Shown here: in pieces, positions 1 through 60,452 of the stretch | How positions within the stretch are numbered: the stretch's first letter is position 1 | How the letters are laid out: each line of letters starts with the position of its first letter | Origin: Gammaproteobacteria bacterium | GTDB lineage: Bacteria; Pseudomonadota; Gammaproteobacteria; Ga0077536 | Direction of reading: 5' to 3' | Assembly (NCBI GenBank): GCA_009692265.1 | Contig: SHZM01000015.1 | Location: forward strand, 1-60,452 | DNA length: 60,452 nucleotides | The notes under the pieces: generated by a model | What the model saw: the letters and a program-made list of their open reading frames with translations, nothing else | Told to the model about the DNA's origin: nothing | Databases searched by the model: none | Program-made: the position numbers and the translations under genes

Positions 1-66
1 ATCTAACCGATCAAACCTCATCGAATGGAGTCTCTATGACCTAGCTATTCGGAGTCAGATAACGAC

Positions 67-85
67 GAGGCGGATGCCTCTTTTT
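67..85 (+). terminator. Possible weak intrinsic terminator
   Basis: A 5-bp GC-rich stem (67-71 with 76-80) with a GGAT loop is followed directly by five T residues at 81-85 on the plus strand. It would end a transcript entering from the left of the window. The stem is short, so this is a weak call. Confidence 0.35.
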
Positions 86-129
86 AATCACCCGACTGGG
101 ACACTTTTAACCCGCTATTCGGTACAAAT

Positions 130-621
130 TTAAGACGCGATTGACACCCCCATTCCCATATTTCGAATTGCCTGCTCGTGGTCGCGTGAGGTGTCGGATA
201 AAACCCCGCATACCTCCGCCGCCTTACCTTGCGTAAACATGTCATACAGCCAGCCACACTGCTTCAGAATCCCAAAGCTGGTGCCGTTGCTTTCGAGGTG
301 ATGAAAATCGTTGTTCCAGCGCGCCTCAAGCGCAGCTAAGGATTGATCATCCGGACTGTGACTCACGGCGCGAGCTTCCCAATAGGTACGCCCGTAACTG
401 CCGGCCACGCTGGAAAACGGCGGCGCGAAGGGGTGGCGCATGTCCGGACCACCGTTGAGCATGATATTGGCAAGAATCGGGTGGGTGACGGCTGCGAAGC
501 CGTCCGCTCTCGCGATTTGCATCAGGCTTGGCAGGTAGCCCGAGCCGAGTGCCGCGAGGGCGAGGCTTGAGCGCAAAAAGCGACGCCGACCGAGTTCGAT
601 TTTATCTCTCGTAGTGATCAT
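130..621 (-). pseudogene. Truncated DUF1501 protein with Tat signal
   Basis: This 163-residue frame starts with a twin-arginine leader (RRRFLRSS near residues 12-19) and then shows the N-terminal part of the DUF1501 family (NGGPDMRH near residues 57-64). Family members are usually well over 400 residues and are exported by Tat. Here the frame stops at 130, and the 129 bases beyond it carry stops with no recognisable continuation, so the C-terminal two thirds is missing. The start lies one base after the stop of the DUF1800 gene; such pairs are commonly co-transcribed. A functional short form cannot be excluded, but a remnant is more likely. Confidence 0.65.
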
Positions 622-622
622 G

Positions 623-2412
623 TTAGCGACCCTCGTCTGCCAGCATAAAGGGCGTGACGGTGATGAAATTGATAGCGGCCCCGATGCGTCGGTTTGCTTC
701 CGCTCGATCGTCTAAATCAGCGCTCGCAAGCTGCAGGCGCTGCACTTTCAGAGCGGCGGCCTGCGCCTTTATCGTCGCATCACCGGTGAGTTGTGCGAGT
801 GTTACGACTCGCCCGGGTTCGTTCGGATAAATCGCCTTGGACAGATCTTCGTCAAGCGCAAGCAGCGCGTAGAGATGCGCCCGTTCGAGCGGTCCAAAAT
901 TTTCCCCGCCATCGCCGATGAACCGATCCCACAACCAGCGCACGGTGATGCCTACCTGATATTTTTCCTGTTCATCCTTCGGCGCGTTAAGGCGCCAATC
1001 CTTGCGGAAGGCTGTTGTGTCAAAGGTTTTTACAACATCGGTGAAACGCCAACCCCCGGTGGTCGCTGCTTCAAAATTCTTGCGGAAAATTTCGGCGCTG
1101 CCAGCTGCTTCGGGCCCGCTCTGATGGCCGAACACATCATGATGTGGCCGAAATGGAATGACTTCTTCATCCCAATAGAGGCACCCTTGTTGTGGGACGT
1201 CGTAGTAGTTTTCCAAATTCGAATGCGTATAGAGATTGGCGAGCAGCATGAAGCGCTCGATGCTGGTCCAGCGCTTAACTCGATTCGGACTGTGAAAGCG
1301 TGTTGATATCCCGTAAGCGCGCACAAAGGTGACGAGGTCCTTCGTCGGCATGCTCGCCCAGGCTTTTCTTAACGCCGTAATCTCACCCGCCGAGAGTTCA
1401 TCATCGGCCAGGTTTTGAATAATCATCAACGGTAGGTTGGCGCGACTTTCCGAATGCCCGATATCGTGGTCAACCAGCGCGTTGATTTTTTGCGCCATGT
1501 TCGCGCCGGGAATACTGCGATGCAGAATCTCAACCGCGCCTGGCGTATGCCCCTCGACATTGAAGCTTAAAGTCTCGGCTTCCCATTCGTTAGGGGCTTC
1601 GATCGGCACACCCGTCATTCCGGTGAGTGCCTTGGCCGTATTTTTGATTGACGTAAGCTCGTGATACTCGGGGTCGGCAACGCCTAAAATCCCAAACCCG
1701 AGCTGATGGAATTCGCGGGCGAAATCCTCATTGCAGTAGCACACGCCATCGTAGAAGGCGTTGTGCCGATTCCCATACTGTTGCGCGATCGCGGCCGAAA
1801 GTGCGCCAACTTTAATCACATCTTCATACGGTTTCTGCGTCTGAAAAGCGCCCATCAAGTCGTCGTAGTATTTCACCAGCTGCCAGTTTGAGATGCCGCG
1901 ATTCTGGTTAACGGCGAGGTGATAATTGGTTTCCCATAATCCGATTCGATGCGTGAACGGATTCAAGCCGCGAGCGACCAGGTATAGAGCGCACCGTTCC
2001 CTTCCGAGCGAAGAAAGGAATCGCGCGCAGTGGGGTCCATTTTCGTTGTTGGGTCCGCGGACGACCACAGGATGCTCAAGTTCCGCAGACGGTTCCGCGC
2101 GTGGGTCAGATCGGCGTCCGACGCCAGGCGCGAGCGTGGCGAGAGCAGCAAATTATGCTCGGTGAAATTCAGCATCTCGGTGATCGCAACACTCGGCAAG
2201 GTATCGGCCCAGATCTTGATTTGAGCGTCGCTGGCGTGACCACCGAAAGCGAAGGTGCGCATGACCTTGCGAACCGCGGTTGTATCCCAGGTCTTATTGT
2301 CGACGGTGGTAAGGCCAGTCAGCGTCGCTGCCGCGGAGGGTAGGGCGCTGATCAGTGCTCCTGCAAGAACCATCGCGCGACCTGCATTGGACGCTAATAG
2401 TGAATTCTTCAT
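623..2412 (-). pseudogene. DUF1800 family protein, frameshifted
   Basis: Two overlapping minus-strand frames together encode a DUF1800 protein of about 590 residues, which is normal family length. The first frame (2412 down to 1963) has a signal peptide and the N-terminal domain, ending in a stretch around ALYTW. The second frame continues with ARGLNPF and the LWETNYHL family motif down to 623. The switch lies near 1970-1990, so a one- or two-base indel breaks the gene. A good Shine-Dalgarno (GGAGGG) precedes the ATG at 2412. DUF1800 proteins are secreted and of unknown function, usually paired with a DUF1501 protein as here. A sequencing error would give the same picture. Confidence 0.7.
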
Positions 2413-2729
2413 CGTTACCCTCCGTTGGATGCGAGCCGACCAGCGCGAGCGCTTGAGACAACGATAGTCAACAATCGTTTCGTCACCACCGCGTGGTCTC
2501 GGAACTGTGAGCGCGTTGCCGATCTTGGGGCCATTTCGCGTGGATTAGGGTGCCTGGTAGGCTCCATTGGCTTGGCGCAGTAATGAATTTCGACAATCAC
2601 TTATTCCCGACCAGCACCCTGGTGAGTACGACTATTGGTCGCTGCTCGTTGGCGTTCGGTCATCAGATCCGGTAATTTTGCGTAGGCGCTTTCTCAAGCG
2701 ACAGAATAATTATCGGGGTAGCGGTCACC
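2413..2729. other. Intergenic region between divergent genes
   Basis: This 317-bp stretch separates the divergent DUF1800 gene and RND exporter gene, so promoters for both should lie here. I see no convincing gene. A 6-bp inverted repeat (AACGAT/ATCGTT) near 2459-2479 is the only small symmetric element noticed. Confidence 0.5.
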
Positions 2730-5153
2730 ATGTATTCATTACGCTACCGCCTGGCGCGGTGGGTTCTTGCGCATCGCCGCGCCGCTTGGGTCGTGTTCAT
2801 TCTCATAACCGCGTTCTTCGCCGCAGGCCTTCCCAGAGTCCGACTAGCCACGATTTTCTCGGATCTACTACCTACCGACGATCCGTTCGTCCAAGTGTTC
2901 AAAGACCATCCAGACTTCGGTAGCCCGTTGACTGTGGCGGTGATGATTAAGCGTAAGCACGGCGATATTTATAACGCAGAGACGCTTGCCAAGGTTTATC
3001 AGTTCACCCGCGACATCGATTTAGCACCGGGTATTGATCACGATTTGATTCTCTCGATCGCGAGCACCAAAGCGCGCTACAGCGAAGCCACGGCGAGCGG
3101 CATCGACATGCGACCGTTGATGGACGACAAGCCGCCGAGCGCACCGGAGGATGTTGCCCGCTTTCGTGACTTGGTTGATAAATCGCCGAATACGCGCGTA
3201 TTCCTGATTTCACCAGACGATACCGCGACCTTGATCATCGCGACTTTTATCGAAAGAAAAATCGACTACGGCACAGCCTTCAAATATGTCCAGGGGCTAG
3301 TCGAAGCCGCGCGCGACGCCGATCACGAAGTTCATGTGGCCGGGCAACCGATGCTGATCGGTTGGGTCTATCAATACGAACGCGAAATGATCGGGATTTT
3401 CGGCGTGACGTTGGGTGCATTGATCGTCGCGCTGGCGCTCTACATGCGCAATCTCGTGGGTGTCATCACACCGATTATCACAAGTCTCACGGCGGCGATA
3501 TGGGCATTTGGCTTGGTGGGGTGGTTGAACATCTCGATTGAGCCATTGCTGATGGTGGTGCCGCTACTGCTTACCGCGCGTTCGTTTTCCCATTGCGTGC
3601 AGTTCACTGAACGCTTTTATGAAATCTTCTCGCACGTAGGGGATCGGGTCAAAGCCGCTGAAATCACGATGGGTGTGATGATGGCACCGAGCGTTTTGGG
3701 CATCATCACCGACATATTGGGGATATTCATTGTTGGGTTCGCCCCGATCCCGGCAATGGTGCGGCACGCGATCTTCTGTGGCATGTGGGCGGTGTGGTTG
3801 ATCCCAACTGGGGTTGTGATGATCTCGCTACTGCTTGCCTCGTTACCGGCACCGCGGAATGTCGAGAAGCTGATCGGTCGCGGCGAAAAATCGGGGGTGC
3901 ATCGCCGCTTTCAGGCTGTGCTCGGCAGTATCGCGAGTTTGACTTTCGGCCGCCGCGCGCGCCTGACCACCGTGCTTGTGACGGTGGCCTCTGCCATCGC
4001 GATTTATATCGCGCTCCAGATCAAAATTGGCAATCCCATCGAGGGGACCAATCTGTTGTGGTACGACTCTGAGTTCAATACCGCAGTACGCGGCATTAAC
4101 GCCCATTTCCCGGGGGTGAATACGCTCGAAATCGTCTTAGAAGCCAAGAACCCCAAGAGTCCGGAGCTGGAGATCCAGCGAGTGGACGCGATTGTCACGA
4201 TGCAACGATTGCAGCGTCTACTTGAAAGCGGTGATGCTCCACCACGCGCGACATTATCGTTCGCCGACTTCATGGGCGAGGGCAATCGATTATTCAACGG
4301 CGGGAACCAAAAATGGTTGTCGCTGGATAACACCCAGCCAGCGATGAGTGCCGCGGGTTTCGCGGTCACCATGGGCTCGAGCGCCAAGAATTTCAATAAC
4401 CTTGTCGATTTTCGCTGGCATAACGGCACGGTTTCGCTGTGGTACAAAGATAACAAGCAAGAGACGGTCGATGCGGCCTTGGCCGCCGCGCGCGCGGCGG
4501 TCGCAGTCGTAGGTCAAGATCATGAAACTTTTTTAGTGCGTTTAGGCACAGGCACGATTGCCTTACAGCAGGCGGTTAATCTTGTCATTGAGCGTAATCA
4601 TTTGCTCCTTATTGGCTCGCTAAATGTCTTGATCCTATTGTGCAGCAGCTTTGCGTATCGATCGTTTGTTGCGGGGTTTTTGTTGTTGATCCCCGTCAAT
4701 CTCTCGAATCAGGTCATGAACGCCGCGATGCACTTGCTGGGAGTCGGTCTGGATGTGAATTCGTTGATCGTGGCCGCGATCGGAGTTGGGGTCGGTATCG
4801 ATTATGGAATCTATCTGTTGTCCCGGATCTGCGAGGAATATCACTCGCACGACCACGACTGGGGCGCGGCGATCACCACCGCTTTGCGCACAACCGGCAA
4901 GGCGATCATGTTTACGGCCACGATCATGGTGATCGGCATCGCACCGTGGTACTTCCTCTCAGGCTTGAAATTCGTGGCGGACATGGGCTTGCTGCTCGTC
5001 GTCATCATGGCCATCAATATGGTGATGGCGCTATTGGTGTTGCCGTTATTGGTGTGGCTGGTGAAACCAAAGTTCGTCGCAAGACGCGATCTGCTGGTGG
5101 GAGAGGGTGTTGACTTGAACTTGTTTACCGAGCAGGCCGAGAGCAAATCCTAA
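2730..5153 (+). CDS. RND/MMPL superfamily exporter
   Basis: An 807-residue inner-membrane protein with the duplicated RND layout: one N-terminal helix (about residues 16-36), a large periplasmic loop, a block of helices from about 215 to 370, then a second copy of this arrangement. The second helical block contains GVGVGIDYGIYLLSR, the acidic motif typical of MMPL-type proton-driven carriers. These proteins export lipids or other hydrophobic molecules without requiring a classical MacA-like adaptor. No outer-membrane partner or DUF1329 protein is adjacent, so the substrate is unknown. The ATG at 2730 is chosen because it directly precedes the first basic residues and membrane helix. The gene appears full length. 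Confidence 0.85.
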   Translation: MYSLRYRLARWVLAHRRAAWVVFILITAFFAAGLPRVRLATIFSDLLPTDDPFVQVFKDHPDFGSPLTVAVMIKRKHGDIYNAETLAKVYQFTRDIDLAPGIDHDLILSIASTKARYSEATASGIDMRPLMDDKPPSAPEDVARFRDLVDKSPNTRVFLISPDDTATLIIATFIERKIDYGTAFKYVQGLVEAARDADHEVHVAGQPMLIGWVYQYEREMIGIFGVTLGALIVALALYMRNLVGVITPIITSLTAAIWAFGLVGWLNISIEPLLMVVPLLLTARSFSHCVQFTERFYEIFSHVGDRVKAAEITMGVMMAPSVLGIITDILGIFIVGFAPIPAMVRHAIFCGMWAVWLIPTGVVMISLLLASLPAPRNVEKLIGRGEKSGVHRRFQAVLGSIASLTFGRRARLTTVLVTVASAIAIYIALQIKIGNPIEGTNLLWYDSEFNTAVRGINAHFPGVNTLEIVLEAKNPKSPELEIQRVDAIVTMQRLQRLLESGDAPPRATLSFADFMGEGNRLFNGGNQKWLSLDNTQPAMSAAGFAVTMGSSAKNFNNLVDFRWHNGTVSLWYKDNKQETVDAALAAARAAVAVVGQDHETFLVRLGTGTIALQQAVNLVIERNHLLLIGSLNVLILLCSSFAYRSFVAGFLLLIPVNLSNQVMNAAMHLLGVGLDVNSLIVAAIGVGVGIDYGIYLLSRICEEYHSHDHDWGAAITTALRTTGKAIMFTATIMVIGIAPWYFLSGLKFVADMGLLLVVIMAINMVMALLVLPLLVWLVKPKFVARRDLLVGEGVDLNLFTEQAESKS

Positions 5154-5186
5154 ACGGCATTATCGATATCTCCCGACGCGAACGGT

Positions 5187-6218
5187 TCAATGGGTCAACC
5201 GTCGGGCCTCCTCATCCATCACTAGCGCGACTCGACCGATCGCGCGACGCGCCAAGACATCGTCCATGGCTTGCTGAAAGGCTTCGAGCGGATATGTAGT
5301 ATCAACACTCGGGTTGATCTTCCCGGCTACGAACCAACCGAACAACGTATTCATCAATGCTCGGACCCTGTCTTCGTAGACATAGCGCATGTCCTGCGGA
5401 CTCCAACCGTAATACAGGCCCATATTCAGCCCGCACACGCTCAGGTTTTTCACCAATAAAAGGTTCGCCGGGATCTGCGGTATAGCGCCTCCGGCGAAGC
5501 CGACCGGCATGATGCGGCCTTCCGGGGCTAAGCACCGCAACGACTCCATAAAGACCTCTCCACCGACGGGATCGTAGACCGCATCAACGCCACGTCCGCC
5601 GCTCAAACCCAGAACTTCATCGCGAAAATTGCGGGAACTGTAATTTATCGTGTAGTCGGCACCGTGATCGCGTGCAACGTTTAGCTTAGCTTGCGAGCTC
5701 GCGCTCGCGATCACCGTCGCGCCAAGCAGCTTGCCGATCTCCACCGCCGCAATTCCGACGCCACCACTGGCACCATGAACCAATAACCAGTCACCGGCCT
5801 GCACCTTCAGTAAATGCGGCCACGTCAGCGCTGCCGCGGAGGTCGCGTAAGAATTAGTAAAGGCAATGGCGCGCGCGAAGGACAGGCTATCGGGTAGTTT
5901 AAAAACGTTGACTTCGTGGGCGCAGGTTTCCTCGGCAAGGCCACCCCAGTCGAGCACCGCACAGACTCGGTCGCCAAGCGTAAAGCGGTTGGCTTCTAGG
6001 CCTTTCTCGATAACGATGCCGGCAACCTCGGTGCCTGGCACAAACGGTAACGGCGGTTTGCGTTGGTACTTGCCCTGCACGACCAAGCTGGTAGCGAAGC
6101 TCACGCCCGCTGCTTGAATCCTAATCCGCACATCGCGCGGACCAAGCGTTGGTGCGGCGACCTCAGCTAGACGTAACTGATCGAACGGGATCCACTCGGT
6201 GACTAGAACGCCGCGCAT
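5187..6218 (-). CDS. NADPH:quinone oxidoreductase family protein
   Basis: A 343-residue medium-chain dehydrogenase/reductase of the zinc-free quinone oxidoreductase type. The N-terminal GroES-like domain has the PGTEVAG motif (residues 61-67). The Rossmann domain has HGASGGVG (148-155), the NADPH-binding loop usual for this subfamily, and a later DAVYDPVGG motif. These enzymes reduce quinones or conjugated enones using NADPH in the cytoplasm. It lies 30 bp downstream of a crotonase gene on the same strand and is probably co-transcribed with it and the iron-type dehydrogenase, suggesting a small catabolic operon. Its substrate cannot be read from the sequence. Confidence 0.85.
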   Translation of the reverse strand: MRGVLVTEWIPFDQLRLAEVAAPTLGPRDVRIRIQAAGVSFATSLVVQGKYQRKPPLPFVPGTEVAGIVIEKGLEANRFTLGDRVCAVLDWGGLAEETCAHEVNVFKLPDSLSFARAIAFTNSYATSAAALTWPHLLKVQAGDWLLVHGASGGVGIAAVEIGKLLGATVIASASSQAKLNVARDHGADYTINYSSRNFRDEVLGLSGGRGVDAVYDPVGGEVFMESLRCLAPEGRIMPVGFAGGAIPQIPANLLLVKNLSVCGLNMGLYYGWSPQDMRYVYEDRVRALMNTLFGWFVAGKINPSVDTTYPLEAFQQAMDDVLARRAIGRVALVMDEEARRLTH

Positions 6219-6248
6219 AATGTGGTGGCCCGGTGCTAAATTAAAATT

Positions 6249-7034
6249 TCATTGCTCGCGGCCGAACTTCGGCGCGCGCTTTTCGATAAACGCACGAACT
6301 CCTTCGCGCGCGTCTGCGGATAAAAATGCAATGCATTGCGCCGCCTTTTCATATTCCAAGGTCTCGGCCAGGCTGCCGGTGGCACCGAGGTATACACCAC
6401 GCTTGATCGCCGCTAACGCACTTGCTGGTCCTGCGGCGAGCGCTCGCGCTCGCTCGATCACTTCTTCAAGCATGGTTTCATGCGGGTAGATCCGATTGAC
6501 GATTCCGAGCCTCAACGCTTCGTCAGCGTCGATACGATCTCCGGTCATGATCAAGTCCATCGCCCGTCCCGTGCCCACTAGTTGGGTCAGGAGGTAATGT
6601 CCGCCCCAATCCGGAACGAGGCCGATCTTGACGAAACTCTCGGCAAATTTCGCGCGCTCGGAGGCGTATCGAATATCGCAGGCGAGCGCGAGATTAATTC
6701 CCGCACCGGCGGCAGCGCCGTTGACCGCGGCGATCACCGGCTTTGGTAACTCTCGGAGCATTTGCACAATGCGAGCCGCGAGTACGATGCGTTGCTTGAT
6801 CTCGCCGACGTCATTGTTGGCCTGCAGCTCGGCCATGTTCACAATGTCGCCACCTGCGCAAAATGCGTCACCGACCCCGGTAATCACGAGACAGCGGATC
6901 GTGTTGTCGCGGGCGGCGTGTTCCAACGCCGCAAGTAAGTCCTGGCGCATCGTCCCGCCAAAGGCGTTCATTACTTCAGGGCGGTTCAAGCGAATCACGG
7001 CAACGCCGTCGATGGATTCCGATAAAACTTGCAT
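6249..7034 (-). CDS. Enoyl-CoA hydratase/isomerase (crotonase) family
   Basis: A crotonase-fold protein of about 261 residues. The oxyanion-hole segment AFCAGGDI and the helix segment AAAGAGINLALACD are present. The catalytic region reads GLVPDWGG, resembling PaaG-type isomerases, where an Asp rather than the hydratase Glu acts; isomerization is therefore at least as likely as hydration. An ATG at 7058 would overlap the upstream gene by 11 bases, so I prefer the ATG at 7034 (MQVLSES). It sits between the iron-type dehydrogenase and quinone oxidoreductase genes in one direction, consistent with a fatty-acyl or ring-derived acyl-CoA degradation step. Confidence 0.85.
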   Translation of the reverse strand: MQVLSESIDGVAVIRLNRPEVMNAFGGTMRQDLLAALEHAARDNTIRCLVITGVGDAFCAGGDIVNMAELQANNDVGEIKQRIVLAARIVQMLRELPKPVIAAVNGAAAGAGINLALACDIRYASERAKFAESFVKIGLVPDWGGHYLLTQLVGTGRAMDLIMTGDRIDADEALRLGIVNRIYPHETMLEEVIERARALAAGPASALAAIKRGVYLGATGSLAETLEYEKAAQCIAFLSADAREGVRAFIEKRAPKFGREQ

Positions 7035-7047
7035 CGGGAGGTATCCG

Positions 7048-8262
7048 TTAATAAGCACTTTCTAGCAGCGAAACGATCTCCTCGGGCGAAACTACCGGTC
7101 GCGGATTGGTCGCGACCACGAGATCTTCGAGCGCGTCGTGCGCGATCGCCGCGAAATCCGCGGGGGTCACGCCGACATCGCGAAGTCGATGCGGCAAGTC
7201 CAAATCCGCCACCAGGTCCAGGATCGCCTTGCGGCCCGCCGCCGCGGCTTCTACCTTCGCCATGCCTGCGGTCTCGATACCGCAGGCTTCGGCGATCCAG
7301 CGCTGCCGGGTGCCAACATGGTGCTGATTAAACGTCATCGCCGGATACATCATTACGCAGGAAGTGATGCCGTGCGGCACGTTATTGCGCGCCCCCAATT
7401 GGTGACCGATGCCGTGACTAAGCCCCAAATTGACGTTCGCTAATCCACACACGGACATCCAAGCCGCGATTTGCGCCTGCGTCCGCGCGCTAAGATCCGT
7501 GGGGTCACGCTTACATTCGCGTAAATACCGATTCAGCAAGCCCAAGGCATGGCCGGCGAGCGCATCGGTAAAAGGGTGCGAGTTGACCGAGCACATCGCT
7601 TCAATACAATGATCAACCGACCTCATCCCGGTCGATAACCATAGCCACAGCGGGGTCTCTAAGGTCAGCTCAGCGTCGAGAAAGATGGCTTTCGCGGCGA
7701 GTTTCTTGTCGATGTACAGATCCTTGACCTTGCGCGCCTCATCAGTAATGCCAGCGAAATGGGTAAATTCTCCACCGGATAAGGTGGTTGAAACCGCGAC
7801 CATTGGCAGTGCCGCGCCGCGCACGGGCGGGATCTCGACAGTTGCCGGATATTCGAACTTGACTCTCGAACGGTCGAAATCTTCGGTCGTGCGCACGTTC
7901 TCGGCGAGCGCGAGCACCACAGCTTTACCAGTATCGTTCGGGGTCCCGCCACCGAAGGACACAATGCCATCAGCGTTAATAGCGCGCGCTTGCTCGGTTG
8001 CGCGCAAGACTGATTGGCGGTGGACATGTTGGATCGTCTCGTGGAATACGGAAGCTATCCGGCCGCCCGAAGCCGCTTTGACCTGTTCGACTAGACCTGT
8101 TTTCGTGGCGAGTGTATTGCCCGTGATCAGTAACGCCCGCTCGACCCCGTTGGTCTCCAAGCTCGCGGCGAGTCCGCTAATACAGCCAGGTCCGTAATGC
8201 ACGTCATCGATGGGTAGAAACGTAAATCTGCCGTCTAGGGGCTTTTTCTCCGGCTGGTACAT
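7048..8262 (-). CDS. Iron-containing alcohol dehydrogenase / maleylacetate reductase type
   Basis: A 404-residue group III metal-dependent alcohol dehydrogenase. The NAD-binding motif is visible as SFGGGTPNDTGKAV. Metal ligands fit the His-containing segments VDHCIEAM, GLSHGIGHQLGA and the following PHG. Members oxidize alcohols or reduce maleylacetate with NAD(P)H. The length is typical. It is the first gene of a likely minus-strand operon with the crotonase and quinone oxidoreductase. It is divergent from the RRM gene across a 309-bp gap. The exact substrate is not evident. Confidence 0.85.
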   Translation of the reverse strand: MYQPEKKPLDGRFTFLPIDDVHYGPGCISGLAASLETNGVERALLITGNTLATKTGLVEQVKAASGGRIASVFHETIQHVHRQSVLRATEQARAINADGIVSFGGGTPNDTGKAVVLALAENVRTTEDFDRSRVKFEYPATVEIPPVRGAALPMVAVSTTLSGGEFTHFAGITDEARKVKDLYIDKKLAAKAIFLDAELTLETPLWLWLSTGMRSVDHCIEAMCSVNSHPFTDALAGHALGLLNRYLRECKRDPTDLSARTQAQIAAWMSVCGLANVNLGLSHGIGHQLGARNNVPHGITSCVMMYPAMTFNQHHVGTRQRWIAEACGIETAGMAKVEAAAAGRKAILDLVADLDLPHRLRDVGVTPADFAAIAHDALEDLVVATNPRPVVSPEEIVSLLESAY

Positions 8263-8571
8263 CGTGGCTTTATTTCCGAGTAATCATGTGGAGCGAAATG
8301 TACGACACCTTCGCTAATCAGTCAGCCGGACCCAGACCGAAACATCAGCCACCGAATATTGCTGTCTTATTCGTCTAGGAGGGAGTACCCTGCGCCGCAG
8401 ATGCAAAATCCCGCAATTCGAGGCCGTCCCCGATAACCCCCATTCCTCTTCGGCGCATGTGCGCTGCCTTATTCGCCGGTTGCCGGCGGATTGTTACCCG
8501 AATTACTTGTGTCATTGGTTTCGGGTACCGCGATTGTGGACAACACACTTTATATTACTTGTGAGATGTGA
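8263..8571. other. Divergent promoter region, no gene seen
   Basis: This 309-bp interval separates the minus-strand iron-type dehydrogenase from the plus-strand RRM gene. No coding frame or known RNA is recognised. The last 40 bases are AT-rich (TTTATATTAC near 8549-8558) and probably form part of the RRM gene promoter or leader, but no clearly spaced -35/-10 pair stands out. Confidence 0.4.
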
Positions 8572-8844
8572 ATGAATATATATGTTGGCAATTTAGCCTA
8601 TGGTGTTACCGACGACGATCTGCGTCATGCTTTCTCCGCTTCCGGCGAAGTCTCAAGCGCATCCATCATCATGGACAAGATGTCGGGCGAATCGAAAGGT
8701 TTCGGTTTTGTTGAAATGCCTAATCAGGCGCAAGCCGAAGCGGCCATCAAGGCGCTTAACGAGCAGCCCCTCAAGGGCCGCAACATGCGAGTGAACGAAG
8801 CACGGCCGCGCGAAGCGCGTCCACCGCGTCGTAACTCGTACTAA
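8572..8844 (+). CDS. RRM-type RNA-binding protein (RNP family)
   Basis: A 90-residue single RNA-recognition-motif protein. RNP2 is IYVGNL (residues 3-8) and RNP1 is KGFGFVEM (42-49), with aromatic residues placed to stack on RNA. A short Arg/Pro-rich tail (about 77-90) follows. Bacterial members are abundant RNA chaperones, often cold-inducible. The gene is monocistronic: it follows a long AT-rich leader and is closed by a strong intrinsic terminator 22 bases after the stop. No strong Shine-Dalgarno is visible upstream of the ATG. Confidence 0.92.
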   Translation: MNIYVGNLAYGVTDDDLRHAFSASGEVSSASIIMDKMSGESKGFGFVEMPNQAQAEAAIKALNEQPLKGRNMRVNEARPREARPPRRNSY

Positions 8845-8866
8845 ACTCTCCTAACGAGTTGATCAA

Positions 8867-8897
8867 GGTCGCCCTTTCGCGGGCGACCCTTTTTTTG
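8867..8897 (+). terminator. Strong intrinsic terminator after RRM gene
   Basis: An 8-bp GC-rich stem (GGTCGCCC pairing with GGGCGACC) with a short TTTCGC loop is followed by a run of seven T residues. It directly follows the RRM gene and separates it from the convergent SelW-like gene. Confidence 0.9.
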
Positions 8898-8917
8898 TCC
8901 GGTCTGCATCGTAGCGG

Positions 8918-9136
8918 TCAGCCACTGGCGCAGGCATCAAGTTCCGGGTCGCTAGGGAAGCGGCCAGTGCGCCGTTTGGAGTAGCGGAGCTGTCCATCGA
9001 CGGTAACCTCGAACACACCGCCTGAACCTGGGGTCAACGAAATCTCGGTGACACCAACCGCTCTGAACCTATCCCTCGCACGGAGGGCTTGGGGTTCGTA
9101 ATTTCACTGCATGCAGTATTCGATTTCGATTTTCAT
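8918..9136 (-). CDS. SelW-like selenoprotein (Rdx family), Sec at UGA codon 11
   Basis: A 72-residue reading frame on the minus strand, interrupted only by a TGA at 9104-9106 (codon 11). Reading this as selenocysteine gives the motif C8-M-Q-U11 directly after a KIEIEYC beta strand, exactly where the SelW/Rdx family has its CxxU or CxxC redox motif. Downstream of the TGA the family pattern continues: a helix, then GSGGVFEV, VDG, YSK and TGRFP. A GGAGG Shine-Dalgarno sits 4 bases before the ATG at 9136. A small hairpin 16 bases after the UGA fits a bacterial SECIS. Rdx proteins are small thioredoxin-like redox proteins of the cytoplasm. A recent nonsense mutation is the alternative, but its exact placement at the redox position argues against it. 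Confidence 0.85.
9073..9087 (-). promoter_or_regulatory. Putative bacterial SECIS hairpin of SelW-like gene
   Basis: On the minus strand, 16 bases after the UGA, CCCTC pairs with GAGGG (5 bp) around a CGTGC loop whose second base is G. The distance from UGA to the apical loop is 21 bases. Known bacterial SECIS elements lie within the coding sequence just after the UGA with a G among the first loop bases, so this fits. Folding was done by eye. Confidence 0.6.
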
Positions 9137-9229
9137 TCATCCTCCAGAATCTTGACGACCGCGCTCGCGGTATAGCTTCGAACTTTTGCCGGCTTACGTA
9201 TACTGCGAAGATTCCCTCGGAGGCAACTC

Positions 9230-10486
9230 ATGCGTTGTGAAATCGTTGCGATCGGCACCGAATTATTACTCGGGCAAATAACCGATACGAACTCGTCATG
9301 GATCGGGGAACAACTTGCCCTAGCCGGGATCGATTCCTATTTTCAGGTGAAAGTGGGCGATAACCTTGAGCGGATGATCGACTGCATCCAGCACGCGTTG
9401 GCGCGCAGCGACGCGGTGATTACCTGTGGCGGGCTTGGCCCGACCCAGGACGACATCACCCGTGAAGCGCTCGCGCGGATTATGGGCGTGGGCGTGGAGC
9501 GGGATGCGGCGATCGCGACCCGAATCCGCCACATGTTTGAATCCCGTGGCCGCGAAATGTCGGCGAATAATCTACTGCAGGCCGATGTCCCGATCGGGGC
9601 GACTCCCATGGCGCAGATGCCCGGCACGGCACCCGGTCTGGTGTGCCCGCTCGGCGACAAAGTGATCTACGCCGTGCCCGGCGTGCCGAGTGAAATGCGC
9701 GAGATGATGCAGGGCACGATTCTGCCCGATCTTAAACGCCGCGCAGGCGTCAATTCGGTAATCAGGAGCCGTGTGCTACGGACATGGGGCCATTCGGAAT
9801 CCGGGCTCGCGGAAATACTGGCGGAACGCCTGCGGGAGCTGGATCGCAGCAAACGCGCGACGTTGGCATTTCAAGCGAGCGGGATAGAGGGGATCAAAGT
9901 TCGAATTACCGCGAAGGCTGATAGCGATACGGCAGTGATGCTGATCATCGACGAAGAAGAGCAGCAGGTTCGCGAGCTATTGAGCACCTATATTTTTGGC
10001 ACTGACGAGCAGACGATGGAATCCGTCGTGCTTGAGTGCTTGCGTTTGAAGGGGTTGAGTATCGCCGTCGCTGAAACCGTCACCGGCGGGCTTATCAGTA
10101 CGCGCTTGAGTGCCACAAAGAACGCCCGCGAAGTATTCCGTGGCAGTGTCATCGTGAACGATCCGGAAACACAGGAACGAGTGCTGGGGGTGGCTGGTGC
10201 CATTCCGAGTCTCGAACTTACCGCGGCATTAGCGCAAGCCGTTCGCCGCGAATTCGGTGCCGATGTCGGGATCGCGAGCACCGGTATCGATACTTCAATG
10301 CCGAGCGCGGACCTTCGTCCCGGGACAGTGTTTCTCGCGCTTTCGTTGGGAGATGAGTGCGTGACCGAGCGGATCCGACTGCCAGGCGATCCCGAACGAG
10401 TGCGCGAGTACTCGGTGATCAGTTTGTTGAATTTTCTACGGCGACGGCTGAATCTAGAAACCTTGCCAGACCGCTCGCCTTCGTGA
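9230..10486 (+). CDS. cinA: CinA family protein (MoCF domain plus C-terminal amidohydrolase-like domain)
   Basis: A 418-residue two-domain protein. The N-terminal MoeA/MogA-like domain begins with IGTELLLGQ and has GGLGPTQDD (67-75) and the PGVPSEM motif (150-156); in CinA proteins it acts on nucleotide substrates. The C-terminal domain resembles nicotinamide-nucleotide amidohydrolase (PncC), used in pyridine-nucleotide salvage. Its catalytic motif is normally AESCTGG but here reads AETVTGG (281-287), so the usual catalytic Ser is replaced by Thr and activity may be altered. The ATG at 9230 follows a GGAGG Shine-Dalgarno. Length is normal. Confidence 0.88.
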   Translation: MRCEIVAIGTELLLGQITDTNSSWIGEQLALAGIDSYFQVKVGDNLERMIDCIQHALARSDAVITCGGLGPTQDDITREALARIMGVGVERDAAIATRIRHMFESRGREMSANNLLQADVPIGATPMAQMPGTAPGLVCPLGDKVIYAVPGVPSEMREMMQGTILPDLKRRAGVNSVIRSRVLRTWGHSESGLAEILAERLRELDRSKRATLAFQASGIEGIKVRITAKADSDTAVMLIIDEEEQQVRELLSTYIFGTDEQTMESVVLECLRLKGLSIAVAETVTGGLISTRLSATKNAREVFRGSVIVNDPETQERVLGVAGAIPSLELTAALAQAVRREFGADVGIASTGIDTSMPSADLRPGTVFLALSLGDECVTERIRLPGDPERVREYSVISLLNFLRRRLNLETLPDRSPS

Positions 10487-10523
10487 GCACGTTGTATGAC
10501 TGGAATCAACTAAAGACCAACGA

Positions 10524-10542
10524 ACTCCCGCAAGGCGGGAGT
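10524..10542 (+). other. Perfect GC-rich hairpin between cinA and Rieske gene
   Basis: ACTCCCGC pairs with GCGGGAGT around a 3-base loop. No T-run follows, so it is not a standard intrinsic terminator. It may be a leader structure or mRNA-stabilizing element. A TATAAAAT stretch at about 10569-10576 could be a -10 element for the Rieske operon, but no matching -35 is clear. Confidence 0.4.
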
Positions 10543-10601
10543 GCTCCGCGGATCAAAAAGGGATGTGGCTATAAAATACGAAGTCACTGGAGTACTCGCT
10601 A

Positions 10602-11810
10602 ATGAATGAGGACACCGTAACGATGTGGGTTGCGCGCAGCAGGGAGGAGTTTGCGCGGACAGCCCCGCCGACAAACTTCTCGCCGTTACCCGATATTCCC
10701 GCAGGGCGTTATGTCGATCCTGATTTTTTCGCGCTTGAATCCAAAGAGCTATGGCGTCGGTCGTGGCTGTATGCCGGTCACATAGACCAGTTGCCCGAAC
10801 GCGGTAGCTATTTCATTTACCCCTACGGCAGTGCGCCGGTACTTATTATTCGTGGCGACGATGATGAGATCCGTGCGTTCTACAACACCTGTCGGCATCG
10901 TGGCGCGCCAGTGGTGCGCAACTTAGAGGGGCGTGCTGGCCCAGTGTTGGTTTGTGGCTACCATGGCTGGAGTTACGATCGCCAAGGTGCCTTAAGGGGG
11001 GTGACCGAACGGCGCGATTGGTCATCGTTCGATCTGAAGTGCCGAAATTTGGCACCGGTACGGTGCGAGCGATTCGGCAATTGGATATTCCTTTGTGAAG
11101 ACTCGACCGTCGAACCCTTAAGCGAGTTTCTTGAGCCCGTCGCACGTTATCTCCGCCATTTGCCGCTGCGTAGTTTAAGGCTGGTCCACCGACGAGCATT
11201 TGATGTCGCGTGCAACGTGAAGCTCCTGATCGACAATTTCCTCGAAGCGTATCACTTCAAATTGCTGCATCCACGGACCTCCGATCGCATCTTCGATAAC
11301 CAGGGGACCAGCGTGCATCTTTGGCCGAATGGGCACTCGATGATGCTCTCGCCAAACCGCCGCGAAGACTGGGTTGACCCGGGCACCATCGGCATGCCGG
11401 AAATGGCGAATACGACCGCGATCGAACGCCAGTACAATCCGAGCTACAGCTTGTTCCCGAATTTAATTGTGCCGATCTCCCCGAGTGGCATGCCTTGCGT
11501 GGCGATATGGCCCAAGACGCTGCGCACGTCCGTTATGGAAGTACTGTGGTTCGCGCCCGATTGGGGTGGCGGACCGCGCGACCCGCTGTGGGATACGCGG
11601 ATCGCGAACTTCGATCGCATCGTTGACGAAGACATTCAATTCGCTGAACCGATGCAGGCGACCATTGAATCACCCGGGTTCATCGGCGTGACGTTGAGCT
11701 ACCAGGAGCGTCGCATTTATCACTGGCACGAGGAAGTCGATCGGCGCATCGGCAGAGCGGTGCCATGCGCGCTACGTATCCCGCCACGGTTAAGGTCCTA
11801 TGTTGAATAA
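10602..11810 (+). CDS. Rieske non-heme iron oxygenase alpha subunit
   Basis: A 402-residue ring-hydroxylating oxygenase large subunit. The Rieske [2Fe-2S] motif is C97-R-H99 with C118-G-Y-H121. The mononuclear iron site is visible as N212-x-x-E215-x-Y-H218-x4-H223. Enzymes of this class insert oxygen into aromatic rings, amines or steroid-like substrates, with electrons from a separate reductase and ferredoxin. The next gene, an acyl-CoA synthetase, overlaps its 3' end by 11 bases, so the two are translationally coupled. No small beta subunit is present, which suits an alpha-only oxygenase. Substrate unknown. Confidence 0.9.
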   Translation: MNEDTVTMWVARSREEFARTAPPTNFSPLPDIPAGRYVDPDFFALESKELWRRSWLYAGHIDQLPERGSYFIYPYGSAPVLIIRGDDDEIRAFYNTCRHRGAPVVRNLEGRAGPVLVCGYHGWSYDRQGALRGVTERRDWSSFDLKCRNLAPVRCERFGNWIFLCEDSTVEPLSEFLEPVARYLRHLPLRSLRLVHRRAFDVACNVKLLIDNFLEAYHFKLLHPRTSDRIFDNQGTSVHLWPNGHSMMLSPNRREDWVDPGTIGMPEMANTTAIERQYNPSYSLFPNLIVPISPSGMPCVAIWPKTLRTSVMEVLWFAPDWGGGPRDPLWDTRIANFDRIVDEDIQFAEPMQATIESPGFIGVTLSYQERRIYHWHEEVDRRIGRAVPCALRIPPRLRSYVE

Positions 11811-13344
11811 GTCCGCAAACTCCGTGAGAGGGCCTGCCACTCGGGTCGCGGGATTCGCCGATCTCGGTCAATGGATTGCGTCAGCCGCGGGACGTAAGCC
11901 CGACCTGGTCGCGCTGGACGACGGTGCCCGCACCTTGACCTACGCGGCATTCAACGAACGTGCTAACCGTGCAGCGAATGCGTTAATCGCGCGTGGCGTA
12001 CGCGCCGGGGACCGAATCGCGTTACTTGCAGAGAATCGATTTGAATATTTGGAATTGGCCGTCGCCGCCGCGCGCACAGGCGCAATATTGTGTGCGCTCA
12101 ACTGGCGATTCACTTCCTCGGAGCTTGTGCACTGTGTCCGCCTGACTGACCCGATCCTGCTCTTCGTCTCTCCGAGATATGCATCGATTGCGATAGAGGC
12201 GGAGATTGCCCGCCTCGACATTGTCTATTTCGGTGACGCGTACGAGTCGTTAATAGCATCGATGGCGGTAAGTGCACCCACCCACGTCGTCGAACCGGAA
12301 GACGGCTTTATTATTCTGTACACCAGCGGTACTACTGGTGCGGCCAAGGCCGCCTTGATCAGCCATCGGGCGGAATTTTCACGCTTAATCCTAAGCCAAC
12401 TCGACGCGGCGCTCGCCCCGGGTGATCACTTCGTTGCCTGGGCGCCATTCTTTCATATGGTCGCTCTCGAACATGCCCTGCACGTGCTGGCGGTGGGCGG
12501 AACCGTGCAGGTCGTCGACGGCGCTGATATCGAGCGCATCGTCCGTCTTGCCGAGACCGTTCCGCAATGGTGGTTAGTGCTATTGCCCGGCATGCTCGAT
12601 CGAGTAGTTGAACTGATGCGCGTTCGCGGCAGGGCGCCGATGCCGATCAAGATCGTCGGCGCGTTAGCCGATCTCGTGAGCCCGGCATTGGTCGCGGACA
12701 CCTCGCGCGTGTTCAACGCGCGCTATTGGAATACGTTCGGGTCCACCGAGACCGGCATGTTGCCGTTCGCAGGCACGCGCTTTGCGATCGGGGAGCGACC
12801 ATCGCTTCTCGCGAAAGCAGCTAATTCAATGCATTTATTCAAGCTTGTCGATGCCGAGGGGCTGGAGGTTGTTCAAGGGGAGCCAGGCGAAGTCGCGGTT
12901 CGAGGTCTGACGGTTTTCAGCGGTTACTGGAATTCCGAGGAAATCAATGAACAGGATTTTCGCGGTGGCTGGTTCCATATGGGCGATGTCTTTGTCGCCC
13001 GTGCGGATGGCCTCTATGACTATGTCGACCGGGTAAAGTATTTGATCAAGACGGGTGCGGAGAATGTGTATCCGGCCGAGATCGAGCGGGTCTTGCTCAG
13101 CGATCCACGCGTGCTCGAAGCAGTCGTAGTGCGTCGCCCCGACGCGCGCTGGGGTGAAGTGCCCGTCGCCTTGGTGTGTTGTCAAGTTCCGATCCCGCCG
13201 GCCGAGCTCCATGCATTATGTCGTGCACGATTACCGGGCTACAAGCAGCCGAAGGACATCCGCTTTGTCGCCTCACAGGACGATTTCCCACGCAGTACTT
13301 CCGGCAAAATTCAACGCCAAGCGCTGGAGCAGTGGGTGCGTTGA
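11800..13344 (+). CDS. AMP-dependent acyl-CoA synthetase
   Basis: A 514-residue ANL-superfamily enzyme. The phosphate-binding loop is visible as YTSGTTGAAKAAL near residues 169-181. The FGSTE adenine-binding motif, the GDVF segment near the hinge, and the C-terminal PRSTSGKIQR motif with the catalytic Lys are also present. It activates a carboxylic acid to its CoA thioester using ATP. Overlap with the Rieske gene suggests that it acts on an acid from the same pathway. It is followed after 79 bases by the AhpD-like selenoprotein gene, which has its own strong Shine-Dalgarno. Confidence 0.9.
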   Translation: MLNKSANSVRGPATRVAGFADLGQWIASAAGRKPDLVALDDGARTLTYAAFNERANRAANALIARGVRAGDRIALLAENRFEYLELAVAAARTGAILCALNWRFTSSELVHCVRLTDPILLFVSPRYASIAIEAEIARLDIVYFGDAYESLIASMAVSAPTHVVEPEDGFIILYTSGTTGAAKAALISHRAEFSRLILSQLDAALAPGDHFVAWAPFFHMVALEHALHVLAVGGTVQVVDGADIERIVRLAETVPQWWLVLLPGMLDRVVELMRVRGRAPMPIKIVGALADLVSPALVADTSRVFNARYWNTFGSTETGMLPFAGTRFAIGERPSLLAKAANSMHLFKLVDAEGLEVVQGEPGEVAVRGLTVFSGYWNSEEINEQDFRGGWFHMGDVFVARADGLYDYVDRVKYLIKTGAENVYPAEIERVLLSDPRVLEAVVVRRPDARWGEVPVALVCCQVPIPPAELHALCRARLPGYKQPKDIRFVASQDDFPRSTSGKIQRQALEQWVR

Positions 13345-13423
13345 TTTCTTTTCGCGATTGCATTGTCAAACTGCCCTTTTTGGGCTATAGGTTAAACCGT
13401 AACTATCCAAAGGAGGTGACCCC

Positions 13424-13981
13424 GTGCTTAGAATCAGCAAGGTGCCTTTCGAGCAAGTGCACCCCGATTTACAGAAAACCATGCAGGAAAGTGATGCCGC
13501 GCTCGGCGGCTCGGAATGGATCCAGGTGTTTGCACAAACCCCGGATCTCTACCGCCACTTCGTCAAATTCTATTATGAACACATCATGGCCGACGCCGAC
13601 GGCATCACTATCAAGATGACCGAGCTTGTGCGGCACAAAGTCGCGCAAATCAACGAATGCAGTTTGTGAATGAAAGCCATGTATGCTTCGGCGAAGTGTC
13701 AGGGTTTAACTGAAGAGATGGTGCGAGCGCTGCCGAAATTTCGGGACAGCGAGTTGTTTACGCCGGCCGAAAAGGCGGCGCTGAAGTTTGCCGAGGTGAT
13801 GGCTGGTGATCATCGCTCGGTGTCGCAAGAACTGTTCGATGAACTCCGCAGCCACTACAGTGAGCGACAGATCATGGCGCTCGGCTGGCGCATGGCGATT
13901 TTCGTCGGTTATGGACGGTTGGTTTATGCGACGGGCCTCGAGAGTGTCGGCGATCTTTGCCCGTTGTCGTTTACGCACTAA
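13424..13981 (+). CDS. AhpD-like (carboxymuconolactone decarboxylase family) selenoprotein, Sec at codon 82
   Basis: Two abutting frames are separated only by the TGA at 13667-13669 and together make a 185-residue AhpD-like peroxidase-type protein. Reading UGA as selenocysteine gives C79-S-L-U82 in VAQINECSLU, the position of the family CxxC redox pair (usual form AQINGCxxC). The sequence after it (GLTEEMV, ELFTPAEKAALKFAE) is the normal continuation of the same domain. Translation starts at GTG 13424, preceded by a near-perfect Shine-Dalgarno (AAGGAGGTGA, 13410-13419). A 7-bp hairpin with a GGC loop lies 13 bases after the UGA. Likely a thiol/selenol peroxidase or disulfide reductase of the cytoplasm. 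A nonsense mutation is the alternative. Confidence 0.87.
13683..13699 (+). promoter_or_regulatory. Putative bacterial SECIS hairpin of AhpD-like gene
   Basis: Thirteen bases after the UGA, ATGCTTC (13683-13689) pairs with GAAGTGT (13693-13699), including two G-U pairs, around a GGC loop. The distance from UGA to the loop is 20 bases and the first loop base is G. Both match the known bacterial SECIS layout. Folding was done by eye. Confidence 0.65.
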
Positions 13982-14023
13982 CGTTACTAACTAGCGAAAC
14001 GTATTAGCGAACAGTTATTTAGA

Positions 14024-14049
14024 ATCCGCTCGGACCACTCCGAGCGGAT
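14024..14049. terminator. Long perfect hairpin between convergent genes
   Basis: An 11-bp perfect stem (14024-14034 with 14039-14049) with a CCAC loop sits between the convergent AhpD-like gene and glycosyltransferase gene. It has only weakly T-rich flanks on either side, so it is likely a bidirectional terminator of modest strength. Confidence 0.55.
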
Positions 14050-14068
14050 CTCTATCGCCGTCTCTAAC

Positions 14069-15196
14069 TCAGGCGCACATTGACCGGTAAAGCATTGCTA
14101 TCCGTTGCGCCCGTGCCAATGGCAGAAAATCCGTGCGGACACGCGTTTGTGCTGCTTGCGACAAACGCGCCGCTACTTCTGGATGAGTGACTAGGTGCAA
14201 AAGACCTTCGGCCAGTAGATCCGGGCGAGCCGCGGGAACCAGCAAGGCTTGTTCGAAAGTAACCGCGTCTTCCACGCCTCCCACCCGAGTGGAGACGATC
14301 GGAATGCCTGCCGCCATAGCCTCGATTAATACGTTCGGAGAGCCTTCCGAATGCGATGGCAATACAAAATAATCGCTGATGGAATAGTAGGGCCGCACAT
14401 CGGGTAACTGCCCCGTCAACGTCATCGGCACGCCGCGCGCGGCCGCGAGAGCCGTAAGATTCCGACGTTCTGGTCCCTCTCCTATCAGCAACAAGTGTAA
14501 CGGGGGCGCCTCAGACCGACGCAGTAGCGCCAATGCCTCTACTAGATCGGCGTGCGCCTTCTCTTTCGAAAGGCGTCCAACGGCGAGCACGAGCTTGGTT
14601 CCCGCTTTGACCCAGGTATCGCGAGACAATTCACCTGGTGTCACGCCGCAAGCCCACTCTGGAGGGATCGCGTTGCGGATGATTTCTATCGGCGAAGTAA
14701 CGCCTGCCCTACGCAATTCGGGCACGAAGGCTGTGGTCACGGTCGCAACTCGTCTGGCATTCCGCAGCGAGAGGCGGTCAAACTGGTTATAAAATTCCTG
14801 CTTAGCCGTGGGACGCGCATACCCGTGATGCCAAGCCAGCCACGGATAGGTGCGGGGAAGTCCCGCTAACCAGACCAGCAAATTCGACTTCACTGCATGT
14901 GTTTGCACAATGTCTGGCTGCACCCAGGAACATAACGCGCGGATCTTCGCAACCGTACTGAAATCGATTGCGCTGCGCTCGGAGATGATCGACACCGGCG
15001 TGTGCTGCGCTTCCGCGCTCGACACGAGATCCCCCATTGAACTGGCTTGCGCCGGCCGCCGGAACGTCGCGAGGGTCACATGCACCGGACCCAACGGTGG
15101 TTCCAGCGTGGGCGCGATCCGGCAGAATTCGAGCAGGTTACGAGCGGGCCCGGAGACAGAGTCGCCTTCGATAAAAGCTAGCACTCGAAGTGGCAA
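14069..15196 (-). CDS. Glycosyltransferase family 4 (GT-B fold)
   Basis: A 375-residue GT-B glycosyltransferase. The C-terminal domain shows LVLAVGRLSKEKAH (start of the nucleotide-sugar domain) and the E-x7-E region HSEGSPNVLIEAMAAG, where the sugar nucleotide is bound. The N-terminal domain contains VQTHAVKSNLL, typical of GT4 acceptor domains. Such enzymes transfer a sugar from UDP- or GDP-sugars to lipids or glycans at the cytoplasmic membrane face. The frame opens with TTG at 15196; a GTG at 15184 is an alternative. No other polysaccharide genes are nearby. Confidence 0.85.
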   Translation of the reverse strand: MPLRVLAFIEGDSVSGPARNLLEFCRIAPTLEPPLGPVHVTLATFRRPAQASSMGDLVSSAEAQHTPVSIISERSAIDFSTVAKIRALCSWVQPDIVQTHAVKSNLLVWLAGLPRTYPWLAWHHGYARPTAKQEFYNQFDRLSLRNARRVATVTTAFVPELRRAGVTSPIEIIRNAIPPEWACGVTPGELSRDTWVKAGTKLVLAVGRLSKEKAHADLVEALALLRRSEAPPLHLLLIGEGPERRNLTALAAARGVPMTLTGQLPDVRPYYSISDYFVLPSHSEGSPNVLIEAMAAGIPIVSTRVGGVEDAVTFEQALLVPAARPDLLAEGLLHLVTHPEVAARLSQAAQTRVRTDFLPLARAQRIAMLYRSMCA

Positions 15197-15208
15197 GCGA
15201 GTTTCCTG

Positions 15209-15234
15209 GTGTTGGTTTTCCCCGACACCAACAC
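15209..15234. other. Hairpin between glycosyltransferase and serine hydrolase genes
   Basis: GTGTTGGT (15209-15216) pairs with ACCAACAC (15227-15234) around a 10-base loop, in the short gap between two minus-strand genes. No T-run is next to it on the minus strand, so it is not a clear intrinsic terminator. Confidence 0.35.
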
Positions 15235-15260
15235 ACTCCGTCGATGTCGCAGCGGTGGAT

Positions 15261-16400
15261 TCAGCCGATCGCGAGGTAGGCCGCTTTCACCAGGGCATCC
15301 GAGCGCGGACCACCGATGATGCCGCCAGCCATCTTGTTCATCATGTAGGCGATCGTGAGACGCCGATCGAGGTCGGCCACGACGAACGAACCGCCCCAAC
15401 CACCCCAGTAACAAACCCGGCCATTCGGCAAATACGGCACGGTCTGCGGATCCGGTAAGGCGTAACCAATACCGAAGCGCAGCGGGATACCGATCGCGAG
15501 ATCGATGCCATTAGATTGTTCCTCAAAAATCAGATCGATGGTCTTCGGCGACAACAAGCGCACGCCATCGAACTGTCCGCCATTGGCAATGATCGACTGT
15601 AGGCGCGCGACCGAGCGCGCATTGCCGTGGCCGTTGGCAGCACCGACATCCGCGCGACGCCACGCGGTGGTCCAGGCCATTTGCGGATCTGGCGCCGGGC
15701 CGGTGAAGGTTTTGAACGCCACGCTCTCGGGCCCCATCGCCGCGAGATCGAACGGCAGCGGTGGCGGCGGCACGATATTGGAGACACGCTGATCATGCTC
15801 GGGCGCAAGCCCGATATGAAAATCCGCACCGAGAGGGCCAGCTACTTCGTCCGCGAAAAATTCGCCGAGCTTTTTCCCTGTGATCCGCCGGATCACTTCG
15901 CCCACCAGATGACCCTGGTTGAAGGCGTGATAGCCGGACGCTGTGCCCGGCTCCCACCACGGTGGTTGTGCCGCGAGCATCGCGGTCGATTTTTCCCAAT
16001 CGTAGAGATCCTCGATTGTCACCGGTTGGGCCCAGGCCGAGACCCCAGAGGTATGCGACATCAGGTGCCGCACCTTGACCGAAGACTTCCCATTCGCCGC
16101 GAACTCCGGCCAATACTTCGCGACCGGTGCGTGCACATCAAGTTCCCCGCGGTCGGCTAACACCAGCGCAGCAAGGCTGGTCAAGGTCTTCGTGGTTGAC
16201 CACACATTAGTGATGGTGTGCTCGCTCCACGGTGTGGTCTGCGCGGTATCGGCCCATCCACCCCAGAGATCGACTACCGACTCGTTGTTTAAGGTCACCG
16301 CGACTGACGCGCCGAGATCGGCACCGGAGCGTAAATTCGCCGCGAGAATGTCGCGCATGTTTTCGAATCTGGGATCACAGTAACCATGCACGTCAGACAT
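15261..16400 (-). CDS. Serine hydrolase of the class C beta-lactamase / EstB family
   Basis: A 379-residue beta-lactamase-fold esterase. The nucleophile motif S-x-x-K is S68-T-T-K71. The Tyr motif is seen as YHAFN near residue 157, and HTSGVS follows the usual family layout. No signal peptide is visible, so the enzyme is probably cytoplasmic, as in many EstB-like esterases that cleave short esters or lactones. The open frame extends upstream to 16586, but that extension is Arg/Trp-rich and unlike the family. I choose the ATG at 16400 (MSDVHGYC), which has AAGG 8 bases upstream. Confidence 0.85.
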   Translation of the reverse strand: MSDVHGYCDPRFENMRDILAANLRSGADLGASVAVTLNNESVVDLWGGWADTAQTTPWSEHTITNVWSTTKTLTSLAALVLADRGELDVHAPVAKYWPEFAANGKSSVKVRHLMSHTSGVSAWAQPVTIEDLYDWEKSTAMLAAQPPWWEPGTASGYHAFNQGHLVGEVIRRITGKKLGEFFADEVAGPLGADFHIGLAPEHDQRVSNIVPPPPLPFDLAAMGPESVAFKTFTGPAPDPQMAWTTAWRRADVGAANGHGNARSVARLQSIIANGGQFDGVRLLSPKTIDLIFEEQSNGIDLAIGIPLRFGIGYALPDPQTVPYLPNGRVCYWGGWGGSFVVADLDRRLTIAYMMNKMAGGIIGGPRSDALVKAAYLAIG

Positions 16401-16464
16401 CAGGTGACCTTTTTTCGGAGAGGGAGGGGAGCTGCCAGGATAAGCGCCTCTTTCCAGTCGCGAC

Positions 16465-17403
16465 CTAGACAGGATCGATCCGGTATCCGATCTTCGGAAA
16501 ATGCACCACCACCTCACCCACCTGCGGATCGCGTCGCCAGACTGATACCGTGCTGATCGTCGTGCCGACCAACTCGCCCACCACATTCACTTCGGCATAA
16601 TCAACCGGCGATACGCAAACCTGTGTGCCGGCTTTGATACCGATCGGATCATCCGCATCGATCCCGGTGGCTGCCAAGGGTTGCGCCGCGCGCGCGATCG
16701 CCAACGCCTCCGCCGGATCCAGCTCGGTGCGGGTGCCGTGTCCGATCGCGTCCAGGCGCGCCATCCATTCCGCGATGCGCGGGAATCTCGCGTAGGCTCG
16801 CGTAGCTTCACTCGGCGCGAAGCGGTACAGAAACCACGGGTCCCACATTGCGTGCAAATCGACAAGGCCGGGTTGATTACCGGTCAGGAACGGCCGGCCA
16901 TCGGCGAGCTGCATATTGATAAAGTCGGTATGGGCGTCCAGTTGTGCACGATACCCCGGCAAGCGTGGCCCTAGGGTGTCGGTATCGAACTGCGTCTTCC
17001 ACATCTTTTTACGGTCTTCGTGAAAATGCGCGGGGAGATCCAAACCGCCCGAGAACGGATCGTCGCTGCCCATATAAATAGCGACCGACGTGACAACGTA
17101 GGGGCCATGCGCCCAACTGCCAAGCGCGTAGCCGAGGCCTGCGTTGCCGTCCGGAAACAGTGAAGGAGTCGGAAATTGCTTTTCGAGCACCGCGGCGATG
17201 AGTTGGGTGTCGCAGTAGATATCGGCGCCGATCTGCATCACCGGCGTACGGCGATACCCCCCGGTTAACGGCATGAGGTTCGGCTTTGGCATCGCCGACG
17301 GTTGGATCACCGAGCGCCAGCGCAGACTCTTAATCCCGAATACCAAGCGAATTTTCTCAGCAAAAGGTGCTTCGTCATAATGGTGCAAAATGAGCTCGGC
17401 CAT
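16465..17403 (-). CDS. Glutathione S-transferase family protein with extra C-terminal domain
   Basis: A 312-residue protein. The N-terminal thioredoxin-like domain (about 1-80) has the GST pattern: a first strand with HHYDEAPFAEK, then the cis-Pro segment TPVMQIG and the DTQLIAAVLE helix. A helical domain follows (about 90-230). Residues about 245-312 form an additional beta-rich segment not part of a standard GST (usual length 200-230). Likely conjugates or isomerizes an electrophilic intermediate using glutathione in the cytoplasm. It lies 22 bases downstream of the OsmC-like gene and is probably co-transcribed with it, which suits a stress or xenobiotic role. Confidence 0.8.
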   Translation of the reverse strand: MAELILHHYDEAPFAEKIRLVFGIKSLRWRSVIQPSAMPKPNLMPLTGGYRRTPVMQIGADIYCDTQLIAAVLEKQFPTPSLFPDGNAGLGYALGSWAHGPYVVTSVAIYMGSDDPFSGGLDLPAHFHEDRKKMWKTQFDTDTLGPRLPGYRAQLDAHTDFINMQLADGRPFLTGNQPGLVDLHAMWDPWFLYRFAPSEATRAYARFPRIAEWMARLDAIGHGTRTELDPAEALAIARAAQPLAATGIDADDPIGIKAGTQVCVSPVDYAEVNVVGELVGTTISTVSVWRRDPQVGEVVVHFPKIGYRIDPV

Positions 17404-17425
17404 CGCTGTACCTCTGTCGGGAGTG

Positions 17426-17932
17426 CTAGGCGATGATTGAATTCACCGCAATGTGGGGTCGCTGGTGGAGAGTTTGTAGCACCACGCAGTAGCGTTCGGT
17501 GGTCGCGATTATTTTGGCCAGGGTCTCGGGCGGCGCGTCGGCCGCGATGTCGAACGTTAGCCGGAGTTCGCTGAAACCAACTGGAGCATCCTTGGCGACC
17601 CCCAAGGTGCCACGAAAATCGAGATCCCCCTCGGCGCTTACGTGCGACTTCGTCAAGGTAATCCCGAACGCCGTCGCGACGGCCTGCAAGGTGACTCCGG
17701 CGCAGGCGACGAGCGCCTCCAGCAGCATGTCACCGGAGCAGGCCTGGGCGCCGCTGCCGCCGGTGGCGGGGTGTAAACCGGCTTCAATGATCCCTTTGCT
17801 GGTCGCGAGCTTGCAGGCAATGCCATCGACCCCATTGGATTCGGCGCGCAGGGTGAGCATTGCCTGCTCGGGTGCAGCCAGGTATTGTTCTTTTAGTGGC
17901 GCCTGTAGCGCCTTCAAAGCGGCGGAATCCAT
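17426..17932 (-). CDS. OsmC family peroxiredoxin-like protein
   Basis: A 168-residue OsmC/Ohr-family protein. The two redox Cys positions are visible, one in the helix segment EALVACAG and the second in ERYCVVLQTL, matching the family pair used to reduce organic hydroperoxides. The start is the ATG at 17932, which has a GGAGG Shine-Dalgarno 4 bases upstream; a TTG 12 bases earlier overlaps that site and is rejected. Together with the adjacent GST gene it suggests a detoxification unit. Confidence 0.88.
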   Translation of the reverse strand: MDSAALKALQAPLKEQYLAAPEQAMLTLRAESNGVDGIACKLATSKGIIEAGLHPATGGSGAQACSGDMLLEALVACAGVTLQAVATAFGITLTKSHVSAEGDLDFRGTLGVAKDAPVGFSELRLTFDIAADAPPETLAKIIATTERYCVVLQTLHQRPHIAVNSIIA

Positions 17933-18067
17933 AGGTCCTCCCAAGCTCAGTGATGCCTATCGCAGTGTAGCGAACAGCGCGTTGGGTGGGCAAAGAGTTT
18001 TACGCATTGTGAGCACGCGCCCCGTCCCTGATACTGGGCCTATTTCTCGGCCTCATAAGGTTAGCGC

Positions 18068-19504
18068 ATGCCCAAGCAGATCCACATGAACGCCTTTACG
18101 CAATGCTGCATCGGCCATCATTCGATCGGCCAGTGGAAACATCCGCTCGACCGGCCGCTGGAGGGTTACAAAAATGTCCATTACTGGATTGAACTGGCGA
18201 AAATCCTTGAAGCCGGCTTTTTTGATGCGTTGTTCCTGGCCGATGTCCACGGTACGTACAACGTGTATCGGGGCTCGCGCGATACCGCCGTGCGTTACGG
18301 CACCCAGTTTCCGAGCAACGATCCCACGTTAATTATTTCGGCGATGGCCGCGGCGACCCGCCATCTCGGATTCGCGACCACTTTCAGCACGACCTATTAC
18401 CCGCCGTATCACGCCGCGAAACTGTTCTCGACCCTGGATCATCTGACCGATGGCCGGATTGCGTGGAATATCGTTACGTCCTATCTGGCCGACGCGAACG
18501 CGAACTTTGGCCTCGGCGAGATCATGGCGCATGACCAGCGCTACGATCGCGCCGAGGAATACATGGAGGTCTGCTACCAACTCTGGGAGCACTCGTGGGA
18601 AGAAGACGCGATGGCGCGCGATCGGGTCAACGATATGTTGATCGATCCGTCGAAGGTGCATCAGATCAACTATGAGGGAAAATACTTTAACGTCCCCGGG
18701 CCGCATATGTGCGAGCCATCACTGCAACGCACCCCGGTGTTGTTTCAAGCCGGACAATCGGGTCGCGGCGTACAATTCGCGGCGCGCCATGCCGAGGCGA
18801 TTTTTGCGCTCAATCCCAACATTGCCGCCTGCCGCGCTGGGGTCAAGGACTTGACTCGAGAGCTCAAAGTGCTCGGGCGTCGACGCGACGAAGTCAAATA
18901 TTTTCCGGGGGTTACCGTCATTGTCGCGCCGAGCGACGAAGAAGCCCACTTGAAGCTCGAGACCTGTCGCAAATATCGCAGCCCGGAAGGCGCGCTGGCG
19001 CTGTTCTGTGGTTGGATAGGTGTCGATATCGCGAAGCTTCCCTCCGGCAAGAGCCTGATGAACATGAAGACCGACGCGATCCAGGGCCTCATCAATTATT
19101 TTGCGGTGGTAGATCCGCAGCGCGAGTGGACGCTTGAAGATATTGGCGAATTTCTGTCGATCGGCAGCGTCATGCCCAAGATCGTCGGTAGCCCGCAGAC
19201 CGTCGCGGATGAGCTTGAACGCTGGATGGACGAAGGTGGTTGCGACGGATTCAACCTCGTGCCCGTCACCCAGCCGCATGGGTTTGCCGAATTCGGTGAA
19301 CTAGTAGTGCCCGAACTGCAGCGCCGTGGGCGCATGCGCACCCGCTATGAGGGCGAGACCCTGCGTGAGCTTTACTTTGGTCCCGGCCACCGGCGGTTGG
19401 CGAAGAAACATGCCGCGCATCAGACCTTGCCGGCCTGGAAGCAGGCCGCGAAGGTGAAGCGTAAGGCACCGGCTAAGAAAGGTGCTCGTGTAACTGCGAA
19501 GTAG
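18068..19504 (+). CDS. LLM flavin-dependent monooxygenase, NtaA/SnaA/DszA type
   Basis: A 478-residue luciferase-like monooxygenase of the long NtaA/DszA group, which use FMNH2 from a separate reductase to oxidize substrates such as nitrilotriacetate or sulfones. Family segments include a divergent N-terminal strand, FLADVHGTY, the TTYYPPYHAAK segment, DHLTDGRIAWNIVTS (typical 'D..S.GR..WN.VTS' of the group) and LFQAGQSGRG. The C-terminal 30 residues are Lys/Ala-rich and probably disordered. No flavin reductase gene is adjacent. The natural substrate is unknown. Confidence 0.88.
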   Translation: MPKQIHMNAFTQCCIGHHSIGQWKHPLDRPLEGYKNVHYWIELAKILEAGFFDALFLADVHGTYNVYRGSRDTAVRYGTQFPSNDPTLIISAMAAATRHLGFATTFSTTYYPPYHAAKLFSTLDHLTDGRIAWNIVTSYLADANANFGLGEIMAHDQRYDRAEEYMEVCYQLWEHSWEEDAMARDRVNDMLIDPSKVHQINYEGKYFNVPGPHMCEPSLQRTPVLFQAGQSGRGVQFAARHAEAIFALNPNIAACRAGVKDLTRELKVLGRRRDEVKYFPGVTVIVAPSDEEAHLKLETCRKYRSPEGALALFCGWIGVDIAKLPSGKSLMNMKTDAIQGLINYFAVVDPQREWTLEDIGEFLSIGSVMPKIVGSPQTVADELERWMDEGGCDGFNLVPVTQPHGFAEFGELVVPELQRRGRMRTRYEGETLRELYFGPGHRRLAKKHAAHQTLPAWKQAAKVKRKAPAKKGARVTAK

Positions 19505-19525
19505 TTGATGCGAACTGGGGAATAA

Positions 19526-19930
19526 ATTTTCAGAACCAAAGGGCTACATCGGATGATCGGCATGGGTGTGCTCGCCTACCTCATCCAGATCGCGCGCAGC
19601 GGAGACTTGGCGGCGAAGAACCTGAATATTCTTGGGAGCGGCGCGAGTTTCTGGCATATGGTCGACATACTGTGGATTGTGCTGTTCGCGCTGTTCTGGG
19701 AATTCGGCCATGGGCTGGGCTTTGGTAGCCACACTAACTACGCCACGGTCGCGGTCGTACTCATCGCCTTTATCAAGGTCCGGTTAGTTTTTCTCGACTT
19801 CATGGAGCTGCGTACGACGCCCGTGGCACTAAGACTCGTGTTTGATGCGCGTACCTACCAGCACGAGCCCCGGCGCATTCGAATTCAAGAAGGCGGGTTA
19901 AACCGGAACAGGCTTGACCAGCAGCGATAG
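19526..19930 (+). pseudogene. Remnant fusing cytochrome oxidase subunit III (C-term) to subunit IV
   Basis: The frame from about 19526 (first ATG at 19553) begins with the C-terminal part of a heme-copper oxidase subunit III/NorE-like protein: TKGLH, IGMGVLAYLIQIARSG and WHMVDILWIVLFAL. It then passes without a stop into WEFGHGLGFG, NYATVAVVLIAFIKVR and LDFMELR, which is the prokaryotic subunit IV family. Subunit III is normally about 200 residues and the two genes are adjacent. So the first two thirds of subunit III, plus its end and the start of subunit IV, have been lost. No catalytic oxidase subunit I or II is in the window. A functional fusion is unlikely. Confidence 0.7.
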
Positions 19931-20180
19931 TGAGCCGGACGAAGATCCGGTCGAGATCCCCTTTCGAGAGCTCTCGGCGGGGGCGTTACAAGGTGTGGTC
20001 GAAGCATTCGTGTTACGTGAAGGTACTGATTATGGGGCTTACGAAATCGCACTAGCCGACAAAGTCGCGCAGGTTCTACTTCAACTCGAACGAGGTGAAG
20101 CGCGAGTGATGTTCGATCCGAAGTCCAGTTCAATCGATATCGTAACTCGCGCCAAGGCTAGAAAATCGCCGGATGAATGA
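19914..20180 (+). CDS. YheU/UPF0270 family protein
   Basis: An 88-residue protein matching UPF0270: IPFRELS, then the family hallmark VLREGTDYG (about residues 33-41), then an acidic helix and KVAQVLLQLERGEARVMFD. The biochemical function of this family is not known; it is a small conserved gammaproteobacterial protein. The frame starts at TTG 19914 and overlaps the end of the upstream remnant; there is no in-frame ATG. Its presence supports a gammaproteobacterial host. Confidence 0.85.
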   Translation: MTSSDSEPDEDPVEIPFRELSAGALQGVVEAFVLREGTDYGAYEIALADKVAQVLLQLERGEARVMFDPKSSSIDIVTRAKARKSPDE

Positions 20181-20213
20181 ACGGTATTAGGCTTCAGCGT
20201 ACCGTAGCGTCAA

Positions 20214-20546
20214 TCAGGCTACGTCCAGTAATTCGACGTCAAACACCAAGGTCGCGTTGGGTGGAATAACCCCGCCCGCACCGCGTGCGCCGTAGCCAAG
20301 TTCAGGTGGAATGGTTAAGGTCCGTTGGCCACCCACGCACATCCCGGCGACGTCTTGATCCCAACCAGCGATCACCTGGCCTGCGCCTAGGGAAAACTTA
20401 AAGGGTTGTCCGCGATCGCGTGAACTGTCGAATTTCGTGCCCTTATTGTCTGGTGCTGTCGTATCGTACAACCAGCCGGTGTAGTGCACCGAGACTTGTT
20501 TGCCACTGATGGCGAGGATGCCGGTGCCGATTTTGTGGTCGACCAT
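20214..20546 (-). CDS. FKBP-type peptidyl-prolyl isomerase
   Basis: A 110-residue single FKBP domain, full length for the family. Conserved segments are [20 protein letters not shown], the Trp-containing [12 protein letters not shown] and LGYGARG, followed by [16 protein letters not shown]. It has no signal peptide, so it acts in the cytoplasm as a proline isomerase or folding helper. It is convergent with the YheU-like gene across a 33-base gap that holds a 6-bp inverted repeat (ACGGTA/TACCGT). Confidence 0.93.
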
Positions 20547-20689
20547 GTCGAGTCCTTTTGAGTTATTGAGTAAAAATGGCGCTGCCGCGGAGGCGCGAAG
20601 ATAAAAGCCTTACCCGGGATAAGCAAGACACCGCGCTACGCGTTGTCGCGATCATCAGGCCGTGTTTAACTGGGCATGGAGGAACTTGA

Positions 20690-21514
20690 ATGCAAGTGGA
20701 ACTAGAAATTGGCGTGAATCTTCCGGCTTGGCAGGTTGTCGCCGCGAACGACGCGGTCGACAGCCGAAATCCGATCCATCACGACGCAGTCGCCAAGCGA
20801 CTAGGCTTTGGCGGCGGGCTGGTGCCGGGAGTCACCGTGTACGGCTATGCGACTCACCCGTTGGTCGCACAGTTCGGTCGTGAGTTCTTAACCGGGGGCC
20901 ACCTTGAGATGCGCTTCCGGCGGCCTGTGTATGCGGGTGAGACAGTGAAGGTCAAGGCGCAGGTGACCGGGCGAATCGAGCAGCGCTGGCAACTGGAACT
21001 AGCAGTGGAAAATGCAGCTGGTGAAGCGTGCGCGATTGGCACTGCGCAGTTTCCCGCGCCCCCCAACGTCCCCGCCGAACTACCGCCGCGCCAACCGCTA
21101 CCTGCAAACCGTCGACCTGCGACCCCTGAGGGCCTAGGTGAGACACCGATCCTCGGTACCTTCGAACCCACCTTCGATGCTGCAACGGCACCGGGATTCC
21201 TAGCCACGCTTGGCGAGACCTTGCCGCTGTACGCGGATATCGCCCATCCAGCATGGCTGCTGCGTCAGGCAAATTACCTGATTGACCAGAATCTTGAACT
21301 TGGACCCTGGATCCACGTGTCGAGCGTCGTACAACATTTAGGCGTGGTGGGTGCGGGTGAGCGACTCGAAGTGCGCGGTCAAGTAATCGAGCTGAGCACC
21401 CATAAGGGGAACGACTACGCCGATTTTGACATTGCCCTCATGACCGACCGACCAGTCATGCGCGTGCGGCATCGCGCAATCTATCGAATGGAAGCGGCCG
21501 CTACGGCAGCGTGA
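20690..21514 (+). CDS. MaoC-like double hot-dog acyl-CoA dehydratase family protein
   Basis: A 274-residue protein with two hot-dog-like halves. The N-terminal half contains the MaoC hydratase pattern: NPIHHD-type dyad (DSRNPIHHDAVAK) and GLVPGVTVYGY. These hold the Asp/His residues used in trans-enoyl-CoA hydration. The C-terminal half (about 150-270) is degenerate. Such proteins hydrate enoyl-CoA intermediates of unusual acids. The gene stands alone on the plus strand. The ATG at 20690 follows AGGA 8 bases upstream. Confidence 0.8.
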   Translation: MQVELEIGVNLPAWQVVAANDAVDSRNPIHHDAVAKRLGFGGGLVPGVTVYGYATHPLVAQFGREFLTGGHLEMRFRRPVYAGETVKVKAQVTGRIEQRWQLELAVENAAGEACAIGTAQFPAPPNVPAELPPRQPLPANRRPATPEGLGETPILGTFEPTFDAATAPGFLATLGETLPLYADIAHPAWLLRQANYLIDQNLELGPWIHVSSVVQHLGVVGAGERLEVRGQVIELSTHKGNDYADFDIALMTDRPVMRVRHRAIYRMEAAATAA

Positions 21515-21628
21515 GTAGCGCGCAGGCAAGTGCGGCAGTATCACGTAACATCCGTACAATGAATCTGCTCACGCATCTCCAAATGACACTGAGCCATCAC
21601 CGCGGGTGCTTCTGGCCGCGGCGCGGCC

Positions 21629-22093
21629 ATGCGGATCTGGGTTGATGCTGACGCCGTTCCGCGGATGGTTCGTGATATTTTATTTCGCGCCGTCGAACGC
21701 GTGCACATCGAACTGACGATGGTGGCAAATAAAGCCCTGATTGTTCCCCCATCACCCTACATCAAAACTCAGCGAGTTCCGGGTGGCTTGGATGTCGCCG
21801 ACACGTGGATCATCGAACACGTCGCGGCGGGCGATCTGGTGATCACCTCGGATATTCCGTTAGCGGCGGCCATAGTCGCGCGTGACGCGCACGCGCTTAA
21901 TCCGCGCGGCGAGTTGTATACGAAGGAGAACATCGGCGAGCGGCTCGCGGTACGCGATCTGATGGAAGAACTGCGCGATGCGCGCATCGCCAGCGGCGGG
22001 CCACCGGCATTGAATCAACGTGATCGTCAGGCTTTCGCCAATCAGCTGGATCGCTTGTTGGCGCAGCGTCCGCGGGTAACGGCAAACCCCTAA
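21629..22093 (+). CDS. YaiI/YqxD family (UPF0178, DUF188) protein
   Basis: A 154-residue protein with the DUF188 pattern: an N-terminal WVDADAVP acidic motif, then [26 protein letters not shown] and NPRGELYT. This resembles PIN-like nucleases in the arrangement of Asp residues, but the function is unproven. Length and motifs are normal. It lies 27 bases before the LLM gene and may be co-transcribed with it. Confidence 0.9.
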
Positions 22094-22120
22094 GAAGTTT
22101 GATTTAACCGCACTTCGGCT

Positions 22121-23967
<1,847 letters not shown>

Positions 23968-23974
23968 GGTCATC

Positions 23975-24391
23975 ATGAAACTAACACAGGGAACTTTCTC
24001 CTATCTGCCGGACCTCACCGAAGCGCAGATCCGCAAGCAGCTAGACTACATACTCGCGCAGGGCTGGGCGGTGTCGCTTGAGTACACCGACGATCCCCAT
24101 CCGCGGAATACGTTTTGGGAGATACTCGGCCGGCCGCTACTCGATCTACGGGATGCGACCAGCCTCATGCGGGAAGTCGAAGCGTGTCGAACAACGTATC
24201 CAAAGCACTACATCAAAGTGAACGCCTTTGATTCCACCCACGGGATCGAATCCCTGCGCCTGTCTTTTATTGTGAATCGACCATCCTACGAGCCTGGATT
24301 CAGGTTAGAACGCGCGGAGGCGGCGGGTCGAACGGTGCGTTACACCACGCGCAGCTATGCGGCGGATCGACCTAGCGGTGAGCGGTACTAG
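23975..24391 (+). CDS. cbbS: RuBisCO small subunit, red-type form IC
   Basis: A 138-residue intact small subunit. MKLTQGTFSYLPDLT, the GWAVSLEYTDDPHPRNTFWE segment, LRDA and the FIVNRPSYEPG region match red-type (form IC/ID) CbbS. The C-terminal extension (about 110-138) gives the hairpin that red-type enzymes use in assembly. It would build the caps of the L8S8 complex, but its partner CbbL here is gutted. It lies 7 bases after the cbbL remnant and 9 bases before cbbX, in the usual cbbLSXY order. Codon use looks like that of neighbouring genes. Confidence 0.95.
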   Translation: MKLTQGTFSYLPDLTEAQIRKQLDYILAQGWAVSLEYTDDPHPRNTFWEILGRPLLDLRDATSLMREVEACRTTYPKHYIKVNAFDSTHGIESLRLSFIVNRPSYEPGFRLERAEAAGRTVRYTTRSYAADRPSGERY

Positions 24392-24400
24392 AGACCTCCC

Positions 24401-24922
24401 GTGAGCACCATAGTTACTTCGGACATCAATATCGAGACGCGCTATCGGGACTCCCAAATTGGCGAGATTATGGCTGCGCTGGACCGCGAGTTAATCGGCC
24501 TGCAGCCGGTAAAAGCCCGTATTCGCCAGATTGCTGCTCTGTTGCTGGTGGACAAGTTGCGCACGGAGCACGCCTTGAGTAGCGGACCACCGACTCTGCA
24601 TAGGTGTTTTAACGGCAATCCCGGCACCGGCAAAACCACTGTTGCGTTGAAGATGGCCGAGATCCTTCATCGCCTGGGTTACCTGCGCAAAGGCCACGTG
24701 ATCGCGGTGACCCGCGATGATCTTACTGGCCAATTCATTGGCCATACCGCCCCAAAAACGAAGGAAGTATTGAAACGCGCGATGGGTGGCGTGCTGTTTA
24801 TCGATGAAGCGTATTATCTCTACCTTGAGAATCGTCGCGCGCCGCTCAAGCGCGATGATTTGATGTTGATCCGCGCGGAAGATATCCATGCCAGCAGTCA
24901 CTTTGCGGAGGTTGTGTCGTGA
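24401..24922 (+). pseudogene. cbbX: RuBisCO activase CbbX, internally deleted
   Basis: CbbX is a hexameric AAA+ activase that pulls on the red-type large-subunit C-terminus; it is normally about 300 residues. This frame has 173. The N-terminal AAA+ part is intact: Walker A GNPGTGKT (72-79), the FIGHTAPKT pore-loop segment (112-120) and Walker B VLFIDE (131-136). Right after YYLY the sequence jumps in frame (near residues 141-150) to the normal C-terminal end, [15 protein letters not shown]. Sensor 1, the arginine fingers, sensor 2 and the small helical domain are gone, so ring assembly and ATPase function should be lost. Start is GTG 24401; the stop overlaps the cbbY start. Confidence 0.85.
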
Positions 24923-25704
24923 TAGGAGCTTTGATCTTTGATGTGGACGGCACCTTGGCAGATACCGAGGAAGCGCACCGCGCGGCGTTCAACGCAGCGT
25001 TCCTTGATCACGGTTATGACTGGTACTGGACTAAACGCCTCTATGCGAAGTTGCTAACCGTATCAGGTGGCAAAGAGCGTCTGGAACACTTTATTCGAAC
25101 CCTGGCACTGAGCACCGCGGACAAGGCACAGTTATTCGAAATGATCCCGCAGCTGCACACCGCAAAAACGCGACAGTATGCGGAGTTCGTCGCCGCAGGG
25201 CGGGTGCCGCTACGTCCAGGGATCGCACGGTTGATCAGAGAAGCGCGTGCCAGTGGCTTCAAACTAGCGATCGCCTCGACCACGACGGCTGCGAATGTCG
25301 AGGCGCTGATCGGCGCGACCTTGGGAGGTCCGGCGTGTGAATGGTTCGATGTCATCGCGGCGGGTGATGAAGTGGCGCGCAAGAAGCCGGCGTCGGATAT
25401 CTACGAACTCGCGCTGAAGCGCTTGCAATGTGCGACAGGTAGGTGCGTTGCTTTCGAGGATTCAGCGAACGGCGTGCGCGCCGCGACAGCGGTAGGTTTG
25501 TTTACGGTCGCGACTCCGACCTACTGGACAGCAGGCCAGGCGTTCGGTGACGCCGCACTCATCCTCGAACATCTCGGCGATCCTGATCATCCCCTGAGCA
25601 ATGTCGATGCCACGAAAATCGGCGCGCCGAGTCTGGATTTAGCGGGTCTCACCCGTTACCACCGGGCGTGGCATGCGCCGAGCTCCGCGCGCCAACTCAG
25701 CTGA
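24919..25704 (+). CDS. cbbY: HAD phosphatase CbbY (xylulose-1,5-bisphosphate phosphatase type)
   Basis: A 261-residue HAD hydrolase with the nucleophile motif D8-V-D10-G-T and the CbbY-specific LADTEEAHR continuation. The cap domain follows (about 20-90), then the ASTTT Ser/Thr motif, the KKPASDIY Lys motif and the [11 protein letters not shown] acidic motif. CbbY of red-type systems removes inhibitory xylulose-1,5-bisphosphate made by RuBisCO side reactions. It starts at GTG 24919, overlapping the cbbX stop, so the two are coupled. All catalytic motifs are present. With RuBisCO broken its known role would be redundant unless another RuBisCO is encoded elsewhere. Confidence 0.9.
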
Positions 25705-25744
25705 ATCTGACGAAACCGCCTCACACTCTCATGCAGGCACCACT

Positions 25745-26809
25745 GTGTTACGTCCAGAAAAAACATTAACGGAGTTCATCATCGATGAACAACGCCGCAG
25801 CCCACAGGGGACGGATGGTTTTACTGCCCTCTTGAACGATATCCGTCTCGCCTGTAAACGGATTTCCTACTTGATCGGCAAGGGCGCGCTGACGGGTAAC
25901 GTCGGATTGGCGAATTCGCTAAACGTGCAAGGCGAACCCCAGATGAAGCTCGACTTGATGGCCAATGAAATATTTTTGCGCACAAATGAGTGGGGCGGTT
26001 ATCTCGCCGGCATGGTCTCCGAAGAACTCGAAGCACCACATCAGATCCCGGAACAGTATCCACGGGGACGTTATCTACTCGCGTTTGACCCGCTCGATGG
26101 ATCGTCGAATATTGATGTGAATGTCTCGGTTGGGAGCATTTTCTCGGTGCTGCGCTGTCCCGAGGGCGTCACCGCGCCCACTGCCGCGGATTTTCTACAA
26201 CCGGGGACACAACAAGTGTGTGCGGGTTACGCGATTTACGGCCCAAGTACCATGCTGGTTCTCACCTTGGGACGCGGCGTGCATGGCTTTACCCTGGATC
26301 GCGAGATCGGCGAATTCATCTATACGCATCCCGAACTGCGAATTCCGAACGACACCCGCGAGTTCGCCATCAATGCCTCCAACGCACGGTTCTGGGAGCC
26401 GGCGGTGAAGCGGTATGTAGACGAATGCCTGGCGGGCGAGAGCGGGCCTCGCGGTAAAGACTTCAATATGCGCTGGATCGCCTCGCTGGTCGCGGAAACC
26501 CACCGGATTCTGCTCCGCGGTGGGATATTTATGTATCCTCGCGACACCAAGGAACCGACCAAGGCGGGCCGCTTACGTCTGCTCTACGAGGCGAATCCGA
26601 TCGCGTTTCTGATCGAACAAGCGGGAGGTCGGGCAAGCACGGGATATGGTCCGCTGTTAGCAGTAACGCCCCACGCATTGCATCAACGCATTGGCCTTAT
26701 ATTTGGTGCGCGGCACGAAGTCGAGGTGCTCGAAAACTATCACCAGAAGTACAATGATCGTGAATACGAAGCCCCGTTATTCGGCGCTCGCGGGCTGTTT
26801 CGCGCATAA
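25745..26809 (+). CDS. cbbF: Class I fructose-1,6-bisphosphatase
   Basis: About 354 residues from the GTG at 25745; the open frame extends upstream to 25673, overlapping cbbY, but that extension is unlike the family. [11 protein letters not shown] is the usual N-terminus. The metal-binding motif [13 protein letters not shown] and the downstream GGIFMYPRD and GGRASTG segments are intact. The enzyme dephosphorylates fructose-1,6-bisphosphate, and in the Calvin cycle often also sedoheptulose-1,7-bisphosphate. It sits between cbbY and prk in cbb order. It is needed for gluconeogenesis too, which may explain why it stays intact. Confidence 0.92.
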
Positions 26810-26832
26810 AATTCTCTAGGATCGAATATTCC

Positions 26833-27717
26833 ATGTCAGCGAAACATCCAATCGTGGCGATCACCGGATCTTCGGGCGCTGGGACAACCTCGGTGATGCG
26901 TACCTTTGAGCAAATATTCAGGCGCGAAGAGATTACTGCGGCTTACGTCGAAGGAGACAGCTTTCATCGCTTCAATCGCACTGAAATGAAAGTGCGATTG
27001 GCCGAAGAAGCGAGTCGCGGGAACGACACTTTCAGCCATTTCGGGCCGGACAATAATCTGTTCACCGAGCTTGAAGCTTTGTTTCGCGAATATGGCGACA
27101 CGGGGACGGGTCGCAGCCGCAAGTATCTTCATAATGATCAGGAAGCGGCGGTGTACAAACAAGCCGCCGGTACTTTTACGCCGTGGGAAGATCTGTCCGA
27201 AGGCACCGATCTTCTGTTCTATGAAGGCTTGCACGGCGCAGTCGTACACGGCAGCGTGAACATCTCGCAGTATCCGGATTTACTCATCGGCGTGGCGCCG
27301 GTAATTAATCTCGAATGGATCCAAAAACTGCGCCGCGACAAAGCGCAGCGCGGTTACAGCACGGAAGCCGTGACGGACACAATTCTTCGTCGCATGCCCG
27401 ATTATGTCCATTACATCGTCCCGCAGTTCTCGCACACGCATATCAATTTTCAACGCGTGCCCGTGGTCGATACCTCGAATCCGTTCATCTCCCGGCACAT
27501 TCCGAGCGCGGATGAATCCTTCGTGGTAATACGCTTCGCCGATCCGCGCGGGATCGATTTCCCGTATTTACTGTCAATGCTGCTTGGTGCATTCATGTCA
27601 CGTCCAAATACCATCGTGTGCCCGGGCGGCAAGATGGATCTCGCGATGCAGTTGATCTTCACCCCGATGATTTGGCGGTTGATGGAAAAGCGTAAACAAG
27701 CACGAGCGCGCGTATAG
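26833..27717 (+). CDS. cbbP: Phosphoribulokinase (bacterial type)
   Basis: A 294-residue full-length phosphoribulokinase. The P-loop is GSSGAGTT (12-19), followed by VEGDSFHRF (substrate/catalytic Asp region), SHFGPDNN, and FYEGLHG (Walker B-like). The C-terminal DFPYLLSMLLGAFMSRPNTIVCPGG block is characteristic of proteobacterial PRK. It makes ribulose-1,5-bisphosphate, whose only known major use is RuBisCO. An apparently intact PRK beside a destroyed RuBisCO is odd, since its product would be a dead end. It lies 23 bases downstream of cbbF. Confidence 0.95.
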   Translation: MSAKHPIVAITGSSGAGTTSVMRTFEQIFRREEITAAYVEGDSFHRFNRTEMKVRLAEEASRGNDTFSHFGPDNNLFTELEALFREYGDTGTGRSRKYLHNDQEAAVYKQAAGTFTPWEDLSEGTDLLFYEGLHGAVVHGSVNISQYPDLLIGVAPVINLEWIQKLRRDKAQRGYSTEAVTDTILRRMPDYVHYIVPQFSHTHINFQRVPVVDTSNPFISRHIPSADESFVVIRFADPRGIDFPYLLSMLLGAFMSRPNTIVCPGGKMDLAMQLIFTPMIWRLMEKRKQARARV

Positions 27718-27824
27718 GAAATCTGGCAGCACGCCCTTTGCGACAGAAAGGCTGAGCGCGGATTGTGTTTACGCCTGCCATCGGGCCAAATTGGGCAGAC
27801 CATCAGCGCCTCGGAGCAAGCACC

Positions 27825-28934
27825 ATGAAATTCTCGTTAGTCTACGAACTGCAAATGCCCAAGCCATGGACCGCGACCACCGAGCGCGATACCTACATGC
27901 AGGCAATCGAGCAGATCAAGCTCGCGGACGAAATGGGTTTTGATATCGTGTGGGCGGTCGAACATCATTTCCTCACTGAGTATTCGCATTCGTCCGCACC
28001 TGAAGTTTTCCTGAGCGCGGTGTCACAGCACACGAAGCGAATCCGCATCGGCCATGGCGTGGTGCTGTTGCCGTTTAATTACAACCATCCAATTCGCGCG
28101 GCGGAGAAAATCGCCGCGCTCGACATTGTCTCAAACGGCCGGGTTGAATTTGGCTCGGGTCGCTCGACAACCTCGATTGAACTCGGCGGCTTCAACGTCA
28201 ATCCCGATGACTCGCGTGAACAATGGGAAGAAGGCCTCGAAGTCGTGCTCAAGGCGTGGAGGGACGGGCCGCTTCAACACGAGGGCAAGCACCTCAGCAT
28301 TCCCGCGCGTGAAGTGTGGCCGAAGCCGATCCAAAAACCACACCCGCCGTTGTGGATGGCCGGCACCGCGCCGGATACGTTTCGAGTTGCGGGCAACAAG
28401 GGACTCGGCGTGCTGTGCTTTCAGCTCACTCCGGATGGAGTCGCGCAAGCCGTTAAAACTTATCGCGCGGCGATCGCGAATCCGCAGCCGGTCGGTGGTT
28501 TTATCAATAATCAGTTCGCGTCGCTCGCGATGACGTTATGTAGTCGCGAGCCCGATACGGTCGAGCTTGGGGTCGGCGCCGCGCGTTGGTTCCTGCAAAA
28601 AATAGTCGAGATCCTGATCGGGCTGCGGAATACCGAAAGCAATTCCTACGCCTACCTCAAGGACATGATCGACCTGTCACATCAGCCGAAGGACGCCAGC
28701 ATCGCCGATCTCGACCAACACCCGTTTGTCGTTGCCGGGGATCCAGCGAAGTGCATTCGCAAACTCGAATTCATCGAGTCGTTAGGCATCGATCAATTCA
28801 TCTGCTTCTCGCAGATGGGCGGAATTCCGCATCACCGCGTGATGGAGTCGATTCGTCTCTACGGCGAAGAAATCATCCCGTACTTCAAAGCCAAGGAAGC
28901 GGCAGGATCGGCAAAAGTTGCGTCTGGCGGCTAA
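27825..28934 (+). CDS. LLM class flavin-dependent oxidoreductase
   Basis: A 369-residue luciferase-like monooxygenase. N-terminal MKFSLVYELQMP, then WAVEHHFLTEYSHSSAPEV (the paired His/Glu region of bacterial luciferase-like proteins), IRIGHGVVLLPFNYNHPIRAAEK and GRVEFGSGRS. The ATG at 27825 has GGAG 8 bases upstream; an ORF start at 27765 lacks such a site. It uses reduced flavin (FMNH2 or possibly F420H2) to oxidize an unknown substrate. It begins a catabolic block that includes P450 and BVMO genes. Confidence 0.87.
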   Translation: MKFSLVYELQMPKPWTATTERDTYMQAIEQIKLADEMGFDIVWAVEHHFLTEYSHSSAPEVFLSAVSQHTKRIRIGHGVVLLPFNYNHPIRAAEKIAALDIVSNGRVEFGSGRSTTSIELGGFNVNPDDSREQWEEGLEVVLKAWRDGPLQHEGKHLSIPAREVWPKPIQKPHPPLWMAGTAPDTFRVAGNKGLGVLCFQLTPDGVAQAVKTYRAAIANPQPVGGFINNQFASLAMTLCSREPDTVELGVGAARWFLQKIVEILIGLRNTESNSYAYLKDMIDLSHQPKDASIADLDQHPFVVAGDPAKCIRKLEFIESLGIDQFICFSQMGGIPHHRVMESIRLYGEEIIPYFKAKEAAGSAKVASGG

Positions 28935-28937
28935 CGA

Positions 28938-29364
28938 ATTTTAATCTGCCATCGACTAAGCGCAAAGGCGGGCTCGGTCACGAAACCGTCGGCATCGTCG
29001 AAAAACTTGGCGTTGGGGTTAGCAAGAATCATTGCCGGACGCCAATCAGGGAAGGCCATCGCATCGTCGCCACGCGCCTCGATAAAGCTAAGCGCTTCGG
29101 CGCGCATCATGTAATCGATATGAAGACCGACCCTACCACCGATGAGCGGGTAGCGGCAGTCGCCGAAATCACCGGCGGCGGGCTGATATTTGTCTCGAAG
29201 TCGCCGGTGTGCACGACGCCTATTCCGAGGCGATTCGGTTACTGCGGCCAGGCGGCACGTTGGTCGCGATGGGGATCGTCAATCCCGGTAAAACGGTGCC
29301 ATTCGATCCCGGCTACGCGGTGCGCCGAGTTACCCGCGCGTCGATCGTGATGCCCCTCGGATAA
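28938..29364 (+). pseudogene. Remnant of zinc-type alcohol dehydrogenase
   Basis: Fragments of a medium-chain zinc alcohol dehydrogenase remain. GHETVGIVEKLGVGV belongs to the catalytic domain. After a gap of roughly 100 missing residues, LDKAKRFGAHHVIDMKTDP and AEITGGG are from the NAD domain. Near 29180 the frame shifts, and the continuation in another frame reads LEVAGVHDAY, RPGGTLVAMGIVNPGKTVPFDPGYAVRR before an early stop at about 29364. An internal deletion, a frameshift and a shortened end show it is dead. It lies just after the LLM gene stop. Confidence 0.75.
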
Positions 29365-29368
29365 AGAA

Positions 29369-30580
29369 CTAACAGATCACCCGCACCGGCAGCGACTTCA
29401 ACCCCACGAGCCGGTTATTCGGCATCCACACGGGGGTTCCTGCGAGCTCGAAATTAAAACCGCTGCGCAACAGCTCCTCGAACATCACTTTCAGCTCAAG
29501 TCTTGCGAGCGCTGAACCAAGACAAAAATGCACGCCTGCGCCAAAGCCGAGATGGCGGTTTGGCGAGCGTGAAATCTCAAACTCGAACGGGTGATCGAAA
29601 ACGCGTTCGTCGCGATTGGCCGACATCTCCCAGAACGTCACCTTGTCACCTTCGCGGATCAATTTACCCGAGTGCTCGATGTCGCGGGTCGCGGTGCGTC
29701 GTTTGTAACACGAGGGAGTGGTCCAGCGGATAATTTCCTCGATCGCGGTCTTTATTAAATCAGGTGCCGCGCGTAGTTGTGCCCACGCCTGCGGACGCTC
29801 AATGAGCGCGAGCATGCCGCCGCTGATCGAGCGAGTAGTGGTTTCAGCGCCTGCGGGAAACAACAACCCGAAGAACGAACGTAGTTCGTGATCTGAAAGA
29901 GTTGACCCATCGGCCTCGAACTTGGCGTGCACAATTGTGGAAAAAATATCGTCTTGCGGTGTTTCGCGTTTTCCTTCAATCAAGCCCTGGGCGTAGCGCC
30001 GGATTTTGCGCACAAATTCTTCCGCGATGACTGCATCTGATGGCGCCTCGATGCCTTGGTCAACCCAGTCGCTGAGCATTAACCGATCTTCCTCCGGGAC
30101 GCCGAGCACGATGCAGATTGCCTGAGTCGGTAGTTCGCGCGCGATGCGCGACGCGAAATCGAAGCGTTGCTCTGGTTGGATGGCCTGTAACAGTACACGT
30201 GTCCGTCGCCGGAGTTCGTCTTCGAGCGCTGAGATTGCCTTGACGGTGAATCCCTCGTTGACGATCGCGCGGAGCCGGCGATGATGTGGATCGTCAGTTT
30301 GATTCAGCACTTTGCCGGCGGAAAGCTCGTCCTTAATCGTGGTGCCGCCCGCGGTGCGAGCACCGCCCTTGTCGGACGAGTAGGTTTCTGGATCCATGAT
30401 GACGGCATCGATGTCGGCGTAGCGGCTGAAAACCCAGAAGCCCTCGCCATCCGGAGTGAGTGCGGTCGGCGGATGCCAGTACAGTGGCTCATGCTCGCGC
30501 AGCCACGTAAAAAACGCCTGAGGGAACCCCTGTGCGAAGTTTTTTCCGTCGGAGAGATCCGGGTGCGGCGGTGTAGTCAT
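29369..30580 (-). CDS. Cytochrome P450
   Basis: A 403-residue soluble bacterial P450. The heme-binding loop is FGAGVHFCLG (346-355; ligand Cys353). The I-helix oxygen-activation motif is AGAETT (243-248) and the K-helix ExxR is E282-x-x-R285. No membrane anchor is present, so it is cytoplasmic and needs a ferredoxin and reductase from elsewhere. Similar enzymes hydroxylate steroids, terpenoids or alkyl chains. It is divergent from the BVMO gene at 30712, and both could act on the same substrate. Confidence 0.92.
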   Translation of the reverse strand: MTTPPHPDLSDGKNFAQGFPQAFFTWLREHEPLYWHPPTALTPDGEGFWVFSRYADIDAVIMDPETYSSDKGGARTAGGTTIKDELSAGKVLNQTDDPHHRRLRAIVNEGFTVKAISALEDELRRRTRVLLQAIQPEQRFDFASRIARELPTQAICIVLGVPEEDRLMLSDWVDQGIEAPSDAVIAEEFVRKIRRYAQGLIEGKRETPQDDIFSTIVHAKFEADGSTLSDHELRSFFGLLFPAGAETTTRSISGGMLALIERPQAWAQLRAAPDLIKTAIEEIIRWTTPSCYKRRTATRDIEHSGKLIREGDKVTFWEMSANRDERVFDHPFEFEISRSPNRHLGFGAGVHFCLGSALARLELKVMFEELLRSGFNFELAGTPVWMPNNRLVGLKSLPVRVIC

Positions 30581-30711
30581 TAAGGCCCTTCAGCTTGAGC
30601 GCGACGGCCGTATTGAAGCATCACTGCTTTCGCGACACCAGCGATAAGCGCTCGACGTTACGCCTATACTTGGAGCCTCGCCAAACGACGATTTGCGCAG
30701 AGGAATTAGCA

Positions 30712-32319
30712 ATGGACAGTACGACGCCTGAAACTTTCGACGCCATCATCATCGGTGCCGGCATCTCCGGACTCTACCAACTTTACCGTCTACGCGAGCT
30801 TGGATTGACGGTGCGAGTGTTCGAAGCCGGCAGTGGAGTTGGCGGTACCTGGTATTGGAACCGCTACCCTGGTGCGCGTTTCGATTCCGAAAGTTATACC
30901 TACGCGTATTCGTTCTCCAAACCACTGCTCGAGGAATGGGACTGGAGCGAGCATTTCGCGGCGCAGCCAGAAACGTTGCGGTATCTCGAAACCGTCGCCG
31001 ACAAATTCGATTTGCGGCGGGATATAAGCTTCCATTCACGCATCAAAAGGGCGACCTACCATGCTCTTCAAAATTGCTGGAAAATTGAAACAGACACTGG
31101 CGAAGTTGCGCGAGCAAGGTTTTTAATCACCGCCGTCGGCGTGCTCTCGGCACCGTACACGCCAGAGATCCCGGGGATCGAAGATTTTAAGGGTTCCTCC
31201 TGGCACACCGCGCACTGGCCGCATGCGCCAGTCGATTTGAGCGACCAACGCGTCGCGATTATCGGCACTGGCGCGACTGCCGTGCAGTTGATTACTGAAG
31301 TCGCGAAGAATGTCGGTCATCTCACGGTTTTCCAGCGCACGCCGAACTTTTGTGTGCCGCTGAATAACCGGCCGATTACTGCCGCGGAGCAACCGGCGCT
31401 CAAGGCGCGCTACCTTGAAATGTTCAAGCGATGCCGCGAGACCTACGGCGCGTTCATCCACGATTTCGATCCACGTTCAATTTTCAGTGTAGAAGCGGGG
31501 GCGCGCGAGGCGATGTTCGAGGCGCTGTGGCAGGCCCCGGGCTTCGGGTTATGGTTAGGTAATTTCCACGACATCATGACCGATGAAAAGGCGAACGCGA
31601 TCCTGGCCGATTTTGTCCGTCGCAAGATCCGTCAACGGATCAATGATCCGAAGGTCGCGGATCTGCTCACCCCACGCGATCATTGCTTCGGTACCAAGCG
31701 AGTACCGTTGGAGAGTGGTTATTACGAAGCTTACAATCGGCCCAATGTGCGGCTCATCGATCTTCGCGCCACGCCGATCGAGTGCCTAACTGCGCGGGGA
31801 ATTAAAACAGGTTACACAGAATTCGAGTTCGACGTGATTATCTTCGCGACCGGCTTCGATGCGGTGACCGGTGCGCTGACTCGGATCGATGTCCAAGGGG
31901 AGAGTGGCCAACGCCTCAAGGACAAATGGCGCGACGGACCGCGCACCTACCTGGGGCTGCAGGTCGCGGGCTTTCCCAATCTGTTCACGGTGGTCGGGCC
32001 GCATAACGCCGCGAATTTTTGTAATGTGCCGCGGTGCATCGAGCAGAATGTCGAATGGGTCACGGCGTGTATTCGCTACCTGCGAGAACACCGACTCGAA
32101 CGGATCGCGGCCACCGAAGAAGCGGAAGAACTGTGGCGAGCGCATTGCGAGGAAGTCGTGGCGGGCACGCTTTTCCCGACTGCGAATTCATGGTTCATGG
32201 GCGCTAATATTCCAGGTAAGAAGCGCATGTTTCTTGCCTACGGCGGAGGTCTGCCGCGTTATCGCGCGAAGTGCGAGGAAGTCGCGGCCCAGGGTTACGC
32301 CGGATTCGTTCTTGAATGA
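30712..32319 (+). CDS. Baeyer-Villiger monooxygenase
   Basis: A 535-residue FAD/NADPH-dependent monooxygenase. The first Rossmann motif is GAGISG (15-20). The Baeyer-Villiger fingerprint FxGxxxHxxxWP is F159-K-G161-x3-H165-x3-W169-P170. The second Rossmann motif is seen in VAIIGTGATAVQ, and the ATGF motif near the C-terminus is present (IIFATGFDAVTG). Such enzymes turn ketones into esters or lactones. The ATG at 30712 is chosen because the fold begins right after it. The upstream open frame to 30595 has no homology and overlaps the P450 promoter region. A dehydrogenase gene follows 22 bases downstream. Confidence 0.92.
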   Translation: MDSTTPETFDAIIIGAGISGLYQLYRLRELGLTVRVFEAGSGVGGTWYWNRYPGARFDSESYTYAYSFSKPLLEEWDWSEHFAAQPETLRYLETVADKFDLRRDISFHSRIKRATYHALQNCWKIETDTGEVARARFLITAVGVLSAPYTPEIPGIEDFKGSSWHTAHWPHAPVDLSDQRVAIIGTGATAVQLITEVAKNVGHLTVFQRTPNFCVPLNNRPITAAEQPALKARYLEMFKRCRETYGAFIHDFDPRSIFSVEAGAREAMFEALWQAPGFGLWLGNFHDIMTDEKANAILADFVRRKIRQRINDPKVADLLTPRDHCFGTKRVPLESGYYEAYNRPNVRLIDLRATPIECLTARGIKTGYTEFEFDVIIFATGFDAVTGALTRIDVQGESGQRLKDKWRDGPRTYLGLQVAGFPNLFTVVGPHNAANFCNVPRCIEQNVEWVTACIRYLREHRLERIAATEEAEELWRAHCEEVVAGTLFPTANSWFMGANIPGKKRMFLAYGGGLPRYRAKCEEVAAQGYAGFVLE

Positions 32320-32341
32320 TCAATAAACCAAGGAACTTTTA

Positions 32342-33241
32342 ATGAGCGAGATCGGCTTTATTGGGACCGGAACGATTGGTGGGCCGATGGCCGAACGCCT
32401 GATCGATCCCGCCCATCGGCTGCATGTTTTTGACCTCAATCCCTTTGCCACGCGGCCGCATGAGGCGAAGGGGGCGCTTCGAGCCGCCGGGGTCGCGGAG
32501 ATCGCCGGGATCTGCGACACCGTGTTCCTGTCGCTCCCTGGACCACCGCAGATTTCGGAGGTCGTGCTTGGCGCGGAGGGTCTTCTTGCTCACGCCGGAG
32601 CACTGTCGACGATTATCGATCTGTCGACGAATTCGATCGCACTTAACCGAGAGATCGCGGGGATCGCGCACGCGAAGGGGATCCAGTACCTCGATGCCCC
32701 GGTCTCTGGCGGCAAAGTTGCCGCACGCGAAGGAAAGCTTGCGGTGATGGTCGGTGGTGATCAGGCAACCTTTAACGCGGTGCGCCATTTAATTGAATGC
32801 TTTGGCGAGCATCTGTTCTATATGGGCCCGTCGGGTGCCGGGACGTTAACGAAACTCGTCAATAATCAGATTTTTTTATCCGCGAGCGTCTTAATCCAGG
32901 AAGGGTTTGTGATGGGCGCGAAAGCCGGTATGGATCCGACTGCGATTCTAGAGGTGTTGAAGGTGAGCTCGGCGGGCTCGCTGCTCGCGCGCGCGCCCCT
33001 CGTGCTCTCACGTAAGTTCGATATGGACGTGTTCGCGCTTGCGATCGCGGCGAAAGATCTCGAAGTGGCGCTCGCCTCGGCGGCGGCTGTCGGTGCCGAG
33101 ATGCCGATGACAACTGCTGCCGCTGGTGTCTACCAACAGGCGCTGGCCGCGGGTCTCGGCACGGCCGACTTCTTCGCGACCGTCAAGGTGCTGGAGGCAG
33201 CGGCGGGTGTTGAGTTGCCGCCGCTTCAGAAACGAGCTTAA
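32342..33241 (+). CDS. 3-hydroxyisobutyrate dehydrogenase-related beta-hydroxyacid dehydrogenase
   Basis: A 299-residue NAD(P)-dependent enzyme. It has an N-terminal Rossmann motif G8-T-G10-T-I-G13 and the substrate-binding DAPVSGGKVAAREG segment. The GAGTLTKLVNNQ motif carries the catalytic Lys. The family oxidizes short beta-hydroxy acids or reduces semialdehydes in the cytoplasm. It starts 22 bases after the BVMO gene and is probably co-transcribed with it, so it may oxidize a hydroxy acid released from the lactone or ester product. That link is inference. Confidence 0.88.
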   Translation: MSEIGFIGTGTIGGPMAERLIDPAHRLHVFDLNPFATRPHEAKGALRAAGVAEIAGICDTVFLSLPGPPQISEVVLGAEGLLAHAGALSTIIDLSTNSIALNREIAGIAHAKGIQYLDAPVSGGKVAAREGKLAVMVGGDQATFNAVRHLIECFGEHLFYMGPSGAGTLTKLVNNQIFLSASVLIQEGFVMGAKAGMDPTAILEVLKVSSAGSLLARAPLVLSRKFDMDVFALAIAAKDLEVALASAAAVGAEMPMTTAAAGVYQQALAAGLGTADFFATVKVLEAAAGVELPPLQKRA

Positions 33242-33252
33242 ACGTCAGCGCT

Positions 33253-33624
33253 TTATTCCTTAGCGGGCACCCGCGGGCCATAGACTTCTTCGACTTTGCG
33301 CAAGCCGGCGACCCCCGTCGGCCAGCCGCCGTAATGCGCGAGATGCAGCATTATTTCTTCGATCTTCTCGCGCGGGATCCCAAGATTCTTGGCCCCGCCG
33401 AGATGCGTCTTTAACTCGTTCTCACGCCCTAACACCGTGAGTGCGGCGATGGTGATCATCGAGCGCTCCTCAATCTTCAGTCCAGGGCGAGTCCAGATGT
33501 CACCAAACAGATTAGCGGCTGTAATCTGCATGAAGTCGCTGCTCATGACAGCGGGATCGGGGGTGCGCCCGAAAAGTTTGGTCATCACTTCGAGGCCTTT
33601 GTCGAAGCGGGAATTATCGCTCAT
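33253..33624 (-). CDS. Carboxymuconolactone decarboxylase family protein (Cys-less)
   Basis: A 123-residue member of the CMD fold in its short, 4-carboxymuconolactone decarboxylase-like form: ERSMITIAALTVLGRENELKTHLGGAKNLGI followed by EEIMLHLAHYGGWPTG. It lacks the CxxC redox pair, so peroxidase activity is unlikely; decarboxylase or ring-opening chemistry on an aromatic-derived lactone is the family precedent. It is convergent with the dehydrogenase gene before it and 240 bases from the second BVMO gene. Confidence 0.85.
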   Translation of the reverse strand: MSDNSRFDKGLEVMTKLFGRTPDPAVMSSDFMQITAANLFGDIWTRPGLKIEERSMITIAALTVLGRENELKTHLGGAKNLGIPREKIEEIMLHLAHYGGWPTGVAGLRKVEEVYGPRVPAKE

Positions 33625-33718
33625 GGGTTACTCCTTGGAATGCTGCTTTGAATGGCACTTACTTGAGATGCTTGTTTGTGAGGGTCCTTGGTGCGGCAGG
33701 ACGAGGTCCCGTCCTTCT

Positions 33719-33802
33719 ATACATCAGGACGAACGGGGGAGCCATCAGAATGAACCAGGGTGCTATCAGAATGAACCAGGGTGCTATCAGAATGAACGGC
33801 GG
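33719..33802. repeat. 21-bp tandem repeat, four units
   Basis: Three near-identical 21-base units (33740-33760, 33761-33781, 33782-33802) share the core ATCAGAATGAAC; a fourth, degenerate unit precedes them (33719-33739). They fill the gap between the CMD gene and the second BVMO gene. Spaced short repeats of this kind occur at the ends of some IS21-family elements, so this could be a solo insertion-sequence terminus. No transposase gene or remnant is seen, and the IS link is weak. Confidence 0.65.
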
Positions 33803-33869
33803 AGACCGGAGCAAACGGTAAATAGTTCAGTCTTTTGCTCGATCATACGCGCCAGTCGTCGCAGCTTTG

Positions 33870-35336
33870 TTATGCCACGGCCCGCTGCGCTTCGAACACC
33901 TCGGCATCCGGTCGCAAGGTGCGTGCGCAAAACTCATCGATCGTGTGTGGCCACTGGGTGACCATGCGACCGGAAGCGACGCTGTAGTAATTGCCGCAAT
34001 TTGCCTGCCACACCTCGACCGCGCGGATTTCGCTTTGCATCGCGTCGTTGTAACCGGTTTCGACCTCGGCCCGCAGATCGATGAACGCCAAGCGTTCGCG
34101 CGCAATGCGTTTAATCTGGCGCACGATGTAATCGACCTGGATTTCGAGCATCGAAATGATCGAGCCATTGTTGGTGTTCGGGCCGTAGAGCATAAAGAGA
34201 TTCGGGAATCCGCTGGTGACGATCCCGAGATAGGCCTGCGCGCCGTCACTCCAAGCTTCTTCTAAACGTCGGTCGTTGCGGCCCGTCACTTCGATCGCCG
34301 AAAGATAGCGGGTTACCTCGAAGCCGGTCGCGAAAATCACGGTATCTACTTTGCGCTCCACGCCATCGGCGGTCACGACACTGTCGCGGCTCAGCGCGGT
34401 AACCCGCGCGGTGACGAGTTCTACCTGCGGCAGGTTGAATACCGGGTAGTAGAGATTGGAAAACAGCGGACGCTTGCAGCCGAAAGGGTGGGTTGGTGTG
34501 AGCTTGGCGCGCAAGACCGGATCTTTCACCACCGCGATATTGTTCAATGCGGCCTGGGTGTATTCCGCCTGCTTTACCGGATCGCTGAACAGAATAAATT
34601 CATTCAGCTCCTTGTAGATTTGCGCACGCGAGGCATGAATCGCATTAGGGTCGTCACGGAAAACCTCAAGCTGCTCCGGCGTGTAAGGCGTGTCTTCCTT
34701 CGGCGCAACCCAATTCGCGGTGCGTTGAAACAGATGCAGCTTGGCGGTCTTTGCGGCGATCTCCGGCACGAACTGCACGGCGCTCGCCGCGCTGCCGATC
34801 ACGGCGACGTGCTTGCCGGCCAGGTCGTGGGTCGCGTCCCAGCGTGCCGAGTGGAACGAAGTGCCGGCGAAGCGATCGAGCCCTTCAATGTCGGGCCACA
34901 CCAGTTCATTGAACATGCCCATGCCGCTGACGACGATTGGCGCGCGGAAGATTTGGCCGTCCGCGGTTTCGACCTCCCAGCGTGCCTGGCCATCCTGCCA
35001 ACGCGCGCTCCGCACCGTGTGCTTGAAGCGCACGAACGGTAAGACACCGTACTTGGTCGCGACATGTTGCAAGTATTCCAGGATCTCGGCTTGGCCGGAA
35101 AATGGTCGTGACCAATCGGTCTTGATCTCGAAGGAAAACGAATAGAGATGTGATTTGACGTCGCATTCCGCGCCTGGATAACGATTGTGCCACCAGGTGC
35201 CGCCGACACCCTCGGCCTTCTCCAGGATCACGAAGTCTTCGATTCCAGCCTCGCGTAGCTTGATCGCAGTACACAGGCCACCTGGACCCGCGCCGATGAT
35301 GATGACGCCGTAAGCGTGTTTTTGGGGTGAGGTCAT
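33870..35336 (-). CDS. Baeyer-Villiger monooxygenase (second, FxGxxxHxxxWD type)
   Basis: A 488-residue flavin monooxygenase. The FAD motif is GAGPGG (15-20). The fingerprint F156-x-G158-x3-H162-x3-W166-D167 has Asp in the last position, the usual variant of type I BVMOs such as cyclohexanone monooxygenase. The second nucleotide motif is VAVIGSAASAVQ, and IFATGFEVTRYL is present near the C-terminus. It converts ketones to esters or lactones with NADPH and O2. It is divergent from the membrane protein gene at 35459 and shares little with the first BVMO, so the two probably have different substrates. Confidence 0.92.
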   Translation of the reverse strand: MTSPQKHAYGVIIIGAGPGGLCTAIKLREAGIEDFVILEKAEGVGGTWWHNRYPGAECDVKSHLYSFSFEIKTDWSRPFSGQAEILEYLQHVATKYGVLPFVRFKHTVRSARWQDGQARWEVETADGQIFRAPIVVSGMGMFNELVWPDIEGLDRFAGTSFHSARWDATHDLAGKHVAVIGSAASAVQFVPEIAAKTAKLHLFQRTANWVAPKEDTPYTPEQLEVFRDDPNAIHASRAQIYKELNEFILFSDPVKQAEYTQAALNNIAVVKDPVLRAKLTPTHPFGCKRPLFSNLYYPVFNLPQVELVTARVTALSRDSVVTADGVERKVDTVIFATGFEVTRYLSAIEVTGRNDRRLEEAWSDGAQAYLGIVTSGFPNLFMLYGPNTNNGSIISMLEIQVDYIVRQIKRIARERLAFIDLRAEVETGYNDAMQSEIRAVEVWQANCGNYYSVASGRMVTQWPHTIDEFCARTLRPDAEVFEAQRAVA

Positions 35337-35458
35337 GTCGAATTCTGCCCGGTAAGGTTGGATTTGGAAGCCTTGTGATGGTAGCCGGATCCGTGCTGCG
35401 GGGAAAACCCGGCAGGCGACTAGCTCGGCGTCCCGTGCCGCGTGCTATCGTCCTACAC

Positions 35459-36478
35459 ATGACGACCGAGCGTTCCGATTCCGCCCCACCACCGGCCAAA
35501 GCCGCGCGTCTATTGCTATTGCGTGTCACCATCTGGGCGCTCGCGGCCGGCTGCTTCGCCTTGGTGTTTAGCAAAATAGGTATCGCCGCGGCGCGCGACG
35601 GTCTCAGTACACTCGCGTACCTGGCGCTTTTTTTTGACGAAGCGAATTGGCTGGGATGGATCGCGTTGATGATCCCGTACTCGTGCTTCTTCTTTATCGT
35701 CGACGCCCACGCGACCTGGCGGGTGGTGCGCTGGTTTAACGCGCCGACGTTCGAGTTTCGGCGGATGCTGCCGATCCGCGCGAGTGCCTATATTTTATCG
35801 TTGGTGAATGAGCAGATTGGAAAAGGCGCGATCGTGGCGTATCTCTGGCGACGCTATCAGGTGCCGGCGTGGCAGGCACTTTCTTCAATGGCGCTGCTTG
35901 GGATGGTTGAGATTTATCAACTCTTACTTTTCTCGGCGGTCGGGACCGCGCTTTATTTTAATCTCGTGCGTGCAGCGTCCACCGTACTGCCACTGGCAGA
36001 GATCCTGATTACGGTGTTTGCCGTTGCGGCGGTGTATTTTCCGCTGCATGTGGCCTATTTTCGCGGCACTTTGTTACCGCATTCAACGTTGCGCGAGCGC
36101 CAGATACTGCGCGCCTTTCGTCTCGCCAGCTTGCGGCATTACGCGCTAATAGTGGTCTTCAAAGCTCCGAATTTGCTTGGCGCGGTGTTGGTCTACAGCT
36201 TCGCGCTCCAACTTTTCAACGTCGATGTCGGGTTCGGTCAAATGCTCGCGTTTTTGCCGGTAATTTTTCTCGCCGCGGCCTTGCCCTTGCCCTTCCACGC
36301 TGGCGCGCTGTTACTGTGGACGGTGTTGTTTCCAGACTATCCCGAAGTCGGTGTGTTCAGCTTGGTCATGCATACTTTTTTTGTGTTGTTTAATGCGGTA
36401 ATAGGCGTGTTGTTCCTGCCGCTCGCGAACCGCGAATTGTTCAGCACCGAGGCCCGGCCCGAGGCGTCCGGGCTATAA
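35459..36478 (+). CDS. Polytopic membrane protein, possibly flippase-like
   Basis: A 339-residue protein with about eight hydrophobic segments through its whole length, so an inner-membrane protein. The overall look, with basic cytoplasmic loops and a conserved NEQIGKGAIVAYLWRR region in the middle, recalls the lysylphosphatidylglycerol-synthase transmembrane/UPF0104 type of flippase-like proteins, but I am not certain of the family. The ATG at 35459 starts just before the first membrane helix; the frame upstream to 35327 overlaps the BVMO gene. It is convergent with the CDP-alcohol phosphotransferase gene (6-base overlap), and both may concern membrane lipids. Confidence 0.65.
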   Translation: MTTERSDSAPPPAKAARLLLLRVTIWALAAGCFALVFSKIGIAAARDGLSTLAYLALFFDEANWLGWIALMIPYSCFFFIVDAHATWRVVRWFNAPTFEFRRMLPIRASAYILSLVNEQIGKGAIVAYLWRRYQVPAWQALSSMALLGMVEIYQLLLFSAVGTALYFNLVRAASTVLPLAEILITVFAVAAVYFPLHVAYFRGTLLPHSTLRERQILRAFRLASLRHYALIVVFKAPNLLGAVLVYSFALQLFNVDVGFGQMLAFLPVIFLAAALPLPFHAGALLLWTVLFPDYPEVGVFSLVMHTFFVLFNAVIGVLFLPLANRELFSTEARPEASGL

Positions 36479-36979
36479 ACGGCGCGCACGCAAAGCGATC
36501 GACATTAATGTGGTCACGACCAGCAGCCAGCCGCAGCCGTACAAGATTCGGTGAAGGTATTGACCCTCGGCAAAGTGATGCACACCCAGCAGCGCACCGA
36601 CGATCACGAAATAGCCGATCCCGTTCCAACGGCCGAGCCGCGATCCACGCAGCTCCGATCCGCGTGAGTCGAGCACGTAGTGTAGAAAGGCGAATGTGAT
36701 CAGAATCGGTAGCGCGATAGGGATCAACGACAACCAGGCACCGACTCCACACAGCGCCGTGACAAAGATAGCGTCCGAGCCGTGATCAATTAAGGTGCCG
36801 AGCGCCGAGACCTGTTGCCGACGGCGCGCGATCCGACCGTCAACGAGATCGGAGGCGATGACAATGCCGAATAACAAAACACTCAGCGCTGCCCGGTCTT
36901 CCACCAGCGACCACATCGTCGCAGGTGCCAGCACGATGCGCGAGGCGCTCAAACTATTCGCGAGCGTGACGTATTTCAT
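36473..36979 (-). CDS. CDP-alcohol phosphatidyltransferase family protein
   Basis: A 168-residue membrane enzyme. The catalytic motif D44-x2-D47-G48-x2-A51-R52-x8-G61-x3-D65-x3-D69 is complete. About five membrane segments follow the family topology. It joins an alcohol head group to a lipid from a CDP-activated donor; the specific lipid cannot be told. Its length is slightly short but within the family range. It ends overlapping the end of the convergent membrane protein gene. Confidence 0.88.
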   Translation of the reverse strand: MKYVTLANSLSASRIVLAPATMWSLVEDRAALSVLLFGIVIASDLVDGRIARRRQQVSALGTLIDHGSDAIFVTALCGVGAWLSLIPIALPILITFAFLHYVLDSRGSELRGSRLGRWNGIGYFVIVGALLGVHHFAEGQYLHRILYGCGWLLVVTTLMSIALRARRL

Positions 36980-37188
36980 GCTGTCACCTGCGGCCCAATC
37001 ACGCCCGGTTTCCGCTCGCGTGGTGATTCGTCGAGCGTGGGTTTACTGACTGGTGCGAATGGCCATGTGGGGTGGTATCGCATTCAACCTGGAAACGGCA
37101 GTTGCACGACGCGCATCGAAGCGATCCGACGAGTTGCAACCAGGCCATGCCCAACGGGACGCGCTGCGGGAGTGGCAGCCATGCGCGA

Positions 37189-37207
37189 GCGATGCATCAA
37201 GCATCGC
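37189..37207. other. Hairpin just after the PPOX-like gene
   Basis: GCGATGC (37189-37195) pairs perfectly with GCATCGC (37201-37207) around ATCAA, and the stem extends four more pairs with one bulge. It lies 6 bases beyond the stop codon of the minus-strand gene, but no T-run follows, so it is a weak or factor-assisted terminator at best. Confidence 0.4.
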
Positions 37208-37212
37208 TTCGC

Positions 37213-37707
37213 TTAAACGGCGACTCGATAGCGCAGCAACGCGCGAGAACCATCAGCCAGCTCATCACGGAATTGAGGACCCCATTTAGCCCACTCCGCA
37301 GCGTACTTCTTTCCAAACACTTCGAGTACTTCGGCGTGGACGGCCGGCGCGGTTTCAACCTGCCCTTCGAGCAGCAAGGTCGGCGCGGCGCGGAAGGCGT
37401 CCTTGGCCTGGGTCCAGGCACCGAATTCGCCAATCCAGATCCGTGCGCGAGTCAACCCGCGCTTCAGGGCCAGGGTGCGCCAGGCCGTGGAAGAGGTGCA
37501 CACATACACTTCGGCTTGGTATTGGACGAACCAGATCTCCGCATGACAGGTGCTTTCACGACCATCCGCTAGTAGCGGGCTTAGATAAATGAGTTTGGAG
37601 TTGTCGAGCGCGGTGACCGCGGGGCCGGCGGCGCTGACCCACCGTGCGGCACCGGAGCCTGCGAAGAGCAGCGCGACGCCGATAAATTGTCTTCGATTAA
37701 GGTTCAT
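37213..37707 (-). CDS. Tat-exported pyridoxamine-phosphate-oxidase-like flavoprotein
   Basis: A 164-residue protein. The N-terminus has a twin-arginine leader (NRRQFIG at residues 4-10), a hydrophobic stretch and a cleavage site around AAG, so it is probably exported folded with its cofactor. The rest resembles the FMN-binding split barrel of PPOX-like proteins (HAEIWFVQYQAEVYVCTSS, ARIWIG), though weakly. Function unknown; a periplasmic flavin or heme-binding oxidoreductase is plausible. The ATG at 37707 is chosen because the Tat motif begins right after it; a longer frame to 37752 has no homology. Confidence 0.65.
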   Translation of the reverse strand: MNLNRRQFIGVALLFAGSGAARWVSAAGPAVTALDNSKLIYLSPLLADGRESTCHAEIWFVQYQAEVYVCTSSTAWRTLALKRGLTRARIWIGEFGAWTQAKDAFRAAPTLLLEGQVETAPAVHAEVLEVFGKKYAAEWAKWGPQFRDELADGSRALLRYRVAV

Positions 37708-37827
37708 GCTGGGTACCTCTGTTCGCATGGAGCACACAGAGTAACTGACCAATCGCGGGGATGCGATAGCGCTGCGAGTGTTTCCCGATCACAATCAGGC
37801 CGAAGAACTGAGAGCATCGGAGTCACC

Positions 37828-38247
37828 ATGCAAATTTCACTGGCAGCGATTAAGGCAGATTGGCGCAGACGGCCTTGGTGGATGAACCTGCTGTTCTACT
37901 TTTGTGTGTATATGACGTTCCTCTACATGCCCTTTGATCTGTTGTTAAAGCCCGTCGCCCAGGACCATGAAATCTGGTTTGGTTTCGCGCTGACCGGTTG
38001 GTCGGCCAAAGCGACAGAGCCACTGCATTGGCTAATTTATGGCTGCGGCGCCTATGGTTTCTGGAAGATGAAGGCGTGGCTGTGGCCGTGGGCCGCGATC
38101 TACGTCGGCCAGGTCGTGATCGCGATGTTCGTGTGGAACCTCATCAATCCCAACGGCCGTGGCTGGCTCGCGGGCGGCGTCGCGGCAGCGATCTTTATGG
38201 TGCCGCTGATCGCATTATGGCGAGCCAAGCCACGATTTAACGGGTGA
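37828..38247 (+). CDS. Small four-helix membrane protein, unknown
   Basis: A 139-residue protein with four hydrophobic helices (about 20-42, 60-80, 88-108 and 112-132), rich in Trp. No family recognised. The ATG at 37828 has GGAG about 9 bases upstream. It is divergent from the Tat flavoprotein gene and convergent with the deazaflavin-type protein gene. Likely an inner-membrane protein of unknown role. Confidence 0.7.
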   Translation: MQISLAAIKADWRRRPWWMNLLFYFCVYMTFLYMPFDLLLKPVAQDHEIWFGFALTGWSAKATEPLHWLIYGCGAYGFWKMKAWLWPWAAIYVGQVVIAMFVWNLINPNGRGWLAGGVAAAIFMVPLIALWRAKPRFNG

Positions 38248-38274
38248 TGTCGGCAGTGCTTCTGCTTCTAAGCC

Positions 38275-38760
38275 TCAGGGCCAAAGCGGTGTGTTCGCCA
38301 TTGCCAGCAGCACCACCGGAATTTCGCGATCGGTGCGTTTCTCGTATTCGAGCTGCATCGGCTGTTCGCGCGTAATCCGTGGCCACCAGTGCGCGCGCTT
38401 GGTGCTGGACAAGGTGCGCGAAATCGCAGGCGACCGAAAATGTCCGATCTGCACTTCACAGGCGGGTTGCGCGACGAGATTCAGGTACCAAGCAGGATTG
38501 TTCGCGACCCCGCCTTTTGATCCGACAACGACGATCTCGTTAGCGTGCCGGTAGTACTGCAGGATCGAATTCAACTGGCGTCCCGATTTGCGACCAATAT
38601 GATGCAGTAACAAACAAGGTACCGGTCCGCCCGGTACCCCGATGACGATCGGATCCCACAGATGGGCGGCTGCGGGATCTCGTTCATACTGCAGGTGGTG
38701 AGCTGCGATCTCCAGGCGCACCGCTTCGGGAAAATCATCGGCGGGCTCGCGATTGGTCAT
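38275..38760 (-). CDS. Deazaflavin-dependent (F420) nitroreductase-like protein
   Basis: A 161-residue split-barrel protein resembling the Ddn/FDOR family. Segments fitting the family are HHIGRKSGRQLNSILQYY (the R-x-S-G motif used for F420 phosphate binding) and VVVGSKGGVANNPAWYLNLVAQPACEVQIG. Such proteins usually use F420H2 to reduce nitro or enone compounds, and are rare outside Actinobacteria. The ATG at 38760 is used because a longer frame to 38817 overlaps the amidohydrolase gene 16 bases upstream, with which this gene is probably co-transcribed. Confidence 0.82.
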   Translation of the reverse strand: MTNREPADDFPEAVRLEIAAHHLQYERDPAAAHLWDPIVIGVPGGPVPCLLLHHIGRKSGRQLNSILQYYRHANEIVVVGSKGGVANNPAWYLNLVAQPACEVQIGHFRSPAISRTLSSTKRAHWWPRITREQPMQLEYEKRTDREIPVVLLAMANTPLWP

Positions 38761-38776
38761 CGTTACTTCTCCGCGC

Positions 38777-40516
38777 TCAAGTGCCGCGGCTGCGTAACAC
38801 ACGGCCGGGTCGGGCACCGGTCAACGCGCCATGTTCCTGCACTACCGCGCCGCGCACCAGGGTCGCGACGTAACCATCCACCTGCTGGGTCAGGCGCGGC
38901 ATATTCGCTGGCAGGTCATAGGTCATGTGGGGCCGTTGCGCGCCGAGTTTGTCGAGATCAATCAGGTTAATGTCGGCGCGCAACCCGAGCGCGAGCTGCC
39001 CGCGATCCGGGAAGCCGTAGAGCGCGGCATTGTTGCGCGTTAACTTGCGAACCACCGACTCGACCGGCAGGTGCAGCGGATCATCGGGGGTGGCATCGCG
39101 CGACCAGCGAGTGAGCATGTAGGTGTGCACCCCCGCATCCAGAATAAACCGCCCGTGGGCACCGGCATCACTCAAGCCAAACACGCTCAGCGGATGGCGC
39201 AGCATGGCATGCAGCGCGTCGGGATTACCGTCCGCGTAGTTCACCCCGAAGTGTGCAAGGAACGCGTGCCCACCCTCGGCAAGCAGCAAGTCGTAGGCAG
39301 TCGCCCACGGACTTTGTCCGCGCCCGCGCGCGATGGCGGCCACGCTGCTTGTGTGCGGCGGGGTGTAATCGATCGGCGAGCCCGCGACGTAGGTGTTGTC
39401 CCAGAGAGTCGGATTCTTGTAGATCAGCGAAAAGCCGATGTCGTTCGGATCGGTCTCCGCGAGCAGGCGCGCGCGGATGGCGGGATCCGACATCGCGGCG
39501 TAGCGCTCAGCGAACGGCAATGCACTGAGTGCCTGGTAGCTCGGCATGAAGCGCCACGGATGCTCACCTTCGAAGCTGAACAGGATCGAGATCGGGCGGC
39601 CCGCGACCTGCGGGATCAAGCGATGCCCGGCCGCCGCCGCGGCTTCGCAGACCGCGAGTTGACGCCGCCACTGGGCCGGCTCGACGTTGTGTTGCAAGAG
39701 CAGGAACATCACGGTGCAGCCGGAATCCGCGGCGATTCGGTGCATCAAGGCCATGTCGTTATCGAGGCCCGCGCAGTCCTCGCCAACAATGCCGGGGCTG
39801 ACCATTTCGACCAGACCGCGCCCGCTCGCCTTCACCGCGCGCGCAATCGCGACCAATTCATCTTCGGCCGCGAACGTGCCGGGGACCGGGCGGCCATCGA
39901 CTGCGATGTGGACGGCGGTGCGCGAACTCGTGAAGCCGACCGCGCCCGCGCGCATCGCCTGTTCGGTGAGTTCGGCCATGCGCGCGATATCCGCGGCAGT
40001 GGCGGCCTCGTTGGCCGCACCGCGTTCGCCCATCACATAGGCACGCAGCGCACCGTGCGCGAGTTGGGCGGCGATATCGAAGGTGCGTGGGGTGGCGTCC
40101 AGCACTTCCAGGTATTCGGGGAAGCTTTCCCATTGCCAGTTAATGCCGGCTTTAAGTGATTCGCCGGGAATATCCTCGACGCCTTCCATCAGACCGATCA
40201 ACCAATCCCGTCGTGCTGGTTCGACGGGGGCGAAGCCGACGCCGCAATTGCCCATCACGGCGGTCGTCACGCCGTGGCGGACTGACTGTGCGAGTTCTGG
40301 ATCCCAGCTCACCTGGCCATCGTAATGCGTGTGGATGTCGACCCAGCCTGGGGTGACGGTCAGACCGTCGGCGTCGATCACGCGTGAGGCGCTGCCGGGT
40401 GCCTTGCCAATCGCCGCGATCACACCGTCTTTAATCGCTATATCCGCGACAAACGGGGCAGCACCGCTGCCGTCGACGAGGCGGCCACCTCGGATCAGAG
40501 TATCGAATTGGGCCAT
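38777..40516 (-). CDS. N-acyl-D-amino-acid deacylase-type amidohydrolase
   Basis: A 579-residue amidohydrolase of the D-aminoacylase/dihydroorotase-like group. The metal site begins with D60-I-H62-T-H64 after GWV. HAFLAHFGVNY, DAGAHGRFILDAGVHTYML and the C-terminal DINLIDLDKLG segments are family-typical. It hydrolyses amide or cyclic-amide bonds, but the substrate is unknown. Length is normal. It is followed 16 bases later by the deazaflavin-type protein, a pairing that suggests a shared catabolic pathway. Confidence 0.88.
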   Translation of the reverse strand: MAQFDTLIRGGRLVDGSGAAPFVADIAIKDGVIAAIGKAPGSASRVIDADGLTVTPGWVDIHTHYDGQVSWDPELAQSVRHGVTTAVMGNCGVGFAPVEPARRDWLIGLMEGVEDIPGESLKAGINWQWESFPEYLEVLDATPRTFDIAAQLAHGALRAYVMGERGAANEAATAADIARMAELTEQAMRAGAVGFTSSRTAVHIAVDGRPVPGTFAAEDELVAIARAVKASGRGLVEMVSPGIVGEDCAGLDNDMALMHRIAADSGCTVMFLLLQHNVEPAQWRRQLAVCEAAAAAGHRLIPQVAGRPISILFSFEGEHPWRFMPSYQALSALPFAERYAAMSDPAIRARLLAETDPNDIGFSLIYKNPTLWDNTYVAGSPIDYTPPHTSSVAAIARGRGQSPWATAYDLLLAEGGHAFLAHFGVNYADGNPDALHAMLRHPLSVFGLSDAGAHGRFILDAGVHTYMLTRWSRDATPDDPLHLPVESVVRKLTRNNAALYGFPDRGQLALGLRADINLIDLDKLGAQRPHMTYDLPANMPRLTQQVDGYVATLVRGAVVQEHGALTGARPGRVLRSRGT

Positions 40517-40572
40517 GGGTTGTTCTCCATTAAGGGGATGCTGACCTGCGTGATTAGAGGCCGTTTCTGCGA

Positions 40573-41694
40573 TTATGTCACCGAGATATCGTCTGCACGA
40601 ATCCTACGGTTAAAGCCGACCGCGCGACTATCGAGCGCGACGGCCTTGATTAGCGCCCAGACTTTAACACCGGCGGCAAGTTTAAGACGCGAAGCTGATT
40701 CGCGGGTGATCAATGCGCGCACAGTGGTGTGGCCAAGGGCGATCGCGACATCCACATACGTCGCCTCGCGCACCGTCATGCTCTGTACCGTCCCGAATAG
40801 CCGGTTAGTGATGCTCAGTTCATTGGGGTTGCTCAACGAGATCGCGACATCACGCGCGCGTAAACGCGCACGGATCGGCGTGCCTGGCGGGAGATCGATC
40901 AGCGGTACCTGTAAGTATCCATCGGCAAAGGCGAGGTTCGTCATCTGGAATGATGGATCGTGGGCGTGCACGGTACATTCCAAGACCGCTCCAGCTTCGA
41001 AACGCCCAATCAGCGGTGCGTATTCGGGTTTAGACATGATCTCGGTGAGTGATCCGCAGGCGACCGTCAACCCGTCATTGATGATCACCACGTGATCGGC
41101 GAGTCGAGTGAGTTCGTCGATTGCATGACTGACATAGAGCGCGGGTAATTTGAACTCCTCGACGAGACGCTCGATATACGGCAGTACTTCCGCCTTGCGC
41201 GGCGCATCGAGCGAGGCGAGTGGCTCGTCCAGCAGTAATAGACGCGGTTGCGCGAGGAGCGCGCGGCCCAGAGCGACCCGCTGTCGCTCTCCTCCCGAGA
41301 GGTGATGCGGTTTGCGCGCGAGTAACGCGGCAAGCCCCAGCACTTCGATAACGGCGTCGTCTGTGATCCTCAGCGGTCGGCGCGTGCGCCGCCGACCATA
41401 GGTCAGGTTACCGCGCACGGATAAATGCGGAAACAAGCGTGAGTCCTGGAACACATAGCCAACCCCGCGCGCCTCGATCGGAAGATTGATCCCGGCCTCG
41501 TGATCAAAGAACACGCGATCGTCGATCCGGATATGGCCGGCATCGGGTCGTACCAGACCCGCGATCGAATTGACCAGGCTGGTCTTGCCCGCGCCGCTAC
41601 GGCCGAAGATCGCGGTGACCCCAGTCGCAGGCACCGTGAATTCGGCCTGTAGCTCGAAGCCAGCTATGCTCTTTTTAATCGCGATGTCGATCAT
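40573..41694 (-). CDS. modC: Molybdate ABC transporter ATP-binding protein
   Basis: A 373-residue ABC ATPase. Walker A is GRSGAGKT (31-38), then a Q-loop (FQDSRLFPHL), the signature LSGGERQR and Walker B LLLLDEPLASLD. The C-terminal part (about 290-373) has TOBE/Mop-type domains that bind molybdate and regulate transport. It energizes molybdate uptake at the inner membrane. Start ATG 41694 overlaps the modB stop (ATGA), showing translational coupling in the order modA-modB-modC. Confidence 0.95.
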   Translation of the reverse strand: MIDIAIKKSIAGFELQAEFTVPATGVTAIFGRSGAGKTSLVNSIAGLVRPDAGHIRIDDRVFFDHEAGINLPIEARGVGYVFQDSRLFPHLSVRGNLTYGRRRTRRPLRITDDAVIEVLGLAALLARKPHHLSGGERQRVALGRALLAQPRLLLLDEPLASLDAPRKAEVLPYIERLVEEFKLPALYVSHAIDELTRLADHVVIINDGLTVACGSLTEIMSKPEYAPLIGRFEAGAVLECTVHAHDPSFQMTNLAFADGYLQVPLIDLPPGTPIRARLRARDVAISLSNPNELSITNRLFGTVQSMTVREATYVDVAIALGHTTVRALITRESASRLKLAAGVKVWALIKAVALDSRAVGFNRRIRADDISVT

Positions 41695-42383
41695 CGCCGG
41701 CCGAGCCAACCTAGCATTCGACCTTCGATCCACGCAGCCAGCAACAAGGCCACGAGCGCCAGCAACATTGCCAGGCCGACGAGGCGTAATGCCGCGAGAT
41801 CGCCGTCGGGGGTCTGGGTCGCCGTGTAGATCGCCAACGGTAGGGTGCGTGTCTCGCCGGCGATATTCGAAGCGAAGATCATCGTCGCGCCAAATTCGCC
41901 CAAGCCCGCTGCGAACGCGAGCAAGCAGCCCGAAAAGATCCCGGGCAACATCAACGGTACGGTTACAGTTAGAAACACATCAAGCCGGGTGGCGCCCAAG
42001 GTTCTCGCCGTGACTTCCAGGCCGCGATCGACCGCGTCCAAGGCCAGGCGAATTGCCCGTACCATCAGCGGAAACGACATCACTGCTGCGGCCAGGACCG
42101 CGCCGCCGGTGGTGAAAATGAGTTGAATACCGAGAGTTTCTTTTAGCCAGTGCCCGAGTGGTGCGCGCGTGCCCAAGGTGATCAGCAACAAATAGCCGAT
42201 GACGACCGGTGGCAATACCAAGGGCGCGTGCACCAGCGCATCGAGAATTAATTTCCCAGGAAACTGCCGGCGCGACAGCAGCCATGCAATCGCCATTGCG
42301 AACGGCAAGCTTAAGAGGGTACTCAAGCTCGCCACTTGTAAACTCAGGCGTAACGCCTCGATCTCGATTGGCGTGGACATCAT
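41691..42383 (-). CDS. modB: Molybdate ABC transporter permease
   Basis: A 230-residue permease with about five to six membrane helices. The EAA loop that docks on ModC reads EVTARTLGATRLDVFLTVTVPLMLPGI (family EAA---G pattern). The two adjacent ATGs at 42383 and 42380 are both usable; the first starts one base after the modA stop. It forms the channel for molybdate. The large upstream extension of the open frame is antisense to or inside modA and is rejected. Confidence 0.93.
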   Translation of the reverse strand: MMSTPIEIEALRLSLQVASLSTLLSLPFAMAIAWLLSRRQFPGKLILDALVHAPLVLPPVVIGYLLLITLGTRAPLGHWLKETLGIQLIFTTGGAVLAAAVMSFPLMVRAIRLALDAVDRGLEVTARTLGATRLDVFLTVTVPLMLPGIFSGCLLAFAAGLGEFGATMIFASNIAGETRTLPLAIYTATQTPDGDLAALRLVGLAMLLALVALLLAAWIEGRMLGWLGRR

Positions 42384-42384
42384 G

Positions 42385-43134
42385 TCAGGGCTGCCGGAAC
42401 CCGTAACGTTCGAATACCGCGCGCGCGGCAGGGCTAAGCAGGTAGGTATAAAACGCGCGCGCCACCGGCGTCTCGTTCGCGGCGATGCGGGCGAGTGGAT
42501 AGACAATCGGGGGATGACTGGTCGACGGAAACACTCCCGCAATCCGGACCTTGGTTGAGATCGCGGCATCGGTCGCGTACACGATCCCGGCGGGCACTTC
42601 TCCGCGTTCGACCAACACCAAAGCCGCGCGTACCGAGTCGGTGCGGACCAGCCGCGGCTCCGCGATCGCCCAAACCTTCAAGCTTTTCAGCGCCGCCTCC
42701 GCGTAATAGCCCACGGGCACATGCGCCGGATCGCCGGTGGCGAGCCGCCCGTCGCCGAGTAGCGCGCCGAGATCGAAGTGCTCGCTCAGCGCCAGCGATA
42801 TTGCGTTATCTGACGGCGTCACCAGCACCAAGGTGTTCCCTAACAGGTCGATGCGGCTGTTTGGAGTGAGCAAGGCTCGCGCGTCGAGATACTCCATCCA
42901 CCGTGCATCGGCCGTCAGAAACACCCCCGCCTGCGCGCCCGCTTCGATCTGCTTGGCTAATGCGGACGACGCCGCGAACGAAAGTCTGACCTTAGTCGAG
43001 TGCGCTTTCCCCCACGCTTCGCTGAGCAGCTGCATCACTTCCGTGAGGCTGGCTGCGGCGTAAACGGTGAGATCCTCAGCCTGGAGGTTGGACGAGAACA
43101 GCGCGAAAAAAAGCAGCTTTCGCACGGTGCGCAT
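42385..43134 (-). CDS. modA: Molybdate-binding periplasmic protein
   Basis: A 249-residue solute-binding protein with a short signal peptide (about residues 1-19, cleaved near LQA/ED). Family motifs include YAAASLTEVMQLL near the mature N-terminus, FAASSALAKQIEAGA (oxyanion-binding Ser) and DPAHVPVGYYAEAALKSL. It captures molybdate in the periplasm for ModBC. Its ATG at 43134 overlaps the stop of the PrpD-family gene, so translation is coupled to an unrelated enzyme gene. Confidence 0.93.
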   Translation of the reverse strand: MRTVRKLLFFALFSSNLQAEDLTVYAAASLTEVMQLLSEAWGKAHSTKVRLSFAASSALAKQIEAGAQAGVFLTADARWMEYLDARALLTPNSRIDLLGNTLVLVTPSDNAISLALSEHFDLGALLGDGRLATGDPAHVPVGYYAEAALKSLKVWAIAEPRLVRTDSVRAALVLVERGEVPAGIVYATDAAISTKVRIAGVFPSTSHPPIVYPLARIAANETPVARAFYTYLLSPAARAVFERYGFRQP

Positions 43135-44522
43135 CACCGTGCCGCGTCGTACTTCCATAAATCCCCCGAGCGAGGTCCATGCAGTAGGCTACTCAACGCG
43201 TTCGCGTCGTGTTGCTCCAGGTTCTCAATGACTTTCAAGATCTCTGAACCGCGTGTTTCGCCTACACACGGCACCACCAGATTCCGAAATTTGAGTGCCA
43301 AGCGCGCGCTTTGTGCATCTAGATCATCGTTCGGCACGCTTGCGTCATGGGTGTGCACGAATGATTGGCCCTCCAAGGTTTCGACTTTGACGGTGGACAG
43401 CAGCAGCGGCGAATCGCTGGAAAACCCAATAGTCACTCTATCGCGTAAGGTCACGAGATCGGCGCGCGCAGCGTTCGCATCGCTGAACACAGCCGCGTCC
43501 GAAGTATCTTCGCCAGCGAGTGCCAGCGCAGTTGTAAATCGTAAGCTGAATTTTGCCTCCAACCCGGTGCGTGGAGCCGCGATATTGCAGATCCGATCGA
43601 CACTGGCTTCTACTTGCACCTGGGCGTTTCGGATCTGATCGGGATTCAATGCCCGGGTGATCCGAAGGTGACGGGCCGCTTCGATCGCGCCATGCGTGCC
43701 ATAACAGGCCGCACTGTACTTGAATAAATTATCGTGCAGATGAAAGCCTCGGCGCGGTGCGGCAATCGCGGCATCGGCATGGCGCTCGGAACTTTGTGTA
43801 TCGGCAAAGCCCTGCACGCATTCGATGATATCCACCCTGCTCGTGAAGCCGTCGCGCGCGAGCTGTGCTGCGGTCAGGCCGTTTTCGCTGGCCTTGCCCG
43901 CGTGCAAGGGCTTACACATCGTGCCGAATTGCGCTTTCAGGCCCGCGGTTTGTGTGCCCGCGATCCCAAGCGCGCGCGCGGTGGATTCGTGATCCAGGCC
44001 CAGTAGCACGGCGCATGCCGCCGCCGCGCCGAACGCACCGATGGTGCCGGTGGCATGAAACCCGCGGTTGTAATGCGCCATGCCGACATACAAGCCAATC
44101 ATTACCGCAGCTTCATAGCCGGCAACGAACGCGTGCAGTAGCGCCGCACCGCTACACTTTTCCGTCTCCGCAATTGCTAACGCCGCTGGGAACACCGCGG
44201 CGGTGATATGACCCGGCAGCGCGCTGTGCACATCGTCGTAATCCAGCGCATGCCCCATCGCGCCATTGAGCAGCGCTGCTTGCCGCGCGCTCATCTTGTG
44301 GACATGGGCTACCACTGTCGCGCGCGGGAAGCCCCCTTCGGCCGAGGCTTGCGCGCGCATTAGCTGCACCAGCGGTTCGTTGGCACCCGCGATCGCCACC
44401 GCACTCCAATCAAGCACGCATTGCTTAGCAAGGCGTAAGGTCGCGTCTGGCAGTGGCCGGCGTGCGATGGCCATGACTCGTTCCACGATCGCGGCCGTGA
44501 TCGCCGTTGTTTTTGTCACCAC
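43134..44522 (-). CDS. MmgE/PrpD family protein
   Basis: A 462-residue MmgE/PrpD-fold protein, the family of 2-methylcitrate dehydratase and cis-aconitate decarboxylase. Family segments are [44 protein letters not shown] and [23 protein letters not shown]. Substrate is not evident: no prpBC genes are nearby. Start is GTG 44522 (or 44519) with GGAG about 6 bases upstream. The stop overlaps modA, so it heads a four-gene unit with modABC. Whether this coupling has meaning (a molybdenum-linked step) is unclear, since the family does not use Mo. Confidence 0.85.
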
Positions 44523-44658
44523 AAAGTCTCCGCAGGCTAACGCTGGCCAATCCTCGCACACCTTTTGGCGCTGGCCTATCTCGCGGGTTACACCGGATAC
44601 GCTAGCATTGACTCAGAGCAACCTTGAGTGGCCTTACCTCAGCCTATACTTCCGCACC

Positions 44659-47049
44659 GTGAACCTTGATAGAAAAATTAGTCACTCGCGCCTCTCGGAA
44701 GCCGTCGGGCTTTCTGGGGGTGATCCGGTACTTAAGGACCCCGTCTGTGGAATGACTGTCTCCGCGCAGTCACCGCACGCGGTGACTTATCAAGACACCG
44801 GTTATTACTTTTGCGGCGCGCGCTGTTTGACTCGCTTTAACGACGCGCCAGATCGCTATTTGTTGGCACTGCCGGTCACTGTCGAACTCGCGCCGGAAGG
44901 CGCACTGCACACCTGTCCAATGCATCCCGAAATCGAGCAAGACGGACCCGGGTTATGCCCGCTGTGTGGCATGAGCCTGGAACTGTCATTGCCGACGTTG
45001 GACGAGGCCGACGACTCAGAACTGCAAGATTTTGGGCGGCGCTTTTGGAGGACCCTGCCGCTGACCACGGCCGTCGCGGTTCTCGCAATGATCGGGCATC
45101 GGCAGGCTTGGTTCTCAGGACCAACCCAATCCTGGATTGAATTTTCCTTAGCGCTACCGGTGGTAGCGTGGGCCGGGCGACCGTTCTTCGCGCGCGGCTT
45201 GGCGTCAATTCGTCATCGCTCCCCGAACATGTGGACCCTGATTGCACTCGGAACCGGCGCGGCGTTTGGCTACAGCGTCGCGGCGACCGTCGTGCCCGAG
45301 GTGTTTCCGGCTTCATTTGTTGCCATGGGGCGGGTTGCGGTGTACTTCGAAGCCGCCGCGGTGATCATTTCGTTGACCCTGCTCGGGCAGATACTGGAAC
45401 TTCGGGCGCGCGCGCGAACATCGGAGGCAATCAGATCGTTACTTGAGCTCGCGCCTCGCCTGGCGCGACGAGTGCTCGCCGACGGGACCGAGGAAGATGT
45501 TCCGTTAGCGCAGCTTCAGGTGAACGACTTATTGCGGGTGCGACCTGGTGAAAAAGTCCCCGTGGATGGCCGGGTGGTCGAAGGTTCCAGTGTAGTGAAT
45601 GAAGCCATGCTCACGGGCGAGCCCCTGCCAGTGGCGAAGCAGCCCGGTGACAAAGTGATCGGCGCGACCTTCAATATCGCAGGCGCGATGATGATGCGAG
45701 CTGAGCGTGTCGGTGCGGCCACCGTGTTGGCGCAGATCGTGACGTTAGTGGCGCAGGCGCAGCGCTCGAAAGCGCCTCTGCAACGCATAGCCGATCGCGT
45801 CGCGGGCTATTTCGTCCTCGCGGTCGCGACGATTGCGGTGCTCACTTTCCTGGGCTGGGGAGTGTGGGGGCCAGAACCCCGTTGGGCACACGCGATGATC
45901 AACGCGGTAGCGGTGCTGATTATCGCGTGTCCGTGCGCGCTCGGTCTCGCCACCCCGATGTCGATCATGGTGGCGAGCGGGCGCGGTGCGACCCAGGGTG
46001 TGCTGTTTCGCGACGCGACGGCGATCGAAAAGCTGTGCCGAATCGATACCCTGGTCGTGGACAAGACCGGTACGCTCACCGCGGGAAAACCGACCTACCA
46101 GCAGACCTTGGCCGTCGACGGGTTCAGTCAAACACAGGTACTGCAGTTGGCGGCCAGCCTTGATCAAGGCAGCGAGCATCTGCTTGCAGGAGCAATCGTC
46201 AACGCTGCACGCGGGCAGGGTCTCGAACTCACCAGCGCGACACAGTTCGAGGCCTACCCCGGGATCGGGGTGCGCGGAATAGTCGATGGCAAAACGCTGG
46301 CGCTTGGCAACCCGGCCTTGATGGAAACGGCCGGGATCTCAGTGGCGTTGTTGGCGCACCCGGCCAACGCACTCGCCGAGGCTGGCGCGAGCGTAATCTA
46401 TCTGGCGGTCGACGGCCGCTTGGCGGGGTTATTGGCGATCTCCGATCCGATCAAGGACACAACCCTCGCGGCACTCGCGGTCCTGAACGAACTAGGGGTG
46501 AAAGTGATCATGGCCACTGGCGACGGGCGTACCACGGCTAATCTAATCGCGCGACGCCTGGGCATCGCGGAAGTTCACAGCGAGGTTAAACCGGCCGCTA
46601 AGCTTGCGTTGGTACGAAGCCTACAGCAGGCGGGGCAGGTGGTCGCGATGGCGGGCGATGGTATCAACGACGCACCCGCCTTGGCGCAAGCCGACATCGG
46701 GATCGCGATGGGCACGGGGACTGATGTGGCGATCAACAGTGCTCAGGTCACCCTCGTCAAAGGTGACTTACGCGGGATCGCGATGGCGCGTGCGCTGTCA
46801 GCGGCAACGGTTGCGAATATTCGGCAAAACCTGCTGTTCGCCCTGGCCTACAACGCGCTTGGGGTCCCACTCGCGGCGGGAGTTCTCTATCCGTTCACCG
46901 GGTGGCTGTTATCACCGATGCTCGCTGCCGCGGCGATGAGTTTGAGTTCGGTCTGCGTGATCTCGAATGCATTGCGCTTACGCCATATGAATCTCGGGCT
47001 TGCAGTGTCGTTTCCAGGTTCAACAACGGCTTCGATCTCGGAGAGTTGA
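44659..47049 (+). CDS. copA: Copper-translocating P1B-type ATPase with YHS and heavy-metal-binding domains
   Basis: A 796-residue P-type ATPase starting at GTG 44659; the frame upstream is antisense to the PrpD gene. It has an N-terminal YHS domain (about 27-69, with DPVCGM and YFCGARC). Next come a His/Cys-rich heavy-metal-binding segment (84-105, CPMHPEI...CPLCGM), membrane helices, TGE (319-321), the ion-site CPC (424-426) and the phosphorylation motif DKTGT (468-472). The C-terminal helix ends [12 protein letters not shown], the Cu+/Ag+ (P1B-1) signature. It exports monovalent copper from the cytoplasm. The usual MXCXXC N-terminal domain is replaced by YHS plus the metal-binding segment, as in CopA2-like pumps. 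Confidence 0.93.
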
Positions 47050-47082
47050 TCCGATTTATACGACCCTGAGAGGAGCATCGCC

Positions 47083-47838
47083 CTAAACCTTGATCGAGAC
47101 AAATCCGCCAGTTTTCGTCAGAATCTCTCCAGTTAAGAATGATGCATGGATTGAAACGATTCCACGCATGCCGGCGCGGACAGAAATTACCCGCGTGACT
47201 CCGGAAAGGAAACTTCCTTCGAGCTTGAGGATCTGTGAGGTGCGCGCCGGGTACTGAGTTAGCAGGCTGAGTCCAGTTGGTGACAAATCACGTAATTGCG
47301 CCGGATAGCCGAGATGCGGCCAACTGGGATAAAGCGTAAAGGCCGCGGCTTTTTTAACTCGCGGCGCGGTTCGTCTTCCGAAAAGCTCGCGAACATGGGT
47401 GCTCGCAATCGGCATCTCTAATACGAGTGGGCTGGCGCAACCCAGACAGCGTTCGCTTGATCGTGGCGGGCTACTGTATTCGGTACGACAAAAGTGGCAG
47501 CGTGGAGGATCATCGGATCCGGAGTCACCTGCCTTAGGCGAAGTGTGAGCATCGGAACGTGATGTCCGCGCCGCGTCGTCGGCGCGCTGAGGCCTGGGTC
47601 CGCTCGCCTGACCTTTCGTTGAACGACGAGATTCATCGTAAAGTCGTCGCTTCTCCGGGTTACTCAGGACGGCATAGGCTTGATTGATTAATACCGCGGC
47701 TTCGTGATCGCCACCGAGATCTGGATGCGCTTTCAATTTCGACATCAGGCTGCGATAGCTCGCCTTGATAATTTCAAGCGGTGCCTCTGGTTGTACGTGG
47801 AGAATGCGATAGAAGTTGCGTCGGTTACTCAAAGCCAA
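47083..47838 (-). CDS. J-domain / zinc-ribbon / PilZ fusion protein
   Basis: A 251-residue protein with three parts. Residues 8-70 form a DnaJ-type J domain with H38-P-D40 needed to stimulate DnaK. A low-complexity linker follows (about 72-110). Next comes a CxxC...CxxC zinc ribbon (CHFC, CLGC; about 113-135), and finally a PilZ-like domain (about 150-251) with RTAPRVKK and a DLSPTGLSLL segment. PilZ domains often bind cyclic di-GMP, but the full RxxxR plus (D/N)xSxxG pair is only partly met here. It could link chaperone recruitment to a second messenger. No signal peptide or membrane helix. Confidence 0.8.
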   Translation of the reverse strand: MALSNRRNFYRILHVQPEAPLEIIKASYRSLMSKLKAHPDLGGDHEAAVLINQAYAVLSNPEKRRLYDESRRSTKGQASGPRPQRADDAARTSRSDAHTSPKAGDSGSDDPPRCHFCRTEYSSPPRSSERCLGCASPLVLEMPIASTHVRELFGRRTAPRVKKAAAFTLYPSWPHLGYPAQLRDLSPTGLSLLTQYPARTSQILKLEGSFLSGVTRVISVRAGMRGIVSIHASFLTGEILTKTGGFVSIKV

Positions 47839-47896
47839 GTCTCCAGGCGGATGTGAGCTCAGCTAGGTATCGGCGTGCGACGGACGAGCTTAAGTG

Positions 47897-48031
47897 CATC
47901 TCTATAAATTCGCTGAAGGCGCGCCGGCTGCGTCACAACCGAACTCAAAATGCTCATTTACCCGCTGTAAACTGCGCTTTTTCGCTCGGTTGTGCCTTGC
48001 CATCATCGCCTTGATCGAATTCATAGAGATG
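47897..48031. repeat. 135-bp imperfect palindromic repeat element
   Basis: The ends CATCTCTATAAATTCG (47897-47912) and CGAATTCATAGAGATG (48016-48031) are inverted copies differing at one base. Further in, AAGGCG faces CGCCTT, CACAACCGA faces TCGGTTGTG, and AAAATGCTCATTTAC faces GTAAACTGCGCTTTT. The whole forms one long imperfect hairpin. It lies in the gap between two minus-strand genes and resembles dispersed palindromic repeats (ERIC/MITE-like) of bacterial genomes. There is no transposase. Confidence 0.8.
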
Positions 48032-48082
48032 TCCTTAAAGCTCCCTTTGAGGGGACTCGGCGGTGGGCTGCCTCTGATTACG

Positions 48083-48865
48083 TCACGCCCGCGCGGTGGA
48101 ACCACCGTCAACCGTGAGAATCGTGCCGGTGCAGTACGATGCCTCATCCGAAGCCAGATACAGACACGCATAGGCGACCTCCTCGACCGTGGCGGGCCGC
48201 CCCATCGGTGCCACGAGCTTGGGATTTTCAGGCGAGAACAGCACGTCGAGCACGATCTCGACCATTTGTGTTTTAACAAAACCTGGCGCGACGACATTCA
48301 CGCGAATGTGGTCATCGACATAAGCCACGGACATGGACCGCGAGAGGTTGATGATCGCGCCCTTGGTCGCGGTATAGGTGTGCGCATCCGGTGCCCCGCC
48401 CATCCCAAAGATGCTCGCGACATTGACGATGGATCCGTACTGCTGTTTCTTCATCTGCTGGATCACGAGTCGGCACATGTAGAAGACGCTGTCGAGATTG
48501 ATCGCCATCACCTCCCGCCATTTGTCGATAGGCGTGCTGTGCACCGGGTCCATCGAACCGGGGCTGGTGTCTTTCAGGCTATAGCCAACGCCTGCGGCGT
48601 TCAACAAAATATCGATCCGACCGAGTTCCTTCAGGCATTGATTTACGGTCGCTTCGGCCCCTTCGGGTACCGAGAGATCAGCGCTGAAGACGCTGCCCAT
48701 ACCGCCCGCCGCCTGTACCAGTCGCAAGGTTTCATCGAGATTAGCCTGTGTTCGCGAGACCCCAAACACGGTCGCTCCTTCGGCGGCGAACATTCGCATG
48801 CAGGCGCGTCCGATCCCGGTGCCGGCGCCGGTGACCAACGCGACTTTATTGGCGAGACGACCCAT
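48083..48865 (-). CDS. Short-chain dehydrogenase/reductase
   Basis: A 260-residue classical SDR. The cofactor motif is TGAGTGIG (12-19), NAAG follows, and the active site has a Ser before Y-x3-K (YTATK). It is an NAD(P)-dependent oxidoreductase of alcohols or ketones in the cytoplasm. The substrate is unknown. It lies 104 bases downstream of the six-gene operon on the same strand and could belong to its transcript, but the gap and lack of overlap leave that open. Confidence 0.9.
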   Translation of the reverse strand: MGRLANKVALVTGAGTGIGRACMRMFAAEGATVFGVSRTQANLDETLRLVQAAGGMGSVFSADLSVPEGAEATVNQCLKELGRIDILLNAAGVGYSLKDTSPGSMDPVHSTPIDKWREVMAINLDSVFYMCRLVIQQMKKQQYGSIVNVASIFGMGGAPDAHTYTATKGAIINLSRSMSVAYVDDHIRVNVVAPGFVKTQMVEIVLDVLFSPENPKLVAPMGRPATVEEVAYACLYLASDEASYCTGTILTVDGGSTARA

Positions 48866-48969
48866 ATTCAGTCCTCAAGATGACGATCAAAAAAAGTAAC
48901 TTTAAATGAATCGCGCTTAGCGAGCGGGGAAGAAGTGGTCGAGGTGCGCTGTCTTTGACCATCGCTGAC

Positions 48970-49575
48970 TCATTCTTCGCGATCGCGGCCAAGTAAACGT
49001 AATAAGTCCTCGTGAAGTTCGAACCACACAGTGTGGTAACTCGGAATTTTCACCTCGCTGACCCACGCACTGTCGCCGTCTTCGGCTTTGTTCAACGCGG
49101 TGATTAAAGCAGCCTGGTAATAATCTAAGCGTGGTACAGCGCCGACCAATTGAGCGAGTATCGGGTCAAAGCGTTCGTGAAGAGTGCCGAGGCGATCGAT
49201 AACTTTCGCATCGTACTCACGATCGGTGTGACCGTTCGGCAGGCGCCTACCACCTACTTCGATCGTCTGCCAGTCGGTAATAATCTGCTTGAGATCCCTG
49301 TTCACGACTTCGAAGCGATCGTAGGCGCTAGCAAAAACCGTATTCGCGCGCAGCAAACCGTAGAAGCGGGAATACTCACCGTTGAGTATGAGGAACCCGG
49401 CGGGGGTTAACAGAAACTTACCGTCGATTTCAGTGACTCGCCCGCCCGCCGCGGCGCTGGCCAAGGTGGACGCGATCTGCGCGAGATCCAGGCCCGCGAT
49501 CGCTGCGATCCCCTCAGCCGAACTGTGCTTCCTAACAGCCACGCCATGCATCACCAGATGCAAGGGAGGAATCAC
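48970..49575 (-). CDS. Unrecognised 201-residue protein with winged-helix-like N-terminus
   Basis: I do not recognise this family. The first 65 residues look like a small winged helix (helix-turn-helix rich in Ala, then GGRVTEIDGKFLLTPAG as a possible wing). The rest is mainly helical, with Trp/Tyr-rich stretches near the end. No membrane segment or signal peptide. It starts with GTG 49575, overlapping the stop of the 516-residue gene (GTGA), so the two proteins are translationally coupled and probably act together. A regulator or a small subunit of an enzyme complex are both possible. Confidence 0.75.
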   Translation of the reverse strand: MIPPLHLVMHGVAVRKHSSAEGIAAIAGLDLAQIASTLASAAAGGRVTEIDGKFLLTPAGFLILNGEYSRFYGLLRANTVFASAYDRFEVVNRDLKQIITDWQTIEVGGRRLPNGHTDREYDAKVIDRLGTLHERFDPILAQLVGAVPRLDYYQAALITALNKAEDGDSAWVSEVKIPSYHTVWFELHEDLLRLLGRDREE

Positions 49576-51122
49576 GCGCCACCCCGCAACGCTTCAATTT
49601 CAGGGCGAGTTAATGCCGCGCCCTTGTCTTTAAGCAGGCGCGAATGTTTCTGATCGAGTTTGAATAACTCGTCCGCGAGCGGCAAGTCGTAGTGATACTT
49701 AACCCAGTCCGCGCACAGATAGCGAAACTTTTCGGCGCACACCTCGGGCACAAACTCGCGGCTGCGGCGATTGTATTCGGCCAGGGTCAGCACCCCTTGC
49801 GAAGTACGATAACGATCATTTTTGGGCGGCAAGTTGCTACTGCCGGGACGCATCGCGCCGACCGACTTGGTGTAGTGGCCGTCGGCGAGCATCGAATAGG
49901 GATAGTAGCTCAGCGCCTTGGTCGGTTGATCGTTGTGCTGCATCATCGTGTAGGGGTGCATGCGCTGGCTGGGGGAGGAGATATAACCGACCAGCTCGCC
50001 GAGAAATAGATTGCCGTATTCGTCGTTCAGCAGCGGTCGAAAGCGCTCGGCGCGCTCATCGATCATCATCCAGTCTTCCATGGCGTAGACGCCCGCGATT
50101 AGCGCGAATTCCTTGATCACGCCGTAGTAGGTCAGCGCGCCAGCGTCGAGCTGTTGGTCCCGCGTCCAATTTGCCATGACATGCCAGAGCTTAGCGGTGG
50201 CGGTTTTAATGCGAGCGGTGAGATCCAGGAACGTCGCGGTGAGTTCTTCGCGGCTGCCCATACCTACCGGGAGGTGGCCGTTGGAAAGTGTATCCGCGCT
50301 ATACAGACCCACCGCAACCATGTGCTCGGACCTAAGCTCCGGCGTGGATTCGAAGGAACCCCAGTCATCCAGCAAATTGATATGACAGCCTTCAACGATC
50401 ATCGCGACGGTGAGATTGTTGTAGGGGATTTCCTGACCAACGCCATCCAGCCACGGCACGCCGGATTCGGACAACTCCAAAAAATCGCGAACCAACATCT
50501 CGCGCGTATCCGAGATTTTATACGGGCCGTAGTTGTGCAGGGTAAGTCGGCTTTCACAGGACACGAGAAAGCCGTATTGCGCGGTCGTTGCGAGGAAAGC
50601 CTGTGCTGCCTTGTGCAGCGGATCGCCAATCCGGCATTCATAAGCATCGGCGTGAAACACCTGTAGCCGTTGCTCGGGCATGATTTGGGCGCGATGCCCG
50701 GCCTGCTTGTTGGTGAGATTCCCGTTATTACGATGCCACGACAGCTGAAAACGTTTCCAAAAATCGAGTACATAGGCCACGTCTTCAAAGGCGTCGGTCG
50801 GTTTGATCACACCCCAATTGATCAGCATTTCCCGCCCGAGTAAGTAGAAGCAGGGAAAACACCAAGCAACGATTTTGAGTCCCTGGTTTCGCGCGCGGTC
50901 GCCAATTTCCTCCGCCGACATCCGCGCTTCGATCTTGCGTAGCAAGGTAGGGTAGCGATAGTACGCATTCAAATACGAAAACAGGATGTACGCCGAGACC
51001 GGAAAAATTTTTGATTCCTGCACGGTGCGTGTCGCGCATAGCCAGTAAATCTCGTCCGCATTCTGCTGAATCAGATTATTGGTCTCCAGCAGCTGGGCGT
51101 AGGTGAGTTTTATTTCAGACAT
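49572..51122 (-). CDS. Unrecognised 516-residue protein of a PEP-mobile-domain operon
   Basis: A soluble-looking protein without signal peptide or membrane helix. It is strikingly rich in Trp, Tyr and His, with clusters such as SWHRNNGN, MHPYTMMQHND and LSYYPYSM. It is probably mostly alpha-helical and may be a substrate-binding or catalytic component. I know no matching family. It is coupled by overlap to the 201-residue gene and lies 54 bases after the phosphohistidine-domain gene. By analogy with rifampin phosphotransferase or phenylphosphate synthase, where a substrate domain works with a swivelling His domain, it may hold the acceptor substrate. This is inference only. Confidence 0.75.
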   Translation of the reverse strand: MSEIKLTYAQLLETNNLIQQNADEIYWLCATRTVQESKIFPVSAYILFSYLNAYYRYPTLLRKIEARMSAEEIGDRARNQGLKIVAWCFPCFYLLGREMLINWGVIKPTDAFEDVAYVLDFWKRFQLSWHRNNGNLTNKQAGHRAQIMPEQRLQVFHADAYECRIGDPLHKAAQAFLATTAQYGFLVSCESRLTLHNYGPYKISDTREMLVRDFLELSESGVPWLDGVGQEIPYNNLTVAMIVEGCHINLLDDWGSFESTPELRSEHMVAVGLYSADTLSNGHLPVGMGSREELTATFLDLTARIKTATAKLWHVMANWTRDQQLDAGALTYYGVIKEFALIAGVYAMEDWMMIDERAERFRPLLNDEYGNLFLGELVGYISSPSQRMHPYTMMQHNDQPTKALSYYPYSMLADGHYTKSVGAMRPGSSNLPPKNDRYRTSQGVLTLAEYNRRSREFVPEVCAEKFRYLCADWVKYHYDLPLADELFKLDQKHSRLLKDKGAALTRPEIEALRGGA

Positions 51123-51176
51123 ACAGCCTCTTATGAAATCGAGTGAGTAACGAACATGGAGGGAGCATTCGACAAG

Positions 51177-51905
51177 CTAGATCCGCCACACGTTGGCCGG
51201 AGCTTCCACGCCACTTTGGTAATCGTCCGCCGACTTGGCTTTCGCGGAACATTCGATCTCCAGGCGGTCACCCTCCTTAACGCCACTCAGGCGTGCATTC
51301 ATCAGACACGGGATCCCGTATTCGCGCGTGAGAATAGCAAGGTGGGAGCGCGTCGTGCCACCGGCACACAGCACACCGGTGAATTTTTCGAGGATGGGCG
51401 CGGTCAGGGTCCCGCCGGAATCATCGACAATCGCGATCGTGTTTTCCGGCACCCCGTTGGTTAAGTATTGGAGCACTTTGTCGCTGGTCCGGACATAACG
51501 CGCGATGCCGATTAAGTTCTTGTCGCGCGTGACGACATTGTCGCCCGCGCCACGCAGCTCGCGACCCTGCGGATCCGGTGGCGCGGTAGGTGCAGTGGGG
51601 TGCTCGAAGCTGAAATTCTCGTTATGTAAACCAGAATCCTTATAAGCATTAGGTCGCTCGGCGGCGGACGACATTGCCGAAGGCTCGAAGCGATAGCCGA
51701 GCGCGAGCAAGCGCGCTTCGATGTTGGCGATGTCGTCTTTCGTGATCGTGTCGTAGCTGTCGCCCGCGACGAAGCTCTTCCAATCCCGGCCAGATTCAGC
51801 AAAGCGCTTGCGCACCAGATCTTTCATCGCACTGTTGTAGGCTTCTACTAGCGCGAAGGTGGACTGGTAGCCATATTTGTCCGTATCTGTGTATAACTTC
51901 GACAT
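51177..51905 (-). CDS. Stand-alone PEP-utilizing-enzyme mobile (phosphohistidine) domain protein
   Basis: A 242-residue protein. Residues about 150-215 match the swivelling phosphohistidine domain of PEP synthase, PPDK and related kinases. GVLCAGGTTRSHLAILTREYGIP carries the catalytic His at 188 in the GGxxxSH context. The N-terminal 110 residues are helical and unrecognised. Normally this domain moves between an ATP-grasp domain and a PEP- or substrate-binding domain in one chain or complex. Neither an ATP-grasp protein nor a PEP barrel is encoded nearby, so either the 516-residue neighbour supplies the partner site or another protein does so from elsewhere. Confidence 0.85.
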   Translation of the reverse strand: MSKLYTDTDKYGYQSTFALVEAYNSAMKDLVRKRFAESGRDWKSFVAGDSYDTITKDDIANIEARLLALGYRFEPSAMSSAAERPNAYKDSGLHNENFSFEHPTAPTAPPDPQGRELRGAGDNVVTRDKNLIGIARYVRTSDKVLQYLTNGVPENTIAIVDDSGGTLTAPILEKFTGVLCAGGTTRSHLAILTREYGIPCLMNARLSGVKEGDRLEIECSAKAKSADDYQSGVEAPANVWRI

Positions 51906-51917
51906 TGAATGAACTCC

Positions 51918-52931
51918 TTAGCCCGTATAGAGATCGCGCAAGCGCGCCAATTTTCTTTCATCCAAACCGAGTGCGCGCTGCAAATAGGCCGCGTCCGATC
52001 CGTACTCGCTGTCGATCGCCGCGAACACCGTGTCAATATACGACTCGCGTGTCTCCAACAGCGGCATGATCATTGAAACCGCGAGATCGCGATCCGGGTG
52101 TTTGACCGAGTATTTCCGAATGACCCGATCGATTTCGGCCGCGACCGGAAAATAGCGCGCCGATAGCATAAAGTCATGACGCACTGTCGGGCGCGGGACG
52201 CCGAGCGCCAATAACAACACGATCGCGCCGACTCCAGTGCGCTCCTTTCCGGCCGAACAGTTGAGGAGGATGCCGCCCTTCGGTGCAGAGAGCAAGATTT
52301 CAAACAGGTGGGCGTAACGCGGGGCGCAATCCTGTACGAACGAGCGCAACATTTCGTGCACCGCATCGACGATTAACAGCGGGTTCTCGCTACTCGCAAA
52401 CAATCGGTGCAGATAATAGGAGTCGTTGATTCCTGGCGGGATCGACAGTGTTTCGATCCGCGGGTGGTTAGGCAGGGTCGCGTTCTCGTTCTGTCGCTCC
52501 TCCTCGAGCCGGAAATCACAGATTGTTCGGATATCGAGCGCGGCGTAGGCGGTTTTCCCGGCTTCAGTTAGATGTGACAAATGTCCTGAGCGGAACAGGC
52601 AACCCCAGTGGACTCGGCGCCCGTCATCGCAGCAGTAGCCGCCCAAATCGCGAAAGTTCGTTCCGCCTTCCAGCGGCACATCGCGTTGCGCGGCGATGAG
52701 ACCTCCGCCCGTGCGTGGCTGCAGATGAAAATACCATCGATCTCCTGGACTCAATACGCGCAGATCGATTTCACCGCTAGCAGCAGTCGCGAGTGGCTGG
52801 GTCATCTCGATGGCTCGTGGGCTTAGCCCACCACAGATCGTGATCGGACCTTGAGAAAATCGGGAACCGAAAACTACCCGATAAAGGTCCGACCCGCGCG
52901 CTTCGATTTCAATGTCGAGTATCGGGTCCAT
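51918..52931 (-). CDS. Tyrosine/dual-specificity phosphatase, MptpB-like
   Basis: A 337-residue protein. A beta-rich N-terminal region (about 1-85) precedes a Y_phosphatase3-type phosphatase domain with NFRDLGGY (92-99), LFRSGHLSHLT and the catalytic P-loop C225-SAGKE-R231-TG. MptpB-like enzymes dephosphorylate phosphotyrosine, phosphoserine or phosphoinositides. Here it lies 12 bases before the phosphohistidine-domain gene in one operon, so it may remove a phosphate that the operon adds to a small molecule or protein. No signal peptide. The N-terminal extension is not part of the common phosphatase. Confidence 0.88.
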   Translation of the reverse strand: MDPILDIEIEARGSDLYRVVFGSRFSQGPITICGGLSPRAIEMTQPLATAASGEIDLRVLSPGDRWYFHLQPRTGGGLIAAQRDVPLEGGTNFRDLGGYCCDDGRRVHWGCLFRSGHLSHLTEAGKTAYAALDIRTICDFRLEEERQNENATLPNHPRIETLSIPPGINDSYYLHRLFASSENPLLIVDAVHEMLRSFVQDCAPRYAHLFEILLSAPKGGILLNCSAGKERTGVGAIVLLLALGVPRPTVRHDFMLSARYFPVAAEIDRVIRKYSVKHPDRDLAVSMIMPLLETRESYIDTVFAAIDSEYGSDAAYLQRALGLDERKLARLRDLYTG

Positions 52932-52951
52932 CGCGTGCGACAGGGGTCGAT

Positions 52952-53812
52952 CTACAGCGCCCCGATTCGGCGCCCGATCTCGGCATAGCGATCAAGCCAC
53001 CGTAACACGGTGTCGCGATCCTCGGTCGGGCAGCGTGGCATCGCGCGCTCGACAAAGCCATAGTCGGCAAACCTTTTGAGATCGTCTTCCGAGGTTTCGA
53101 AAATATCGAACATGGAAATCCCGACGGTTGCGGGATCGCGTCCCTTGGCGCGGAGGCGCGCCTGCAGATCCTCGACATCGGCTTTCATGTCCTGGTGGTA
53201 GACATCGATCGGCATCCAGCCGTCGGCCAATTCAGCGACCCGCTGCTGTCCCCATTTCGAGACGAACGTGCCAAGAATGATCGGCGGATGCGGGCGGGTG
53301 ACCGGTTTCGGATAGGACCACACGCGATCGAAGTTCACGTGCTCGCCATGGAACGTCGCTTCGTGTTCGGTCCACAGCAGCTTCATCGCCTTGACGCGCT
53401 CTTCCAGCACTTTCCACCGCTGCTCATAGACCGTGCCGTGGTTTTCCATTTCCTCGCGGATCCAGCCGGCGCCGATCCCGAATAAGAATCGCCCATTCAA
53501 GAGTCGATCCAGGGTCGCGACGGTTTTCGCCAAAGCGAGTGGCTCGTGTTCGATCAGCAGGCATACCCCGGTGCCCACTTTCAGTTTCGTCGTGGCGCTT
53601 GCGGCAGCCATGCAGCTGATAAAGGGGTCCGACATGTGGATGTATTCTTTTGGCAGATCGCCGCCCGCCGGAAATGGCGTCAAGCGGCTGGCCGGTATAT
53701 GCGTGTGCTCGGGGAACCACACCGAATCGAAGCCGCGCTCTTCGGCGGCAATGGCGAGTTCATCGGCGCGGATGGTGTATTCGGTATTAAAACTGACAAC
53801 GCCTAGTTTCAT
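52952..53812 (-). CDS. LLM oxidoreductase, F420-dependent type
   Basis: A 286-residue luciferase-like protein of the short group common in F420-using bacteria. Family segments include the starting strand MKLGVVSFNTEY, GFDSVWFPEHTHIP, VGTGVCLLIEHEPLALAKTVATLDRL and GRFLFGIGAGWIREEMENHG. It probably uses F420 or FMN to oxidize or reduce an unknown compound. Its ATG overlaps the stop of the upstream Rieske ferredoxin gene (ATGA), and the phosphatase gene follows after 20 bases, so it is the second gene of the operon. Confidence 0.87.
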   Translation of the reverse strand: MKLGVVSFNTEYTIRADELAIAAEERGFDSVWFPEHTHIPASRLTPFPAGGDLPKEYIHMSDPFISCMAAASATTKLKVGTGVCLLIEHEPLALAKTVATLDRLLNGRFLFGIGAGWIREEMENHGTVYEQRWKVLEERVKAMKLLWTEHEATFHGEHVNFDRVWSYPKPVTRPHPPIILGTFVSKWGQQRVAELADGWMPIDVYHQDMKADVEDLQARLRAKGRDPATVGISMFDIFETSEDDLKRFADYGFVERAMPRCPTEDRDTVLRWLDRYAEIGRRIGAL

Positions 53813-54132
53813 GTCGCAGCTCCCGCCTCAATCCACACGTAGCCCGCTTCTTCACGCGCTGGGTAGATTGCCAACGCGACCGTACACGGAAAGGTCAGCG
53901 GTTCGCCGGTCTTAATATTGAAGACCCCGCCATGGTAGGGGCATTCGATCGTATCGTCGTTCTGATAGCCGTCGCATAGGCTGGCTTGTCCGTGGGTGCA
54001 GGTGTCGGCCGTGACGTAAAAGGTACCCTCGATAGCGTAGACCGCAACCGGCGGCAGGCCTGCGGGCTCTACGCGCACTGGGAAGCCCAGTTTGAGATCC
54101 GACACCGGACAGAGTTTGATTGAGGTTGTCAT
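53809..54132 (-). CDS. Rieske-type [2Fe-2S] ferredoxin
   Basis: A 107-residue single-domain Rieske ferredoxin. The cluster motif is C45-T-H47 and C64-P-Y-H67, with the second loop ending PYHGGVFNI. Such proteins feed electrons to oxygenases (biphenyl-dioxygenase-type ferredoxins) or act like NirD. It is the promoter-proximal gene of the minus-strand operon to about 48970 and could supply electrons to the LLM enzyme coupled to it. No Rieske oxygenase is in this operon; the one at 10.6 kb is far away. Confidence 0.92.
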   Translation of the reverse strand: MTTSIKLCPVSDLKLGFPVRVEPAGLPPVAVYAIEGTFYVTADTCTHGQASLCDGYQNDDTIECPYHGGVFNIKTGEPLTFPCTVALAIYPAREEAGYVWIEAGAAT

Positions 54133-54171
54133 TGAAACCGCCCGAGAAGCGAGGAACCGTAGCTCCGGAGT

Positions 54172-54600
54172 TTAACAGTTGAACCTGGCGGTGCGCGCTA
54201 GGCGCCGTGTGCCAACGCATAACAGACCACCGAGAACCGCTAATTCCCAGGCGGGTGACGCGGGCACTGCGATGATCGCGGGTAAGGACGCTGAGTTATT
54301 CGGGTCAGATTCGCCTGGCTCAATGGCTCCATTGTAATTGGTATCTTCGCTACCATCGTTCGCGCCGTCGCCATCCGAATCAACGAGTGTCGCCGAAGTC
54401 GTTGACGACGAAGAGTGCCTCGACACCTGTCGCATGTCCGGAGAAAGCGGTGTTTGGGCCTAGCGTCTGATCGTAGAAGGAGTGATCCGGGGTCGTATCG
54501 AAATAGATTTTCGCGGTTCCCGACAAGACGTTGAAGCCGACAAAGCCGCCGCCGACGAAAGAAACCTGTTCCGCGAAATCGGCAACCACGGTTAGCTCGT
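54172..54600 (-). pseudogene. Remnant of a CTERM-sorted surface protein
   Basis: The 3' end encodes VPASPAWELAVLGGLL then TRRLAR, resembling IPTL/VPxSP-type CTERM sorting signals (short motif, hydrophobic helix, basic end). Before it lie acidic repeats such as DSDGDGAND and NGAIEPGESDPNN, typical of calcium-binding linkers. Upstream, in a different frame, a beta-rich fragment (54380-54589; FVGGGFVGFNVLSG) belongs to the same kind of extracellular protein. The frame switch near 54380-54400 and the missing N-terminus with signal peptide show it is a broken gene. Confidence 0.6.
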
Positions 54601-54634
54601 ACGCCTGCGTCTACTGGGTTTTCACGCAGCACGC

Positions 54635-54652
54635 TCCAAACGTCTGTTTGGA
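54635..54652. other. Short perfect palindrome in a 273-bp gap
   Basis: TCCAAAC (54635-54641) and GTTTGGA (54646-54652) form a perfect 7-bp inverted repeat around GTCT, in an otherwise featureless gap between the CTERM remnant and the DUF3025 gene. It could be an operator or a small hairpin. Nothing else is seen in 54601-54873. Confidence 0.35.
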
Positions 54653-54873
54653 CAGCAGCTTACGAAGTTGGAGCGGGACTTGCCGTACCTAGTAGTACAG
54701 TCCGCGAGCTAACGCGTCACCTTCCGTCCGCTCGAGCAAGCCCTCGGCAAACTTCACTTGTCGGTGCGCCGACGCGTACGGCTTATACTTCTAGAAGAAT
54801 AACGCCCTTGTCCCAATGAAGCGGAATCTTTACCGGTGTATGCACCACCCTTTCTACCTACTGGCAACGAGTA

Positions 54874-55737
54874 ATGCGGTTTCGCGCGCCCGCTCGTGAC
54901 GAGGTCGCTGCGGCAACCTTCGCGCACCCAGCCTTCAGCGATTTTGCACATCGCGACGCGTTACTGAATGGCGCAAGTTGGCCGCAAATCGACGAACTCA
55001 ATCACCTCCTCGGCGATCGGATCCATCGTACCTCGCAGGTAAAGCTGCGGTTTGCAGCGCAAACACTCACAATGCTCGCGGATGGGAGTCATTACGAGTC
55101 GCGAATTTTCGACACGGGTGTGATTGCCACGCGTGCCGGGAGTTGGCACGATCTCTTCAATGCCCTGATGTGGCTAGATCGCTTCGAATTGAAGTGTGCG
55201 ATCAATGCCGCCTATGTTGCTGAACTCCATGTGCCGAAAACAGAACCGCGTAGCCGCGCGCAGTGCGCATTGACGCACTTCGATGAGGGAGGAGCGGTGG
55301 TGGTGGTCGAAGACCCTGCGCTGCTCGCGTTCTGGGATGCGCACGATTGGCGAGGCTTGTTTTACGAGGGTCGAGAACCTTGGGACGCCAGTACTCGCGT
55401 CATGCTTTTCGGCCATGCGATGCTCGAGCAGCGCTTGGTACCGGGCACACTCTCAGTGGCGAAATGTGTGGTGTTGGACGCCGACACGAGCCTCTCGGAC
55501 GCCGTACTGATGGCGGCGATCGCCGAGGAAATTACGGCGGGCCGGTTGCTGCGGGATCCACAGGATCTGCGACCCTTGCCGCTCGCGGGCTTAACGAACT
55601 GGCATGCGGATAATCGTGATGAGGCGTTTTATCGCGACATGCCGTGCTTTCGACCATTACGGCCAGATCGCCATTATCCACCGGCGCTCACACTGGATTT
55701 TGAAATAATACGATCGAGAGGAAACCCACATGCGTGA
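54874..55737 (+). CDS. DUF3025 family protein
   Basis: A 287-residue protein matching DUF3025, a family of beta- and gammaproteobacteria with unknown function. Typical segments are the WHDLFNALMWLDRF motif (about 90-103), LTHFDEGGAVVVVEDPALL (about 132-150), then WRGLFYEGREPW and FGHAMLEQ. No signal peptide or membrane helix. Its 3' end overlaps the aldehyde dehydrogenase start by 8 bases, so the two genes are coupled. The ATG at 54874 has only a weak Shine-Dalgarno. Confidence 0.88.
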   Translation: MRFRAPARDEVAAATFAHPAFSDFAHRDALLNGASWPQIDELNHLLGDRIHRTSQVKLRFAAQTLTMLADGSHYESRIFDTGVIATRAGSWHDLFNALMWLDRFELKCAINAAYVAELHVPKTEPRSRAQCALTHFDEGGAVVVVEDPALLAFWDAHDWRGLFYEGREPWDASTRVMLFGHAMLEQRLVPGTLSVAKCVVLDADTSLSDAVLMAAIAEEITAGRLLRDPQDLRPLPLAGLTNWHADNRDEAFYRDMPCFRPLRPDRHYPPALTLDFEIIRSRGNPHA

Positions 55738-57160
55738 ATATCTGAATTTCTACATCAATGGGGATTGGGTGACACCCGTTACGCCGAAACCGTTAGACGT
55801 CATTAATCCAGCAACAGGCAAGGTCAATGGTCGTATCAATGTAGGATCTGCCGCCGACGTGGACGCCGCCGTTAAAGCTGCCCGCGCCGCGTTCAACAAA
55901 TGGTCGATAACGAGCCGCGCCGAGCGGCTCGCGGCACTCGGACGGATCGTCATCGAGTTCGAACGACGCCTCGACGACATGGGTGCCGCGATCATGGAAG
56001 AAATGGGCGCACCGAATTGGTTGGCCCGCAATACTCAGGCCGCACTCGGGCCGAGTCATTTCAAATCCGCGCTGAATATTCTGCGCGATTATGTGTTTGA
56101 AGAAGACAAAGGTGCCGCCCGCATCTTGAAGGAGCCGATTGGCGTGTGCGGCTTTATCACGCCGTGGAATTGGCCGGTACACCAGATGTGCGCGAAAACC
56201 GCGCCGGCGCTCGCGGTAGGGTGCACGGTAATCTTGAAGCCTTCCGAAGTCGCACCGTTCTCGGGGCAGATCCTGGCCGAGATCATTGCCGCGGCGGATC
56301 TACCACCGAGCGTGTTTAATCTAATCAACGGCGAAGGGCCGGTGGTCGGCGCGGCGCTGGCCGCGCATCCCGGGATCGACATGATCTCAATCACGGGTTC
56401 AACTCGCGCGGGAATCGATGTGGCGCGGAATGCCGCGACCACGGTTAAGCGCGTCCACCAGGAACTCGGCGGCAAAAGTCCGAATATCGTGCTCGAGGAT
56501 GCGGATCTTAAAGCAGCGATCACCGGTGGGGTTAATTCGGTGATGATGAATTCCGGCCAATCCTGCCGCGCTCCGACGCGAATGCTGGTGCCGAATAAAT
56601 CGCTCGACGAAGTCTGCGCGATTGCCAAGGAGGTCGCCGAGACGTGGACCCCTGGCGATCCGACCCAGGGCGCTCGCATGGGACCGGTTATCTCGGAAGC
56701 CGCGTGGCATAAAGTCCAAGGCTATATCCAACAAGGCCTCGCCGCTGGCGCTAATCTGGTAACCGGCGGTCCCGGCAAACCGGACGGACTCGCTGACGGT
56801 TTCTTCGTGAAACCCACGGTGTTCCGCGATGTGACAAATGACATGGAGATCGCACGGGAAGAGATTTTCGGGCCAGTGCTTTGCATTCTCGGTTACGACA
56901 CTGAAGACGAAGCGGTTGCGATCGGCAACGACACCGAATACGGCTTAGGCGGCTATGTTCACAGCCAGGATATCGAACATGCACGGCGGATAGCCGCGCG
57001 GATCCGCGCTGGCTACATCAGCCTGAATAACGCGGGGCTGGATATCGGCGTACCGTTCGGCGGGTACAAACATTCCGGCAACGGTCGCGAATTTGGCGAA
57101 CACGCGTTCGGTGAATTTTTAGAATCAAAATCGATCCTCGGTTACGCACCGAAACCTTAA
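55730..57160 (+). CDS. Aldehyde dehydrogenase family protein
   Basis: A 476-residue NAD(P)-dependent aldehyde dehydrogenase. Key parts are FITPWNWPVHQM (catalytic Asn region), the QELGGKSPNIV motif with the general-base Glu, and MNSGQSCRAPTRM with the nucleophilic Cys. EIFGPVLCILGY and PFGGYKHSGNGREFG then complete the fold. It oxidizes aldehydes to acids in the cytoplasm. Full length. Coupled to the upstream DUF3025 gene by overlap; the specific aldehyde is unknown. Confidence 0.92.
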   Translation: MREYLNFYINGDWVTPVTPKPLDVINPATGKVNGRINVGSAADVDAAVKAARAAFNKWSITSRAERLAALGRIVIEFERRLDDMGAAIMEEMGAPNWLARNTQAALGPSHFKSALNILRDYVFEEDKGAARILKEPIGVCGFITPWNWPVHQMCAKTAPALAVGCTVILKPSEVAPFSGQILAEIIAAADLPPSVFNLINGEGPVVGAALAAHPGIDMISITGSTRAGIDVARNAATTVKRVHQELGGKSPNIVLEDADLKAAITGGVNSVMMNSGQSCRAPTRMLVPNKSLDEVCAIAKEVAETWTPGDPTQGARMGPVISEAAWHKVQGYIQQGLAAGANLVTGGPGKPDGLADGFFVKPTVFRDVTNDMEIAREEIFGPVLCILGYDTEDEAVAIGNDTEYGLGGYVHSQDIEHARRIAARIRAGYISLNNAGLDIGVPFGGYKHSGNGREFGEHAFGEFLESKSILGYAPKP

Positions 57161-57292
57161 ATCGCGTCCTGCGAGTCGATCGTTGTCGAGGGTGAGCGCG
57201 TCGTCGCGAACAGCTGCCAAGCCAATCGTACACCGTGCAAGAAAGGTGTTACCGTCAGTCCGCAATTCATAGTCACCACAAGGGAATTCACC

Positions 57293-57424
57293 ATGGCCAA
57301 AGGTCAAAAGCGCAGCGGTCGCGAACCAAAGAAACCCAAGCAAGTGAAAAAGCCAGCGGCGGCCGCGGCGTCGCCGTTCTCGGCGTCCAATGCCCGCGGT
57401 GCGGCACGGGGCTCGTCTAAATAG
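57293..57424 (+). CDS. Small basic Lys/Ala-rich protein (43 aa)
   Basis: A 43-residue protein starting MAKGQKRSGREPKKPKQ, then an Ala/Ser-rich tail ending GSSK. Similar tiny basic proteins with an MAKGQxR start occur widely in proteobacteria, with no assigned role; nucleic-acid binding is a guess. The ATG at 57293 has AAGGG 8 bases upstream. The stop overlaps the end of the convergent MFS gene by 8 bases. Confidence 0.75.
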   Translation: MAKGQKRSGREPKKPKQVKKPAAAAASPFSASNARGAARGSSK

Positions 57425-58697
57425 GATTAATCGCGCGCGCGACGAGCGACTGTAGTCGTAGCCGTCGCGCGGTCCATCCGGCAACACCAGCTAATACCCC
57501 GCTCGTCGCGGCAAGCGCGAAGGGCAGGGTGTAACTGCCGGTTAGATCGTGGAGATAGCCGCTCATCCAGGGCCCGAACGCACTGCCCGCCGAACTTCCG
57601 AACAGCCCGACTCCGATGATGATTCCGAAGTGCCGACCTTGGAACCTGTCGCTGACCATCGCAGGCGTAAGCGCCGCAGTCGCCGCATAGCCGATCCCGA
57701 GCAGTATCGCGTAGCCGTAGGCACCCCACCGGGTTGCCGCCAGCCCTACCAGGAGCAGCGCGCCGACCGCGCTGACAAGGACCGCGACCCCGGCGATATA
57801 AACCAACTCCCGTTCGATGCGATCGGACAACCAGCCGCCACCCGTTTTACCAACGATGCTGGCAACGCCGACCACGCCGACGACCGACGCCGCGACCATC
57901 GCCTGCACGCCGTGGTCGACGAGGAACGCGACTTGGTGCACATGCAAGGTTTGCGAACAGACACTGCCGAAAAAAAAAGTACCGATCATCAGCCAGAACG
58001 GGGTGGTACGCATCGCTTCATTGAGGGTTATCGCGTGTTCGAGATGACGCGAGGTGCCGGGATCTCGAGTTACGGGAAGCTCGCGTACAGGAGTTTCACC
58101 CAGGAGAAAAAGCGCGGCCGGTAAGATAACGGCGGTACAGATGATCCCTAGCACGCGAAATGCCGTGCGCCAGCCGTGAGCTTCGATCAAGCTCTCGCAC
58201 AGAGGCACCACGATCAACATGCCGACGCCGACCCCGGAACTCACAATGCCAAGCGCTAGCCCCAGTCGGCGCTGAAAGCGTCGCTGGGTCTGCACCACCG
58301 CGGGGATCCAACCGCAGAACGCAACCGCGATTGCGGTACACCCGCCAAAGCCAACATATAACTGCCAGGGCTCCTGGATATAGCTGTTCATATACAGCGA
58401 TCCGCCCAGTGCAACACTGCCGAGAGCGACCACGGCCGGCGGTCGGACCCGATCGCAGAGCATGCCAAGCAGTGGATTGGCGATCCCTTGGACCAGCGCG
58501 AATACGGAGAATGCACCGCCCAAGATCGAGCGACTCCAGCCGAAATCTTTCAACAATGCGACGAGGAAGACGCTGTAGGCATACCAACTGCCGTAGGCCA
58601 GCGCCAAAGTCAGGGCAATTAGCGCCAGGCTGAGCATTTGGCGAAAACGGTAATATCGAGCGGGTCGCTGTTCGGCATCGAGAAGGGGCGTGAGCAT
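57417..58697 (-). CDS. MFS transporter (monocarboxylate/oxalate-formate type)
   Basis: A 426-residue major facilitator protein with twelve hydrophobic helices. ANPLLGMLCDRVRPP in the loop after helix 2 and the central GGGWLSDRIERE after helix 8 are the duplicated MFS signature. The family resembles monocarboxylate or oxalate/formate carriers. It probably moves a small organic acid across the inner membrane. The ATG at 58697 starts shortly before helix 1; the frame to 58787 upstream lacks homology. Confidence 0.88.
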   Translation of the reverse strand: MLTPLLDAEQRPARYYRFRQMLSLALIALTLALAYGSWYAYSVFLVALLKDFGWSRSILGGAFSVFALVQGIANPLLGMLCDRVRPPAVVALGSVALGGSLYMNSYIQEPWQLYVGFGGCTAIAVAFCGWIPAVVQTQRRFQRRLGLALGIVSSGVGVGMLIVVPLCESLIEAHGWRTAFRVLGIICTAVILPAALFLLGETPVRELPVTRDPGTSRHLEHAITLNEAMRTTPFWLMIGTFFFGSVCSQTLHVHQVAFLVDHGVQAMVAASVVGVVGVASIVGKTGGGWLSDRIERELVYIAGVAVLVSAVGALLLVGLAATRWGAYGYAILLGIGYAATAALTPAMVSDRFQGRHFGIIIGVGLFGSSAGSAFGPWMSGYLHDLTGSYTLPFALAATSGVLAGVAGWTARRLRLQSLVARAINPI

Positions 58698-58991
58698 ATT
58701 CAAGCCGATGGTTCGCAAGTGAAGGGGGTGAGTGTCGCTTGAACAAGCAGGACCGGACAAGCAAATGGAGAGTATTAGAATCGCCAATTACGGTGTTTAA
58801 GAAGATGCCCTGTACGAGCGCCTGTAAATTCCAGGTAGATTTCACAACGGCGGACATTAGAATACACCGATAAAAAATAATTGAAGCACGTAGGGCATTC
58901 GAGCCCCCACCAGACGAAAGTATTCTTCGATGTTTGCACCCCTGACGATGCACCGTCTCAGCAACGGTGTCGATTAGCACAAGGAAGCAGA

Positions 58992-59240
58992 ATGAGCGCA
59001 GATTCTATACATGCATTGAAACTCCGATTGTGGAAGCTCCCGCCCAAAAAGCGCACGGAGTATTTGTCGGACTTGGATACGGCGCTTACCTTACCGGCTG
59101 GTGAACAGCAGGATCTTGCTTTATCCGAACTATCGGAGCGGGTGTCGCGAGCCGAATCGTTGAGTGATCGAAACAAGAAGCGCAAGGAAGCCGCCGTCAA
59201 AGCGGCCGAGGATAAGTTGCGACGCGATCTCGGTTTCTAG
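58992..59240 (+). CDS. Small charged protein, unknown (82 aa)
   Basis: An 82-residue, strongly charged, probably helical protein (LRLWKLPPKKRTEYLSDLD, then a Lys/Glu-rich C-terminal helix with KKRKEAAVKAAEDKLRR). No family recognised. The ATG at 58992 is preceded by AAGGAAG, a good Shine-Dalgarno; the frame extends upstream to 58881 without support. It stands alone and is followed by a terminator-like hairpin. Confidence 0.7.
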   Translation: MSADSIHALKLRLWKLPPKKRTEYLSDLDTALTLPAGEQQDLALSELSERVSRAESLSDRNKKRKEAAVKAAEDKLRRDLGF

Positions 59241-59271
59241 AGGTCCAAGGAATAGAGATCAACGAGATGCT

Positions 59272-59300
59272 TACCCCTCCCCCGCAAAGGGAAAGGGGTA
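59272..59300. terminator. Terminator-like hairpin between convergent genes
   Basis: TACCCC (59272-59277) pairs with GGGGTA (59295-59300), with further CCC/GGG pairing inside. It lies between the 82-residue protein gene and the convergent CrtC-like gene. T-runs on both flanks are poor, so strength is uncertain. Confidence 0.45.
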
Positions 59301-59342
59301 CTTTCGAGACAACTCAACCGCACAAAGCTCGCAATGAGCCGC

Positions 59343-60308
59343 TTAAGTCCCGTACGACAACTCACAGATCCCGTACCCACGTTCTTTCGCGCAGGTGACT
59401 TCCACGACGTGATCCTGCAACCCCATCGACGCGGCAGTCACCCGCGAATCGGCCGGTTGCCAACGTTCCCCTACAACTTTCAGTGGTCCCTGCGGCATAC
59501 CGTGGATCGCGCCATCCTTGCCGCCATAATTCGCACCGCGTAAATGGGTCGTCGTGGGTAGGCGGCGCATTTTAACCGGTAGTACGCGGCCCGACTCAAG
59601 GTGCACATCGACTTCGAGTTCGCGAAAAAATTCTTCCGGACCAAAATCAAAGCGACGCACAATCTTCGCGACGGCTTCCTGTTGACCTCCGTGACTTGGG
59701 TGCCAGCGCACCAGGCCATCGAAGAAACGAGGAGTTTCATCGGTTTCCTGGGTTTGAAAATACCACAGGTAAAACGATTCAAGTTGCACGCAGACCCAGT
59801 TATGGCGGGTACCCCAGCGGGCCTGTTTGAACCACTCAGTCATGTCTTCAATCACGGCAATGCCGGGGCGTACTCCCCACGAACGATCGCGCACCGCCCA
59901 GTGTTGGGCGGGATCGAGTTTTATGGTGTTGCCATCCAATTTGAGCCAGCCTTCAACTCGCCCGACATGACCGAAATGGCTCCAGCCCCAGACGCGGCGG
60001 TCTTCGACAATTGAAATCAAGCGCTTGGTTTCGAGCGCTTCGAAGTTTGCCTGATAGGTCAGGTCGTAACTGACGCCGTAGTCGTTTTCCTCCAAGCGAA
60101 AGCGCCAGCGCTTCTTCGGATCGAGGATTTCGGCGTGGATTGGCCCGATTGTCATGCAATCGCGGTCGCCCGCGACTAGTTCGCGCGATCCACGGACGTT
60201 AACCTGGAGATCCGGAGTACCGATGACCGCGAACCCATCCATCACGCCGGTATTGGGATAAACACCGATACCGCTCGCCATCGACAGCGAGCCATCAGTG
60301 GCGTGCAA
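59343..60308 (-). CDS. CrtC-like / lipocalin-fold hypothetical protein
   Basis: A 321-residue beta-rich protein. The segment WAVRDRSWGVRPG around residues 136-148 is like the RDxSWG motif of carotenoid 1,2-hydratase (CrtC)-type and related double-lipocalin proteins, which often bind or hydrate hydrophobic molecules. Many Trp, Tyr and Phe residues line the strands. No signal peptide. No carotenoid genes are nearby, so a role in pigment synthesis is unlikely; binding or modifying a hydrophobic acyl or steroid compound is a guess. Confidence 0.6.
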   Translation of the reverse strand: MHATDGSLSMASGIGVYPNTGVMDGFAVIGTPDLQVNVRGSRELVAGDRDCMTIGPIHAEILDPKKRWRFRLEENDYGVSYDLTYQANFEALETKRLISIVEDRRVWGWSHFGHVGRVEGWLKLDGNTIKLDPAQHWAVRDRSWGVRPGIAVIEDMTEWFKQARWGTRHNWVCVQLESFYLWYFQTQETDETPRFFDGLVRWHPSHGGQQEAVAKIVRRFDFGPEEFFRELEVDVHLESGRVLPVKMRRLPTTTHLRGANYGGKDGAIHGMPQGPLKVVGERWQPADSRVTAASMGLQDHVVEVTCAKERGYGICELSYGT

Positions 60309-60452
60309 ATTTAAATGGCTCTTCCGGTTTGAGTGTGGGTAAAAAGAGGTTGTTGCTCAAGCAGCGAGGCCTATTTTCATAGGGTTTAATGCCTGTTTGA
60401 GGTGAGGATAAATCCGGCATGATTTGCCGATGGCTAAAATACCGAAGCACCG
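60309..60452. other. Right edge, upstream region
   Basis: These 144 bases hold the upstream region of the CrtC-like gene. An ATG at 60430 opens a frame (MAKIPKH...) that runs off the window; it is too short to judge. Confidence 0.3.

Follow-up and report, generated by a model that had tools for sequence, protein, structure and literature searches.

We found that the minus-strand gene at positions 8918-9136 of the window (the whole 60,452-nucleotide stretch of gammaproteobacterial DNA analysed here) is in all probability, which we put at roughly 0.96, a working gene for a selenoprotein of the bacterial SelW-like (Rdx) family. This reading draws on the content of the genome and on the conservation of the gene in relatives. 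SelW-like selenoproteins with a CxxU motif have long been known. What is new is this member itself, called selW below, together with a recurrent cinA-selW pair in its taxonomic family; the kind of gene is well known. The gene was correctly recognised from the sequence alone in an earlier note, and it is very probably a genuine SelW gene which standard gene calling overlooks, since one of its UGA codons stands for selenocysteine and not for a stop. The features of the window discussed here are the following.

8918-9136, minus strand: selW-like selenoprotein gene, CxxU (C8, U11), from the frame, profiles and relatives
9104-9106, minus strand: UGA codon 11, putative selenocysteine, with TGA at this codon in 26 of the 26 family loci read by codon
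9141-9145, minus strand: Shine-Dalgarno-like GGAGG, by direct reading
9065-9097, minus strand: bacterial SECIS-type hairpin, apical and outer stem, from folding, alignment and codon choice
9230-10486, plus strand: cinA (MoCF_biosynth, KH and CinA domains), divergent neighbour of selW, from domain matches
13424-13981, plus strand: AhpD/CMD-family UGA-type gene, C79-S-L-U82, with its UGA at 13667-13669

The earlier note had described a 72-residue minus-strand frame with an in-frame TGA at codon 11, preceded by a GGAGG Shine-Dalgarno sequence and encoding a SelW-like protein with a CxxU motif and the Rdx-family tail (GSGGVFEV, VDG, TGRFP), and each of these elements was found. The frame runs from 9136 down to 8921, with codon 11 at 9106-9104 and its own stop, TGA, at 8920-8918; GGAGG, read directly at 9145-9141, lies 4 nt 5' of the ATG. 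The product is MKIEIEYCMQ-U-NYEPQALRARDRFRAVGVTEISLTPGSGGVFEVTVDGQLRYSKRRTGRFPSDPELDACASG, with C8-M-Q-U11 near the N-terminus and all three tail segments in the translation. When the UGA residue was entered as C in profile searches, the Pfam Rdx match (PF10262) spanned the UGA, covering residues 2-66 at 59.5 bits (cut-off 22.6, E 3.9e-16), and NCBIfam TIGR02174 (SelT/SelW/SelH) gave 52.3 bits against a cut-off of 34.2. The best single NCBIfam model by bits is NF041051 (SelTWH_Campy), yet its 79.2 bits fall below the model cut-off of 88, and for this reason the product is not filed under it. Both CxxU columns are invariant in a 22-sequence alignment in which UGA was read as C. Solved Rdx proteins (2fa8, 3dex, 2oka, 2ojl, 2p0g and mouse SelW, 2npb) are related to the product over about residues 2-66, a likeness of sequence only, with E from 1.3e-10 (2fa8) to 0.0017 (2npb). 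The coding signal of selW in a codon-usage scan of the window is weak; a promoter scan of 8850-9300 found none, and Rfam gave no match on the whole window at the gathering threshold.

The hairpin that had been proposed 16 bases after the UGA, with a G in its loop, was also confirmed. It begins exactly 16 nt 3' of the UGA and reads CCCUC-CGUGC-GAGGG, with the apical stem at 9087-9083/9077-9073 and the loop CGUGC, which contains the G, at 9082-9078; an outer stem, 9097-9093/9069-9065, also forms. Thus selW has what is looked for in a bacterial SECIS, a hairpin just 3' of the UGA with a G in the apical loop. The RNA 3' of the UGA has a minimum free energy of -14.1 kcal/mol (z -2.37), a value matched by 4 of 200 shuffles. 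The analyses of covariation and of codon choice each took 19 of the family's 26 rows, after near-identical ones had been removed by eye; 18 rows are common to both sets, L042 being only in the covariation set and L033 only in the codon set. Across the 19 sequences of the covariation set, the apical stem CCCUC/GAGGG is paired in 94.7% of cells and the outer stem in 57.9%, and the true register is 76.3% paired versus 29-49% for all slides. The apical loop of the family rows is CGUGC, or CGUGU or CGGGU in some. Covariation in the hairpin is not above that of shuffles (the score was reached by 79 of 500 and the paired cells by 43 of 500) because the stem, nearly invariant, hardly varies.

Codon choice is a stronger SECIS sign than pair covariation. 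Among the family rows, which are related, Leu18 in the hairpin is CTC in 19 of 19, Arg19 is CGT in 17 of 19 and Ala20 is GCG in all 12 rows having Ala. Arg21 is AGG or AGA in all 18 rows having Arg; these two codons make up 5% of the Arg codons in the long open frames of the window, which are the only source of our codon frequencies. Just outside the hairpin, two codons after Arg21, all six Arg codons occur at Arg23 in nine sequences, and five Leu codons occur at Leu24 in 17. As the hairpin codons are nearly frozen and Arg23 and Leu24 are free, selection appears to act on the RNA at the selW hairpin.

We searched for SelW in 96 genomes, own genome included, 36 of them from the same taxonomic family and 60 from other families, and obtained matches at 32 places in 31 genomes. 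Within the family a match was present in 26 of the 36 genomes (own included), at 27 places, and every one of these places has exactly one in-frame stop, a TGA. Codon-by-codon reading of 30 of the 32 places gave TGA at position 11 in 26, all of them family loci, and TGC or TGT in the other four. The earlier note had counted decay of the frame at other places in relatives as evidence against the gene and had suggested a search for Cys-containing orthologs. No family match is broken elsewhere, and Cys forms do exist, outside the family: the five SelW places in the other 60 genomes are free of in-frame stops, the four of them that were read have CxxC, and none of these five genomes has SelB over the cut-off. 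These Cys-type places thus come from genomes that appear to lack the Sec machinery, and they belong to other families, not to close orthologs.

A fresh pseudogene, decayed or nonsense-mutated from a Cys-type SelW, would likewise show one in-frame stop in so short a gene, and Cys forms of SelW are available in other families. We nevertheless rejected a pseudogene, together with a one-base sequencing error, as hardly credible: the same TGA codon without other damage occurs in 26 loci, no other stop is seen in 27 places, the hairpin codons are conserved and the genome encodes Sec machinery. Functional decoding of codon 11 as selenocysteine is the reading that we retain.

SelB exceeds the cut-off in 29 of the 36 genomes of the family and in one of the 60 others. 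In the family, 21 genomes have both SelW and SelB, five SelW only, eight SelB only and two neither. Two of the five SelW-bearing genomes (out of 26) without SelB over the cut-off, G015 and G032, hold SelB-like pieces at separate places; the other three, G026, G034 and G035 (81-87% complete), have SelB matches only of the size seen in SelB-free genomes. Because in eight genomes of the family SelB exceeds the cut-off and SelW gives no match, SelW may be dispensable. A scan of GTDB genomes with short patterns taken from the query, which does not give an unbiased rate, showed TGA at codon 11 in 79 and TGT in one of the best 80 of 87 relatives, some of which (L049-L051) coincide with records of family genomes. 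Three of the 79 TGA relatives also have TGA at codon 8.

The genome bearing the window (118 contigs totalling 3.41 Mb, with a completeness of 95%) contains the Sec machinery that the earlier note had advised looking for. One strand of contig C4 carries a cluster of selA (PF03841, 515 bits), selB (424 bits), whose product has SelB beta-barrel and winged-helix domains, and a tRNASec with a UCA anticodon. SelD makes up the C-terminal portion of a fusion protein of 742 residues, which begins with a pyridine-nucleotide oxidoreductase domain and has no in-frame stop; Ndh-SelD fusions are already known (PMC2398784). With SelA, SelB, tRNASec and SelD, the genome has the set by which a bacterial Sec system is recognised. 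In addition, a UGA-containing match to the AhpC/TSA family (L214, W-U-GC) ends about 0.6 kb upstream of the SelD fusion (L016, positions 280-2508 of contig C42), on the same contig and strand.

Full-length products require UGA to be read both in selW and at 13667, as would also happen if UGA had changed its meaning throughout the genome, or if a near-cognate tRNA read through it, with no Sec involved. This is extremely improbable, however, and genome-wide reassignment was rejected: selW itself stops at UGA, the same codon serves as an ordinary stop elsewhere, ending 20 of the 42 long frames of the window, and tRNASec with its UCA anticodon, SelA and SelB all exist. We think instead that SelB would bring Sec-tRNASec(UCA) to codon 11 of selW because of the SECIS hairpin within the coding sequence, 16 nt further downstream, and that the UGA at codon 73 would end the protein. 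Use of selenocysteine in this organism, considered likely in the earlier note, is supported by the Sec machinery, by the conserved UGA of selW and by the UGA-type AhpD-like neighbour.

This neighbour, reported at a distance of 4.3 kb, starts 4.29 kb from selW, at 13424; it is of the UGA type and its close homologues keep the UGA. Its product reads ...NEC-S-L-U-MKAMYASAK..., sharing the CxxU motif (C79, U82) of AhpD-like/CMD selenoproteins, and it matches the CMD family (PF02627) at 41.1 bits (cut-off 23). It differs from those proteins in that it matched six NCBIfam models and reached the cut-off of none, which makes it a divergent member. In a codon-usage scan of the window for UGA-interrupted genes it was, judging the list ourselves, the sole convincing case. 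When 40 genomes were searched, the UGA was kept in all six nearest homologues (L130-L135, 70-91% identical) and also in L137, L138, L139, L140, L157 and L158; L138 has a second TGA, and L139 is a partial match without the first Cys. The two sides of the AhpD-like hairpin stem change in step, being CUUC/GAAG in the window and L133 versus CCUC/GAGG in L130-L132, L134 and L135, a change accompanied, on direct reading, by Lys to Arg. By folding energy alone, this hairpin does not stand out (z -1.23; 23 of 200 shuffles did as well).

One genome of the family, G013, is 100% complete and has neither SelB over the cut-off nor a SelW match, and its AhpD-like protein L136 (C11, 164664-165206) carries C-R-L-C at the motif. 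We rejected L136 as an ortholog of the window gene: it shares 48% identity with that gene but 54-63% with the UGA-type L137, L138, L140, L157 and L158, which form a sister subgroup, and L136 is thus a Cys member of the latter. As its nearest relatives compared are of the UGA type, L136 could possibly be a natural example of Sec-to-Cys replacement, in a genome that may have lost Sec.

Further UGA-type genes were found in the genome bearing the window when four groups were searched. A second CMD gene of this type (L177, C4:4722-5306, ...NSCHY-U-IPTH...) lies beside selA, so that UGA occurs in two of nine CMD places; PF00578 has 12 places, three with UGA (TGG-U, W-U-PFC and W-U-GC), SelW one of one, and the molybdopterin family none of five. 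The UGA-type redox genes thus number at least six and come from three Pfam families; four of them are additional to selW and the AhpD-like gene. By coordinates, a UGA-type AhpD/CMD match is also found near selB in G001, G002 and G004.

As for function, the selW product is expected to belong with the small redox proteins of the thioredoxin-like Rdx family, its C-x-x-U active site lying close to the N-terminus. By analogy with the family, it would most likely act as a thiol/selenol oxidoreductase through a reversible C8-U11 selenenylsulfide. We consider it unlikely that the selenoprotein has a role other than thiol-disulfide exchange, such as selenium or metal storage or delivery, or partnership with CinA in NAD-linked metabolism. 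Such a role would fit the fact that reviews, in their accessible parts, assign no function to bacterial SelW-like proteins, and that cinA adjoins selW in the window and in 9 of 18 family loci. However, the two C-x-x-U positions are invariant in the alignment (with C for UGA), and the CxxC of the four out-of-family loci, in genomes without SelB over the cut-off, is as expected of a redox pair. Thus, thiol/selenol exchange remains our preferred function.

The 18 loci are those of the 27 family places whose flanks were examined. In seven of them, from five genera (L166-L168, L170, L172, L174, L175), cinA immediately precedes selW in the same orientation, overlapping it by up to 4 nt or lying 7-41 nt away; in two it is divergent, as in the window, where a small RRM gene (8572-8844) is convergent with selW on the other side. 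No cinA was found beside selW in the remaining nine of the 18, some of which end at contig ends. Among the best 80 of 87 selW loci of the GTDB scan, cinA is present in three, the same records as family loci, and in none of the 77 others. The pair is a lead on function, not proof of a shared role. It is tempting to propose that in this family SelW works with CinA, an NMN deamidase, and that the two genes presumably once formed one operon, have been neighbours since and are now divergent in two loci. We regard this proposal as distinctly doubtful. Were it true, bacterial SelW would gain a specific partner, and a selenol redox switch would be linked to NAD recycling. A literature search found no paper pairing CinA with SelW, and one on cinA and selenoproteins in operons gave a paper on bifidobacterial stress genes. 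The cinA-selW pair offers a lead, open to experiment, on what bacterial SelW does.

In comparison with known bacterial SelW-like proteins (PF10262, TIGR02174), selW has the same CxxU, the same GGVFEV...DG...SK...GRFP tail and a SECIS-type hairpin after the UGA. No difference is visible in the protein; what differs here is the gammaproteobacterial host family and the position of the gene next to cinA. The SelW-like family is listed as CxxU in PMC2398784, and the prokaryotic family as CxxU with one Sec in the table of a 2026 review (PMC13188914). SelW-like CxxU proteins rank with the most widespread selenoproteins of bacteria (PMC2398784, PMC13188914); in ocean samples they and SelD are described as the most widespread (PMC2398784). 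In a 2006 survey table, gammaproteobacteria outside the Vibrionales and Pasteurellales have one selenoprotein family (PMC1794560). Gene calling in which every UGA is a stop drops or truncates such genes, and environmental gammaproteobacterial selenoproteins may therefore be undercounted.

We also observed SelW genes of Verrucomicrobia in which both active-site codons are UGA (UxxU; L079, L086, L104, L192-L195, L199). In the order of G096, SelW matched in 18 of 141 genomes, and five of these 18 have TGA at both codons; adding L086 and L104 gives seven UxxU genomes, the genome of L192 being that of L079. SelB is over the cut-off in four of the seven (G096, G098, G190, G121) and not in G097, G199 and G219, for which completeness is not given. 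A literature search for a double selenoprotein in connection with NCBIfam found none, and one for SelW selenoproteins of Verrucomicrobia gave a paper on bowel disease. UxxU SELENOW has been reported from amphioxus and Ostreococcus (PMC7539508). Finally, one SelW-like frame, L208 in G110, contains one TGA, two TAG and three TAA codons and looks decayed.
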